A DNA stretch of 64,000 nucleotides from Streptomyces sp. MRC013 (GTDB lineage Bacteria > Actinomycetota > Actinomycetes > Streptomycetales > Streptomycetaceae): positions 4,650,001 through 4,714,000 of the forward strand of contig NZ_CP094264.1 of assembly GCF_023614235.1 (NCBI RefSeq), given 5' to 3'. The notes beneath the pieces are model-generated. The model ran no database searches. It was not told where the DNA came from and saw only the letters and a list, made by a program, of their open reading frames with translations. The translations under genes and the position numbers were made by a program. Below, one piece after another: positions 1 through 64,000 of this stretch (positions are counted from its first letter, which is position 1; every line of letters begins with the position of its first letter).

Positions 1-1
1 C

Positions 2-2650
2 CGCCGCTGGCTGAGCTTCTTCGAGGAGCGCGGGCACACCGTCGTGCCTTCGGCGTCGCTCATCGCGGACGACCCGACTCTGCTGCTCGTCCCCGCCGGC
101 ATGGTGCCCTTCAAGCCCTACTTCCTGGGTGAGGCCAAGCCGCCGTACACGCGCGCCGCCAGCGTCCAGAAGTGCGTGCGCACCCCGGACATCGAAGAGG
201 TCGGCAAGACCACCCGCCACGGCACGTTCTTCCAGATGTGCGGCAACTTCTCCTTCGGCGACTACTTCAAGGAAGGCGCCATCAAGCTCGCCTGGGAGCT
301 GCTGACCACCCCGGCCGAGCACGGCGGCTACGGGCTTGAGCCGGAGCGGCTCTGGATCACGGTCTACCAGGACGACGACGAGGCCGAGCAGATCTGGCGC
401 GACGTCGTGGGCGTCCCCGCCGAACGCATCCAGCGCCTGGGCAAGAAGGACAACTTCTGGTCCATGAGCGTCCCCGGCCCCTGCGGCCCCTGCTCCGAGA
501 TCAACTACGACCGCGGCCCCGAGTTCGGCGCCGAGGGCGGCCCCGCCGTCAACGACGAGCGGTACGTGGAGATCTGGAACCTCGTCTTCATGCAGTACGA
601 GCGCGGCGAGGGCACCGGCAAGGACGACTTCCCGATCCTCGGCGACCTCCCGAGCAAGAACATCGACACCGGCCTCGGTCTGGAGCGCCTGGCGATGATC
701 CTCCAGGGCGTGCGGAACATGTACGAGACCGACACCCTGAAGGTCGTCATCGACCAGGCCACCGAGCTCACCGGCGTCGCCTACGGCCGGGCCCGGGACA
801 GCGACGTCTCCCTGCGCGTGGTCGCCGACCACATGCGCACCTCCGTCATGCTCATCGGCGACGGCGTCACCCCCGGCAACGAGGGCCGCGGCTACGTGCT
901 GCGCCGCATCATGCGCCGCGCCATCCGCAACATGCGCCTCCTCGGCGCCGACGGTCCGGTCGTCGGCCGGCTCGTCGACACGGTCGTCCGCACCATGGGC
1001 GAGCAGTACCCGGAGCTGGAGACCGACCGCAAGCGCATCGAGACGGTCGCCCTCGCCGAGGAGGCCGCCTTCCTGAAGACGCTGAAGGCCGGCACCAACA
1101 TCCTCGACACGGCCGTCACCGAGGCCAGGGCCTCCGGCGGCCGGGTCCTCCCCGGCGACAAGGCGTTCCTCCTCCACGACACGTGGGGCTTCCCCATCGA
1201 CCTCACCCTGGAGATGGCCGCCGAGCAGGGCCTGACCGTGGACGAGGAGGGCTTCCGCCGCCTGATGAGGGAGCAGCGGGAGCGGGCCAAGGCCGACGCC
1301 CGGGCCAAGAAGACCGGCCACGCCGACGTCACCGCGTACCGGGAGATCGCCGACACCGCCGGCGCCACCGAGTTCACCGGCTACACCAGCACCGAGGGCG
1401 AGAGCACGATCGTCGGCCTCCTCGTCAACGGCGTCCCGTCGCCGGCCGCCTCCGAGGGCGACGACGTCGAGGTCGTCCTCGACCGCACGCCCTTCTACGC
1501 CGAGGGCGGCGGCCAGATCGCCGACACCGGCCGCATCAGGCTGCACAGCGGTGCCGTCATCGAGGTGCGCGACGTGCAGCAGCCGGTTCCCGGGGTGTCC
1601 GTGCACAAGGGCGCGGTCCAGGTCGGCGAGGTGACCGTGGGCGCCACCGCCTACGCCGCCATCGACGTGCGCCGCCGCCGGGCCATCGCCCGCGCCCACA
1701 GCGCCACCCACCTCACCCACCAGGCGCTGCGCGACGCCCTCGGCCCGACGGCCGCCCAGGCCGGTTCGGAGAACCAGCCCGGCCGCTTCCGCTTCGACTT
1801 CGGCTCCCCGTCCGCGGTGCCGCAGGCGGTCATGACGGACGTCGAGCAGAAGATCAACGAGGTGCTGTCCCGCGAGCTCGACGTGCACGCCGAGGTCATG
1901 CCGATCGACGAGGCCAAGCGCCAGGGCGCCATCGCCGAGTTCGGCGAGAAGTACGGCGAGCGGGTCCGCGTCGTCACCATCGGCGACTTCTCCAAGGAGC
2001 TGTGCGGCGGTACGCACGTCGGCAACACGGCCCAGCTGGGCCTGGTGAAGCTGCTCGGCGAGTCCTCCATCGGCTCCGGCGTGCGCCGTATCGAGGCCCT
2101 CGTCGGTGTCGACGCGTACAACTTCCTCGCCCGCGAGCACACGGTCGTCGCCCAGCTCCAGGAGCTGGTCAAGGGCCGTCCCGAGGAGCTCCCCGAGAAG
2201 ATCTCCGGCATGCTCGCCAAGCTCAAGGACGCCGAGAAGGAGATCGAGAGGTTCCGCGCGGAGAAGGTCCTCCAGGCCGCCGCCGGGCTCGCCGAGTCCG
2301 CCAGGGACGTCCGCGGCGTCGCCCTGGTCACCGGGCGGGTCCCGGACGGCACGGGCGCCGACGACCTGCGCAGGCTCGTCCTCGACGTGCGCGGCCGCAT
2401 CCCCGGCGACCGCCCCGCCGTCGTCGCCCTGTTCGCCACGGCCGGTGGCCGCCCGCTGACGGTGATCGCCACCAACGAGGCCGCCCGCGAGCGCGGCCTC
2501 AAGGCCGGCGACCTGGTCCGCACCGCCGCCAAGACCCTCGGCGGCGGTGGCGGTGGCAAGCCGGACGTCGCCCAGGGCGGCGGCCAGGACCCCCAGGCCG
2601 TCGGCGCCGCCGTCGAGGCCGTCGAGCGCCTGGTCGCCGAGACCGCCTGA
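2..2650 (+). CDS. alaS: Alanyl-tRNA synthetase (5' end outside window)
   Basis: Charges tRNA-Ala with alanine in the cytoplasm. The frame is open from base 2, and the first visible residues ([17 protein letters not shown]) are the usual start of the catalytic domain, so only about seven residues are missing. The class II aminoacylation core covers roughly the first 450 residues. The editing domain follows, with zinc-binding signatures HSATH and CGGTH, then a C-terminal coiled coil and a glycine-rich DHHA1 tail (GGGGGGKPD). 882 residues are present, close to the usual ~890. The stop codon overlaps the ATG of ruvX, so the two are translationally coupled. Identification is secure. Confidence 0.98.
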
Positions 2651-3123
2651 TGAGCGGCGTGCGACGCGGACGCCGGCTGGCGGTCGACGTCGGGGACGCC
2701 CGGATCGGGGTCGCCTCGTGCGACCCCGACGGGGTCCTCGCCACGCCGGTGGAGACCGTGCCGGGACGCGACGTCCCGGCCGCCCACCGGCGGTTGCGGC
2801 GGCTGGTCGAGGAGTACGAGCCGATCGAGGTCGTCATGGGCCTGCCCCGCTCCCTCAACGGGCGGGAGGGCCCGGCCGCCGCGAAGGTCCGCGACTTCGC
2901 CCGGGAACTGGCCAGGGGCATCGCCCCGGTGCCGGTCCGGCTGGTCGACGAGCGGATGACCACCGTCTCCGCGACGCAGGGGCTGCGCGCCTCGGGGGTG
3001 AAGGCGAAGAAGGGCCGGTCCGTCATCGACCAGGCGGCAGCCGTGATCATCCTGCAGAACGCCCTCGAGTCCGAACGGGCCTCGGGCAGTCCGCCCGGTG
3101 AAGGCGTCGAAGTGGCCCCCTGA
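2650..3123 (+). CDS. ruvX: YqgF/RuvX family RNase H-fold nuclease (putative pre-16S rRNA nuclease)
   Basis: 157 residues with the YqgF fold. The N-terminal strand LAVDVGDARIGVA carries the first catalytic Asp, VVMGLPRSLNG is the middle motif, and LVDERMTTVSA and SVIDQAAAVIILQ complete the RNase H-like active site. The family matures the 5' end of 16S rRNA in E. coli and was earlier proposed as a Holliday junction resolvase. The ATG shares its A with the alaS stop codon. The alaS-ruvX-mltG-aroE order is common in actinobacteria. Confidence 0.95.
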   Translation: MSGVRRGRRLAVDVGDARIGVASCDPDGVLATPVETVPGRDVPAAHRRLRRLVEEYEPIEVVMGLPRSLNGREGPAAAKVRDFARELARGIAPVPVRLVDERMTTVSATQGLRASGVKAKKGRSVIDQAAAVIILQNALESERASGSPPGEGVEVAP

Positions 3124-3224
3124 TCGCGGTACGGTAACGTTCCGCGCGATGCGGTGGTGTTCGAACAGCCGCCGCACGACGTAGAGGCGGACCTCCCGGA
3201 AGCCTCACGGCTGTTTGGGGATCG

Positions 3225-5014
3225 ATGACTGAGTACGGCCGGAACCCCGGCTCCCAGCCCTGGCACCCCGAGGACCCCCTGTACGGGGACCAGGGGCGGG
3301 GAGGCGAGCACTCCGGAGACGCCCACCAGCAGCAGCCGCAGTACGGCGGAGGCCACCGGGACCCGTACCGGCAGGGCCACGACGGCCGGCAGTACGACAC
3401 GGGCGGCCAGGAGTACGGTTCGGGGGCACCGGGCGGGGAGTACGGCACGGGGACTCCCGGCGGCCACGGCTACGGCGGCGGCTGGGACATCGGCACCGGC
3501 CAGCACGCCGCCATGCCGTACGGCACCCCCCGCCGCCCGGCCCCTACGGGACGGGCGCCCCCGACCCGTACAGCACCCCCGAGGCGTACCCGCCCCCGCA
3601 GCCCCCCGGCCGGCGCGGCCCCGACCCGCACGGCGCCGACCAGCACCCGACCCACGCCCGGCAGGACCACGGGCCGGACGGGCGGTGGCAGGACGGGGCC
3701 CCGGGCGACGGCACCCGGCCGTACCCCGACGGTCCCGCCGACGGCGGGTACCCCGGCGCCCCGGACCCCGCCCACGGTCCCGTAGAGGACGACCGCGCAC
3801 CACGCGGTGGCCACCGGCGGCCCGGCGGCGACGGATACGACGGCGTCGGCGGCCGCGACGGCGAGTACGACGAGCACGGCGAGGAACCGGCCGGCCCCCG
3901 GCGCGGCGCGGGCCGCGGCCGCGCCAAGAAGCGCAAGAGCCGCAACGGCGTGGCCTGCCTCTTCGTCGCCCTGGTCCTCGCCGGCGGCGCCGGCGGCATC
4001 GGCTACGTCGGCTACCAGTTCTGGCAGGGCCGTTTCGGCCCCGCGCCCGACTTCTCGGGCTCCGGCACCGGCGAGGCCGTCACCGTCGAGGTGCCCAAGG
4101 ACGCGGTCGGCGCCGAGATCGGCAACATCCTCGTCGAGCGCGGGGTCGTCAAGAGCGTCGACGCGTTCGTCACCGCCCAGGAGCGGAACCCCAAGGGCCT
4201 CTCCATCCAGCCCGGCTTCTACACCCTGCAGAAGGGCATGTCGGCGGCCTCCGCCGTCGAGGCGATGCTCAGCCCCAAGAGCCGCAACGTCCTCATCATC
4301 CCCGAGGGCCGGCGCAACGCCTGGGTGTACGAGCAGATCGACAAGCGCCTGGAGCTGGCGTCCGGCACCACGAGGAAGGTCGCCCGGGAGAAGGCCGACA
4401 GCCTCGGCCTGCCCGCCTGGGCGACCGGCCACCCGAACGTCAAGGACCCCCTGGAGGGCTTCCTCTTCCCGGCCGACTACCCGGTCGCCAAGGGCAACAA
4501 GCCCGAGGACGTCCTGAGGAAGATGGTCGCCCGCGCCAACTCCGAGTACGGCAAGCTCGACCTGGAGGCGAAGGCCGGCTCCCTCGGACTGAACGGCCCC
4601 TGGGAGCTGGTCACCGTCGCCAGCCTCGTCCAGGCGGAGGGCAAGACCAAGGACGACTTCCGCAAGATGAGCGAGGTCGTCTACAACCGGCTCAAGCCCA
4701 CCAACACGGAGACCAACCAGCTCCTCCAGTTCGACTCGGCCTTCAACTACCTGAAGGGCCAGAGCGAGATCGAGATCAGCGAGTCCGAGATCAACAGCAA
4801 CCGCGACCCGTACAACACGTACACCCGGAAGGGCCTCACCCCCGGCCCGATCGGCAACCCCGGCAAGGAGGCGCTCGCGGCCGCCCTCGCCCCCACGTCG
4901 GAGGGCTGGATGTACTTCGTGGCGACCGACGGCATGAACAGGACCGAGTTCGCCAAGACCCACGACGAGTTCCTCAAACTGAAGGACGAGTTCAATGACA
5001 ACAGGGGAGGCTGA
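3225..5014 (+). CDS. mltG: Endolytic murein transglycosylase MltG (single-base frameshift)
   Basis: Cuts nascent glycan strands at the outer face of the membrane and so sets their length. The first ~210 residues are a cytoplasmic, low-complexity Gly/Tyr/Pro/Asp-rich extension typical of Streptomyces homologues. A basic stretch (GRGRAKKRKSRNG) and one membrane helix (VACLFVALVLAGGAGGIGY) follow, then the YceG domain with the catalytic-region motif LVTVASLVQAEGK and the ending TPGPIGNPG. The frame breaks at the C run 3526-3531: adding one C restores a continuous 596-residue protein (GTPPPPGPYGTG across the join). The start ATG is followed at once by the repeat-rich extension. The 3' end overlaps aroE by 20 bases. 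Probably a sequence error. Confidence 0.92.
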
Positions 5015-5840
5015 CGCGCGCAGGGCCGCCGTCCTGGGCTCGCCGATCACCCACTCGCTCTCCCCGGTCCTGCACCGCGCGGCCTACGCCGAACTGGGCC
5101 TCACCGGCTGGACGTACGACCGTTTCGAGGTGGACGAGGCACGGCTCCCCGGTTTCCTCGGCACCCTCGACGCGTCCTGGGCCGGGCTGTCGCTGACCAT
5201 GCCGCTCAAGCGCGCGGTCGTCCCGCTGCTGGACGAGGTCGGCGACACCGCCCGCTCCGTCGGGGCCGTCAACACCGTCGTCCTCGACGGCGACGGCCGC
5301 CGCGTCGGCGACAACACCGACGTCCCCGGCATGGTCGCCGCCCTGCGGGAGCACGGCGTGGAGCGGGTCGACGCGGCGGCCGTCCTCGGCGCCGGCGCCA
5401 CCGCCTCGTCCGCGCTCGCCGCCCTCGCCCGCGTCTGCCGGGGCCCCGTCACCGCGTACGTGCGCGGTGCCGCCCGCGCCGGGGAGATGCGCGGATGGGG
5501 CGAGCGCCTCGGCGTCGACGTGCGCGTCGCGGGCTGGGCCGACGCCGCCCGGGCCCTCGACGCGCCCCTGGTCGTCGCCACCACCCCGGCGGGTGCCGCC
5601 GACGCTCTCGCCCCGAACGTGCCGGAGAAGCCCGGCACGCTGTTCGACGTGGTGTACGACCCCTGGCCGACGCCCCTCGCGGCCGCCTGGTCCGCACGGG
5701 GCGGCCGGGTGGTGGGCGGCCTCGACCTCCTCGTCCACCAGGCGGTGCTCCAGGTCGAGCTGATGACCGGACGCTCCCCGGCACCGCTCGCGGCGATGCG
5801 CGCCGCGGGGGAGCGCGCACTCGGCGCCGCCGGCGCCTGA
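4995..5840 (+). CDS. aroE: Shikimate dehydrogenase
   Basis: Reduces 3-dehydroshikimate to shikimate with NADPH. The N-terminal substrate domain shows the shikimate-binding SHSLSP motif (residues ~20-24) and the catalytic Lys in TMPLK (Lys72), followed by NTDVPG. The Rossmann part has [10 protein letters not shown]. The C-terminal helix motif is [15 protein letters not shown]. 281 residues, normal length. The ATG lies inside the end of mltG, indicating coupled translation. It is the first of five shikimate-pathway genes, separated from aroC by about 150 bases without a gene. Confidence 0.96.
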
Positions 5841-5989
5841 CGCCCGGACCGCTTCCCCCGGGGCGGTGTCCGGTGGCCGGAACCGCGGCCAGGCCGCCGT
5901 CCGGCCGTGGGAGGATCGGGGCGAGGCCGGTCCGGACCGCGTACCGGACCCGCCCGTCCGCAGAAACGGCCCCAGGAGAAGGAGCACCG

Positions 5990-9301
<3,312 letters not shown>

Positions 9302-9315
9302 CGGCCGCCGCCGGA

Positions 9316-9355
9316 ACCCTCCCGGACCGTTCACCGTCAGACGGGCCGGGAGGGT
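9316..9355 (+). terminator. Hairpin terminator after aroQ
   Basis: Ten-base-pair stem (ACCCTCCCGG with CCGGGAGGGT) enclosing a smaller CCGT/ACGG stem-loop, just after the aroQ stop. It has no T tract, as is usual in Streptomyces. It probably ends the aroC-K-B-Q transcript. Confidence 0.65.
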
Positions 9356-9426
9356 ACGGTTCACCACGGCGCGCCGTCGAACGGCCGCCCGATCATCGTC
9401 AGCCGTACGAGACGGAGTGGCACCGG

Positions 9427-10311
9427 ATGCAGCACGCAGTGGGGGCCCCGCTGCCGCCGCCCCACCAGCCGGGGAACGCGGCGGCCGGGTGGCCCCAGCA
9501 GGCACACCACCCCGGCCCGCCCCCGCACCCCCCGGCGCCGCACGCGCCCGGTGGGCGGGCGCCGCACCCGCAGCCGACGCCGCCCCAGGCCCCGCCCCCC
9601 GCGCCGCACGCGCCCGGCCACGCCTGGCCGGCCCCGCAGCACGCCCCGGTGCCGCCCCCGCACGAGACCACGGGCCACTTCCACCTGCCGCCGGCGGACC
9701 CGGTGGCACCGCCGGCCGCCGACCCGGGAGCCGGCCGCCCCCCGGGCACGGGCACCGCCACCCTCGCCGTCCTCCTCATAGGGCCCGCCGGCGCCGGGAA
9801 GACGACCGTCGCCCGGTACTGGGCACGCCACCGCCGCACCCCGACCGCCCACATCAGCCTCGACGACGTGCGCGAATGGGTGTGCGCCGGGTTCGCCGAC
9901 CCGCAGTCCGGGTGGAACGACCAGTCCGAGGCCCAGTACCGGCTGGCCCGCCGCACCTGCGGATTCGCCGCGCGCAACTTCCTGGCGAACGGCATCTCCT
10001 GCATCCTCGACGACGCGGTCTTCCCCGACCGCCCGGTCGTGGGCCTCGGCGGCTGGAAGCGGCACGTGGGCCCGGGCCTGCTGCCCGTGGTCCTGCTGCC
10101 CGGGCTGGAGGTCGTCCTGGAGCGCAACGCCGAGCGCAGCGGCAACCGGCGCCTCTCCGACGAGGAGGTCGCGGGCATCCACGGCCGCATGGCCGGCTGG
10201 CACGCCTCCGGTCTGCCGATCATCGACAACTCCCACTACGACGTGGAGACGACGGCCCGGGTCCTCGACGAGGTCCTGGCCCGTTCCCTGACGAGCCCGC
10301 CGAGCTGGTGA
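9427..10311 (+). CDS. P-loop ATPase/kinase-like protein with proline-rich N-terminus
   Basis: 294 residues. About the first 105 are low-complexity Pro/His/Ala sequence (repeats such as PPPHPPAPHAPGG), probably disordered. Then comes a compact P-loop kinase-like domain: LLIGPAGAGKTTVARYW (Walker A), a Thr/Ser-Leu-Asp-Asp switch region (HISLDDVREW), an FLANGISCILDDAVFPDR strand that may carry Walker B, and a basic ERNAERSGNR lid-like segment. It resembles the AAA_33/zeta-toxin-like small-molecule kinase fold, but the substrate is unknown. No antitoxin-like partner is adjacent, so a toxin role is not supported. It sits between aroQ and the M24 gene on the same strand. Confidence 0.75.
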   Translation: MQHAVGAPLPPPHQPGNAAAGWPQQAHHPGPPPHPPAPHAPGGRAPHPQPTPPQAPPPAPHAPGHAWPAPQHAPVPPPHETTGHFHLPPADPVAPPAADPGAGRPPGTGTATLAVLLIGPAGAGKTTVARYWARHRRTPTAHISLDDVREWVCAGFADPQSGWNDQSEAQYRLARRTCGFAARNFLANGISCILDDAVFPDRPVVGLGGWKRHVGPGLLPVVLLPGLEVVLERNAERSGNRRLSDEEVAGIHGRMAGWHASGLPIIDNSHYDVETTARVLDEVLARSLTSPPSW

Positions 10312-10443
10312 CCGGCGGCGCGCCCGCGCCCCCGGCCGCGTCCGCTCCCGGGGAGCCCGGCCAGCGGGCCCCGCTGACCGGGAGGGGCCACGGTCGGACG
10401 TGCTGGAACTGCCGGGGAGCGCTTCCGCTCGTACGCTCGGGAC

Positions 10444-11555
10444 ATGTCCCAGGTGCATGCGGACCGCCGAGGGCGGCTGCGCGAGCGGTGCGCGGCGGCC
10501 GGATCCGCGGCGGCGCTGGTCTCCCGCCCCGCCAACGTCCGCTACCTCACGGGTGCCGCGCCGCCCGGCGCCGTACTGCTCCTGGGCGGGGAACCCGACG
10601 GCGACGTGCTCCTCTGCCCCCACGCCCCCGCCGGCGACCCCGCCGAGGGACGGGCCGACGGGGCGCTGCGGCTCACCGCCCTCCCGTCCTCCGGCGATGA
10701 CCCCGCCGTCGCCGCCGCCGACCTCGCCCGCCGGGCGGGCGCCGACACCCTCGCCGTGGAGGAGCGGCACCTGAGCGTCGCCCGGTACCGCGCGATCGGC
10801 TCCGCCGTCCCGCGGCTGCGCCTCGCCGACCTGGGGACCTCCGTCGAACAGGAGCGGCTCGTCAAGGACGAGGAGGAGATCGCCTGCCTCCGCGTCGCCG
10901 CCGAGATCACCGACCAGGCCCTCGGCGAGCCCTGGAGTCCATCCTCGTCGGCCGCACCGAACGCCACCTCGCCCTGGAGCTGGAGCGGCGCCTCGTCGAC
11001 CACGGCGCCGACGGCCCCGCCTTCCCCACCTCCGTCGGCACCGGACCCCACTCGGGCCGCGGCCGCCACCGGCCCTCCGACCGGCGCGTCGAGGAGGGCG
11101 ACTTCCTCTCCGTCCGCCTGGGCGCCGACTACCGCGGATACCGCTGCGAGATCGGCCGCACGTTCGTCATCGGCACGGCGCCCGCCGACTGGCAGATCGA
11201 GCTGTACGACCTCGTCTTCGCCGCGCAACGCGCCGCCCGCGAGGCGCTCGCCCCCGGCGCGGCCTACAGCGACGTCGACCGGGCCGCCCGGCAGCTCCTC
11301 GACGCCGCGGGCCACGGCGACGGCCTCGCCCCGTCCCTCGGGCACGGGGTCGGCCTGGAAATCGAGGAGGACCCGCAGTTGTCCCCCTCGGCCATGGGTA
11401 AACTGGACGCTTGCGTGCCGGTCACCGTCGAACCGGGGGTCCACCTCCCGGGACGGGGCGGAGTCCGGATCGATGACACGCTCGTCGTACGCCAGGAGGC
11501 GGACGGCGGCCCCGAGCTACTCACCATCACGACCAAGGAGCTGCTCGCGCTCTAG
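10444..11555 (+). CDS. M24 (Xaa-Pro aminopeptidase-like) family protein with altered metal site (single-base frameshift)
   Basis: Creatinase-like N-terminal domain (to about residue 140, ending [17 protein letters not shown]) followed by an M24 pita-bread domain. The frame breaks near 10927-10932, where one G appears to be missing (EITDQALGE then [13 protein letters not shown]); repair gives 370 residues ending KELLAL. In active M24 enzymes the metal is held by Asp, Asp, His, Glu, Glu. Here the first Asp position reads VRLGA (Arg), the second reads CEIGRT (Glu), the His is kept in [11 protein letters not shown], one Glu is kept in TVEPGVH, and the last is RIDDT (Asp). Peptidase activity is therefore doubtful. 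It lies directly upstream of efp, as M24 genes often do. Confidence 0.85.
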
Positions 11556-11611
11556 CGCGTACCGTGCCTTCTCGGTCGTCCACCAGCGTCAGTCCAGGAG
11601 ATTCCGCAACC

Positions 11612-12178
11612 GTGGCCACCACGAACGACCTCAAGAACGGCATGGTGCTCAAGCTCGACAACGACCAGCTCTGGTCCGTCGTCGAGTTCCAGCACGTCAA
11701 GCCCGGCAAGGGCCCGGCCTTCGTGCGCACCAAGCTCAAGAACGTGCTCTCCGGGAAGATCGTCGACAAGACCTTCAACGCCGGTGTCAAGGTCGAGACG
11801 GCCACCGTCGACCGCCGCGACATGCAGTTCTCGTACATGGACGGCGAGTACTTCGTCTTCATGGACATGCAGACGTACGACCAGCTCCACGTCGCCCGCC
11901 CCGCCGTCGGCGACGCCGCGAACTTCCTGGTCGAGGGCTTCACCGCCACCGTCGCCACCCACGAGGGCGAGGTGCTGTACGTCGAGCTGCCCGCCGCCGT
12001 CGAGCTGACCGTGGCCGAGACCGAGCCGGGCGTCCAGGGCGACCGCTCCACCGGCGGTACCAAGCCCGCGACGCTGGAGACCGGCCACCAGATCCAGGTC
12101 CCCCTCTTCATCACCACCGGTGAGAAGATCAAGGTCGACACCCGTACGAGCGACTACCTCGGCCGGGTGAACAGCTAA
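11612..12178 (+). CDS. efp: Elongation factor P
   Basis: Relieves ribosome stalling at polyproline. 188 residues in three beta-barrel domains. The tip loop [14 protein letters not shown] carries the conserved Lys (about residue 33) that is modified in several bacteria. The C-terminal OB domain ends [17 protein letters not shown] start preceded by CCAGGAGATT. Only two bases separate the stop from the nusB start. Confidence 0.97.
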
Positions 12179-12180
12179 CC

Positions 12181-12609
12181 GTGGCTGCCCGCAACAAGGC
12201 CCGCAAGCGCGCCTTCCAGATCCTCTTCGAGGCCGACCAGCGCGGGGTGCCCGTGCAGGAGGTCCTCGCGGACTGGATCCGGCACGCCCGGTCCGACGAC
12301 CGGCAGCCGCCGGTCAACGAGTACACGATGGAGCTCGTGGAGGGGTACGCGCGGTACGCCCGGCGCATCGACGAGCTCATCGCCACCTACGCGGTGGGCT
12401 GGACGCTCGACCGGATGCCGGTCGTCGACCGGAACATCCTGCGCCTCGGGGCGTACGAGCTGGTCTGGGTCGACGCCACGCCTGACGCGGTGGTCATCGA
12501 CGAGGCCGTCCAGCTCGCCAAGGAGTTTTCCACGGACGAGTCGCCGTCGTTCGTCAACGGCCTGCTGGCCCGCTTCAAGGACCTGAAGCCCGGCCTCCGG
12601 CGGGACTGA
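12181..12609 (+). CDS. nusB: Transcription antitermination protein NusB
   Basis: 142-residue all-helical NusB: ARNKARKRAFQILFEADQRG at the N-terminus, DRNILRLGAYEL, and the final VVIDEAVQLAKEFSTDESPSFVNGLL split over helices 5-7. With NusE it binds boxA RNA during rRNA transcription. GTG start two bases after efp. Followed by a strong shared terminator facing bldD. Confidence 0.96.
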   Translation: MAARNKARKRAFQILFEADQRGVPVQEVLADWIRHARSDDRQPPVNEYTMELVEGYARYARRIDELIATYAVGWTLDRMPVVDRNILRLGAYELVWVDATPDAVVIDEAVQLAKEFSTDESPSFVNGLLARFKDLKPGLRRD

Positions 12610-12618
12610 CACGGAGAA

Positions 12619-12650
12619 GAAGGGCCCGCGGCATCCGCTGCGGGCCCTTC
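12619..12650. terminator. Bidirectional terminator between nusB and bldD
   Basis: Near-perfect 14-bp stem (GAAGGGCCCGC with GCGGGCCCTTC, extended by G-T, G-C and C-G pairs) closing a four-base loop ATCC. It starts 9 bases after the nusB stop and lies downstream of the convergent bldD gene, so it can serve both strands. Confidence 0.85.
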
Positions 12651-12738
12651 CGCCGTGCTCCCGCGCCGTCGGCGCGGACGGCCGGAGGGCGGTCCCGGCC
12701 GGCGGGACCGCCCTCCGGCGGCAACGTTTCTGCGAGGA

Positions 12739-13239
12739 TCAGCCCTCCTCGTGGGCGACCGCGCGCCGGGCCTCGGCGTCCAGGACGCCCCAGCTGATCA
12801 GCTGCTCGGTCAGGACCGAGGGGGACTGGTCGTAGATGACCGCCAGCGTGCGCAGGTCGTCCTGGCGGATCGAGAGCACCTTGCCGTTGTAGTCGCCGCG
12901 CTGCGACTGGATCGTCGCCGCGTAGCGCTGCAGCGGGCCCGCCTTCTCCTGCGGGACGTGGGCCAGGCGCTCCAGGTCGAGGACCAGCTTCGGCGGAGGC
13001 TCGGCGGCGCCCCCCGGCGTGGTGCCCGGCAGCAGCTCCTGCACCGGCACACCGTAGAAGTCGGCCAGCTCGGCGAGGCGCTGCACGGTCACGGCGCGGT
13101 CTCCGCGCTCGTACGAACCGACCACGACGGCCTTCCAGCGGCCCTGGGACTTCTCCTCCACGCCGTGGAGGGAAAGGCCCTGCTGGGTGCGGATGGCACG
13201 GAGCTTGGCCCCGAGCTGTTTTGCGTATTCGCTGGACAT
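12739..13239 (-). CDS. bldD: Developmental repressor BldD (c-di-GMP-responsive)
   Basis: Master repressor of the Streptomyces vegetative-to-reproductive switch. 166 residues. The N-terminal HTH_3 domain (residues ~1-75) includes [19 protein letters not shown] and [18 protein letters not shown]. The C-terminal domain carries the c-di-GMP signature RXD-X8-RXXD exactly at Arg114, Asp116, Arg125 and Asp128 (RGD...RQDD), the residues known to hold a tetrameric c-di-GMP in S. venezuelae BldD. Located between nusB and pyrR as in S. coelicolor. Upstream repeats suggest autoregulation. Confidence 0.97.
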
Positions 13240-13285
13240 ATAGCTCCCTGGACACTGTTACAACGTGCGGCTCCGCCGCGCGGCT

Positions 13286-13316
13286 GGTAACTCACTGTAA
13301 GGTTACTCAGCGTTAC
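13286..13316 (-). promoter_or_regulatory. Candidate BldD operator upstream of bldD
   Basis: An A/T-richer island in G+C-rich DNA, 47-77 bases upstream of the bldD start. It contains GGTAACTCACTGTAAGG followed by TTACTCAGCGTTAC: repeated GTAAC/GTTAC elements in both orientations, with a TCACT half-site that resembles the published BldD target (AGTGA...TCACC). BldD is known to repress its own promoter in S. coelicolor. No footprint can be inferred from sequence alone. Confidence 0.5.
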
Positions 13317-13392
13317 TTGGGTGCGTCAAGCCGAGCGGCCCGTGCCGGCCCCCTTCCGGGCCCTGGTACGGTGGAGGGCGTAATTCCGACGT

Positions 13393-14013
<621 letters not shown>

Positions 14014-14056
14014 CCACCGACGCGGTCCGTCCGCGTGGCACCGCGGCACGGGCCGC

Positions 14057-14088
14057 GGCGCGCCCGCGGGTTTGCCCGCAGGCGCGCC
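14057..14088 (+). terminator. Strong hairpin between pyrR and pyrB
   Basis: An 8-bp stem (GGCGCGCC with GGCGCGCC) extended, after one C-A mismatch, by five more pairs closing a TTTG loop, 43 bases after the pyrR stop and 92 bases before pyrB. It could be a partial terminator setting the pyrR to pyrBCAB ratio, or an mRNA stabiliser. No competing antiterminator or PyrR consensus was found next to it. Confidence 0.55.
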
Positions 14089-14180
14089 GGACCCGGCCGG
14101 CCCCGCCCGAACCGGCCCCCGCCACGACCCGGCCGGCACGCCCACGGAACCGACCTCCCCACCTCACGGAGAACACCCAG

Positions 14181-15165
14181 ATGAAGCGTCACCTCATCTC
14201 GGCCGCCGACCTCACCAGGGACGACGCCGTCCTCGTCCTCGACACCGCCGAGGAGATGGCCCGCCTGGCCGACCGGCCGATCAAGAAGCTGCCCACCCTC
14301 CGCGGCCGGACGATCTGCAACCTCTTCTTCGAGGACTCCACCCGCACCCGGATCTCCTTCGAGGCCGCCGAGAAGCGCCTCTCCGCCGACGTCATCAACT
14401 TCTCCGCCAAGGGCTCCAGCGTCTCCAAGGGGGAGTCCCTCAAGGACACCGCCCAGACGCTCGCCGCCATGGGCGTCGACGCGGTCGTCATCCGGCACAG
14501 CGCCTCCGGCGCCCCCTACCGGCTCGCCAACTCCGGTTGGATCGACGCGCCCGTGATCAACGCCGGCGACGGCACCCACCAGCACCCCACCCAGGCCCTC
14601 CTCGACGCCTTCACCCTGCGCCGCCGCCTCGTCGGCCACGACGCCGGCGTCGGCCAGGACCTGTCCGGCAGGCGCGTCACCATCGTCGGGGACGTCCTCC
14701 ACAGCCGCGTCGCCCGCTCCAACGTCGACCTGCTCCACACCCTCGGCGCCGAGGTCACCCTCGTCGCCCCGCCGACCCCTCGTGCCCGTCGGCGTCGACG
14801 CCTGGCCCTGCGAGGTGTCGTACGACCTCGACAGCGCCCTGTCCAAGTGCGACGCCGTCATGATGCTGCGCGTCCAGCGCGAGCGGATGAACGCCGCCTT
14901 CTTCCCCACCGAGCGCGAGTACTCCCGCCGCTACGGCCTCGACGCCGAGCGGATGGCGAAGCTCCCCGACCACGCCGTCGTCATGCACCCCGGCCCCATG
15001 GTCCGCGGCATGGAGATCACCGCCGAGGTCGCCGACTCCCCCCGCTGCACCGTCGTCGAGCAGGTCGCGGGCGGCGTCTTCACCCGCATGGCCGTCCTCT
15101 ACCTGCTGCTCGGCGGCAACGAACCCGCCGTCACCCAGCCGTCGTCCCGTACCGAGGAGAAGTAA
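14181..15165 (+). CDS. pyrB: Aspartate carbamoyltransferase catalytic chain (single-base frameshift)
   Basis: Makes carbamoyl-aspartate, the first committed step of UMP synthesis. Carbamoyl-phosphate site [13 protein letters not shown], then [15 protein letters not shown] and the aspartate-domain motif [16 protein letters not shown]. The frame breaks at the C run 14776-14779: one C too many. Removing it joins EVTLVAPPT to [10 protein letters not shown] and gives 327 residues, including MLRVQRERM and [13 protein letters not shown]. Its stop is five bases before pyrC. All catalytic residues are present in the repaired reading. Confidence 0.93.
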
Positions 15166-15170
15166 CCAGC

Positions 15171-16457
15171 ATGAGCAAGACCCTGATCCGTGGTGCGAAG
15201 GTCCTCGGCGGCGAGGCCCGGGACGTCCTCATCGAGGGCGAGACGATCGCGCAGGTCGGCACGGGCCTGGACGCGGACGGCGCGACCGTGGTCGAGGCGG
15301 AGGGGCGCGTCCTCCTGCCCGGTCTCGTCGACCTCCACACCCATCTGCGCGAGCCCGGCCGCGAGGACTCCGAGACCGTCCTCACCGGCACCCGCGCCGC
15401 CGCGAGCGGCGGCTACACGGCCGTCTTCGCCATGGCCAACACCTTCCCCGTCGCCGACACCGCGGGCGTCGTCGAGCAGGTCTGGCGCCTCGGCCGGGAG
15501 CACGGCTACTGCGACGTGCAGCCCGTCGGCGCCGTCACCGTGGGCCTGGAGGGCAGGCAGCTCGCCGAGCTCGGCGCCATGCACGAGTCCGCCGCCGGCG
15601 TCACCGTCTTCTCCGACGACGGCAAGTGCGTCGACGACGCCGTGATCATGCGCCGCGCCCTGGAGTACGTGAAGGCGTTCGGCGGCGTCGTCGCCCAGCA
15701 CGCCCAGGAACCCCGGCTCACCGAGGGCGCCCAGATGAACGAGGGCGTCGTCTCCGCCGAGCTCGGCCTCGGCGGCTGGCCCGCCGTCGCCGAGGAGTCG
15801 ATCATCGCCCGCGACGTCCTCCTCGCCGAGCACGTCGGCTCCCGCGTCCACATCTGCCACCTGTCGACCGCCGGCTCCGTCGAGATCGTCCGCTGGGCCA
15901 AGTCCCGCGGCATCGACGTCACCGCCGAGGTCACCCCGCACCACCTCCTCCTCACCGACGAGACGGTCCGCACCTACGACCCCGTCTACAAGGTCAACCC
16001 GCCGCTGCGCACCGAGCGCGACGTGACGGCGCTGCGCGAGGCCCTCGCCGACGGCACGATCGACATCGTCGCCACCGACCACGCCCCGCACCCGCACGAG
16101 GACAAGGACTGCGAGTGGGCCGCCGCGGCCATGGGCATGGTCGGCCTGGAGACCGCGCTGTCCGTGGTCCAGCACACGATGGTCGACACCGGTCTCCTCG
16201 ACTGGGCGGCCGTCGCCGACCGCATGTCCTTCGCCCCCGCCCGGATCGGCGGCGCCACCGGCCACGGCCGCCCCGTCTCGGTGGGCGAGCCCGCGAACCT
16301 GACACTGGTCGACCCGGCATACCGTGGAGCGGTGGACCCCGCGGGCTTCGCCTCCCGCAGCCGCAACACCCCCTACGAGGGCCGCGAGCTGCCGGGACGC
16401 GTCACCCACACCTTCCTGCGGGGCAGGGCAACGCTCATGGACGGGAAGCTCGCGTGA
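15171..16457 (+). CDS. pyrC: Dihydroorotase
   Basis: Cyclises carbamoyl-aspartate to dihydroorotate. 428 residues, amidohydrolase fold of the class I type. The metal ligands are seen in [33 protein letters not shown] and [17 protein letters not shown] start with GAGGAGAAG just upstream inside the end of pyrB. Its stop overlaps the GTG of the next gene. Confidence 0.97.
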
Positions 16458-17026
16458 CACCTCTGACCCCCCTCGCCGCCGAACCCCGGTCGGCCGAGGT
16501 GACCGACTGGACCGCCCGCCTCGGCTGGGTCGGCCTCCTCCTGCTCTTCGTGGTCCTCGCCTACTGGCTGATGCGCCAGGGCTGGAAATGGCGCGCCAGC
16601 CTCCAGTCCGCCCTGCCCGAGCTGCCCACCGCGCCGGAGGACCCCGGCGGGACGATCCTCTCCCTCGCGGGCCGCTACCACGGGTCCACCGCCGCCGGGC
16701 AGTGGCTCGAGCGCATCGTCGCCCGCGGCCTCGGCACCCGCAGCCGCGCAGAGCTGACCCTGACGGACGCGGGACTGGAGGTCGCACGCCCCGGGGCCGC
16801 CGACTTCTTCGTCCCGGCCGACCGGCTGCGCGGGGCCCGGCTCGACACGGGCATCGCCGGCAAGGTCCTCACCGAGGGCGGCCTGCTGGTCGTCACCTGG
16901 GTCCACGGCGGCCAGCTGATCGACTCCGGCTTCCGCTCCGACCGGGCGGCCGAGCACCCCGCGTGGGTCACCGCCATCAACTCCCTCAGCACCGAGAACA
17001 CCACGACGGAAGGCGCCGCACGATGA
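16454..17026 (+). CDS. Membrane-anchored PH-like protein of the pyr operon
   Basis: 190 residues. A single N-terminal membrane helix ([20 protein letters not shown], residues ~24-43) is followed by a soluble domain beginning [19 protein letters not shown] (here [15 protein letters not shown]) with a beta-rich ending ([20 protein letters not shown]). A protein of this type sits between pyrC and carA in streptomycetes; its function is unknown. Overlaps pyrC by GTGA and carA by ATGA, so it is certainly cotranscribed and its expression is tied to pyrimidine synthesis. Confidence 0.85.
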
Positions 17027-18153
17027 CGACCTCCACCCGGGGAACCAGGGTTCCCGCCGTACTCGTCCTGGAGGACGGCCGCAGCTTCCGCGGCCGTGCC
17101 TACGGGGCCGTGGGGAGACGTTCGGCGAGGCCGTCTTCTCCACCGGCATGACCGGCTACCAGGAGACCCTGACCGACCCCTCGTACCACCGCCAGGTCGT
17201 CGTCATGACGGCCCCGCACGTCGGGAACACCGGCGTCAACGACGAGGACATGGAGTCCGCCCGCATCTGGGTCTCCGGCTACGTCGTCCGCGACCCCGCC
17301 CGGGTCCCCTCCAACTGGCGGTCCAGGCGCTCCCTCGACGAGGAGCTCCGGCGCCAGGGCGTCGTCGGGATCAGCGGTGTCGACACCCGCGCCCTCACCC
17401 GCCACCTGCGCGAGCGCGGCGCCATGCGGGTGGGCGTCTTCTCCGGCGAGGCCGTCACCGACGGGGCCGACATGCTGGCGAGGGTCCGCGCGCAGCCGCA
17501 GATGCAGGGCGCGGACCTCTCCGCCGAGGTCGCCACCGGGGAGGCCTACACCGTCCCGGCGATCGGCGAGAAGCGGTTCACGGTCGCCGCCGTGGACCTC
17601 GGCATCAAGGGGATGACTCCCCGCCGGATGGCCGAGCGCGGCATCGAGGTGCACGTCCTGCCCGCCACGGCCACCGTCGACGACGTGTACGCCGTGAACC
17701 CCGACGGGGTGTTCTTCTCCAACGGCCCCGGCGACCCGGCCACCGCCGACGGCCCGGTGGCCGTCATGCGCGGCGTGCTGGAGCGCGGGACGCCCCTGTT
17801 CGGCATCTGCTTCGGCAACCAGATCCTCGGCCGGGCCCTGGGCTTCGGCACCTACAAGCTGAAGTACGGCCACCGCGGCATCAACCAGCCGGTGCAGGAC
17901 CGTACGACCGGGAGGGTCGAGGTGACCGCGCACAACCACGGCTTCGCCGTCGACGCCCCGCTCGACACGGTGTCCGAGACGCCGTTCGGCCGCGTCCAGG
18001 TCTCGCACGTGTGCCTGAACGACGACGTGGTCGAGGGCCTGCAGTGCCTCGACCGGCCGGCCTTCAGCGTCCAGTACCACCCCGAAGCGGCAGCGGGCCC
18101 GCACGACGCCGCCTACCTGTTCGACCGCTTCGTGAAGCTCATGGAGGGCCAGC

Positions 18154-18161
<8 letters not shown>
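17023..18161 (+). CDS. carA: Carbamoyl-phosphate synthase small chain (single-base frameshift)
   Basis: Glutaminase subunit that feeds ammonia to CarB. The start ([21 protein letters not shown]) and the rest ([24 protein letters not shown]) are in different frames. The break is at the G run 17112-17115, where one G is missing; repair gives 379 residues. The class I amidotransferase triad is intact: Cys in [11 protein letters not shown], His and Glu in [15 protein letters not shown] overlaps the preceding stop. Its stop overlaps the carB GTG by eight bases. Confidence 0.94.
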
Positions 18162-21462
<3,301 letters not shown>

Positions 21463-21471
21463 CAGCCCACG

Positions 21472-21499
21472 GGGGGACACCGCCACCGCGGTGTCCCCC
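21472..21499 (+). terminator. Hairpin between carB and pyrD
   Basis: 11-bp stem (GGGGGACACCG with CGGTGTCCCCC) with a six-base loop, starting ten bases after the carB stop and ending 25 bases before the pyrD start. It is a possible partial terminator or processing site inside the pyr cluster. Confidence 0.6.
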
Positions 21500-21524
21500 T
21501 CCTCATGAGGACACAGCCACCCGA

Positions 21525-22629
21525 ATGTACGAACTCTTCTTCAACCTCGTCTTCAAGCGGATGGACCCGGAGCGCGCCCACCACGCGGCCGTCCGCTGGA
21601 TCCGCCTCGCCGCCGCCGTACCCGTGCTGCGCACCTTCGTCGCCGCCGTCCTCGCCCCCCCGCCACGGGGAGCTGCGCACCGAGGCCCTCGGCCTGCGGA
21701 TGCACGGCCCCTTCGGGCTCGCCGCCGGCTTCGACAAGAACGCCGTCGCGATCGACGGCATGGCGATGCTCGGTTTCGACCACGTCGAGATCGGTACGGT
21801 CACCGGCGAGCCCCAGCCGGGGAACCCCGGCAAGCGCCTCTTCCGCCTCGTGCCGGACCGGGCCCTGATCAACCGCATGGGTTTCAACAACGAGGGCTCC
21901 GCGGCCGTCGCGGAACGGCTGCGCGCACGCGTGCCGGTGTTCAGGACCGTCGTAGGCGTCAACATCGGCAAGACCAAGGCCGTCCCCGAGGCCGAGGCCG
22001 TCGCGGACTACGTGAAGTCCACCGAGCGCCTGGCCCGCCACGCCGACTACCTCGTCGTCAACGTCTCCTCGCCCAACACCCCCGGCCTGCGGAACCTCCA
22101 GGTCACGGAGGCGCTCCGCCCGCTGCTCACCGCGGTGCGCGAGGCCGCCGACCGCACGGTCCCAAACCGCCGCGTACCGCTCCTGGTGAAGATCGCCCCC
22201 GACCTGGCCGACGAGGACGTCGACGCCGTCGCCGACCTCGCCGTGGAGCTGGGCCTGGACGGGATCATCGCCACCAACACCACCGTCGCCCGCGACGGCC
22301 TCGCCTCCGACCCGGCGCTCGTCGCGGAGACCGGCGGCCTGTCCGGGGCCCCCCTCAAGGAGCGCTCCCTGGAGGTCCTGCGCCGCCTCCACGCGCGCGT
22401 GGGCGACCGGCTCGTCCTCGTCGGCGTCGGCGGTGTCGAGGACGCCGAGGACGCCTGGCGGCGCATCCTCGCCGGCGCCACCCTCGTCCAGGGCTACAGC
22501 GCCCTCATCTACCGGGGGCCCTTCTACGCCCGCGCCGTCCACAAGGGCCTCGCGGCCCGGCTCAAGGCATCCCCGTACGCCACCCTCGCCGACGCCGTCG
22601 GCGCGGACACCCGGAAGGCGGCCCAGTGA
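21525..22629 (+). CDS. pyrD: Dihydroorotate dehydrogenase, quinone-dependent class 2 (single-base frameshift)
   Basis: Oxidises dihydroorotate to orotate and passes electrons to membrane quinone. The N-terminal helical membrane-association segment ([20 protein letters not shown]) marks class 2. The FMN barrel has [25 protein letters not shown], the catalytic-Ser region [15 protein letters not shown] and [12 protein letters not shown]. The frame breaks in a run of seven C at 21655-21661; with six C the protein is continuous ([17 protein letters not shown]) and 367 residues long. Stop overlaps pyrF. Confidence 0.94.
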
Positions 22630-23465
22630 CCCCCGCACCCTTCGGCGCCCGCCTCCGCGAGGCCATGGACACCCGCGGCCCGCTCTGCGTCGGCATCGAC
22701 CCGCACGCCTCCCTGCTCTCCGCCTGGGGCCTCGCCGACGACGTCCGCGGCCTGGAGGCCTTCACCCGCACCGTGGTGGACGCGCTGGCCGGCACCGTCG
22801 CCGTCTTCAAGCCGCAGAGCGCCTTCTTCGAGCGGTTCGGCTCGCGCGGCGTCGCGGTCCTGGAGAGGGCCGTCGCCGACCTGCGGGACGCCGGCGCCCT
22901 GGTCGTCATGGACGCCAAGCGCGGCGACATCGGCTCCACCATGGCCGCGTACGCGGAGGCGTTCCTGCGCGAGGGGTCGCCGCTGTTCTCGGACGCACTG
23001 ACCGTCTCCCCGTACCTGGGCTACGGCTCCCTGAGGCCCGCCGTCGACCTGGCGCGCGAGAGCGGCGCCGGCCTGTTCGTCCTCGCCCTGACCTCCAACC
23101 CGGAGGGCGCCGAGGTCCAGCGGGCCGTGCGCGGGGACGGGCGGAGCGTCGGGGCGACCGTGCTGGCGCACCTCGCCGCGGAGAACGCGGGACGGACCCC
23201 CATGGGCTCCTTCGGCGCGGTGGTCGGCGCCACCCTCGGCGACCTGTCCTCCTTCGACCTGGACGTCAACGGCCCCCTCCTGGCCCCGGGCATCGGCGCG
23301 CAGGGCGCCACCCCGGCCGACCTGCCGGCCGTCTTCGGCGCCGCCGTGCGCAACGTCGTCCCCCACGTCAGCCGCGGCGTCCTGCGGCACGGCCCGGATG
23401 CGGCGGCCCTCAGGAGCGCGGCGGAGCGGTACGCGGACGAGGTGCGGATCGCCGTCGGCGGCTGA
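22626..23465 (+). CDS. pyrF: Orotidine-5'-phosphate decarboxylase (type 2, long form)
   Basis: Final step to UMP. 279 residues, the longer subfamily found in actinobacteria and myxobacteria. [11 protein letters not shown] near the N-terminus and the catalytic Lys/Asp motif [19 protein letters not shown] identify it. GTG start overlapping the pyrD stop (GTGA). Last gene of the pyrimidine cluster. Confidence 0.96.
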
Positions 23466-23773
23466 ACCCCGCGGAGTGCTCCGCACCGCACGGACGCCCG
23501 CTCCGCCCGGCGGGGGAGCGCGGAACGGCTCGTGACGGTTGTTGACGTATTCAAGCCCCAAACGGAGGCGTTATGTCTTGTTTGTCTGGCAGGATCGATG
23601 CTGACCAGGACTTTTCCTCTGTTCTCGGTGACTCTGGCGGCCCCGGCCGCTAGTCTCCGACGAGAGTCAGCGTTCGCAGCGGTCACTGCGTTGCTCGTTG
23701 CTCGCTCGGTGTGGGCCGACTAGGTTCCTCACCGGTCCGTATCCGACAGTTCGACATCCGAGGTGACGTAGGC
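23466..23773 (+). promoter_or_regulatory. Long sIHF leader/promoter region
   Basis: 308 bases without a supported gene. Just after pyrF is a small stem-loop (GCGGA/TCCGC, 23471-23484). From 23531 to 23760 the DNA is clearly less G+C-rich than its surroundings. A reasonable promoter is GTGACT at 23628-23633 and TAGTCT at 23651-23656 with a 17-base spacer, which would leave a leader of over 100 nt before sIHF. A TTGACG at 23540 has no well-spaced -10. Confidence 0.4.
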
Positions 23774-24097
23774 GTGGCTCTTCCGCCCCTTACCCCTGAA
23801 CAGCGCGCAGCCGCGCTCGAAAAGGCCGCCGCGGCTCGCCGGGAGCGGGCCGAGGTCAAGAATCGACTCAAGCACTCCGGCGCCTCGCTCCACGAGGTCA
23901 TCAAACAGGGCCAGGAGAACGACGTCATCGGCAAGATGAAGGTCTCCGCCCTCCTGGAGTCCCTGCCGGGCGTGGGCAAGGTCCGCGCCAAGCAGATCAT
24001 GGAGCGGCTGGGCATCTCCGAGAGCCGCCGCGTCCGCGGGCTCGGCTCCAACCAGATCGCGTCCCTGGAGCGCGAATTCGGCGGCCCCAAGGCCTGA
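23774..24097 (+). CDS. sihf: Streptomyces integration host factor (sIHF)
   Basis: Small actinobacterial nucleoid protein that binds DNA without sequence specificity and affects sporulation and antibiotic production in S. coelicolor. The chosen GTG at 23774 gives [18 protein letters not shown] and 107 residues, matching the known size; an upstream in-frame start would add a non-conserved tail. The helix-two-turns-helix DNA-binding part is [21 protein letters not shown]. Followed by gmk on the same strand. Confidence 0.96.
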
Positions 24098-24146
24098 CGG
24101 CCGGCGCCCGGCGTCCGGAGCCCCCGGGAGCTGGAATAATCGCCCC

Positions 24147-24740
24147 ATGGCTGCAACATCCCGGGGGACGACCCCCGAGCCCCCGGTCGTACGTCCGCGG
24201 CTGACCGTGCTCTCCGGCCCCTCCGGGGTCGGCAAGAGCACGGTCGTCGCCCATATGCGCAAGGTCCACCCGGAGGTCTGGCTCTCGGTGTCGGCCACGA
24301 CCCGCGAGCCGCGCCCCGGCGAGCAGGACGGCGTGCAGTACCACTTCGTCACGGACGACGAGTTCGACAAGCTCGTCGCCAACGGCGAGCTGCTGGAGTG
24401 GGCCGAGTTCGCAGGCAACCGCTACGGCACGCCGCGCCGGGCCGTAGCGGACCGGCTGGAGGCCGGTGAGCCCGTCCTCCTGGAGATCGACCTCCAGGGC
24501 GCCCGGCTGGTCCGCGAGTCCATGCCCGACGCCCGGCTGGTCTTCCTCGCCCCGCCGAGCTGGGACGAGCTGGTCCGGCGGCTCACCGGCCGCGGCACCG
24601 AGTCGCCCGAGGTGATCGAGCGGCGCCTGGCGGCGGCCAGGGTGGAGCTCGCCGCCGAGTCCGAGTTCGACACCACCCTGGTCAACACCTCCGTCGAGGA
24701 CGTGGCGCGTGAGCTGCTAGCCTTGATGGACGTTGTCTGA
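24147..24740 (+). CDS. gmk: Guanylate kinase
   Basis: Phosphorylates GMP to GDP. 197 residues: P-loop [19 protein letters not shown]-binding [21 protein letters not shown] and [13 protein letters not shown], then [15 protein letters not shown] stretch of ~15 residues precedes the P-loop domain. The gmk-rpoZ-coaBC-metK-priA-fmt order is conserved in actinobacteria. Confidence 0.97.
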
Positions 24741-24773
24741 TTTCTCCTTGTCCACTTTTTCGGAAGGTAGAGC

Positions 24774-25043
24774 GTGTCCTCTTCCATCACCGCGCCCGAG
24801 GGCATCATCAACCCGCCGATCGACGAGCTGCTCGAGGCCACGGACTCGAAGTACAGCCTCGTGATCTACGCGGCCAAGCGCGCGCGGCAGATCAACGCGT
24901 ACTACTCGCAGCTCGGTGAGGGCCTGCTCGAGTACGTCGGTCCGCTGGTGGACACCCACGTCCACGAGAAGCCGCTCTCGATCGCCCTGCGGGAGATCAA
25001 CGCGGGCCTGCTGACCTCCGAGGCCGTCGAGGGCCCGGCGTAG
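24774..25043 (+). CDS. rpoZ: RNA polymerase omega subunit
   Basis: 89 residues. Conserved core [18 protein letters not shown], then [20 protein letters not shown] and the C-terminal [16 protein letters not shown]. It helps assemble and stabilise the beta' subunit of RNA polymerase. GTG start behind GGAAGGTAGAGC. Followed by a strong hairpin terminator. Confidence 0.97.
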
Positions 25044-25066
25044 TAAGAGCCCCCAGCGTCATCACC

Positions 25067-25092
25067 AGGCCCGGCGGACCCCCGCCGGGCCT
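25067..25092 (+). terminator. Terminator after rpoZ
   Basis: Perfect 11-bp stem (AGGCCCGGCGG with CCGCCGGGCCT) and a four-base loop, 23 bases after the rpoZ stop. Confidence 0.8.
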
Positions 25093-25197
25093 GTGGTGTG
25101 CCCCGGAAACCGCGAGGCCCGGCGGCCCGCGGCCCCCCGGGGCCGCGCAGTCCCGGAACACCGGGACGCCGTACCAACCCCCAGAGCGGGAGGCGCA

Positions 25198-26406
25198 GTG
25201 CCCAAGCCCAAGGTCGTCCTCGGAGTCAGCGGCGGCATCGCCGCCTACAAGGCGTGCGAGCTGCTGCGCCGGCTGACCGAGTCGGGCCATGACGTACGGG
25301 TCGTCCCGACCGCGTCCGCCCTCCACTTCGTCGGCGCCGCGACCTGGTCGGCGCTCTCCGGCAACCCGGTCTCCGCCCGGGTCTGGGACGACGTCCACGA
25401 GGTGCCGCACGTCCGCATCGGGCAGGCGGCCGACCTCGTCGTCGTCGCCCCCTGCACGGCCGACACGCTCGCCAGGGCCGCCCACGGCCTCGCGGACGAC
25501 CTCCTGACCAACACGCTCCTCACCGCCCGCTGCCCGGTGGTCTTCGCCCCCGCCATGCACACCGAGATGTGGGAGCACCCGGCCACCCGGGAGAACGTCG
25601 CCACGCTGCGCCGCCGCGGCGCCGTGGTCGTCGAGCCCGCCGTCGGCCGCCTCACCGGCGCCGACACCGGCAAGGGCCGGCTCCCCGACCCGGCCGAGAT
25701 CTTCGAGGTCTGCCGGCGGGTCCTCGCCCGCGGCGCCGCCGGACCCGACCTCGCGGGCCGCCACGTCGTGGTCAGCGCCGGCGGCACCCGCGAGCCGCTC
25801 GACCCCGTCCGGTACCTGGGGAACCGCTCCTCCGGCAAGCAGGGCTACGCCCTCGCCCGCACCGCCGTCGCCCGCGGCGCCCGCGTCACCCTCGTCGAGG
25901 CCAACACCGGCATGCCCGACCCGGCCGGCGCCGACGTCGTCCACGTGGGGACGGCCGTCCAGCTGCGCGAGGCCGTCTTGGAGGCCGCCGCGGACGCCGA
26001 CGCCGTCGTCATGGCCGCGGCCGTCGCCGACTTCCGCCCCGCCGTGTACGCCGAAGGCAAGATCAAGAAGCGGGAGGGCGAGGAGCCCGCACCCGTCGCC
26101 CTCGTCCGCAACCCGGACGTCCTCGCGGAGCTCTCCGCGGGCCGCGCCCACCCCGGCCAGGTCGTCGTCGGCTTCGCGGCCGAGACCGACGACGTCCTCG
26201 CGAACGGCCGGGCCAAACTCCGCCGCAAGGGCTGCGACCTGCTCGTCGTCAACGAGGTGGGGGAGCACAGGACCTTCGGCTCCGAGGAGAACGAGGCCGT
26301 CGTCCTCGGCTCCGACGGCACGCAGACGCCCGTCCCCCACGGGCCCAAGGAGGCCCTCGCGGACATCGTGTGGGACCAGGTGGCGACCCGGCTGCCACGA
26401 GGGTGA
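25198..26406 (+). CDS. coaBC: Bifunctional phosphopantothenoylcysteine decarboxylase / phosphopantothenate-cysteine ligase
   Basis: Two successive steps of coenzyme A synthesis. The N-terminal flavoprotein decarboxylase CoaC (residues ~1-185) starts KVVLGVSGGIAAYKACELLR and includes VVVAPCTADTLARAA, FAPAMHTEMWEHPAT and the catalytic-His region EVPHVRIGQ. The CoaB ligase (from ~190) has VVSAGGTREPLDPVRYLGNR, SSGKQGYALA and AAAVADFRPAVYAEGKIKK. 402 residues; GTG start chosen for its GGGAGG ribosome binding site and the immediate KPKVVLGVSGG start. Confidence 0.97.
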   Translation: MPKPKVVLGVSGGIAAYKACELLRRLTESGHDVRVVPTASALHFVGAATWSALSGNPVSARVWDDVHEVPHVRIGQAADLVVVAPCTADTLARAAHGLADDLLTNTLLTARCPVVFAPAMHTEMWEHPATRENVATLRRRGAVVVEPAVGRLTGADTGKGRLPDPAEIFEVCRRVLARGAAGPDLAGRHVVVSAGGTREPLDPVRYLGNRSSGKQGYALARTAVARGARVTLVEANTGMPDPAGADVVHVGTAVQLREAVLEAAADADAVVMAAAVADFRPAVYAEGKIKKREGEEPAPVALVRNPDVLAELSAGRAHPGQVVVGFAAETDDVLANGRAKLRRKGCDLLVVNEVGEHRTFGSEENEAVVLGSDGTQTPVPHGPKEALADIVWDQVATRLPRG

Positions 26407-26640
26407 ACGCCGTGATTCCCCTCACAGCCGGGCGGCCTCGCGGACCGGGCGACTCCCCGCACCGGAGCTGATCTCGCCGTCGGCGCGGGGCCGGCGGGGC
26501 GATCGGACCCGCGCCGTGCGAGACGCCCTGGCCCCAAGTCGGAAGGCGCCCGATAAGCTGTTCCCGGAACGACGCGGGGCGCAGCCCCCTGCCGGTCCAC
26601 CGACGATCAGCCAGCAGCCGCTGCAAACCCAGGGAGCATC

Positions 26641-27849
26641 GTGTCCCGTCGCCTGTTCACCTCGGAATCCGTGACCGAGGGTCACCCCGACAAGATCGCT
26701 GACCAGATCAGCGACGCCGTCCTCGACGCGCTGCTGCGGGAGGACCCCACTTCCCGCGTCGCCGTGGAGACGTTGATCACCACCGGTCTGGTGCACGTCG
26801 CCGGCGAGGTGACCACCAAGGCGTACGCCGACATCCCGACGCTGGTGCGCGAGAAGATCCTGGAGATCGGCTACGACTCCTCGAAGAAGGGCTTCGACGG
26901 GGCGTCCTGCGGGGTGTCGGTGTCGATCGGCGCGCAGTCCCCGGACATCGCCCAGGGCGTGGACGCTGCCTACGAGCGGCGTGTGGAAGGGGACGAGGAC
27001 GAGCTGGACGCGCAGGGCGCCGGCGACCAGGGGCTGATGTTCGGCTACGCGTCGGACGAGACGCCGGAGCTGATGCCGCTGCCGATCCACCTGGCGCACC
27101 GGCTGTCCAGGCGGCTGACGGAGGTCCGCAAGAACGGCACGATCCCCTACCTGCGCCCGGACGGCAAGACGCAGGTGACCGTCGAGTACGACGGCGACAA
27201 GGCCGTGCGGCTGGACACGGTGGTGGTCTCCTCGCAGCACGCCAGTGACATCGACCTGGACTCGCTGCTGACCCCCGACATCCGCGAGTTCGTCGTCGAG
27301 CACGTGCTGGCGGGGCTGCTGGAGGACGGGATCAAGCTGGAGACCAAGGACTACCGCCTGCTGGTCAACCCCACGGGCCGGTTCGAGATCGGCGGGCCGA
27401 TGGGTGACGCCGGGCTGACCGGCCGGAAGATCATCATCGACACCTACGGAGGCATGGCCCGCCACGGCGGCGGGGCGTTCTCGGGCAAGGACCCCTCCAA
27501 GGTCGACCGTTCGGCGGCCTACGCGATGCGCTGGGTCGCCAAGAACGTCGTCGCCGCCGGTCTGGCCTCCCGCTGCGAGGTGCAGGTGGCCTACGCCATC
27601 GGCAAGGCCGAGCCGGTGGGCCTGTTCGTGGAGACCTTCGGCACCGCCAAGGTGGACGTCGAGCGGATCGAGAGCGCCATCGCCGAGGTCTTCGACCTCC
27701 GTCCGGCGGCGATCATCCGCGACCTGGACCTGCTGCGTCCGATCTACTCGCAGACGGCCGCCTACGGCCACTTCGGCCGCGAGCTGCCCGACTTCACCTG
27801 GGAGCGCACCGACCGCGTCGACGCCCTCCGCAGGGCCGCGGGCCTGTAG
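26641..27849 (+). CDS. metK: S-adenosylmethionine synthetase
   Basis: Makes SAM from methionine and ATP. 402 residues: [21 protein letters not shown] with the ATP-contacting His, then [12 protein letters not shown], the P-loop-like [19 protein letters not shown] and the end [15 protein letters not shown]. The 234 bases upstream show no recognisable SAM riboswitch. Bracketed by hairpins after rpoZ and after metK. In Streptomyces, extra MetK stimulates antibiotic production. Confidence 0.98.
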
Positions 27850-27869
27850 GCCCGTCCGCGCCCGGCGCA

Positions 27870-27909
27870 CCGGAGGCCGGCCCCGTCCCGTACGGAGGCC
27901 GGCCTCCGG
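27870..27909 (+). terminator. Terminator after metK
   Basis: Perfect 13-bp stem (CCGGAGGCCGGCC with GGCCGGCCTCCGG) around a 14-base loop, 20 bases after the metK stop. Confidence 0.8.
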
Positions 27910-27975
27910 CGTTCCCGGACGCCCGCGCCCCGCGATCGCGGCGCGGTGTCGGTGGCGTCTGGTAGGCATGGGGCC

Positions 27976-30120
27976 GTGAGCAGCGGGAGCGGGGATCGGG
28001 AAGGGCGGCCGGGCGAGGGGCCGGAGCAGCTCGCGCTCATCCGCGAGTCCGTGCGGAAGGCGAAGGCTCCGAGGGCCAGGCCGCGGACGTGGCGGGGGGC
28101 CGCCCTGGCGAAGGAGCTGCCCGTCGCCCGGGTGGTCGTCAACAAGGGCGTGCTCCACCTCGACCAGTTCTTCGACTACGCGGTCCCCGAGGAGCTCGAC
28201 GCCGCGGCCCGGCCCGGGGTGCGGGTGCGGGTGCGGTTCGGCGCGGGAGCCCACCGGGTGCGGGACGGGCGGCGCGAGGGCGGACGGCTCATCGACGGGT
28301 TCCTCGTCGAGCGGCGCGCCGACACGGACTACCCGGGGCCCCTGGCCGCGCTCGCCGACGTCGTGTCCCCCGAACCCGTCCTCAGCCCCGAACTGCTGGG
28401 ACTGGCCCGGGCCGTCGCCGACCGGTACGCGGGCAGCCTCGCCGACGTCCTGCAGCTGGCCGTACCGCCCCGCAACGCCCGCGCGGAGGGCCGGCCGTCG
28501 CCCGAACCGCTGCCGCCGCCGCCCGTGCCCGAAGCCGGAACGTGGACGCGGTACACGCACGGCGAGGCGTTCCTGGGCACCCTCGCGCGAGGGGGCGCGC
28601 CGCGCGCGGTGTGGACCGCCCTGCCGGGCCCGCACTGGGCGCGGGAGCTGGCGCGGGCGGTGGGCGCGACGCTCGCCTCCGGACGCGGCGCCCTCGTCGT
28701 CGCGCCCGACGGGCGGACCGCCGCGCGCGTGGACGCCGAGCTGACGGCCGTCCTCGGGGAGGGGCGGCACGCGCTGCTGACCGCCGAGGCCGGTCCCGAG
28801 CAGCGGTACCGGCGGTGGCTGGCCGTGCGGCGCGGCTCGGTGCGCGCCGTCGTCGGGACGCGCGCCGCCATGTTCGCGCCCGTACGGGACCTGGGGCTGG
28901 TCGCCGTCTGGGACGACGGCGACGGCAGCCACAGCGAGCCGCACGCCCCGCAGCCGCACGCGCGCGACGTGCTGCTGCTGCGCGCCGCGCACGAGGGGTG
29001 CGGCTTCCTGCTGGGCGGCACGAGCTGCACGGTGGAGGCCGCCCAGCTCATCCGGAGCGGCTGGGCGCACCCCCTCGCGGCGCCGCGCGAGCGGGTGCGG
29101 GCCGCCGCGCCGCTCGTGCGGACCGTGGGGGACGCGGAGCTGGCGCGCGACGAGGCGGCGCGGGCCGCGCGGCTGCCGTCCCTCGCGTGGCGGGCCGTAC
29201 GGGACGGGCTGAGGTCCGGGCCGGTGCTGGTGCAGGTGCCCCGGCGGGGCTACGTCCCCCGGCTGGCGTGCGAGCGCTGCCGCGCACCGGCCCGGTGCCG
29301 GCACTGCGCCGGACCCCTGGAGGCCCCCGGGCAGCGGGAGCTGAGGTGCGGCTGGTGCGGGCGCGGTGAACCGGACTGGCACTGCGCCGAGTGCGGCTCC
29401 GTCCGGCTGCGCGCACGCGTCGTCGGCGCCCGGCGCACGGCGGAGGAGCTGGGGCGGGCCTTCCCGGCCGTACCGGTACGCACCTCCGGGCGCGACCACG
29501 TCCTGGACTCGGTACCGGGCAGGCCCGCGCTGGTGGTGAGCACACCGGGCGCCGAACCGGTCGCCGAGGGCGGGTACGCGGCCGCGCTGCTGCTGGACGG
29601 CTGGGCCCTCCTGGCCCGGCCCGACCTGCGGGCCGGGGAGGAGGCGCTGCGCCGCTGGATCAACGCCGCGTCACTGGTGCGGGGCCAGGACGAGGGCGGC
29701 ACGGTGGTCGTCGTCGCCGAGCCGACGCTGCGGCCCGTACAGGCGCTGGTGCGGTGGGACCCGGTGGGCCACGCCAGGCGGGAGCTGGCCGAGCGCGCGG
29801 AGCTGGGCTTCCCGCCGGTCTCCCGCATGGCCGCGGTGGCGGGCCGCCCGGGGACCGTCGCCGGGTTCCTGGAGGCGGCCGGGCTCCCGCCCGAAGCGGA
29901 GGTCCTGGGACCGGTGCCGCTCCGCCCCGCGGCCCCCGGCGGCCCCCGCCGCCCGGGCGACCCGCCCGCGGACGAGGCGTGGGAACGCGCCCTGGTGCGG
30001 GTCCCGCCCGGCGCCGGCGCGGCCCTGGCCTCCGCGCTCAAGAAGGCCCGGGCCGCGCGTCCGGCCGGGGGAGGCGGGCCGCCGGTCCGCGTCAGGATGG
30101 ATCCCCCGGACATCGGCTGA
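27976..30120 (+). CDS. priA: PriA-like primosomal protein N' with degenerate helicase motifs
   Basis: 714 residues. The N-terminal 3'-DNA-binding domain is recognisable (VARVVVNKGVLHLDQFFDYAVPEEL). The zinc-binding insert keeps four CxxC pairs (CERC, CRHC, CGWC, CAEC). The Walker A position, normally GVTGSGKTEVY, here reads TALPGPHWARELARA without Gly-Lys-Thr, and the DEEH Walker B box reads VWDDGDGSHSE. It is therefore predicted to keep a structural or DNA-binding primosome role without ATP-driven helicase activity, as seen in other actinobacterial homologues. The GTG start at 27976 is the most likely of several. Confidence 0.9.
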   Translation: MSSGSGDREGRPGEGPEQLALIRESVRKAKAPRARPRTWRGAALAKELPVARVVVNKGVLHLDQFFDYAVPEELDAAARPGVRVRVRFGAGAHRVRDGRREGGRLIDGFLVERRADTDYPGPLAALADVVSPEPVLSPELLGLARAVADRYAGSLADVLQLAVPPRNARAEGRPSPEPLPPPPVPEAGTWTRYTHGEAFLGTLARGGAPRAVWTALPGPHWARELARAVGATLASGRGALVVAPDGRTAARVDAELTAVLGEGRHALLTAEAGPEQRYRRWLAVRRGSVRAVVGTRAAMFAPVRDLGLVAVWDDGDGSHSEPHAPQPHARDVLLLRAAHEGCGFLLGGTSCTVEAAQLIRSGWAHPLAAPRERVRAAAPLVRTVGDAELARDEAARAARLPSLAWRAVRDGLRSGPVLVQVPRRGYVPRLACERCRAPARCRHCAGPLEAPGQRELRCGWCGRGEPDWHCAECGSVRLRARVVGARRTAEELGRAFPAVPVRTSGRDHVLDSVPGRPALVVSTPGAEPVAEGGYAAALLLDGWALLARPDLRAGEEALRRWINAASLVRGQDEGGTVVVVAEPTLRPVQALVRWDPVGHARRELAERAELGFPPVSRMAAVAGRPGTVAGFLEAAGLPPEAEVLGPVPLRPAAPGGPRRPGDPPADEAWERALVRVPPGAGAALASALKKARAARPAGGGGPPVRVRMDPPDIG

Positions 30121-30161
30121 GGGGGCGGGGCGCGGGGGCCGGGCCCGCCGTCCCCGAAGAG

Positions 30162-30221
30162 GCGCGGGGCGTCCCGGGCGGCGCGGGCCGACGGGATCCC
30201 GGTCGCGGAGCCGCCCCGCGC
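30162..30221. terminator. Possible terminator between convergent priA and HTH genes
   Basis: GCGCGGGGCG (30162-30171) can pair with CGCCCCGCGC (30212-30221), with further pairing possible in the 40-base interior, in the space between two converging genes. The large loop makes it only a moderate candidate. Confidence 0.35.
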
Positions 30222-30265
30222 GCCGGGGGAGGAGGGGCGGGCGGGGCGGCCGGCAGGGGGGAAGG

Positions 30266-30772
<507 letters not shown>

Positions 30773-31043
30773 CTACAAGCCTCTCGAACCGGCGTCGGAA
30801 AGGAGCGGGCCGCACCCCGAGGGCAGCCCCGTTCGGTCAATCTCCTTTGACAACGCGCCACCCGCGGCCGGGGTCACGCGGCGCGGGCGTATCCGCATAT
30901 GCGCGAGGCGCGCGGACACGCGTACGCCCCCCGGGGCGCCGGGCCCTAGACTGGTGCGCCGCCCGGCCGCCCCGCGGGCCGACCCGGCGGGGCACTCCCG
31001 CCGCGACCCCGGCGCCCCCGACGAACAAGCGAGGTAACACGGA

Positions 31044-31976
31044 GTGAAGCTCGTCTTCGCAGGCACACCCGAGGTCGCCGTCCCCGCCCTGGACGCCCTG
31101 CTCGCCTCCGGCCGGCACGAGGTGGCCGCCGTCGTCACGCGGCCCGACGCCCCGGCCGGGCGGGGCCGGCGCCTGGTCGCGAGCCCCGTCGCGGAGCGGG
31201 CCGCCGACGCGGGCGTCGAGGTCCTCAAGCCCGGGAGGCCGCAGGACGAGGAGTTCCTCGCGCGGCTCCGCGAGATCGCGCCGGACTGCTGCCCCGTCGT
31301 CGCGTACGGCGCGCTGCTGCCGAAGGCGGCACTGGACGTCCCGGCCCGCGGCTGGGTGAACCTCCACTTCTCGCTGCTTCCCGCGTGGCGCGGCGCCGCA
31401 CCCGTCCAGCACGCGCTGATGGCCGGGGACGAAGTGACCGGGGCGTCGACCTTCCTGATCGAGGAGGGCCTCGACTCGGGACCCGTCTACGGCGTCGTCA
31501 CCGAGGAGATCCGCCCCACCGACACCAGCGGCGACCTGCTCACCAGGCTCGCCTTCGCGGGCGCCGGGCTGCTCGCGGCGACGATGGACGGCATCGAGGA
31601 CGGCATGCTCGAGGCGGTGCCGCAGCCCGTGGAGGGCGTCACCCTCGCCCCGAAGATCACCGTCGAGGACGCCCGCGTCGACTGGACGGCGCCGGCGCTC
31701 CGCGTGGACCGGGTGGTGCGGGGCTGCACGCCCGCCCCCGGGGCGTGGACCCTCTTCCGCGGCGAGCGCCTGAAGCTCGTCCAGGCGGCGCCGGCGCCGG
31801 GCCGCACGGACCTGGCCCCGGGCGAGCTGTCGGCCGGCAGGCACGACGTGCACGTCGGCACCGGCTCCCACGCGGTGGAGTTGCTCTGGGTCCAGGCGCA
31901 GGGCAAGAAGCCCATGCGCGCGGCGGACTGGGCCCGGGGGGTCCGCATCGCGCCGGGCGAGCGCCTCGGGGCCTGA
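31044..31976 (+). CDS. fmt: Methionyl-tRNA formyltransferase
   Basis: Formylates initiator Met-tRNA. 310 residues. [19 protein letters not shown] at the N-terminus, the formyl-THF site around [21 protein letters not shown] with the catalytic Asn-His-Asp set (Asp in [12 protein letters not shown]), and a C-terminal OB-like domain for tRNA binding. GTG start with CGAGGTAAC upstream. Followed by the rRNA methyltransferase gene. Confidence 0.97.
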
Positions 31977-32077
31977 CGCCGCACACCGGACCCGGCGGCC
32001 CCCGCCTCCGTCCGCGGCCGGGGCGGGAGGGGGGACTACCCTGGAGGGGTTCGACCCCCCTGAAAGCGGAGCACCTT

Positions 32078-33514
32078 TTGAGCGAGCAAGGCCGTCGCCG
32101 TCCCTCCAAGCCGTACCGGCGCCCCCGGAAGGACCCGGTGCGCGTCCTGGCCTTCGAGGCGCTGCGCGCCGTGGACGAGCGGGACGCGTACGCGAACCTC
32201 GTACTGCCGCCGCTGCTGAAGAAGGCCCGCGAGCAGGACGGCTTCGAGGCGCGGGACGCCGCGCTCGCGACGGAACTCGTCTACGGCACGCTGCGCCGGC
32301 AGGGCACCTACGACGCGATCGTCGCCGCCTGCGTCGACCGGCCGCTGCGCGAGGTCGACCCGCCGGTGCTGGACGTGCTGGCGCTCGGCGCCCACCAGCT
32401 GCTGGGCACGCGCATCCCGGCGCACGCCGCCGTGTCCGCGAGCGTCGAGCTGGCGCGAGTCGTCCTGGGCGACGGGCGGGCCAGGTTCGTCAACGCCGTC
32501 CTGCGCCGCGTCGCCCGGCGGGACCTGGACGGCTGGCTGCAGGAGGTCGCGCCGCCCTACGACGAGGACCCCGAGGACCACCTGGCCGTCGTGCACTCGC
32601 ACCCCCGCTGGATCGTCTCCGCCCTGTGGGACGCCCTCGGCGGCGGCCGCGCCGGCATCGAGGACCTGCTGGAGGCCGACAACGAGCGCCCCGAGGTGAC
32701 CCTCGTCGCCCGGCCCGGCCGCGCCACCCGGGCCGAGCTGCTGGACGCGCTGGGCGAGGAGGCCGGGCGGGCCGGGCGCTGGTCGCCGTATGCCGTGCGG
32801 CTCGCCGAGGGCGGGGAGCCGGGAGCCCTCGACGCCGTGCGGGAGGGCCGCGCCGGCGTCCAGGACGAGGGCAGCCAGCTCGTCGCCCTCGCCCTGGCCG
32901 AGGCTCCGCTCGACGGCCCCGACGCGCGCTGGCTCGACGGCTGCGCCGGCCCCGGCGGCAAGGCCGCCCTGCTGGGGGCGCTGGCGGCCCGGCGCGGTGC
33001 CGCCCTGCTCGCCGCCGAGAAGCAGCCCCACCGCGCCCGCCTGGTCCAGCGCGCCCTCGCCGGGAACCCCGGCCCGTACGAGGTCGTCACCGCCGACGGC
33101 ACCCGCCCGCCGTGGCGCCCCGGCTCGTTCGACCGGGTCCTCGTCGACGTGCCCTGCTCCGGCCTCGGCGCCCTGCGGCGGCGCCCCGAGGCGCGCTGGC
33201 GCCGCCGCCCCGAGGACCTGGACGGCTTCGCCCCGCTCCAGCGCTCCCTGCTCGCCGAGGCGCTGCAGGCCGTGCGGGTCGGCGGCGTCGTCGGGTACGC
33301 GACCTGCTCGCCCCATCTCGCCGAGACCCGGGTCGTCGTGGAGGACGTGCTCAAGGGGCGCGGGGGAGTGCGGGCCGCGACCGCCGAGTGGATCGACGCC
33401 CGCCCCCTGATGCCCGGGGTCCCCGCACTCGGGGACGGCCCGGACGTCCAGCTCTGGCCCCACCTGCACGGCACCGACGCGATGTACCTGGCGCTGCTCC
33501 GCCGCACCGCCTGA
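32078..33514 (+). CDS. rsmB: 16S rRNA (cytosine-5) methyltransferase RsmB
   Basis: 478 residues. The N-terminal NusB-like RNA-binding domain (residues ~25-160; [22 protein letters not shown]) is followed by a Rossmann methyltransferase. SAM-binding motif I is [18 protein letters not shown]. The two cysteines of RNA m5C methyltransferases are in [19 protein letters not shown] and [16 protein letters not shown] start at 32078 is chosen because AGCGGAG lies at suitable spacing and the protein begins [15 protein letters not shown]. Confidence 0.95.
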
Positions 33515-33544
33515 CCGGCCCGGGCGGCGGCGCGCCCTCCGGCG

Positions 33545-33572
33545 CGTCCGCCCCGGGGAATCGGGGCGGACG
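33545..33572 (+). terminator. Terminator after rsmB
   Basis: Perfect 11-bp stem (CGTCCGCCCCG with CGGGGCGGACG) with a six-base loop GGGAAT, 30 bases after the rsmB stop and 28 bases before rpe. Confidence 0.75.
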
Positions 33573-33600
33573 GGGGGCCCGGGCATGGCAGGCTTGGCAC

Positions 33601-34285
33601 ATGGCCCAGATCAACCCCAGCATCCTGTCCGCCGACTTCGCCCGCCTCGCCGAGGAGGCCCGGGCCGTCGAAGGCGCCGACTGGCTCCACGTGGACGTCA
33701 TGGACAACCACTTCGTACCCAACCTCACGCTGGGCGTGCCGGTCGTCGAATCGCTCGGCCGGGCGACGGACACGCCGCTGGACTGCCACCTGATGATCGA
33801 GGACCCGGACCGCTGGGCCCCGCAGTACGTGGAGGGCGGGCGCCGGGTCCGTCACGTTCCACGTGGAGGCCGCCGCCGCGCCGGTACGGCTGGCGAGGGA
33901 GATCCGGGCCAAGGGGGCGCGCGCCTCCATGGCGCTCAAGCCCGCCACCCCCGTCGAACCGTACGAGGACCTGCTGCCCGAGCTGGACATGCTGCTGGTC
34001 ATGACCGTCGAGCCGGGCTTCGGCGGCCAGGCGTTCCTCGACGTCGTGCTGCCGAAGATCCGCCGCACCCGTGAGCTGATCTCCAAGCACGGTCTGGAGC
34101 TGTGGCTCCAGGTCGACGGCGGCGTCTCCGCGTCCACGATCGAGCGCTGCGCCGAGGCCGGTGCGGACGTCTTCGTCGCGGGTTCCGCCGTGTACGGAGC
34201 CGACGACCCGGCCGAGGCCGTGCGGATGCTGCGCGACCGGGCCGAGCGGGCGACGGCCTCCGCCACCTGGGCGTGCGGACACTGA
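33601..34285 (+). CDS. rpe: Ribulose-phosphate 3-epimerase (single-base frameshift)
   Basis: Interconverts ribulose-5-phosphate and xylulose-5-phosphate. TIM-barrel motifs: [29 protein letters not shown] with the metal His and Asp, [13 protein letters not shown], then after the break [25 protein letters not shown] and [12 protein letters not shown]. The break lies in GGGCGGG at 33834-33840, where one G is extra (probably 33838-33840). The repaired protein has 227 residues, the normal length. Confidence 0.93.
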
Positions 34286-34384
34286 GCCACAGGCGGGTCA
34301 CCGGGAGATGAACGCGAATCGACAGGACTGATCAAGGCCCGCCGGATCTGCAAGGATGGCCATCCGGAGTGTGAACGGCAGTGA

Positions 34385-37021
<2,637 letters not shown>

Positions 37022-37024
37022 CCC

Positions 37025-37073
37025 GTCGCGGCCGGCGGGCCGTCCCCCCGGGGGACGGCCCGCCGGCCGCGAC
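37025..37073 (+). terminator. Very strong terminator after guaB1
   Basis: About 22 uninterrupted base pairs (from GTCGCGGCCGGCGGG to its complement CCCGCCGGCCGCGAC and inward through CCGTCCC/GGGACGG) closed by a tiny loop at 37048-37051. It starts four bases after the guaB1 stop. It isolates guaB1 from the sigma factor gene. Confidence 0.85.
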
Positions 37074-37173
37074 CCTCCCTCCCCGCACCCCCGTACGGTC
37101 CTCCCGCGCCGTACGGCCGGCACGCCGGCACGGCCCCTTCGCCAGGGGCTGAGGGGAAACGGGGAACCGGGAG

Positions 37174-37198
37174 GAGTGTCCGGCGCGGTACGGGGTAG
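37174..37198 (+). promoter_or_regulatory. Candidate SigB/SigF-type promoter of the sigma factor gene
   Basis: GAGT (37174-37177), a 15-base spacer and GGGTAG (37193-37198) fit the Streptomyces SigB-class consensus GNNT-N14-16-GGGTAY except for the last base. It lies 39 bases before the chosen start codon, so the sigma factor may drive its own gene. Confidence 0.45.
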
Positions 37199-37236
37199 AC
37201 GCGCCTCCGGCAATGTCGACACGAAGGGAGGGCAAC

Positions 37237-38088
37237 GTGCCCACGGCGACCACGACCCCGACGGAGACGACGGCACCCGCGGTGCCCCTGCCGCGGATCA
37301 CCGACCCCACCGAGGTCGCCCCCCAGGACGCCAAGGAGCTCTCGAAGCAGTTCTTCGCGCGGCTGGCGGTCCTCGAGGAGGGGACCGAGGAGTACCAGTA
37401 CGTCCGCAACACGCTGATCGAGCTGAACCTGTCGCTGGTCAAGTACGCCGCCACCCGGTTCCGCAGCCGCGCCGACCAGATGGAGGACATCGTCCAGGTC
37501 GGCACGATCGGGCTGATCAAGGCCATCGACCGCTTCGAGCTCAGCCGGCAGGTCGAGTTCGCGACCTTCGCCATGCCGTGCGTGATCGGTGAGATCAAGC
37601 GCTTCTTCCGGGACACCAGCTGGTCGGTGCACGTCCCCCGGCGGCTGCAGGAGCTGCGCATCGACATCGCCCGGGCGACCGACGAGCTCTTCCAGGAGCT
37701 GGACCGGTCGCCCACCGCGGCGGAGCTCGCCGCCCGCCTCGGCATCGGGGAGGACGAGGTCGTCGAGGGACTGGTGGCGGCCAACGGGTACACGGCCGCC
37801 TCGCTGGACATGCCGCTCGACGAGTCGGGGGAGCCCGCCTCGGCCACCCTCGCGGACCTGGTGGGCGAGGAGGATCGCGACATGCGGCTGACGGAGGACG
37901 TCCAGGCGCTCAAGCCCCTCGTGGAGCAGCTCGGCGAGCGGGACCGGGCCATCCTCCGGATGCGGTTCGTCGAGGAGCTGACGCAGGCGGAGATCGGCAG
38001 GCGGCTCGGCGTGTCGCAGATGCACGTCTCCCGGCTGCTGACGCGGATGACGGCGCGGATGCGCGAGGGACTGCTCGGCGGGGACTGA
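37237..38088 (+). CDS. SigB/SigF/SigG-family alternative RNA polymerase sigma factor
   Basis: 283 residues. Region 2 (LVKYAATRFRSRADQMEDIVQVGTIGLIKAIDRFE, given here in two pieces: LVKYAATRFRSR and MEDIVQVGTIGLIKAIDRFE), region 3 (VPRRLQELRIDIARATDEL) and a C-terminal region 4 HTH (LTQAEIGRRLGVSQMHVSRLL). This class controls osmotic, oxidative and developmental responses in Streptomyces and is restrained by RsbW-like anti-sigma factors. GTG 37237 is preferred to the ATG 24 bases earlier because of GGGAGGGCAAC. Converges on an RsbW-like gene whose stop is 34 bases away. Confidence 0.93.
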   Translation: MPTATTTPTETTAPAVPLPRITDPTEVAPQDAKELSKQFFARLAVLEEGTEEYQYVRNTLIELNLSLVKYAATRFRSRADQMEDIVQVGTIGLIKAIDRFELSRQVEFATFAMPCVIGEIKRFFRDTSWSVHVPRRLQELRIDIARATDELFQELDRSPTAAELAARLGIGEDEVVEGLVAANGYTAASLDMPLDESGEPASATLADLVGEEDRDMRLTEDVQALKPLVEQLGERDRAILRMRFVEELTQAEIGRRLGVSQMHVSRLLTRMTARMREGLLGGD

Positions 38089-38122
38089 CGGACGGTCCAC
38101 GGCCTCCGCGAGCCCCGCCCGG

Positions 38123-38593
38123 TCAGGGCGCCGCGGATCCGACGCGGTCCACCGGGCGCGGCGCGGGCCCCGCGGCGCCGGAACGCACCGGTCGGTCGTC
38201 GCGCTCCCGGACACCCGCCCCCGCCCGCCGGTCCGCCGGGGCGCGCCACTCGGCGCGCACGGTCTTGCCCGCCGGCCCGGGACGCACGTCGACCCGGTCG
38301 GCGAGCTGCTGGACCAGCCGCCACCCGAACCCGCCGCCTCCGCCGAAGTCGGGCTGACGGGCGGAGGGGCGGACGGGGCTGGTGTCCTCCAGCTCCAGGG
38401 CGAGCAGCCGCTCCCGGGCGTGCAGCCGCAGGCGCCACTCCCCGTCGGTGTGGTGCAGCGCGTTGGCCAGGAGTTCGGTGACCACCAGACGCACGGCGGT
38501 CAGGTCCGCCCAGGGGCAGCGGTCGGCGACGAAGCCGGTGACGGTCTCCCTGACCTCGGCGCTGTCGACGGTACGTGAGTCCAGAACAAGCAC
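38123..38593 (-). CDS. RsbW-like histidine-kinase-type ATPase (candidate anti-sigma factor)
   Basis: 156 residues. GHKL fold: N-box ELLANALHHTDGEW (residues ~44-57), a reduced G1 box (LELEDTSPVRP) and G2 box GGGFGWRLVQQLAD. The last ~40 residues are charged and low in complexity. Streptomyces encodes many such proteins; those next to SigB-class genes act as anti-sigma factors and phosphorylate RsbV-type antagonists. It is the last gene of the five-gene stress operon and faces the sigma factor gene. GTG start with GGAAGGAGGC upstream. Confidence 0.8.
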   Translation of the reverse strand: MLVLDSRTVDSAEVRETVTGFVADRCPWADLTAVRLVVTELLANALHHTDGEWRLRLHARERLLALELEDTSPVRPSARQPDFGGGGGFGWRLVQQLADRVDVRPGPAGKTVRAEWRAPADRRAGAGVRERDDRPVRSGAAGPAPRPVDRVGSAAP

Positions 38594-38636
38594 GGGCGCC
38601 TCCTTCCCCCCTTCGCGTACCCCCGCACCACCGACT

Positions 38637-39881
38637 TCAGTACGCCCTTCGGGCGCGCCGGACCACCAGGGCCACCGTGTCGTCCGGGTGGAGGATCACG
38701 GTATGCATCTCCTCCGCGAGGGCGCCCGGCACCTCCTCGACGGGCAGGCACCGGTGGCGTCGGGCCGCCCCCGCGAGACGCTGCTCGCCCTCGCACGGGT
38801 CGCGGCGGCTCTCGGTCAGCCCGTCCGTGTAGAGGACCAGCAGGTCGCCCGGGTCCAGCCGGTCGCGCAGGAGCACCTCGCTGCCCGGCAGCGGGAAGCC
38901 GACGCCCCGGCCGGCCGCCTCCAGGAACCGGGTGGCGCCGTCGCGGCGCACCAGCAGGGCCGGCGGGTGGCTGCCGTTGGCCAGCCGCAGCTCGCCCGTG
39001 CGCGGGTCGATGCGCACCACCTGCACCGTGGCCATCAGCTCCTGGTCGAAGGCGGCCAGCACGTCGGCGGTCCGGGCCACCAGCGTCTCCAGCCCGTGGC
39101 CCTCCAGCGCCAGGGTGCGGACGGCGTGGGTGACGTTGAGGGCGCCGCGGGTGCTGGTCAGCCCGTGCCCGAGCGCGTCCACGAGGGTGATGTGGACCGT
39201 GCCGTCGGGCAGCGTGAACCAGTCGTACAGGTCGCCCCCGGTCGGCGCGTGGCTCTCGGCCGGCTCGTAGCGCACCGCCATCTCCAGTCCGGGCACCTCG
39301 ACCGGCGGCGGGCGCAGCGCGTCCTCCAGCTGCCGCAGCATCCGGCCGTGGGCCTTGCGCAGCTGCTCGTCGCGCTCCTCCAGCTGGACGTAGAGGGCGA
39401 GGACGCCGCTGTTGGTCTCGGCCAGCTCGTCCTTGAGCCGCTGGTGCTCGCGGTCCAGGCGGTCCAGGCGCTCGGTGAGGAAGGCCGTCTCCTCCTCCAG
39501 CAGCGCCACCGGGTCCGGCCGGTCGCCGCCGGGCTCCGCCGCGGGGCGGCGGGCGGCCCCGGGATCCGGGAGGGGGACCGTCCAGGCGGCCCCGGCGGGC
39601 GCCGGCAGGGCGGGCAGGGGGAGGGCGTCCAGGTCGGAGGGCGGCTCCGCACGGCCCGGCAGGGACAGACGCACCGCCAGGTCCGCCCCGGTGCCCCGCG
39701 GGGGCGGTACGACCTCCAGCGAGACCGCCCTCCCGGCGGCCAGGTCCGCCGCGGCGAGCCGGCTCGCCGACAGCACCAGCCGGGAACGCAGGTCCGGTTC
39801 GACACCGGCCCGGTGCGCCGCCCGGCGCAGGGTCGTGCGCAGCTCGTCCAGCGAGCGGCAGGTGGTGGACTGGGCTCTCAT
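38637..39881 (-). CDS. PP2C/SpoIIE-type Ser/Thr phosphatase with N-terminal coiled coil (RsbU-like)
   Basis: 414 residues. An N-terminal helical region (LRTTLRRAAHRAGVEPDLRS) is followed by a Pro/Ala-rich linker, a coiled coil (~145-190; FLTERLDRLDREHQRLKDEL) and a SpoIIE domain with the metal-binding motifs GGDLYDWF, LVDALGHG and ILHPDDTVALVV. Phosphatases of this layout dephosphorylate STAS-domain antagonists and are switched on by RsbT-like partners. ATG overlaps the stop of the preceding PP2C gene (ATGA). Part of the rsb-like operon. Confidence 0.88.
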   Translation of the reverse strand: MRAQSTTCRSLDELRTTLRRAAHRAGVEPDLRSRLVLSASRLAAADLAAGRAVSLEVVPPPRGTGADLAVRLSLPGRAEPPSDLDALPLPALPAPAGAAWTVPLPDPGAARRPAAEPGGDRPDPVALLEEETAFLTERLDRLDREHQRLKDELAETNSGVLALYVQLEERDEQLRKAHGRMLRQLEDALRPPPVEVPGLEMAVRYEPAESHAPTGGDLYDWFTLPDGTVHITLVDALGHGLTSTRGALNVTHAVRTLALEGHGLETLVARTADVLAAFDQELMATVQVVRIDPRTGELRLANGSHPPALLVRRDGATRFLEAAGRGVGFPLPGSEVLLRDRLDPGDLLVLYTDGLTESRRDPCEGEQRLAGAARRHRCLPVEEVPGALAEEMHTVILHPDDTVALVVRRARRAY

Positions 39882-40907
39882 GGGGTTTTCGGGGTAGGGG
39901 CCACGGCCAGCACGGTGACGTCGTCCCGCACCGTCCGGTGCGCGTGGGCCAGTACGACGGGGAGCAGGGGGGCGGGGAGGCGGGTGAGCTCCGGCCCCGG
40001 CGACCGCTCCCAGCCGCCGTCGACGCCGTCGCTGTGCAGCAGCAGCGTGCCGCCGCGCGCGTCCGGCAGCCGCCGTACGACCGGGTCCGGCATGTTCCAG
40101 CCGACGACCCCGGGCTGCGCGCCGAACCGGTGCCGCACGCCGTCGTGGCCGACGACGTACGCCCGCACGTTGCCGACGGCGCAGTGTTCGACCGCACCGC
40201 CCGGCGCCCGCCGCAGCAGCCCCACCGCCGCGCCGCGGGGTGCTCCGCAGGGCCTCGTGCAGCGCGCGCATCAGCCGCGGCAGGGGCAGGCCGGGGGAGC
40301 GGCGGAAGACCCCCACGGCGAGTTCCGCGGCCTCGGCGGCGGCGGGGCCGTGTCCCAGGCCGTCGACCACCGCGACGCTCACCGTCCCGTCCCCCGGCGC
40401 GACCTCCAGGGCCCAGGCGTCGCCGCACGACGACTCGCCGTCGGCCGGCAGCCGCAGCACGCCGGCGTCCGGCACGGCCGCCCCCGCACCGTCCGGCGGA
40501 CCGGGGGCGGGACCGCGCAGCCGGGCGCAGACCGCCGCCCCTCCCCCCGGCACGGCGCGCAGCACGAGGTCGTCGGCCAGCTCCCGTACGCCCTCCAGCC
40601 CTGGCAGGGGCCCCGGGCCGTGCGGCCCCCGTCCCGCCCCGCCGGCGTCCGGCCCCGCACCGCGGCCGGGCCCCGCCCCGACCGCGACGATGTCCAGCCC
40701 CGGCCGCAGCGCCGACGGCTGCACGTACACCGCGCTGCGCGGGGAGCACCGGGCGAGGGCGCGGGCCAGTTCGCCGGCGCACTCGGCGGCCCGGTCCGGC
40801 AGCGCCCCCGGCAGGGCCTGCTCCAGGGCCGCCCGGTGCGCGGCGCGGGCCGCCGGCCGGGCGTCGCCGTCGTCGTGGACGCGGACGAGCGCGGTCACCG
40901 CGGTCAC
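39878..40907 (-). CDS. RsbX-like PP2C phosphatase (single-base frameshift)
   Basis: Repaired length 342 residues. The N-terminal part is ATPase-like or divergent (VTAVTALVRVHDDGDARP, LAPRSAVYVQPSAL-like region). The C-terminal part is a SpoIIE/RsbX phosphatase: SSCGDAWALEV, VVDGLGHGPAAAEAAELAVG and, in the second frame, LLLHSDGVDGGW. The break is the G run 40237-40240 on the plus strand: one base too many. Removing it joins LHEALRST to RGAAVGLLRRAPGG. In Bacillus, RsbX dephosphorylates RsbR and RsbS and resets the stressosome, which fits its place right after the RsbT domain. GTG start overlaps the upstream stop. Confidence 0.82.
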
Positions 40908-41842
40908 CGGTCGTTCCACCGCGTCACCACCACCGTCGTGCCCCGGCCGGGGGCGGTGCGGACCTGGAAGTCGTGCATGAGCCTGCGGGCCCCGCCCAGG
41001 CCGTGGCCCAGACCGCTGCCGGTGGTGAAGCCGTCCTGGAGCGCGGCCTCCACGTCCGGGATGCCGGGACCCTCGTCGCGGACGGTCAGCCGCAGGCCGC
41101 GCCGCCCTCCCGGGGCCAGCAGCCGCACCTCCAGCGTCCCGCCGCCGCCGTGGACGTAGGCGTTGCGGGCCAGTTCGCTGGCGGCGGTGACGATGCGGGT
41201 CTGGTCGACGATCCCGAACCCGGCCCGGACGGTGGCCGCCCGCACCTCGTGCCGGACGGTCAGCAGGTCCTCCTCGGACCGCACCTCGTACCGGGAACAC
41301 CCGTCCCCGTCGGCGCCGGCCCCGGCGCCCGGCGCCCCGTACCCGGGGGCCGGGAGGGGCCCGGCCGCCTCCCCGCCGCCGTCCCCCGGGCGCGGGGCCG
41401 TCCCACCCGGGCGCCCGCCGGGGCGTCGCCGGGCGTCACGGCCGGCCCTCCCCGGGGGGCCGGGCGGGTGAGGCATGCGCTGCCAGCCGAGGGCGGTCAG
41501 CCCCTGCTCGGCGTTGAGCGCCGTCTCCACGCCCGTCAGCCGCAGCCCGAGCTCGACCAGGGTGATCGCCACGGCCGGGCGCATCCCGGCGACGATGACC
41601 CGCGCGCCCAGGAGGCGCGCCATGGTGGTCAGCTCCGTGAGGGTCCGCGCGACGAACGAGTCGATGACCTCCAGCCGGGAGATGTCGATGAGCACGCCGC
41701 GGGCGCCGTCCGCCGCGATGCGCTCGGTCAGTTCGGCGGTGAACGCCAGCGCCGAGGTGTCGTCCAGCTCGTTCAGCAGGCCGGTCACCAGCACGTCGCC
41801 CAGCCGCAGGATGGGCACGCCCGTGGGGCGGGGCGCCGTCAC
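40904..41842 (-). CDS. rsbS-rsbT: RsbS-like STAS domain joined in frame to RsbT-like kinase
   Basis: One 312-residue frame holds two normally separate stressosome proteins. Residues 1-120 are RsbS: PILRLGDVLVTGLLNELDD, and LEVIDSFVAR with Ser62 at the phosphorylated Ser59 position of Bacillus RsbS. Residues ~121-180 are Gly/Pro-rich linker. Residues ~184-312 are RsbT: N-box SELARNAYVHGG, G1 box DEGPGIPD, G2 box GSGLGHGLGGARRL. A fusion is possible. However, the linker contains a TGA with an overlapping GTG (GTGACGCCCGGC, start near 41437), the usual rsbS/rsbT junction in another frame; two missing bases would restore separate genes. GTG start overlaps the rsbR stop. Confidence 0.78.
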   Translation of the reverse strand: MTAPRPTGVPILRLGDVLVTGLLNELDDTSALAFTAELTERIAADGARGVLIDISRLEVIDSFVARTLTELTTMARLLGARVIVAGMRPAVAITLVELGLRLTGVETALNAEQGLTALGWQRMPHPPGPPGRAGRDARRRPGGRPGGTAPRPGDGGGEAAGPLPAPGYGAPGAGAGADGDGCSRYEVRSEEDLLTVRHEVRAATVRAGFGIVDQTRIVTAASELARNAYVHGGGGTLEVRLLAPGGRRGLRLTVRDEGPGIPDVEAALQDGFTTGSGLGHGLGGARRLMHDFQVRTAPGRGTTVVVTRWNDR

Positions 41843-42735
41843 TCGGTCACCGGCCGGTCGTGGGGGGCGGACGCGTCGGCGCCGACGGCGGGCTGGTCGG
41901 TGAGGCTGATGGCGGCGGCCAGGGCGTCCGCCAGGGTCGCCCGGGTCAGGATCGTCGACAGGTCGATGCCCAGCTGGGCGATGGTCTGCGCGATGGGCGG
42001 GCGGATGCCGCTGATGACGCAGTCGGCGCCCATCAGCCGCACCGCGTTGACCGTGTGCATCAGGTGCTGGGCCACCGCCGTGTCGACGGCCGGGACGCCG
42101 GTGATGTCGATGATCGCGACCTGCGCCTCGTTGTCCTGGATCGCCTGGAGGAGGCTCTCCATGACCACCTGCGTCCGCGCCGTGTCCAGCGTCCCGATGA
42201 GGGGGACCGCCAGCACGTGCCGCCACAGCCGCACCACCGGCGTGGACACCTCCAGCAGCTGCCGGCTCTGCCGCTGGATGACCTCCTCGCGGCCCTCCAC
42301 GTACGTCTCGAAGGACAGCACGCCCGCCGCGTCGAGGAGCCGGTTGATCAGGATCGCGGCGGAGAACAGCTCGGCGGAGTCGCGGGTGGTGTGCTGGACC
42401 GCCGTCAGCAGCGCCTCCTTCAGGGAGAGCACCGCGAGCGAGGTCGCCGTCGGCGACGCCCCCGCGCGGGCACGGCGCAGCGAGAGCTCTATCACCGTGC
42501 GCCGCAGGTCGTTCCGCGAGGTCACCAGCCGCTCCACGGGGACGTCGCTGGCCAGCCCGGCGGCCAGCGCGGAGATCAGCAGGTCGGCCTCCTCGCGGAC
42601 CTCGTGCTCGCTCATGTCGGTGCTGAGCACCGCCTGTTCGAGCTGGAGCCGGACCCAGCGGTCCGCGATCTCCTCCTCGCGGTCGCGCAGGGCCTCGCAG
42701 AGGCGGTCCCGCACACTCGATTCGCTGGTGTTCAC
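41839..42735 (-). CDS. rsbR: RsbR-like stressosome sensor with C-terminal STAS domain
   Basis: 298 residues. The N-terminal helical RsbRD domain (1-165; RDREEEIADRWVRLQLEQ) is followed by a STAS domain (VPLIGTLDTART, IIDITGVPAVDTAVAQHL, ISGIRPPIAQT). Thr185 (LDTART) and Thr219 (VDTAVA) align with the two phosphorylated threonines of Bacillus RsbRA (171 and 205). GTG at 42735, with GAGAGG upstream, is preferred: the frame is open further upstream but the extra residues are low-complexity. First gene of a five-gene minus-strand operon. Confidence 0.9.
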   Translation of the reverse strand: MNTSESSVRDRLCEALRDREEEIADRWVRLQLEQAVLSTDMSEHEVREEADLLISALAAGLASDVPVERLVTSRNDLRRTVIELSLRRARAGASPTATSLAVLSLKEALLTAVQHTTRDSAELFSAAILINRLLDAAGVLSFETYVEGREEVIQRQSRQLLEVSTPVVRLWRHVLAVPLIGTLDTARTQVVMESLLQAIQDNEAQVAIIDITGVPAVDTAVAQHLMHTVNAVRLMGADCVISGIRPPIAQTIAQLGIDLSTILTRATLADALAAAISLTDQPAVGADASAPHDRPVTE

Positions 42736-43060
42736 ACGTACCTCTCGCACTCGACGGTGGGAGGACCCGGTCGTGCGCCGCGAACCCTCCTGCGGGGCAC
42801 GGGACTTGACCGAGCTCCCTGCCTTCGTACAACGCAGTCGGAATCGTAGGGTCGGGCGGGCCGCGGGCGCGAGCCGCCGCGCGCCGTGCCCGCCGCGGTG
42901 TCCCGGTGCGCCCCTACCCCCGCGCGCGGACCCCATGCCGGGGCGTCGCCCGGTCGCCGTACACGCGGCCCGCGCCGGCCGGGGCGGCCCGCGGGCGCGC
43001 GTCCGCCCGTCCGGGCGCCCTCCGTGCCGAGCACCCCGATGTGACGATTCATGCGGCAGT

Positions 43061-43157
43061 GCGCAATGTTCACCCGTCCGTTCCCGAAGAGCGCAATGAT
43101 CATTCACTCATGCGCAACATCGCTGCATTTCAGAATGCGAAGCTCTCCCCGTAGGCT
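43061..43157 (+). promoter_or_regulatory. Permease promoter with three phased GCGCAA boxes
   Basis: Three similar boxes: GCGCAATGTTCAC (43061), GCGCAATGATCA (43091) and GCGCAACATCG (43112). The CGCAA cores are 30 and 21 bp apart, close to whole helical turns. A candidate promoter follows: TTTCAG (43128-43133), 18-base spacer, TAGGCT (43152-43157). The same layout stands upstream of davA. The rest of the 558-base divergent gap (42736-43293) is plain G+C-rich DNA that should also hold the rsbR promoter, which I could not place. Confidence 0.6.
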
Positions 43158-43293
43158 CGGGGCCCGTACCTGGAGTGGCGGTGTCCGCCGGCTCGGCGGT
43201 TCCCCCTTCCACGGGTTCCCCGTGGGCTTCCTCCCGCCCGCACCGCCGCCGACCCCGCCCCACCCCTACCGCAGCGACGAAGGAGCCCCCGCA

Positions 43294-44766
43294 GTGCTCG
43301 ACCAAGGCGTAGCCCCGCCGGCTACCGGGACCCCCGCCCCGAAGGCCGCCGGAACCTTCGCGTTCTCCGCGCTCGGCCGCCGCAAGCCGGTGGAAGTGCT
43401 GGTCGCAGAGGGTGGGCAGGGTGAGGGCGGCTCGCTCCGCCGCTCGCTGTCCATGTGGCAGCTGACCATGATCAGTATCGGTGCCACGCTCGGCACGGGC
43501 ATCTTCGTCGTCCTGGGCGAGGCCGTCCCCGAGGCCGGCCCGGCCGTCACCCTCGCGTTCGTCTTCGCGGGCCTGACGGCGCTCTTCTCGGCGCTCTCCT
43601 ACGCCGAGCTGGCCGGCACCATCCCCGTCGCGGGCTCCTCCTACTCGTATGCGTACGCAACGATGGGCGAACTCGTCGCCTGGGTGTGCGGCTGGTGCCT
43701 GCTCCTGGAGTACGGCGTGTCCGTCGCCGCCGTGGCGGTCGGCTGGGGCGACTACCTCAACGAGCTCCTCAACGGCACGATCGGCGTCACCCTCCCCGAG
43801 GCGCTCACCGCGCCCCCCGGCGACGGAGGCGTGTTCAACCTGCCCGCGCTGGTCGTCGTCGTCCTCGCGATGCTGTTCCTGCTGGGCGGCGCCAAGGAGT
43901 CCGCCCGCGCCAACGCGATCATGGTCGTGGTGAAGATCGGCGCGCTGGTCCTCTTCTGCGCCATCGGCTTCACGGGCTTCAAGTCCGGCAACTACTCCGA
44001 CTTCATGCCGCTCGGCGTGTCCAGCGTCGGCGCGGCCGGTGCCATCCTCTTCTTCTCGTACATCGGCTTCGACGCCGCCTCCACGGCCGGCGAGGAGGCC
44101 AAGGACCCCAAGCGCGACCTGCCCCGCGCGATCATGCTGTCGCTGGTGGTCGTCACCGCGCTGTACGTCCTCGTCGCGGCCGTCGCCGTGGGCGCCTGGG
44201 ACTGGAAGAAGTTCGAGGGCTCCGAGGCGTCGCTCGCCGCGATCATGAACGATGTCACCGGCCAGAGCTTCTGGGGCACCCTGCTCGCCGCCGGCGCGGT
44301 CGTCTCCATCGCCAGCGTCGTCCTCACCGTGCTCTACGGCCAGACCCGCATCCTCTTCGCGATGTCCCGCGACGGCCTCGTGCCGAAGGTCTTCGCCAAG
44401 GTCGACCCGAAGAGCGGCACGCCCCGCGCCAACACCCTGCTCGTCTCGCTGTTCTGCGGCGTCCTCGCCGCCGCCGTCCCGCTCGGCGAGCTGGTCAACG
44501 CCACCAGCATCGGCACGCTGTTCGCCTTCGCGCTGGTCAACGTCGCCGTCGTGGTGCTGCGCGCCAGGCGCCCGGAGCTGGAGCGCAGCTTCAAGGTGCC
44601 GTTCGGCCCGCTCTTCCCGGCCCTCGGGTTCGTGTGCTGCGCCTACAGCATGTACAGCCTCGACATGATCACCTGGGTGGTGTTCGGTCTCTGGATGGCC
44701 GCCGGCCTCGTGTTCTACTTCCTGTACGGCATGCGCCGCTCCCGCCTGGCCACCGCAGGGAAGTGA
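43294..44766 (+). CDS. APC-superfamily amino acid permease (predicted lysine/cationic amino acid uptake)
   Basis: 490 residues with about 12 membrane helices. The N-terminal cytoplasmic ~60 residues lead into MISIGATLGTGIFVVLGEA, the substrate-binding first helix of APC transporters. LSYAELAGTIPVAGSSYSYAYA and FFSYIGFDAASTAGEEAKDPKR are typical of the cationic amino acid transporter (CAT/YfnA) group. Start GTG 43294 with AGGAG eight bases before it. The neighbouring lysine monooxygenase and amidase suggest that lysine is carried; this is inference from context. Confidence 0.9.
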   Translation: MLDQGVAPPATGTPAPKAAGTFAFSALGRRKPVEVLVAEGGQGEGGSLRRSLSMWQLTMISIGATLGTGIFVVLGEAVPEAGPAVTLAFVFAGLTALFSALSYAELAGTIPVAGSSYSYAYATMGELVAWVCGWCLLLEYGVSVAAVAVGWGDYLNELLNGTIGVTLPEALTAPPGDGGVFNLPALVVVVLAMLFLLGGAKESARANAIMVVVKIGALVLFCAIGFTGFKSGNYSDFMPLGVSSVGAAGAILFFSYIGFDAASTAGEEAKDPKRDLPRAIMLSLVVVTALYVLVAAVAVGAWDWKKFEGSEASLAAIMNDVTGQSFWGTLLAAGAVVSIASVVLTVLYGQTRILFAMSRDGLVPKVFAKVDPKSGTPRANTLLVSLFCGVLAAAVPLGELVNATSIGTLFAFALVNVAVVVLRARRPELERSFKVPFGPLFPALGFVCCAYSMYSLDMITWVVFGLWMAAGLVFYFLYGMRRSRLATAGK

Positions 44767-44776
44767 ACCACCCCCC

Positions 44777-45232
44777 GTGCGACTGAACGACCTCGACGAA
44801 CGCATCGTCCACGCCCTCGCCGAAGACGCCCGCCGCAGCTACGCCGACATCGGCTCGCTGGTCGGGCTGTCCGCTCCGGCCGTGAAGCGGCGCGTGGACC
44901 GGCTCCGGGCCGAGGGCGCCATCACCGGCTTCACCGTCCGGGTGGACCCGGCGGCGCTCGGCTGGGAGACCGAGGGGTTCATCGAGATCTACGCACGGGG
45001 CAACACCTCGCCCGAGACCATCCAGCGCGGTCTCGAGCGCTACCCGGAGATCGCGTCCGCCTCCACCGTGACCGGCGAGGCGGACGCGATCGTCCAGGTC
45101 TTCGCCTCCGACATGCGCCACTTCGAGCGCGTGCTGGAGCGCATCGCGGGCGAGCCGTTCGTGGAGCGCACCAAGTCGGTGCTGGTGCTCTCCCCGCTCC
45201 TGCGGCGGTTCTCCTCGGGCTCGCCCGCCTGA
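44777..45232 (+). CDS. Lrp/AsnC-family transcriptional regulator
   Basis: 151 residues. N-terminal HTH (LNDLDERIVHALAEDARRSY, SLVGLSAPAVKRRVDRLRAEGAI) and C-terminal RAM ligand-binding domain (FTVRVDPAALGWETEGFIEI; TGEADAIVQVFASDM). These proteins form octamers that wrap DNA and respond to amino acids. It starts ten bases after the permease stop, so the two are cotranscribed. It is the obvious candidate to bind the repeated boxes at 43061-43122 and 46001-46066. Confidence 0.92.
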   Translation: MRLNDLDERIVHALAEDARRSYADIGSLVGLSAPAVKRRVDRLRAEGAITGFTVRVDPAALGWETEGFIEIYARGNTSPETIQRGLERYPEIASASTVTGEADAIVQVFASDMRHFERVLERIAGEPFVERTKSVLVLSPLLRRFSSGSPA

Positions 45233-45242
45233 CCGGCGCGGG

Positions 45243-45857
45243 CTACTCGTAGACGGGCCGCCACGGCAGGACGCGGAAGTCCCCGGTCCGCCCGTCGACC
45301 TTCTCGAAGGGCGCCGAGCTGGTGCAGAGCGGCACGTCCCCCTGCTGCGGGTCCTGCGTCACCCAGCTGTAGCCGAGCCGGTCCTGCCGGCCCGCGTCGT
45401 GGACGGTGATCCCGACCCGCCGGCCCCGCGGCCAGCGGTCGCTCTCCTCCACGACGCCGGTCACCACCGCCACCTTGCCGCCCGTGACCAGGCAGTCCAC
45501 CCGGGCCCGCGCCCAGCCGGACGTACCGTCCGGGAAGACGTGCCGGAGCCGGAACGTCCCGGTCGCCGCGGTCGGGTCCATCAGGTCCTCGGCCAGGTGG
45601 GCGTCGAAGGCGAAGTCGATGTCGTGGCCGGGCCGGTACAGCTTCGCCGTCCCGGTGAGTGCCGCAGCCTCCCGCGCGGCGCCCCGCTCCCGCGCGGCAC
45701 CCTCCACGGCGGCCGCGTGCCGCGCGGACGCCTCCGGACGCCCGGCGGCCGCCCCTACCGAATCCGCTTCCGCCGCCCCCGCCGGGCCCGCTCCCACCGC
45801 TCCGGCGGTGAGCAGCAGCACGGCACCGAGCACGGCGATCCTCGTACGACGTTCCAT
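45243..45857 (-). CDS. Secreted protein of unknown function
   Basis: 204 residues. A signal peptide is clear: MERRTRIAVLGAVLLLTAG followed by an AGAA-type cleavage region near residue 32. The mature part begins with an Ala/Arg/Glu-rich helical stretch, then a beta-rich domain (LYRPGHDIDFAFDAHLAED, GTFRLRHVFPDGTSGWARAR). It contains only two Cys (CLVTGG and PLCTSS), which could form a disulfide. No family recognised. Transcribed toward the Lrp gene, with stops ten bases apart. It may just be an insertion in the dav cluster. Confidence 0.75.
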   Translation of the reverse strand: MERRTRIAVLGAVLLLTAGAVGAGPAGAAEADSVGAAAGRPEASARHAAAVEGAARERGAAREAAALTGTAKLYRPGHDIDFAFDAHLAEDLMDPTAATGTFRLRHVFPDGTSGWARARVDCLVTGGKVAVVTGVVEESDRWPRGRRVGITVHDAGRQDRLGYSWVTQDPQQGDVPLCTSSAPFEKVDGRTGDFRVLPWRPVYE

Positions 45858-46000
45858 GGTGGTCGTTCCCTCCCAGCGGAAAACCTCTGACCGGACGCCC
45901 ACCACTCTCCCGGGAGGGCCGCCCCGGCACATCGCGCCGCGGTCGCGTCCCGCCTCCCCCCGCGCGGCGGGGGCGCCCCTCCACCCCGGGGCGGAGGGGC

Positions 46001-46099
46001 GCGCAACGAATCACCGCCGGCCCCGGCGAGCACGCAACGCTTCGACGGTCGGTCCGCAACGGTCACGCCTTGTCCGGGAAGAAGTCCGGACCGTACCTT
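46001..46099 (+). promoter_or_regulatory. davA promoter with three phased GCGCAA-like boxes
   Basis: Boxes GCGCAACGAATCAC (46001), ACGCAACGCTTCG (46032) and CCGCAACGGTCAC (46054), with CGCAA cores 31 and 22 bp apart. A candidate promoter follows: TTGTCC (46070-46075), 18-base spacer, TACCTT (46094-46099). The third core starts exactly 15 bp before the -35, as in the permease promoter. Boxes upstream of the -35 fit activation by the Lrp-type regulator. davA starts at 46145. Confidence 0.6.
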
Positions 46100-46144
46100 T
46101 TTTGCATCCCCCTCCTCCCCTCCGCACCCCGACGAGGTCCGCCC

Positions 46145-46942
46145 ATGCCGCCGCTGCGCACCGCCCTGCTCCAGAGCTCCGGACGGCTCGGCGACGCGGC
46201 CGCCAACCTGAAGTCCCTCGACGAGGCCGCCGCCCGCGCGGCGGCCGGCGGTGCGGGGCTGCTGGTCGCCCCCGAGCTGTTCCTCACCGGGTACGCGATC
46301 GGCGAGGACGTCGCCCGGCTGGCCGAACCCGCCGACGGCCCCTCCGCCCGCGAGGCCGCCGCCATCGCCGCACGCCACGGCCTGGCCGTCGCCTACGGCT
46401 ACCCGGAGCGCGACGGCGACGCGGTGTACAACTCCGCGCTGCTCGTCGGCGCCGACGGCACGCTCCTGGCCAACTACCGCAAGACCCACCTGTACGGCGG
46501 CTTCGAGCAGGAGTGGTTCGTCCCCGGAGACCAGCCGGTCGTCCAGGCCGAGGTCGGCGGCGTCCGGGTCGGCCTGATGATCTGCTACGACGTGGAGTTC
46601 CCGGAGAACGTCCGGGCGCACGCCCTGGCCGGTACGGACCTCCTCCTCGTCCCGACCGCGCTGATGCACCCGGCCGAGATCGTCGCCGAGTCCGTCGTGC
46701 CGGTCCGCGCCTTCGAGAACCAGATGTACATCGCGTACGCCAACCGGACCGGCCCCGAGGGCGAGTTCGAGTTCGTCGGCCTGTCCGCGCTCGCGGGCCC
46801 CGACGGCACCGCCCGGGCCCGGGCCGGCCGCGGCGAGGAGCTGGTCGCCGGCGACGCCGACCCCGAGCTGCTGCGGCGCTCGCGGGACGAGAACCCGTAC
46901 CTCCGGGACCGCCGCCCCGCCCTCTACCAGGGCCTGGTCTGA
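46145..46942 (+). CDS. davA: Carbon-nitrogen hydrolase, probable 5-aminovaleramide amidase DavA
   Basis: 265 residues, nitrilase superfamily. The catalytic triad is visible: Glu44 in VAPELFLTGYAIG, Lys113 in NYRKTHLYG, Cys147 in GLMICYDVEFPEN. Sequence features such as LFLTGYAIG, YGYPERDGDAVYNS and FENQMYIAYANRTG match what I recall of Pseudomonas DavA, which hydrolyses 5-aminovaleramide to 5-aminovalerate and ammonia. The adjacent lysine monooxygenase supplies exactly that amide. davB follows 83 bases later. Confidence 0.85.
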   Translation: MPPLRTALLQSSGRLGDAAANLKSLDEAAARAAAGGAGLLVAPELFLTGYAIGEDVARLAEPADGPSAREAAAIAARHGLAVAYGYPERDGDAVYNSALLVGADGTLLANYRKTHLYGGFEQEWFVPGDQPVVQAEVGGVRVGLMICYDVEFPENVRAHALAGTDLLLVPTALMHPAEIVAESVVPVRAFENQMYIAYANRTGPEGEFEFVGLSALAGPDGTARARAGRGEELVAGDADPELLRRSRDENPYLRDRRPALYQGLV

Positions 46943-47025
46943 CCCCGTCCGACCGCCCCCGACCCGCGCCGCCCGGCCCCGCGCCCGGCGCCCTCTTCTC
47001 CACCCGTGCAAGGAGTCCGTACCCC

Positions 47026-48717
47026 ATGACGTCCACGGTGCCCACCGCGATCCAGCACACCGACGCCCAGCCGCCGATCACCATGTTCGGTCCGGACTTC
47101 CCGTACGCGTACGACGACTTCCTGGCCCACCCGGCCGGCCTCGGCCAGGTGCCCGCCACCGAGCACGGCACCGAGGTCGCCGTCATCGGCGGCGGCCTGT
47201 CCGGCATCGTCGCCGCGTACGAGCTGATGAAGATGGGCCTCAAGCCCGTCGTGTACGAGGCCGACCGGATCGGCGGCCGGCTGCGCACCGTCGGCTTCGA
47301 GGGGTGCGACCCGGAGCTCAACTGCGAGCTGGGCGCGATGCGCTTCCCGCCGTCCTCCACGGCCCTGCAGCACTACATCGACCTGGTGGGCCTGGAGACC
47401 CGGCCGTTCCCGAACCCGCTCGCCGAGGCGACCCCGTCCACCGTCGTGGACCTCAAGGGCGAGACGCACTACGCGGAGACCGTCGACGACCTGCCGCAGG
47501 TGTACCGGGACGTCGCCGAGGCGTGGAACAGGTGCCTGGAGGAGGGCGCGGACTTCTCCGACATGAACCGCGCCATGCGCGAGCGGGACGTGCCGCGCAT
47601 CCGCGAGATCTGGGCGAAGCTCGTCGAAAAGCTCGACAACCAGACCTTCTACGGCTTCCTGTGCGAGTCCGAGGCGTTCAGGTCGTTCCGCCACCGGGAG
47701 ATCTTCGGCCAGGTCGGCTTCGGCACCGGCGGCTGGGACACCGACTTCCCCAACTCCATCCTGGAGATCCTCCGCGTCGTCTACACCGAGGCGGACGACT
47801 TCCACCGGGGCATCGTCGGCGGCAGCCAGCAGCTTCCGCTGCGGCTGTGGGAGCGCGAGCCGCAGAAGATCGTCCACTGGCCGCTCGGCACCTCGCTGAA
47901 GTCCCTGCACGGCGGCGAGACCAGGCCGGCCGTGACCCGGCTGCACCGCACCGACGGCAACCGGATCACGGTCACCGACGCGAACGGCGACATCCGCACG
48001 TACCGCGCGGCGATCTTCACCGCCCAGTCGTGGATGCTGCTGTCGAAGATCGACTGCGATGAATCGCTCTTCCCGATCGACCACTGGACGGCGATCGAGC
48101 GCACCCACTACATGGAGTCCTCGAAGCTGTTCGTCCCGGTCGACCGGCCGTTCTGGCTGGACAAGGACGAGGAGACGGGTCGGGACGTCATGTCGATGAC
48201 GCTCACCGACCGGATGACCCGCGGCACGTACCTGCTGGACAACGGCCCGGACAAGCCGGCCGTCATCTGCCTCTCCTACACCTGGTGCGACGACAGCCTG
48301 AAGTGGCTGCCGCTGTCCGCGAACGAGCGGATGGAGGTCATGCTGAAGTCGCTCGGCGAGATCTACCCGAAGGTCGACATCCGGAAGCACATCATCGGCA
48401 ACCCGGTGACCGTCTCCTGGGAGAACGAGCCCTACTTCATGGGCGCGTTCAAGGCCAACCTGCCGGGCCACTACCGCTACCAGCGCCGCCTGTACACCCA
48501 CTTCATGCAGGACCGGCTCCCCGAGGACAAGCGCGGCGTCTTCCTCGCCGGCGACGACATCTCATGGACGGCCGGCTGGGCCGAGGGCGCCGTGCAGACC
48601 GCGCTCAACGCCGTGTGGGGCGTCATGCACCACCTGGGCGGCGGGACCGACCCGTCCAACCCGGGCCCGGGCGACGTCTACGACGAGATCGCCCCGGTGG
48701 AGCTGCCGGAGGACTGA
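47026..48717 (+). CDS. davB: Flavin amine oxidase, probable L-lysine 2-monooxygenase DavB
   Basis: 563 residues. FAD-binding dinucleotide fold VAVIGGGLSGIVAAYELMK (Gly55-Gly60) with Glu78 for ribose and RIGGRLR. C-terminal FAD motif GVFLAGDDISWTAGWAEGAV. The overall layout (ITMFGPDFPYAYDDFLAHPAG start, GQVGFGTGGWDTDFPNS, NPGPGDVYDEI end) agrees closely with Pseudomonas L-lysine 2-monooxygenase, not with tryptophan monooxygenase. Reaction: L-lysine plus O2 gives 5-aminovaleramide, CO2 and water. ATG behind AAGGAG. Confidence 0.88.
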   Translation: MTSTVPTAIQHTDAQPPITMFGPDFPYAYDDFLAHPAGLGQVPATEHGTEVAVIGGGLSGIVAAYELMKMGLKPVVYEADRIGGRLRTVGFEGCDPELNCELGAMRFPPSSTALQHYIDLVGLETRPFPNPLAEATPSTVVDLKGETHYAETVDDLPQVYRDVAEAWNRCLEEGADFSDMNRAMRERDVPRIREIWAKLVEKLDNQTFYGFLCESEAFRSFRHREIFGQVGFGTGGWDTDFPNSILEILRVVYTEADDFHRGIVGGSQQLPLRLWEREPQKIVHWPLGTSLKSLHGGETRPAVTRLHRTDGNRITVTDANGDIRTYRAAIFTAQSWMLLSKIDCDESLFPIDHWTAIERTHYMESSKLFVPVDRPFWLDKDEETGRDVMSMTLTDRMTRGTYLLDNGPDKPAVICLSYTWCDDSLKWLPLSANERMEVMLKSLGEIYPKVDIRKHIIGNPVTVSWENEPYFMGAFKANLPGHYRYQRRLYTHFMQDRLPEDKRGVFLAGDDISWTAGWAEGAVQTALNAVWGVMHHLGGGTDPSNPGPGDVYDEIAPVELPED

Positions 48718-48728
48718 CGCCGGCCGCC

Positions 48729-48784
48729 GTCACGGCGCCGGGCCCGGACCTCCTTCCGCAGGGGGCCGGGCCCGGCGCCGTGAC
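48729..48784. terminator. Bidirectional terminator between davB and the MFS gene
   Basis: Perfect 19-bp inverted repeat (GTCACGGCGCCGGGCCCGG with its complement) around an 18-base loop, between two converging genes. Confidence 0.85.
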
Positions 48785-48791
48785 GGGGAGG

Positions 48792-49991
48792 TCAGGCGCC
48801 CCGGCCGCCGTCCGCCGCGCCCCCACCGCCGCCGGTACGGCCCCGGCGGCCCGGCCTGAGCACCCCGGCCCCGGCCACCAGCCCGAACGCCAGAACCGCC
48901 ACCACCGCGAACGACGCGGTCAGCGAGGTCAGGCCGGCCAGCCCGCCGATCAGTGACGGGGCGACCAGCCCGGAGGTGTACGTGATCGTGGCGACCCCCG
49001 CGATGGCCTGGCTCGGGTTCGGGCCGCTGCGGCCCGCCGCCGCGAAGGCCAGCGGCACGACGACGGCCACGCCCACCCCGAGGAGGGCGAAACCGGCCAT
49101 GGCGACCGCCGGGTGCGGCGCGAGGACCACCAGCACGCCGCCCGCCGTCGCCGCGAGGCCTCCGGTCCGTACCGTGCGGACCGCCCCGAACCGGTCGACG
49201 ACCCGGTCGCCGACCAGCCGCGCCGCCGCCATGGTCAGCGCGAACGCCGTCGTGGACGCCGCCGCGACACCCGGCGGCGAACCGAGCTCCTCCTTCAGGT
49301 AGACCGCCGACCAGTCGAGGCTGGCACCCTCGGCGAACACGCCGCAGAAACCGATCGCCCCGATGGCCAGCGCCGAGCGCGGCGGCAGCGCGAACCGGGG
49401 CGGCGGCTCCTCGTCCGGCGCGCCGCGCAGGTCCGGCACGCCCTGGCAGAACACCACCCCCAGCACCGTCAGCACGGCCGCCGCCAGCAGGTGGTGGACG
49501 CGCGCGTCGCTGCCCAGGTGCGCGGCGAACGTCCCGGCGGCCGAGCCGATCAGGGCGCCGGTGCTCCACATGCCGTGCAGGCCCGACATGACGGAGCGGC
49601 CGAGCCGGTTCTCCACCTCGACGCCCAGCGCGTTCATCGCCACGTCGGACATGCCGGAGGTCGCCCCGTACACGAACAGCGCGGCGCACAGCCCGTAGAG
49701 GTCCGGTGCCAGCGACGGCAGCGTCAGCGACAGCGTCCACAGGGCGAGCAGCACGCGCAGCGCCGCCCGCGACCCGAGGCGGTGGCTGACCGCGCCCGCC
49801 AGCGGCATCGCCAGCGACGCGCCGAGCGCGGGGAAGGCGAGGGCGAGGCCGAGTTGCCCCGGGCTCACCCCGGCGTGCTCCTGGATCCAGGGGATGCGGG
49901 TGGCGAAGTTGCCGGTGACCGTGCCGTGCACGCAGAACACGGCGGTCACGGCGTACCGCGCCCGCTCGACCCTGTCCCTGCCGTACGGCAC
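48792..49991 (-). CDS. MFS transporter (YbjJ/FucP-like)
   Basis: 399 residues from the GTG at 49991, chosen for its GGGGAGG site five bases upstream; the frame is open 21 codons further, only from a TTG with no such site. About 12 membrane helices. GTVTGNFATRIPWIQEHAG at helix 1 and FVYGATSGMSDVAMNALGVEVE with GLHGMWSTGALIG in the N-half are characteristic of the YbjJ-like branch of unknown substrate. The ~329 bases upstream (49992-50320) hold a TAATTT -10-like hexamer (50053-50058, minus strand) but no convincing -35; the remainder is featureless G+C-rich DNA. Confidence 0.88.
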   Translation of the reverse strand: MPYGRDRVERARYAVTAVFCVHGTVTGNFATRIPWIQEHAGVSPGQLGLALAFPALGASLAMPLAGAVSHRLGSRAALRVLLALWTLSLTLPSLAPDLYGLCAALFVYGATSGMSDVAMNALGVEVENRLGRSVMSGLHGMWSTGALIGSAAGTFAAHLGSDARVHHLLAAAVLTVLGVVFCQGVPDLRGAPDEEPPPRFALPPRSALAIGAIGFCGVFAEGASLDWSAVYLKEELGSPPGVAAASTTAFALTMAAARLVGDRVVDRFGAVRTVRTGGLAATAGGVLVVLAPHPAVAMAGFALLGVGVAVVVPLAFAAAGRSGPNPSQAIAGVATITYTSGLVAPSLIGGLAGLTSLTASFAVVAVLAFGLVAGAGVLRPGRRGRTGGGGGAADGGRGA

Positions 49992-50320
49992 CGGAGCCTC
50001 CCCGGTCGCTCGACTCCCGGCGCCCGGACCCCCGTCCGGCGCCGCCGCGCGCAAATTACCAGGACCCCCCGGGGACGGGATGCGGAAGGACCCGCGGCAC
50101 GCCCTCCGCGCCCGGCCCCCGCTCCGCGCCCCGCGCCCGCGCCGGGAGGGCCCGGCGGTGGGGAGCCGGGGAGGCCGGCCGGCCCGTCCCGGCCCACGGC
50201 CGCCGGCCCGGTCGAGCGGCTCCAGGGGTACGGGCCCGGTCCGGGCCGCGGGGGAGTCCCGGCGCCGCGCCGTACGGGGCGGGGCCGGCCGCGCCCGCCC
50301 GGCCCCGCCCCGCGGCCCGT

Positions 50321-51073
50321 CTACGCCCGCGCGCCCCGCGTGAAGCGCCGTTCCAGGTGGTCCTCGAACGTGCCCGTCCCGACCGCCCGGTCCGGCGCCA
50401 GATGCCCGCCCGCGCGGAACGCCCGGTACGTCCTGCCCGCCAGCGGCACCGGCACCACCCGGCGCCGCCGCCCGGCGGCCCGCAGGTACGCCCGAGCCAG
50501 GTCCTCGAACGTCCGCACCTCGGGCCCGCCCATGTCCGCGACGCGCCCGGCCGGCTCCGCCAGGGCCAGGCCGGTCAGGCGCGCCGCCACCTCGCGGACC
50601 TCGACCGGCTGATCGCGGACGCCCGCGGGGACGGGCAGCACCGGCAGCCGGGCGGAACCCTCCAGCAGGCGCAGCACCAGGTCGTGGAACTGCGTCGTCC
50701 GCAGGACCGTCCAGCCGAGGCCGGACCGCTCGATCAGCCCCTCCACGGCCAGCTTCGTCCGGTAGTAGCCGAGCGGTACCCGGTCGACGCCGACGATGGA
50801 GATGTAGACGAGGTGGGAGACGCCCGCCCGCCGCGCCGCGCCGACCAGGCGGCCGGCCGCCCGCTCGTCGCCGCCGGTCGGCGTGCTGGCGCAGTGCACC
50901 ACCGTCCCGGCGCCCGCCAGCGCCTCGTCCAGGCCCCCGCCGTCGCGCAGGTCGACCGCGTACGGCGCGGAACGGCGGCTCACCACCCGCACCTCGTGCC
51001 CCTCCTCGCGCAGCCGCCGCGTGACATGCCGCCCGAGCGTTCCCGTACCGCCCGTCACCACGATCGTGCCCAT
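50321..51073 (-). CDS. NAD(P)-binding NmrA/atypical-SDR oxidoreductase (ECF41-associated COE type)
   Basis: 250 residues. N-terminal Rossmann motif TIVVTGGTGTLGRHVTRRL, then VVHCASTPTGGDE, HLVYISIVGVDRVPLGYYRTK and the C-terminal domain VRDQPVEVREVAARLTGLAL. It lacks a classical YxxxK dehydrogenase core apart from YYRTK. It lies 38 bases downstream of an ECF41-type sigma gene on the same strand. ECF41 sigma factors are known to be paired with such COE genes (carboxymuconolactone decarboxylase, oxidoreductase or epimerase) and to transcribe them. Confidence 0.85.
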   Translation of the reverse strand: MGTIVVTGGTGTLGRHVTRRLREEGHEVRVVSRRSAPYAVDLRDGGGLDEALAGAGTVVHCASTPTGGDERAAGRLVGAARRAGVSHLVYISIVGVDRVPLGYYRTKLAVEGLIERSGLGWTVLRTTQFHDLVLRLLEGSARLPVLPVPAGVRDQPVEVREVAARLTGLALAEPAGRVADMGGPEVRTFEDLARAYLRAAGRRRRVVPVPLAGRTYRAFRAGGHLAPDRAVGTGTFEDHLERRFTRGARA

Positions 51074-51111
51074 GGTCCTGTCCGTCCTTCCGTAGCCGGT
51101 GCCTCCACCGG

Positions 51112-52026
51112 TTACGAACCGGCGGGCCCCCGCGGATGTGACAGCCGGCGCGCGACGAAGGCGAGCTTGTCCGGGGCGGCCACGTTGTGCACGACCGCGA
51201 CGGCCCCGTCGCGCACCACGAACGAGGCGACGGTCAGCAGGGCGGGACCCGACCACGCCACCAGCGCGGGCGCGCCGTTGAGCTCCGCGCACGCCAGGCT
51301 CAGCCCGTCCGCGTAGCGCGGCAGCAGCCCGGCGAGGAACCGCAGCACCCTCCCGCGCCCCTCGACCGGCCGCCGCGCCGCCGGTACGGCGCCCCCGCCG
51401 TCGCTGATCCAGACGACGTCCGCGGCGAGCGTCCGCTCCAGCGACGCCAGGTCGCCGTCGCGCGCCGCGGCGACGAACGACTCGACCAGCTCCCGGTGGC
51501 GCCGCCCGTCCGGCTCGGAGAACCGGGGCTCGGCCGCGGCCACGCGCGCGGCGGCCCTGCGGTGGAGCTGGCGGCTGTTGGCCTCGCCGACGCCGAGGAC
51601 CCCGGCGATCTCGCGGTGGCTGTACGCGAACGCCTCGCGCAGCACGTAGACGGCCCGCTCGGTCGGCGTCAGCCGCTCCAGCAGCACCAGCAGCGCCGTC
51701 GACACGGTGTCGCGCCGCTCGGCCGCCTCCAGCGGGTCCAGCACGCCGTCCGCGGTGACCACCGGCTCCGGCAGCCAGGGGCCCGGGTACTCCTCGCGCC
51801 GGGCGCGCGCCGAGGCGAGCCGGTTGAGGCACAGGTTGGTGACCACCTTCGCCAGCCAGGCCCCCGGCCGGTCGACGCGGTCCCGGTCGGCGCGGCTCCA
51901 CCGCAGGTAGGCGTCCTGCACCACGTCCTCGGCCTCCGCCGCGGAGCCCAGCATGCGGTAGGCGAGGCCGAACAAGCGCGGCCGGTGGCTCTCGAACTCC
52001 TCGGCGCTTCCCGTCGCGACACCCAT
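51112..52026 (-). CDS. ECF41/SigJ-type sigma factor with SnoaL-like C-terminal domain
   Basis: 304 residues. Sigma regions 2 (FGLAYRMLGSAAEAEDVVQDAYLRW, split here: FGLAYRMLGSAAEAEDVV then QDAYLRW) and 4 (LTPTERAVYVLREAFAYSH and IAGVLGVGEANSRQLHRRA) are followed by a fused SnoaL-like domain (~185-304) with ADVVWISDGGG and the NGAPALVAW segment. In this group the fused domain replaces a separate anti-sigma factor and modulates activity. No anti-sigma gene is adjacent. The ATG at 52026 has only a weak ribosome binding site. Confidence 0.92.
   Translation of the reverse strand: MGVATGSAEEFESHRPRLFGLAYRMLGSAAEAEDVVQDAYLRWSRADRDRVDRPGAWLAKVVTNLCLNRLASARARREEYPGPWLPEPVVTADGVLDPLEAAERRDTVSTALLVLLERLTPTERAVYVLREAFAYSHREIAGVLGVGEANSRQLHRRAAARVAAAEPRFSEPDGRRHRELVESFVAAARDGDLASLERTLAADVVWISDGGGAVPAARRPVEGRGRVLRFLAGLLPRYADGLSLACAELNGAPALVAWSGPALLTVASFVVRDGAVAVVHNVAAPDKLAFVARRLSHPRGPAGS
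51113..51143 (-). promoter_or_regulatory. Possible ECF41-type -35 element before the oxidoreductase gene
   Basis: On the minus strand, TGTCACA (51137-51143), the heptamer I recall as the ECF41 -35 consensus, lies inside the last codons of the sigma gene, 64 bases before the oxidoreductase start. The nearest -10-like CGTA is at 51113-51116, a 20-base spacer, which is longer than expected; a CGTC at ~16 was not found. Confidence 0.3.
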
Positions 52027-52302
52027 GATCACAGCCTGGCACACGGGCGGGGGCCCCGGCGGTGGGTCCGGCGCCCCTCCGCGCCACCGGACCCCGCCCC
52101 ACCCGCTCGGCGCGCGGGCAGCGCCCGGGCCCCGCCGCACGCCCGCCGCACGCCTCGCACGGCACGCGGAGGGGCGGCGCGGACACCGGGCCCCCGCACC
52201 GGCGCCCGGGGCGATGCGGCCCCGCCCGTGCTGTGAGTCACTCCACAGGGATCACCCGCATGGGCGGTACGCGGCCGTGGCAGACTGGCCCTGTATCAGC
52301 AG

Positions 52303-52433
52303 CAGCGCACTCCGGGGTCGGTGCAATTCCGAACCGGCGGTTACAGTCCGCGACCCGGCCGCCTCCAGCGGTCGGTTGACCAGGTGAAACTCCTGGACCG
52401 ACGGTGAAAGTCCGGATGGGAGGCAGTGCGCGG
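52303..52433 (+). ncRNA. FMN riboswitch (RFN element)
   Basis: The conserved RFN core is present in order: GGGGTCGGTGCAATTCCGAACCGG, given here as GGTCGGTGCAATTCC and GAACCGGCGG, then TTACAGTCCGCGACCC, a variable arm, CCAGGTGAAACTCCTGG, GACGGTGAAAGTCCGGATGGGAG and AGGCAGTGCGC. Paired P1 ends are GCGCAC (52305-52310) and GTGCGC (52426-52431). FMN binding should reduce expression of the rib operon; ribD starts 159 bases downstream. In between, inverted G+C-rich repeats could form the switching hairpin. Confidence 0.96.
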
Positions 52434-52591
52434 CGGGCGACCCCGCAGGGGCGTGCCGTCGTCTGCCGGCAGCCGGGTCACCCGGAGGCCGGCCGGCGTG
52501 CGGAGGCGCGCACCCGCGCGAGGTTCCGTACCCGCTCCCTGCCGCCGCCGGCAGGCCCCGGAGTCCGTGCCCGACGAGGCAGGAGGACCCG

Positions 52592-53698
52592 GTGGCCACA
52601 GCGGCCGACACGACCGCCATGCGCCGAGCCGTCGCGCTCGCGGCCCGCGGACTCGGCTCCACCAGCCCCAACCCGGTCGTCGGGTGCGTCGTCCTCGACG
52701 CCTCCGGCCACGAGGTGGGCGCCGGGTACCACGAGCGCGCCGGCGGCCCCCACGCCGAGGTCCGCGCCCTGCGCGAGGCGGGCGTGCTGGCCCGCGGCGG
52801 CACCGCCTACGTCACCCTGGAACCCTGCAACCACACGGGTCGCACCGGTCCCTGCGCCCGGGCGCTGATCGAAGCCGGGATCGCCCGCGTCGTCTACGCC
52901 GTCGCCGACCCGGACCCGCGGGCCCGGGGCGGCGCCGACACCCTCCGCGCGGCCGGCGTCGAGGTCGAGGGCGGCCTCCTCGCCGACGAGGCCGAGGCCG
53001 GCAACGCCGCCTGGCTCACCTCCGTGCGCCTCGCCCGGCCCCACGTCCGCTGGAAGTACGCCGCCACCCTCGACGGCCGGGTCGCGGCCGCCGACGGCAC
53101 CAGCCGCTGGATCACCTCCCCCGAGGCCCGCGCCGACGTCCACCGGCTGCGCGCCGAGGCGGACGCCGTCGTCGTCGGCTCCGGCACCGCCCGCGCCGAC
53201 GACCCGCACCTCGCCGCACGCGGCGTCGACGGCGCCGTCCAGCCGCTGAGGGTCGTCGTCGACACGGAGGCCGCCGCCGTCGCCCCGGGCGCCCGGATCC
53301 TCGACGACGCCGCGCCCACCCTGGTCGCCGTCGCCGAGGACGCCGCCGCCGGCCACCTCACCGGCGCCGACGTCGTACGCCTCCCCAGGGCCGCCTCCGG
53401 ACGCGGCCTGGAGGTGCCCGCCCTGCTGGCCGCCCTGCACGAACGGGGCGTCCGCTCCGTGCTCCTCGAAGGCGGCCCCACCCTCGCGGGCGCCTTCGCC
53501 GCCGCGGGCGCCGTCGACGAGGTCGTCGGCTACCTCGCTCCGGTCCTCCTCGGCGCCGGCCCCGCCGCGCTCGGCGACGCCGGGGTCGCCACCCTCGCCG
53601 GCGCCCTGCGGTTGCACGTCACCGACGTCACCCGCATCGGCCCCGACCTGCGCGTCACCGCCCGCCCCGCCACCCTCCCCACCCCCAAGGAGCACTGA
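52592..53698 (+). CDS. ribD: Bifunctional diaminohydroxyphosphoribosylaminopyrimidine deaminase / reductase
   Basis: Second and third steps of riboflavin synthesis. 368 residues. Deaminase half: zinc ligands in GGPHAEVRAL and VTLEPCNHTGRTGPCARAL. Reductase half (from ~150): VRWKYAATLDGRVAAADGTS, VVVGSGTARADDPHLAAR and VLLEGGPTLAGAF. GTG start behind AGGAGGACCCG. First gene of the operon controlled by the FMN riboswitch. Confidence 0.97.
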   Translation: MATAADTTAMRRAVALAARGLGSTSPNPVVGCVVLDASGHEVGAGYHERAGGPHAEVRALREAGVLARGGTAYVTLEPCNHTGRTGPCARALIEAGIARVVYAVADPDPRARGGADTLRAAGVEVEGGLLADEAEAGNAAWLTSVRLARPHVRWKYAATLDGRVAAADGTSRWITSPEARADVHRLRAEADAVVVGSGTARADDPHLAARGVDGAVQPLRVVVDTEAAAVAPGARILDDAAPTLVAVAEDAAAGHLTGADVVRLPRAASGRGLEVPALLAALHERGVRSVLLEGGPTLAGAFAAAGAVDEVVGYLAPVLLGAGPAALGDAGVATLAGALRLHVTDVTRIGPDLRVTARPATLPTPKEH

Positions 53699-54301
53699 GT
53701 GTTCACCGGAATCGTCGAAGAACTGGGCGAGGTCACCGCCGTCGAGGCCCTCGCCGACGCCTCCCGCTTCCGCGTCCGCGGCCCCGTGGTCACCCGGGAC
53801 GCGAAGCACGGCGACTCGATCGCCGTCAACGGCGTCTGCCTCACGGTCGTCGAGCGGGAGGGCGACGAGTTCACCGCCGACGTGATGGCCGAGACCCTCA
53901 AGCGCTCCGGTCTCGGCGCGCTCACCGTCGGTTCCCGGGTCAACCTGGAGCGGCCCATGGCCGCCGACGGCCGCTTCGGCGGGCACATCGTCCAGGGCCA
54001 CGTCGACGGCACCGGCACCATCACCGAGCGCACCCCCTCCGACAACTGGGAGGTCGTCGAGATCTCCCTGCCGGCGGCACTCGCCCGCTACGTGGTGGAG
54101 AAGGGCTCCGTCACCGTCGACGGCGTCAGCCTCACCGTCGTCGAGGCGGGCGCCGAGCACTTCACCGTCAGCCTCATCCCCACCACGCTCGCCCTCACCA
54201 CCCTCGGCCACAAGCAGCCCGGCGACCCCGTCAACCTGGAGGTCGACGTCATCGCCAAGTACGTCGAGCGCCTCCTCGGCGCCCGGGAGGCCACCCGATG
54301 A
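53699..54301 (+). CDS. ribE: Riboflavin synthase alpha chain
   Basis: Dismutates two lumazines to riboflavin. 200 residues built from two lumazine-binding repeats: [16 protein letters not shown] with [13 protein letters not shown], and [15 protein letters not shown] with [13 protein letters not shown] start immediately after the ribD stop with no gap; stop overlaps the ATG of ribM. Confidence 0.97.
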
Positions 54302-54948
54302 ACGCCCTGACCTGGCTGGGCGAGGAGGCGTTCACCGCCTTCGGCCAGCACATCATCTGGTCCGACCTGCTCGGCAACACCATCGGCCTCGCCGCCCTCG
54401 CGCTCGGCTGGCGCCGCTCCGTCCTCACCTGGCCCGCCCAGCTGCTCTCCGGCCTCGTCCTCGTGGCCGCCTACGCCTCCGCCGAGCTCGCCGGCGGCGT
54501 CGGCAAGCAGCTGCTGGTCGTCGCCGTCGCCGTGTGGGGCTGGCGCCAGTGGCACCGCGGCCGCGGCCGGGACCGCGACGGCGCCATCGCCGTCCGCTTC
54601 GCGACCTGGCGGGAGCGCGGCCTGCTCCTGGCCGGCGCCGTCCTCGGCACCCTCGCCGTCGGCGGCCTGTTCACGCTGTACCCCTCGCTGTCGTGGAGCC
54701 CGTGGGCCGACGCGTACATCTTCGTCGGCACCCTCGTCGCGATGGTCGCCCAGGCCCGCGGCCTGGTCGAGTTCTGGTTCGCCTGGCTCCTCGTCGACAT
54801 CGTCGGCGTCCCGCTCGCCTTCGGCGGCGGCCTCGCCTTCTCCGGGCTCGTCTACGTCGTCTACTTCGCCCTCGTGCTGTGGGGCATGCGCGACTGGTGG
54901 CTCCGCACGCGCACCCCGGCCCAGGCCCTGGAAGGAGCCCCGGCATGA
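54298..54948 (+). CDS. ribM: PnuC-like riboflavin transporter RibM
   Basis: 216 residues, about seven membrane helices, PnuC family ([53 protein letters not shown]). Genes of this type between ribE and ribBA in streptomycetes and corynebacteria encode the riboflavin/roseoflavin facilitator RibM (PnuX). Its place under the FMN riboswitch and its ATGA overlaps with both neighbours support a role in flavin uptake, not in nicotinamide riboside uptake. Confidence 0.9.
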
Positions 54949-56298
54949 CCACCGCGCCCGGACTGTCCCCGTGGGACACCGCCGACCTCGCCCTCGACCC
55001 CGTCGAGCAGGCCGTCCGCGACATCGCCGCCGGTCGGCCCGTCGTGGTCGTCGACGACGAGGACCGCGAGAACGAGGGCGATCTCGTCGTCGCCGCCGAG
55101 AAGGCCACACCCGAGATCGTCGCCTTCATGATGAGCGAGTGCCGCGGCCTCGTCTGCGCGCCCATGGAGGGCGGGGAACTGGACCGGCTGGGCCTGCCGC
55201 AGATGGTCGTGGACAACACCGAGCCGATGCGGACGGCCTTCACCGTCTCGGTCGACGCGGCCCCCCGCCCACGGCGTCACCACCGGCATCTCCGCCGCCG
55301 ACCGCGCCACCACCCTCCAGCTCCTGGCGAGCGGCACCGCCGAGCCGTCCGACCTCGTCCGCCCCGGCCACGTCTTCCCGCTGCGGGCCCGGCCCGGCGG
55401 CGTGCTGGCCCGCAACGGCCACACCGAGGCCGCCGTCGACCTGGCCCGCCTCGCCGGACTCCGCCCGGCCGGCGCCATCGTCGAGATCGCCGGCGAGGAC
55501 GGCGTCATGCTCCGCCTCCCGGAGCTCGTCCCCTTCGCCCGCAAGCACGGCCTGACCATCATCTCCATCGAGGACCTGATCGCCTACCGCCGCGGCCTCG
55601 CGGCGCCCGCCCGGACCGGCACGGCGCCCGCCCGGACCGGCACGGCGCCCGCCCCCGCCCCGGCCCCGGCCGTGCGCCGCGAGGCCGAGGTGCGGCTCCC
55701 CACCGCCCACGGCGACTTCACCGCCTACGGCTACCGCTCCACCGCCGACGGCGTCGAGCACGTCGCCCTCGTCCACGGCGACCTCGGCGACGGCGAGGAC
55801 GTCCTCGCCCGCGTCCACTCCGAGTGCCTGACCGGCGACGTCTTCCACTCCCTGCGCTGCGACTGCGGCCCGCAGCTGCGCGCCGCCATGGACCGCGTCA
55901 CCGAGGCCGGCCGCGGCGTCGTCGTCTACCTGCGCGGCCACGAGGGGCGCGGCATCGGCCTGCTCTCCAAGCTGCGCGCGTACGAGCTCCAGGAGCGCGG
56001 CCGCGACACCCTCGACGCCAACCTGGAGCTCGGCCTGCCCGCCGACGCCCGCGACTACGCCGCCGGCGCGGAGATGCTCGCCGACCTCGGCGTCCGCAGC
56101 GTCCGGCTGATGACCAACAACCCCGAGAAGACCGCCGCCCTCGCCCGCCACGGACTCACCGTGACCGGCCGGGAACCCATGCCCGTCCAGGCCGGCGAGC
56201 ACAACGTCCGGTACCTGCGCACCAAGCGCGACCGCATGGGCCACGACCTGCCCTGGCTCGACGGCCCGGCCGACGTGTCCCCCTGCTCCACCCAGTAG
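54945..56298 (+). CDS. ribBA: Bifunctional DHBP synthase / GTP cyclohydrolase II (single-base frameshift)
   Basis: Makes both riboflavin precursors. N-terminal Rib[35 protein letters not shown], then after the break [15 protein letters not shown] and [17 protein letters not shown] Pro/Ala/Thr linker with a short repeat ([16 protein letters not shown]) leads to Rib[22 protein letters not shown] with the zinc cysteines and [11 protein letters not shown]. The break is the C run 55261-55266: one C extra. Repaired length 450 residues. ATG overlaps the ribM stop. Confidence 0.94.
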
Positions 56299-56346
56299 CA
56301 CCACCATCCGGCAACCACCCGGCGATCGCACCACCCGAGGAGAAAC

Positions 56347-56793
56347 GTGAGCGGCAAGGGCGCACCCGAACTGACCGTCAGGAACTGCGGCGACCTCCGT
56401 GTCGCCGTCATCGCCGCCCAGTGGCACGAGAGGGTCATGGACGGGCTGGTCGACGGCGCCCTGCGCGCCCTGGGCGAGCTGGGCATCGACGAGCCGACCC
56501 TCCTGCGCGTCCCCGGCAGCTTCGAACTGCCCGTCGTCGCCCTCGGCGTCGTCGTCCGTGGCGGGACGCCCCACTTCGACTATGTGTGCCAGGGTGTCAC
56601 CCAGGGCCTCGTCCAGGTCTCCGTCGACACCGGGGTCCCCGTCGGCTTCGGCGTCCTCACCTGCGACGACGAGGAGCAGGCCCTCGACCGCGCCGGCCTG
56701 GACGGATCGAACGAGGACAAGGGCCGCGAGGCGGCCACCGCCGCCGTCGCCACCGCCATGACGCTGCGCACCGTCAGCGAACCCTGGCGCTGA
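56347..56793 (+). CDS. ribH: 6,7-dimethyl-8-ribityllumazine synthase
   Basis: Condenses the RibB and RibD products. 148 residues: [31 protein letters not shown], the catalytic-loop region [20 protein letters not shown] (His normally in this loop is present in PHFD), and [24 protein letters not shown] start with GAGGAGAAAC. Last gene of the riboflavin operon. Confidence 0.96.
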
Positions 56794-56827
56794 ACGGACG
56801 CGCCGGACCCCGTACCCTGAGGGCATC

Positions 56828-57100
56828 ATGGCGAACAAAACCTTCGAAGACCTCTTCGCCGAGCTGGAGCTCAAGGCCAAGACCGGCGACCCCGCCACCT
56901 CCCGCACCGCCGAGCTGGTGGGCGAGGGCGTCCATGCCATCGGCAAGAAGATCGTCGAGGAGGCCGCCGAAGTGTGGATGGCCGCCGAGTACGAGGGCGA
57001 GGAGGCCGCCGCCGAGGAGATCTCGCAACTGCTGTACCACGTCCAGGTGATGATGGTCGCGCGCGGGATCTCCCTCGACGACGTCTACGCCCACCTCTGA
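56828..57100 (+). CDS. hisE: Phosphoribosyl-ATP pyrophosphatase
   Basis: Second step of histidine synthesis. 90 residues with the MazG-like EExxE...E helices ([34 protein letters not shown]). Forms a pair with hisG 49 bases downstream, on the same strand as the rib genes. Confidence 0.97.
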
Positions 57101-57149
57101 CCCGCCCGCCCCGCACGAAACCCACTCCGAAGCGAAGGAAGCCCGCCCC

Positions 57150-57998
57150 ATGCTGCGCATCGCCGTCCCCAACAAGGGTTCACTGTCCGGACCTGCGTCG
57201 GCGATGCTCCATGAGGCCGGCTACAAGCAGCGCAAGGAGTCCAAGGAACTGGTCCTGGTCGACCCGGACAACGAGGTCGAGTTCTTCTACCTCCGCCCCC
57301 GGGACATCGCCATCTACGTGAGCTCCGGCAGGCTCGACCTCGGCATCACCGGCCGCGACCTGCTGCTGGACTCCGGCGCCAACGCCGAGGAGATCATGGA
57401 GCTCGGCTTCGCCCGCTCCACCTTCCGCTACGCCACGCGCCCCGGCACGGCGTCCGGGCCGGCCGACTTCCACGGCATGACGATCGCCACCTCGTACGAG
57501 GGCATCGTCGCCAAGCACCTCGCCGACCAGGGCGTCGACGCCTCCGTCGTCCACCTCGACGGCGCCGTCGAGACCGCCGTCCAGCTCGGCGTCGCCCAGG
57601 TCATCGCCGACGTGGTGGAGACCGGCACCTCGCTGCGCAACGCCGGCCTGGAGGTCGTCGGCGAGCCGATCCTCACCTCCGAGGCCGTGGTCGTCCGCCG
57701 CACCGGCGCCCCCGCCGACGACCCCGGGGTGCAGCGGTTCCTCCGCCGCCTCCAGGGCGTCCTCGTCGCCCGCAGCTACGTGATGATGGACTACGACTGC
57801 CGCGCCGAGCACCTGGAGCGGGCCGTCGCCCTCACCCCGGGCCTGGAGTCCCCGACCGTCTCGCCGCTGCACAACGAGGGCTGGGTCGCCGTCCGCGCCA
57901 TGGTCCCCGCCGCGGACGCGCAGCGCGTCATGGACGACCTGTACGCCCTGGGTGCCCGGGCCATCCTCACCACTGAGATCCACGCCTGCCGCCTCTGA
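57150..57998 (+). CDS. hisG: ATP phosphoribosyltransferase (long form)
   Basis: First and feedback-regulated step of histidine synthesis. 282 residues, the long HisGL form with a C-terminal regulatory domain (from ~210; VMMDYDCRAEHLERAVAL, VRAMVPAADAQRVMDDL). The catalytic half has LRIAVPNKGSLSGPASAML, DLGITGRDLLLDSG and the PRPP loop around DVVETGTSLRNAGL. ATG start. Confidence 0.97.
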   Translation: MLRIAVPNKGSLSGPASAMLHEAGYKQRKESKELVLVDPDNEVEFFYLRPRDIAIYVSSGRLDLGITGRDLLLDSGANAEEIMELGFARSTFRYATRPGTASGPADFHGMTIATSYEGIVAKHLADQGVDASVVHLDGAVETAVQLGVAQVIADVVETGTSLRNAGLEVVGEPILTSEAVVVRRTGAPADDPGVQRFLRRLQGVLVARSYVMMDYDCRAEHLERAVALTPGLESPTVSPLHNEGWVAVRAMVPAADAQRVMDDLYALGARAILTTEIHACRL

Positions 57999-58019
57999 GC
58001 CGGAAGCAGAACGCCCGCC

Positions 58020-58478
58020 ATGCCCGACGCGCCCAGCGAACCCCCCGCCCTCCCCGCCACCTTCCGGCCGCAGCGCACCCGCGCCGTGCTGCTCGCCGTC
58101 GGCGCGGTCATGTTCACGGTCATCACCGCGGTCGCCCTGACGCTGGAGCGGCTCCACCCGGGCGAGCGGATGAGCTTCGTCCTCACGGCCGCGCTCTTCT
58201 ACGGCGTGCTGATCCTGCTGAGCCGCCCGAAGGTCGTGGCCGACGAGGACGGCGTCACCGTCGTCAACCTGACCCGCAGCCGCCGCCTGGCCTGGCCGGA
58301 GATCCTCCGCGTCAACCTGCGCGTCGGCGACCCGTGGGTCTTCCTGGACCTCAGCGACGGCACCAGCCTGCCGGTCCTCGGCATCCAGCCGGGCATCGGC
58401 AAGGCGCAGGCCATTCGCGACGCGCGGGCCCTGCGCGCCCTGGTCGAGGCCCGCGGCACGGGCTCCGAGCAGCACTGA
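58020..58478 (+). CDS. Two-helix membrane protein with PH-like domain
   Basis: 152 residues. Two membrane helices (AVLLAVGAVMFTVITAVAL and FVLTAALFYGVLILLS) are followed by a short PH-like (bPH2) beta domain beginning VVADEDGVTVVNLTRSRRLAW and ending in a helix (AIRDARALRALVEA). Function unknown. It begins 21 bases after hisG and is conserved next to it in streptomycetes, as far as I recall. The next 207 bases contain no gene. Confidence 0.82.
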   Translation: MPDAPSEPPALPATFRPQRTRAVLLAVGAVMFTVITAVALTLERLHPGERMSFVLTAALFYGVLILLSRPKVVADEDGVTVVNLTRSRRLAWPEILRVNLRVGDPWVFLDLSDGTSLPVLGIQPGIGKAQAIRDARALRALVEARGTGSEQH

Positions 58479-58685
58479 CGCCCCTCACCCCGGCCCGCGC
58501 CGCCGCCCGGCCCGGCCCGGCGTGGCTACTCTTGTCGCGGTGGCGCCCGGCGCGCCCCGCCCCGCACCGACGGCAGCGACCGGGCCGGCGGGGCACCTGC
58601 GACCCGAGGAGTGACTCCCCCCGGCAATGGACGGATCGTCCGGTAGTACCCCCGCCGCCCCCCGCGCACCCGAGGAGGCGGCGGC

Positions 58686-60017
58686 ATGACCGTCCCCCTC
58701 CTGCTGCTCGGCGCGGCCCTCCTCCTGATCCTCGCCAACGGTTTCTTCGTCGCCGCCGAGTTCGGCCTGGTGACCGTGGAGCGGGCCGAAGCCGAACGCG
58801 CCGCCTCCGACGGCGACCGGCGCGCCCGCACGGTCGTCAGGGCCCTGCGGGAGCTGTCGTTCCAGCTCTCCGGCACGCAGCTCGGCATCACCCTCACCTC
58901 CCTCGTGGTGGGCATGCTCGCGCAGCCGGCACTGGCCCGGCTGCTGAGCGGCCCGCTCACCGCGGCCGGACTGCCCGGGGGCGCCGTGCCGGGGACCGCC
59001 GTGGGCGTCGGCATGCTCGCCGCCTCCGCCCTGCAGATGGTGGTCGGCGAGCTCGTCCCCAAGAACTGGGCGGTGTCCCGGCCGCTCCAGGTGGCACGGT
59101 TCGTCGCCGGCCCGCAGTACGCCTTCTCGGCGGCCCTGCGTCCCGTGATCGCGCTGCTGAACGCCGTCGCCAACCGGCTGGTGCGGCTCATGGGCGTGGA
59201 GCCCGCCGAGGAACTGGCCTCCGCCCGCACGCCCGGCGAGCTGGTCGCCCTCGTGCGGCACTCCGCCCGGGCCGGCGCCCTCGAGCAGGACACCGCCGAC
59301 CTGTTCGTGCGGACCCTCTCCCTGGGCGGGCTCACCGCCCAGCACGTGATGACGCCCCGGGTGAAGGTCAGCGCCCTGCACGCCGACGCGACGGCCGCGG
59401 ACGTCCTCAACCTCACGCGGGCGACGGGCCTGTCCCGCTTCCCCGTGTACCGGGACCGCATCGACGAGGTCGTCGGCACGGTCCACCTCAAGGACGCCCT
59501 CGCGGTCCCCGCGCCCGCGCGGCCGCGCACCCCGGTGGGCGGGATCGCCGTCCCGCCCCTCCTCGTCCCCGAGACGCTGCCCGCGCAGGCGCTGCTGGAG
59601 CGGCTCCGCAGCGAGCAGCCCATCGCCGTCGTCGTCGACGAGTACGGCGGCACGGCGGGCGTGGTCACCCTGGAGGACATCGTCGAGGAACTGGTCGGCG
59701 AGGTCCGCGACGAGCACGACGGGGCCGCGGGCGACGGGCCCGGGCTCACCGCCGTCGCCCCGGAGGACGGCCGGCCCGCCTGGGAGGCGGACGGCAGCTG
59801 CCGGGTCCACGAGCTGAAGCGGATGGGGCTGGAGGTCCCCGACGGCCCGTACGAGACCGTCGCCGGGCTCGTCGCCGACCTGCTGGGCCGCATCCCCGCC
59901 CCCGGGGACCGCGCCGAACTGCCCGGCTGGCGGCTCCTCGTCCGCCAGGTGGACCGCTACCGCGCCGAGCGCGTCCGGCTGGTCCGCACGGCCGACGTGG
60001 CGGAGGCCGCCCGGTGA
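58686..60017 (+). CDS. CNNM/CorC (HlyC-type) membrane protein, first copy
   Basis: 443 residues. An N-terminal DUF21 transmembrane domain (LANGFFVAAEFGLVTVERAEAE; QLGITLTSLVVGMLAQPALA; VVGELVPKNWAVS) is followed by a CBS pair (MTPRVKVSALHADATAADVL; VTLEDIVEELVGEVRDEHD) and a C-terminal CorC_HlyC domain. Characterised relatives move Mg2+ or other cations. The stop overlaps the start of a shorter paralogue. Confidence 0.92.
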   Translation: MTVPLLLLGAALLLILANGFFVAAEFGLVTVERAEAERAASDGDRRARTVVRALRELSFQLSGTQLGITLTSLVVGMLAQPALARLLSGPLTAAGLPGGAVPGTAVGVGMLAASALQMVVGELVPKNWAVSRPLQVARFVAGPQYAFSAALRPVIALLNAVANRLVRLMGVEPAEELASARTPGELVALVRHSARAGALEQDTADLFVRTLSLGGLTAQHVMTPRVKVSALHADATAADVLNLTRATGLSRFPVYRDRIDEVVGTVHLKDALAVPAPARPRTPVGGIAVPPLLVPETLPAQALLERLRSEQPIAVVVDEYGGTAGVVTLEDIVEELVGEVRDEHDGAAGDGPGLTAVAPEDGRPAWEADGSCRVHELKRMGLEVPDGPYETVAGLVADLLGRIPAPGDRAELPGWRLLVRQVDRYRAERVRLVRTADVAEAAR

Positions 60018-61087
60018 GCGTGTTCCAGCTCCTCTTCGCGGCGCTGCTGGTCCTCGGGAACGGCTTCTTCGTCGGCGCCGAGTTCGCCCTCGTCTCCGTC
60101 CGACGCAGCCAGATCGAGCAGCTCGACTCCAAACGGGCCCGCACGGTCCTGTACGGGCTGGAGAACCTGCCGCAGATGATGGCCGCCGCGCAGTTCGGCA
60201 TCACCGTCTGCTCGCTCACCCTCGGCGCGGTCGCGGAGCCGACCGTGGCACGGCTGCTGGAACCGGTGTTCCACGCCGTGCGCCTGTCCGAGGACCTGGT
60301 CCACCCGCTCGGCTACGTCATCGCCCTCGCCGTGGTCGTCTTCCTGCACCTGGTGGTGGGGGAGATGGTCCCGAAGAACCTGGCGATGGCCGCGCCCGAG
60401 CGGACCGCGCTGTGGCTGAGCCCGGCCCTGGTGGGTTTCGCCCGGCTGTGCCGCCCGGTCACCGCGGCGCTCGGCGCCTGCTCCGCCGCCGTGCTGCGGG
60501 CGTTCGGGGTGGAGCCGAAGGACGAGGTGGAGGCCGTCTTCACCAGCGAGCAGCTGAACCGCCTCGTCGAGGACGCCGGGCAGGCCGGCCTCCTGGCCCC
60601 GGCGGAGCGGGAGCGCCTGGAGGACGCCCTCGGACTGGGGACGCGCCCGGTGCGGGACGTCATGATCCCCGGTACGGCGGTGGTGACCGTCCCGCCGTCG
60701 GTCACCCCGGCCCAGCTGGAGGCCCTCACCGTGCGCACCGGGTACTCCCGGTTCCCGGTCCGCCCGGAGGGCGGCGGCGCGTTCCTGGGCTTCCTGCACG
60801 TCAAGGACGTCCTCGACCTGGAGGACCCGGAGCGGGCGGTGCCCCAGCACGTGTGGCGGCCCATGGCCACGCTGCGGGCCGAGCTGCCGCTGGACGACGC
60901 GCTGGCCGCGATGCGGCGGGCGGCGGCCCACCTGGCGCAGGTCGCGGACGCGTCGGGCCGGGTACTGGGCCTGGTCGCCCTGGAGGACGTGCTGGAGACG
61001 CTGGTGGGCGAGGTGCGGGACCCGGCGCACCGCGTCCGCGTCGTCGACCCGCGTCCCTCCCCGGAGGCGGACGCCCTGCCGGCGTAG
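60014..61087 (+). CDS. CNNM/CorC-type membrane protein, second copy
   Basis: 357 residues. Same DUF21 plus CBS layout as the gene before it (LGNGFFVGAEFALVSVRRSQ; QFGITVCSLTLGAVAEPTVA; VVGEMVPKNLAMAAPE; VRDVMIPGTAVVTV), but it ends after the CBS pair and lacks the CorC_HlyC domain. The GTG start overlaps the upstream stop, suggesting that the two form a hetero-oligomer. Such unequal tandem pairs are common in actinobacteria. Confidence 0.92.
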   Translation: MSVFQLLFAALLVLGNGFFVGAEFALVSVRRSQIEQLDSKRARTVLYGLENLPQMMAAAQFGITVCSLTLGAVAEPTVARLLEPVFHAVRLSEDLVHPLGYVIALAVVVFLHLVVGEMVPKNLAMAAPERTALWLSPALVGFARLCRPVTAALGACSAAVLRAFGVEPKDEVEAVFTSEQLNRLVEDAGQAGLLAPAERERLEDALGLGTRPVRDVMIPGTAVVTVPPSVTPAQLEALTVRTGYSRFPVRPEGGGAFLGFLHVKDVLDLEDPERAVPQHVWRPMATLRAELPLDDALAAMRRAAAHLAQVADASGRVLGLVALEDVLETLVGEVRDPAHRVRVVDPRPSPEADALPA

Positions 61088-61101
61088 CGGCGGCCGTGCG
61101 G

Positions 61102-63060
61102 TCAGTACGCCGGGGGCGGGAGGTCCTGGGGGCCGCGGCTGCTCGGGCCGCGGCCCGAGAGGACCTCCCCGTACGCCTGCATCAGGTCCGGCAGTCGCAG
61201 CGTCGCCAGGTCCTCCCGCGTCGGCGTCGCGGAGTACCCGGAGAGCCGCAGGTCGCGGTAGGCGCACGACTTCTCGTACAGGGTGCGCAGGAACCTGCCG
61301 TTGCCCAGCTCGTCGATCCAGCCCTGCTCCACGACGTGGCCGCTGATCGAGCGCAGTTCGTCGAGGGCCTCCTCGTCCCACACGTCGCCTTCGGCCGCCG
61401 CCAGCACCTTCCCGATCTCGGTGAGCTCCGAGGGCCGGTACGACGGGAAGTCGACCCGCGTCGTGAAGCGGGACGACAGCCCCGGGTTGGCGGCGAGCAG
61501 CCGGTCCATGCCCTCCGGGTAGCCGGCCAGGATCACCACGAGGTGGTCGCGGTTGTCCTCGGCGCGCTTCAGCAGGACCTGCAGCGCCTCGTCGCCGTAC
61601 GCGTCGCCCTTGCTGTAGCCGGAGTTGGACAGCGAGTACGCCTCGTCCACGAAGAGGACGCCGCCCAGCGCGGAGTCGATCAGCTCGTTGGCCTTCACCG
61701 CCGTCTGGCCGAGGAACTCACCGACGAGGTCGGCGCGCTGGGCCTCCACGAGGTGGTCCCCGCCGAGCAGCCCCAGGGCGTAGAACACCCGGCCGAGGAT
61801 GCGGGCGACGGTGGTCTTCCCCGTGCCGGAGGGACCGGAGAAGACGAAGTGACGCTTCGGCGGCTGTACGGGAAGCCCCTGGCCGGCTCGTAACCGGGCC
61901 ATCTCCAGTTGCGCGGAGAGGGCTTTGACCTGACGTTTCACCGGGTCGAGGCCGACCATCCGCTCCAGCTCGGCGAGCGCCTCGGCCAGCAGCGCCGGGT
62001 CCGTCGGGTTCGCCGGGAACCGGGATGCCGCCGGCCGCCCCGGTGCGGCCCCGCCCGCCTTCTCCCGCGCGCCGCCGGGCGGCGCGGGCGCGGCGGGCGG
62101 CACCCGGCTCCCGGGCCGGCCCGGAACCTGGACCGGCCCCGGCTGCCGGGGGACGCCCGGGCCCGCGGCGTCCTGCTCCATCCCCGGGTCCAGCAGGTCC
62201 GTACCCGGCCCGCCGTCCGCCCCGCCGCCGGCCCCGGCGCCGCCGGCCAGCGACACCGCCGCGAGGCCCGCGGTCTCCTCGGGCGGCACGTCGAAGCCGT
62301 CGTACTCGGCGATGGCCGCGAGCCGCGCCGCCGTGTCCATGAACGCCGGGTCCACCCGGTGCACCGCCCGGTACAGGGGCAGCGCGGCGGCGGTGCGCCC
62401 GGTGCCCTCGTGCGCCCGGGCCAGCCAGTAGCGCAGCTCCTTGCGCTGGGGCTGCTCGCTGCGGCACCGCATCAGCGCCGCCGACAGCAGCGGCTCGGCC
62501 TGCCCGTACATCTCCAGCCGCACCCGTGCCATGCCGCCGAACAGCCCGGCCTCGATGCCCAGCAGCGGGTCGTCGACGAGGGGCTCGGTGTGCCGGACGA
62601 GCTGGTCCCAGTCCTTGACGAGGTACGCCCGGCAGGCGTGCAGGAACCGCACCTGCGGATCGGCGTCCACCGGCGGCAGCCCCGCCAGCGCCCGGTCGAG
62701 CTCGGGGACGTGCCGGCCGTCCAGCCAGTGGGAGGCGTGGGCGAGCAGCAGGTCCCGGGGGCTCTCCAGCACCGGCTGCACCCACCAGCCCAACCAGTAC
62801 CAGGAGTTCAACGTCCGCCGGTGGCGCCGTCGCTGCTCGCCGAACCGCTCGCGGTGGTGGTACATCCGCAGCAGCGCGGTGGTCGTGTCGGCCCGCAGGG
62901 CGTGCAGCCCGAGCCAGGCGTCGGCCATGCCGGGGTCGGCCCGCACGGCGGCGCGGAACTCCTCCTCGGCCTGGGGGTACGCCCCCACGGTGTAGGCGTC
63001 GACGCCGCGCAGCCAGGCGAGGTCGGCCGGGGCCTGCGTGCCCTGCGTGCCGATGTCCAT
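61102..63060 (-). CDS. EccA/CbxX-type AAA+ ATPase with N-terminal TPR domain
   Basis: 652 residues. Residues ~1-255 are TPR-like helical repeats (AYTVGAYPQAEEEFRAAVRA). Residues ~270-350 are a Pro/Gly-rich linker. The AAA+ domain (~355-630) has Walker A FSGPSGTGKTTVARIL, Walker B GGVLFVDEAYSLSN, sensor region VVILAGYPEGMD and the Arg finger region NPGLSSRFTTRV. The layout is that of EccA of type VII secretion. No other ESX gene is in the window, so a secretion role is only suggested. ATG at 63060 is chosen; a GTG 18 bases earlier is possible. Confidence 0.88.
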   Translation of the reverse strand: MDIGTQGTQAPADLAWLRGVDAYTVGAYPQAEEEFRAAVRADPGMADAWLGLHALRADTTTALLRMYHHRERFGEQRRRHRRTLNSWYWLGWWVQPVLESPRDLLLAHASHWLDGRHVPELDRALAGLPPVDADPQVRFLHACRAYLVKDWDQLVRHTEPLVDDPLLGIEAGLFGGMARVRLEMYGQAEPLLSAALMRCRSEQPQRKELRYWLARAHEGTGRTAAALPLYRAVHRVDPAFMDTAARLAAIAEYDGFDVPPEETAGLAAVSLAGGAGAGGGADGGPGTDLLDPGMEQDAAGPGVPRQPGPVQVPGRPGSRVPPAAPAPPGGAREKAGGAAPGRPAASRFPANPTDPALLAEALAELERMVGLDPVKRQVKALSAQLEMARLRAGQGLPVQPPKRHFVFSGPSGTGKTTVARILGRVFYALGLLGGDHLVEAQRADLVGEFLGQTAVKANELIDSALGGVLFVDEAYSLSNSGYSKGDAYGDEALQVLLKRAEDNRDHLVVILAGYPEGMDRLLAANPGLSSRFTTRVDFPSYRPSELTEIGKVLAAAEGDVWDEEALDELRSISGHVVEQGWIDELGNGRFLRTLYEKSCAYRDLRLSGYSATPTREDLATLRLPDLMQAYGEVLSGRGPSSRGPQDLPPPAY

Positions 63061-63302
63061 CGGGTCCCCCCACCACACGTGTCCCCGGAGCCGTCCCGCC
63101 GGGCGGACGCCCGCCGGAGGCCCTCGGAACGACCTCGTCGCGGACGGGCTTCGACCGCACCGGGGTGCATCGTACCCGCGTGCACGGCGCGCTACTAAGG
63201 GTGCGATCGGCGCCCGGGGCGTTCACGGGCGCGTCGACGTCGGTGACCGAGAGTGATCATCGGATGATCGATCCGCGGTCCGGGTGGGAGGTGAGGGCAG
63301 AA

Positions 63303-63340
63303 CGAAGCCCCCGGTCACGGGGGAACAACCGGGGGCTTCG
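63303..63340 (-). terminator. Strong hairpin in the leader of the AAA+ gene
   Basis: Thirteen-base-pair perfect stem (CGAAGCCCCCGGT with ACCGGGGGCTTCG) and a 12-base loop. The loop holds a GGGGG (63319-63323) that can pair instead with the 5' CCCCC. It lies about 120 bases past the uridine-kinase-like stop and about 30 bases after a predicted start site reading toward the AAA+ gene. It can be the kinase terminator, an attenuator, or the 3' end of a short RNA. Confidence 0.6.
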
Positions 63341-63374
63341 TGTCTGCGGCGACTCCTGAAAGCCGCACATGGAG

Positions 63375-63403
63375 AACGTAGACCTGCAAGGCCCCCGGGT
63401 CAA
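63375..63403 (-). promoter_or_regulatory. Promoter reading toward the AAA+ gene
   Basis: Minus strand: -35 TTGACC (63398-63403), exactly 17 bases, -10 TACGTT (63375-63380). Predicted start near 63368-63370, where an ATG begins. It is the best sigma-70-like match noticed in the window. The rest of the 403-base gap 63061-63463 shows the hairpin at 63303 but no gene with Streptomyces codon use. Confidence 0.6.
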
Positions 63404-63463
63404 GCGAGGTCGAGACAGTCCGGCGATCGATTTCCGCCTCTTTCGCACACCCGCCACCAGAGG

Positions 63464-64000
63464 TCACGGTGTGTGAGGGGCCTGCTCCGCCCCGGCGGCC
63501 GGCCGGGGTCCCGGCAGCCACAGGTAACCCTCCCGGCACTCGCGTACCAGGACGTCCGCGAACGGCAGGGACGGGTCACGGGCGAAATGGCGGGTCTCCG
63601 CCACCGTCCACCCGTCCCAGAAAGCGGACTGCGCGGGCCCGTCGCGGTGCCGCCCCCGCCGCCAGGACTCCTCGGGGGCGCGCTCCATCCACAGCAGCCG
63701 CGCCAGGTGGGGCCGGAGCGCGCGGCGCCCGGCGCCCACGCCCTCGACCAGGACGACCGGAGCGGGCGGCAGCCGCCGAGCCGGCCCGAACCGGCGGGCG
63801 TTCCAGTCGTACGGGCGGTACTCCGCCGCCTCGCCGCGCGCGAACCGGTCGAGGACCTGGGCGCGCAGGCGGCCCGTCCACGCGAACGGCTCGTCGTGCG
63901 TGGCGAGGTCGTCGAGGTGGAGGACCGGGGCTCCGCCGAGGGCGTCCGCGAGCCGTCCGGCGAACGTCGACTTGCCGGACCCCGCGTGCCCGTCCACGGC
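63464..64000 (-). CDS. Uridine kinase-like P-loop protein (5' end outside window)
   Basis: 179 residues are visible up to the window edge. The P-loop GHAGSGKSTFAGRL comes first, then the Asp pair in VLHLDDLATHDEPFAW, the base-contact region YRPYDWNARRFGP and VVLVEGVGAG. The C-terminal part has the DGWTVAETRHFARD-like lid and a final Pro-rich tail. The layout resembles the (d)CK/uridine kinase family. The first ~10-20 residues lie beyond base 64000; a GTG at 63997 is more likely an internal Val of VDGHAGSGK. Confidence 0.85.
   Translation of the reverse strand, partial: AVDGHAGSGKSTFAGRLADALGGAPVLHLDDLATHDEPFAWTGRLRAQVLDRFARGEAAEYRPYDWNARRFGPARRLPPAPVVLVEGVGAGRRALRPHLARLLWMERAPEESWRRGRHRDGPAQSAFWDGWTVAETRHFARDPSLPFADVLVRECREGYLWLPGPRPAAGAEQAPHTP

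Follow-up and report, generated by a model that had tools for sequence, protein, structure and literature searches.

In Streptomyces sp. MRC013, a gene for a Lrp/AsnC-family regulator lies between an amino acid permease gene and a davA-davB pair, and boxes with a CGCAA core precede both the permease and davA. Do these boxes form the operator of this regulator and, if so, what does the regulator control, and in which direction? We addressed these questions starting from a window of 64,000 nucleotides (NZ_CP094264.1, positions 4,650,001 to 4,714,000); all coordinates below are those of the window.

Genes and boxes of the locus

All genes described here lie on the plus strand. The APC-type permease gene (43294..44766, GTG start) scores above the cut-off with Pfam AA_permease_2 and TIGR00909. 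The second gene, lrp (44777..45232), follows only 10 bp after the permease stop, suggesting that the two are carried on one transcript. Its product has an N-terminal AsnC-type helix-turn-helix (HTH_AsnC-type, PF13404, 58 bits against a cut-off of 27) with the recognition helix GLSAPAVKRRVDRL, and a C-terminal ligand-binding (RAM) domain (AsnC_trans_reg, PF01037, 52.1 bits against 25). None of the NCBIfam equivalogs LysM, AsnC, Lrp and LrpA scored above its cut-off, the best being LysM with 62.2 bits (cut-off 180) and AsnC with 62 (cut-off 227). The davA-like gene (46145..46942) encodes a carbon-nitrogen hydrolase (Pfam CN_hydrolase, PF00795, 173.5 bits), again with no NCBIfam equivalog above its cut-off; we regard it as a probable 5-aminovaleramidase because of its context, as it adjoins davB. 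The davB-like gene (47026..48717) encodes a predicted flavin L-lysine oxidase/2-monooxygenase, whose best solved relative is the L-amino acid oxidase/monooxygenase 3we0, matched nearly over the full length (residues 12-560, E 3.6e-241).

Re-reading the sequence reproduced the layout described in the original prediction. CGCAA starts at 43062, 43092 and 43113 ahead of the permease (spacings 30/21 bp) and at 46002, 46033 and 46055 ahead of davA (31/22 bp), the third core begins 15 bp ahead of a -35-like hexamer and the -35/-10 spacer is 18 bp at both promoters, with the Lrp-family gene between the two transcripts. The predicted permease sites, on the plus strand, are thus 43062..43076 (CGCAATGTTCACCCG), 43092..43106 (CGCAATGATCATTCA) and 43113..43127; the last matches the pattern at a conserved register and adjoins the -35-like hexamer TTTCAG (43128..43133), which is followed after 18 bp by the -10-like hexamer TAGGCT (43152..43157). 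The predicted davA sites, also on the plus strand, are 46002..46016 (CGCAACGAATCACCG), 46033..46047 (CGCAACGCTTCGACG) and 46055..46069, the last adjoining the -35 hexamer TTGTCC (46070..46075), again 18 bp ahead of the -10 hexamer TACCTT (46094..46099).

To judge how often such an arrangement occurs by chance, we searched for the joint pattern CGCAA-N25/26-CGCAA-N16/17-CGCAA, with the same pattern read backwards as control. It matched twice in the window and never in 100 dinucleotide shuffles (0 expected). The 5.33 Mb genome contained just two matches, both at these promoters, and none for the control. Across 199 Streptomyces genomes it matched 241 times, compared with 18 for the control, and 175 of the genomes had one match or more. 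The shuffles, the whole-genome count and the backwards control rule out a chance origin of the boxes.

Conservation of the predicted operators

We next asked whether the boxes are kept in orthologous promoters, as the original prediction had proposed to check. Promoters were anchored by their -35/-10 elements alone and the boxes were not used as anchor. Among 80 Lrp loci, a permease gene was found in 72 and a davA gene in 58; together with the window, this set gave 71 usable permease promoters and 59 usable davA promoters. L159 (no davA) and L220 (genome G129, whose promoter could not be anchored) were left out. The 30/21 boxes were present in 71/71 permease promoters, and the 31/22 boxes in nearly all of 76 davA promoters. 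At davA, the first site was kept with at most one mismatch in 73/76, the second had CGCAA in 74/76 and the third in 72/76, with the 18-bp spacer in 75/76. At the permease, the register of the 43062 site was kept in 71/71 (at most one mismatch), the 43092 site had an exact right arm TTGCG in 26 of the 71 and the spacer was 18 bp in 65; the -35 is weak, being TTTCAG in the window and TTACGG-like in many relatives. The boxes are therefore conserved ahead of both the permease and the davA orthologues, which rules out that they are confined to strain MRC013.

The operators had been predicted to be triple sites. The three boxes are indeed conserved, but the permease operator commonly has a fourth site, which in the window is inverted and lies at 43041..43055 on the minus strand (GTGACGATTCATGCG, arm CGCAT on that strand). 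In 53/71 permease promoters this register held an arm, direct or inverted, with one mismatch or none, compared with between 0 and 4 of 70-71 promoters at each of six other registers, so that a triple site only is ruled out here. With this predicted 15-bp site, the permease spacing becomes 21/30/21. At davA, a second palindromic arm was found in 0/59 promoters at each of the three sites, suggesting that these are half-sites or asymmetric.

The dav-associated Lrp (dav-Lrp) is present in 191/199 Streptomyces genomes. Of the 24 genomes in which the exact pattern did not occur, 18 carry davB as well as Lrp and the other 6 carry neither, so that davB and dav-Lrp were jointly present or absent in 24/24; all 17 testable genomes of those 18 keep the 31/22 davA boxes, with up to 3 mismatches in 15 positions. 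In genome G028 we found davB together with a perfect davA operator, but no Lrp. This operator is 140 bp from a contig end, so that the Lrp gene is probably beyond the end of the contig, and the final table lists G028 as dav-plus.

The pattern also occurs outside the genus, where 43 places were listed and 30 of them read; 22 of these 30 adjoin an Lrp that is 48-63% identical. In another family, the permease, davA, davB and Lrp are grouped together. Its testable davA promoters kept the 31-bp pair in 5/10, one with the full 31/22 arrangement, and the 22-bp pair in 1/10, the paired cores being CGCAA or TGCAA; in 4/10 there was no correctly spaced exact pair.

A sister regulator and its half-site

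Lysine genes are not the only ones with these boxes. Many Streptomyces have, in addition, a sister Lrp next to ddaH-rocD, genes of arginine and ornithine metabolism, and the same layout stands ahead of these genes. The sister operator had the 31/21/15-bp geometry of the dav system in 102/104 cases, and its middle site was CGCAG in 94/103. In a class-wide search, loci with lrp beside a ddaH-like gene showed the same box geometry. A relative was present in 94 genomes outside Streptomyces, of which 80 were read (21, plus 59 of 60 regions, the sixtieth being G422, a Streptomyces), and a core was assigned only when the triple score was at most 1.5 and better than the reversed control, which held in 42 of the 80. 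Four of the 42 assigned cores fell outside the interval from lrp to an identified ddaH gene; two of the four are far from the promoter and probably spurious.

The recognition helix of the sister Lrp is nearly identical to that of dav-Lrp. Thr or Ser is usual in the sister helix at a position near its start where Pro is kept in four Streptomyces species without the dav system, and in these four the sister operator has CGCAA. For this correlation the Fisher p was 3e-6, or 6e-5 without G422, a long branch whose CGCAA core was read by eye at a spacing of 20 instead of 21 and for which the automatic operator search found nothing above the control (score 2.5 vs 2.5). In G028, Pro is paired with a CGCAG middle site, which counts against a strict one-to-one code. 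An independent-pairs test on the 210-row tree found 1 to 4 pairs, too few for significance. That the five sequences first labelled dav-minus, G028 among them, form one clade was not rejected on this tree (p 0.69), and the same five gave p 0.089 in the Lrp+ddaH tree; for the four truly dav-less sequences p was 0.024, a group that was named after a tree had been seen and that includes the long branch G422.

One possible interpretation, which we hold at about even odds, is that the dav and roc sister Lrps share one operator architecture and are insulated by a minimal change of code, CGCAA to CGCAG together with Pro to Thr/Ser, the dav-less species having kept the ancestral Pro and CGCAA. This split between paralogues is the newest part of the analysis and rests on few independent events. 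On the recognition helix and a paralogue, the open-access literature yielded one gamma-proteobacterial study.

Proposed regulation and comparison with known systems

The computation establishes that the boxes exist, keep a fixed geometry, are conserved and go with this Lrp subfamily. From these results, we propose with a probability of roughly 0.8 that the local Lrp/AsnC regulator encoded at 44777-45232 jointly controls permease-lrp and davAB, probably as a lysine-responsive activator. Dimers of Lrp would recognise 15-bp sites with the half-site CGCAA, and several dimers would occupy phased sites ending beside the -35, with four sites ahead of permease-lrp (21/30/21) and three ahead of davA-davB (31/22). 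These sites share roughly one face of the helix, and the centre of the last falls near -44 relative to the predicted starts, which are near 43164 and 46106. Binding of Lrp to this DNA is highly probable from the sequence evidence, and a single octamer per operator is moderately likely. The presence of lysine, or of a product made from it, would activate both transcripts; the effector is quite likely lysine itself or a near product. Through activation of permease-lrp, Lrp would also raise its own level. Counting against the proposal are the missing second palindromic arm at the davA sites, the 4/10 davA promoters of the other family with no correctly spaced pair, and G028, where Lrp was not found, probably owing to the contig end.

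The genomic evidence linking the boxes to the adjacent Lrp is strong, and together with the conservation it supports the earlier suggestion that this regulator may control both uptake and breakdown. A different regulator could in principle read the boxes, for example the sister roc-type Lrp, with its near-identical helix and the same operator geometry, and G028 has the davA operator and davB with no Lrp found, though at a contig end. However, the roc-type Lrp was not found (at the cut-off) in 95/199 genomes and only 24/199 lack the exact pattern, so that at least 71 genomes carry the CGCAA pattern without it; in addition, the sister middle site is mostly CGCAG, and davB and dav-Lrp come and go together, making this reading very improbable. 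Even less credible is that a leader RNA or overlapping code, which can in general conserve non-coding DNA, accounts for the boxes in place of a protein operator. The boxes precede the -35 and are not part of the predicted transcript, and their spacing, which keeps to helical turns, is seen again at a third gene set with no linkage to the first two; a folded leader RNA was also ruled out, as the single strand 46000-46145 folds more weakly than shuffles (z = 2.0; 196/200 fold at least as well).

The direction of control by the adjacent Lrp is less firm, and we consider activation moderately likely. The last site abuts the -35, which favours activation, as does a cluster of M. tuberculosis with ornithine aminotransferase, reported to be induced by arginine together with its regulator gene (PMC4569260). 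The same Lrp on the same sites might instead be a repressor that blocks both promoters until lysine relieves it: a site touching the -35 suits this too, and Lrp-type regulators can act both ways, as reported for Ah-BarR (PMC10201364). Repression nevertheless seems rather unlikely, because all the sites found lie ahead of the -35, with no site covering the -10 or the start, the weak permease -35 suits an activated promoter, and the arginine-linked M. tuberculosis cluster is induced along with its regulator gene.

If control by the adjacent Lrp holds, a regulator without a name would gain a concrete regulon, lysine uptake and the first steps of breakdown, in 191/199 Streptomyces, with a base-resolution candidate operator ready for footprinting. 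The code split, if true, would offer a small natural system in which to study how regulators that arose by duplication avoid each other's DNA, with one base of the half-site set against one residue of an otherwise nearly invariant recognition helix, and a one-letter operator change may keep the lysine and arginine circuits apart. Lysine and arginine supply feeds antibiotic and polyamine metabolism, and the switch may therefore have practical use.

E. coli Lrp is a multi-site, DNA-wrapping octamer; unlike it, the Lrp described here has strongly conserved predicted sites at fixed registers. E. coli Lrp and AsnC belong to the same protein family as our Lrp, the former being global and the latter local, as is proposed for the protein here (PMC4875751). 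The Pseudomonas davBA pathway and the L-AAO/MOG of Pseudomonas sp. AIU 813 (3we0) have the same enzyme pair (PMC5832979, PMC5054628). In the open-access literature on Pseudomonas davBA and on davAB generally, we found no Lrp-type control.

M. tuberculosis Rv2324 is probably a member of the same Lrp subfamily, and Rv2323c is probably ddaH-like. As in our locus, amino-acid catabolism genes there stand beside a regulator gene: the available text reports that rocDE-Rv2323c is upregulated by arginine and that the adjacent Rv2324 rises 6-fold, both catabolism and regulator genes being raised by the substrate, which is arginine/ornithine and not lysine; that text describes no operator (PMC4569260). 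The closest likeness in operator design is to Ah-BarR of Acidianus hospitalis and its Sulfolobales relatives, as reported: an Lrp-type octamer encoded next to its target, which binds three 15-bp semipalindromic sites and predicted extra ones with mixed spacing, and which targets an aminotransferase gene as well as its own (PMC10201364). Its authors regarded an Lrp-DNA complex with two different spacing lengths as previously unobserved (PMC10201364), and the operators here are a further, widely conserved case, alike in the 15-bp sites, the mixed spacing within an operator and the regulator's own gene as a (here predicted) target. Ah-BarR differs in being archaeal, in responding to beta-alanine and in acting at a single divergent intergenic region (PMC10201364), whereas mixed spacing is found here at two operons in most of the Streptomyces examined and also at the operator of a paralogue.

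Promoters of the permease and davA

The locus lies in a Streptomyces-group genome of 5.33 Mb, assigned to the genus through named relatives, and begins on the left with a gene for an APC-type permease (43294-44766); the Lrp/AsnC regulator gene (44777-45232; product dav-Lrp) starts 10 bp past it. Between lrp and davA, a small gene on the opposite (−) strand (45243-45857) encodes a secreted-looking protein that gave no match in Pfam or NCBIfam; 25 of the 80 Lrp loci have a relative of it within the stretch examined. The davA gene (46145-46942), named from its context, encodes a carbon-nitrogen hydrolase and is followed by davB (47026-48717). The closest solved structure to DavB is 3we0, an L-amino acid oxidase/monooxygenase whose substrate is given as L-lysine (PMC5832979), and the established davB/davA pathway is described as running from lysine through 5-aminovaleramide to 5-aminovalerate (PMC5054628).

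The original prediction placed similar triple-box operators before the permease (CGCAA cores at 43062, 43092 and 43113; spacings 30/21 bp) and before davA (46002, 46033 and 46055; 31/22 bp), with the Lrp gene between the two transcripts. On re-reading of the sequence, all coordinates and spacings proved exact, and lrp has the permease to its left and davA to its right. The joint pattern CGCAA-N25/26-CGCAA-N16/17-CGCAA matched twice in the window (0 in 100 shuffles) and twice genome-wide (backwards control, 0). It was carried by 175 of 199 Streptomyces genomes, with 241 matches in total against 18 for the backwards control.

Conservation was examined in 80 Lrp relatives with their surroundings, where the permease was found in 72 stretches and davA in 58, the two together in 54. 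To avoid circular reasoning, promoters were anchored on the −35/−10 elements alone, and bases were then read at fixed distances. All 76 davA promoters (59, the window's among them, plus 17 taken from genomes that lack the exact pattern) and all 71 permease promoters could be anchored. Exact CGCAA occupied the third, second and first davA cores in 72, 74 and 52 of 76 promoters, rising to 74, 75 and 73 with at most one mismatch, and the spacer to the −10 was 18 bp in 75. For the permease, each of the three cores had at most one mismatch in 71/71 promoters, the spacer was 18 bp in 65/71, and registers between the sites held arms in 0 to 4 of the 71. The boxes are thus kept at fixed registers in orthologous promoters, as the prediction had demanded. 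The permease middle site has an exact right arm, TTGCG, in 26/71 promoters, where it forms a 15-bp dyad of the kind expected for an Lrp dimer; davA sites have the left arm only. Most relatives have CGCAACGAATCGCCG as their first davA box (46002-46016 in the window). Unlike the other sites, this box is conserved along all 15 bp without forming a palindrome, and the same string was found again outside Streptomyces.

The claim of a triple site held for davA, but the permease operator is larger. In 53/71 promoters (36 direct, 17 inverted) an extra arm precedes the first permease box at a distance of 21 bp, and therefore the full permease operator is 21/30/21. The window has this fourth site at 43041 as GTGACGATTCATGCG; read on the opposite strand, it starts CGCAT. 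Before davA no fourth site was evident (at most 7/59 promoters).

Some loci depart from this arrangement. In two S. canus loci (L054 and L080) the permease boxes are normally spaced at −136, −106 and −85, about 60 bp nearer the start codon than in the other listed promoters, and the leader is shorter. In seven Streptomyces loci (L030, L040, L047, L051, L059, L064, L068) a permease gene was not found ahead of lrp, nor were correctly spaced CGCAA boxes within the 500 bp preceding it. An apparent scrap of the permease end is kept in L047 and L064, and the davA boxes persist where davA was found (L030, L051, L059, L068).

The probable regulator and its sister system

Four lines of sequence evidence point to the neighbouring Lrp as the regulator that reads the boxes. 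Its gene comes second in the locus, behind the permease gene, and in 54/80 relatives it is close to both permease and davA. Among 24 Streptomyces genomes without the exact pattern, davB (at least 80% identity as found) and the Lrp (at least 77%) occurred in the same 18 and neither in the other 6; the 31/22 set, mismatched at no more than 3 of 15 positions, preceded davA in 17/17 testable genomes of those 18. The joint pattern was present in 80/394 genomes of the class, and 30 of the 43 listed places outside the genus were examined: an Lrp 48-63% identical to that of the window adjoins the boxes in 22/30. Seven of the other eight had no such Lrp beside the boxes (three of the seven were read); the eighth (L142) has a ddaH-like gene and no Lrp within reach. 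Finally, the actinobacterial family f17 groups permease, davA, davB and a related Lrp. Among its 10 loci with davA and davB, the full 31/22 set was found in L406, the 31-bp pair in L403, L404, L408 and L411, and the 22-bp pair in L405; in 4/10 a correctly spaced exact pair was not found. The f17 cores are CGCAA or TGCAA.

In one genome (G010; loci L184, L156) dav-Lrp has one in-frame TGA and the third box of the davA operator is degraded to GGCCA; regulator and site are possibly decaying.

At the non-Streptomyces loci that were read, the Lrp gene and a ddaH-like gene (dimethylarginine dimethylaminohydrolase) flank the boxes, and in some of them rocD (ornithine aminotransferase) follows ddaH; these genes are named by sequence resemblance. 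The window's own genome has such a sister, the roc Lrp (582222-582662; 53% identical to the window Lrp), followed by ddaH and rocD. Its operator has 31/21 spacing and, as in the davA plan, a CTTGT whose distance from the last core is unchanged. The generic pattern CGCAR-N16/17-CGCAR-N9/10-TTGT had two matches genome-wide, one at roc and one at davA, and no others (controls, 0). The roc Lrp was detected in 104/199 Streptomyces genomes, with the 31/21 set at 102/104. At the roc locus L205 (G000:C1:579500-585500) the first box, CGCAGGAAACCTGCTCTGA, overlaps the final codons of roc lrp, before ddaH, and ends in the apparent stop codon, so that operator and coding sequence are shared.

A possible one-base, one-residue split between dav and roc

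At the middle site the fifth core base is A in 75/76 davA and 71/71 permease promoters and mostly G in the roc operator: among the 103/104 roc promoters anchorable by promoter elements alone, the middle core was CGCAG in 94, CGCAA in 5, CGCAC in 2 and other in 2. Four Streptomyces genomes (G120, G121, G186, G422) have the roc Lrp, while dav-Lrp and davB were not found. The middle roc site has A in all four, compared with 2/100 among genomes carrying the dav system (G014, G180; Fisher p 3e-6, kinship ignored). G422 is the weakest of them, its operator being read by eye with 20-bp spacing and not rising above control in the automatic search; leaving it out gives p 6e-5. In all four genomes the roc Lrp carries GLSAPAVKRR and resembles dav-Lrp (AP in 111/112, the remaining one being a partial read). 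In 100 other Streptomyces roc Lrps, which exclude G028, the Pro position holds Thr (94) or Ser (6). The remaining columns of the recognition helix (L36 to R47) are nearly invariant save the adjacent Ala/Ser site. Beyond Streptomyces, Pro predominates at this position; Ser occurs in 24/33 f17 sequences and one of family f31, and Ala in one. A core could be assigned there in 42/80 loci; the fifth base was A in 38/38 between lrp and ddaH, and A in three and T in one of the four elsewhere.

Evidence speaks against a strict code: G028 pairs Pro with a CGCAG middle site and G014 pairs Thr with CGCAA, the last roc core is CGCAA in 36/103 promoters, and Ser is accompanied by A in f17 and by G in 5/6 Streptomyces. 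Moreover, the rows lacking dav occupy a basal position in the Streptomyces roc group of the Lrp and ddaH tree, and therefore may simply keep the ancestral state, the switch having happened once. Because independent events are few once kinship is considered and the switch may be a single one, insulation of the dav and roc paralogues is a fitting hypothesis rather than a finding. It is this split between lysine and arginine circuits that could raise the novelty of the system.

Proposed action and comparison with known operators

With the start predicted ~7 bp past the −10, the site centres fall at about −44 (last), −65 to −66, −95 to −97 and, for the permease, −116. These values approximate multiples of the helical turn and would place every site on about one DNA face, which would suit wrapping: one Lrp octamer may wrap the DNA and contact RNA polymerase at the −35 edge. 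An arginine-linked M. tuberculosis cluster has a regulator that we take to be kin of the window Lrp. We favour activation of the permease and davA transcripts by Lrp on three grounds: all sites found precede the −35, the permease promoter has a poor −35, and that cluster and its regulator gene are described as substrate-induced (PMC4569260). Activation would also raise Lrp's own level, since lrp follows the permease.

Multiple 15-bp sites and wrapping have precedent among Lrp operators. Of the described systems that we met, Ah-BarR comes closest; its authors state that two spacing lengths combined in one Lrp-DNA complex had not previously been observed (PMC10201364). In comparison with Ah-BarR, the mixed spacing here is repeated across Streptomyces, in relatives belonging to other actinobacterial families, and across paralogues.
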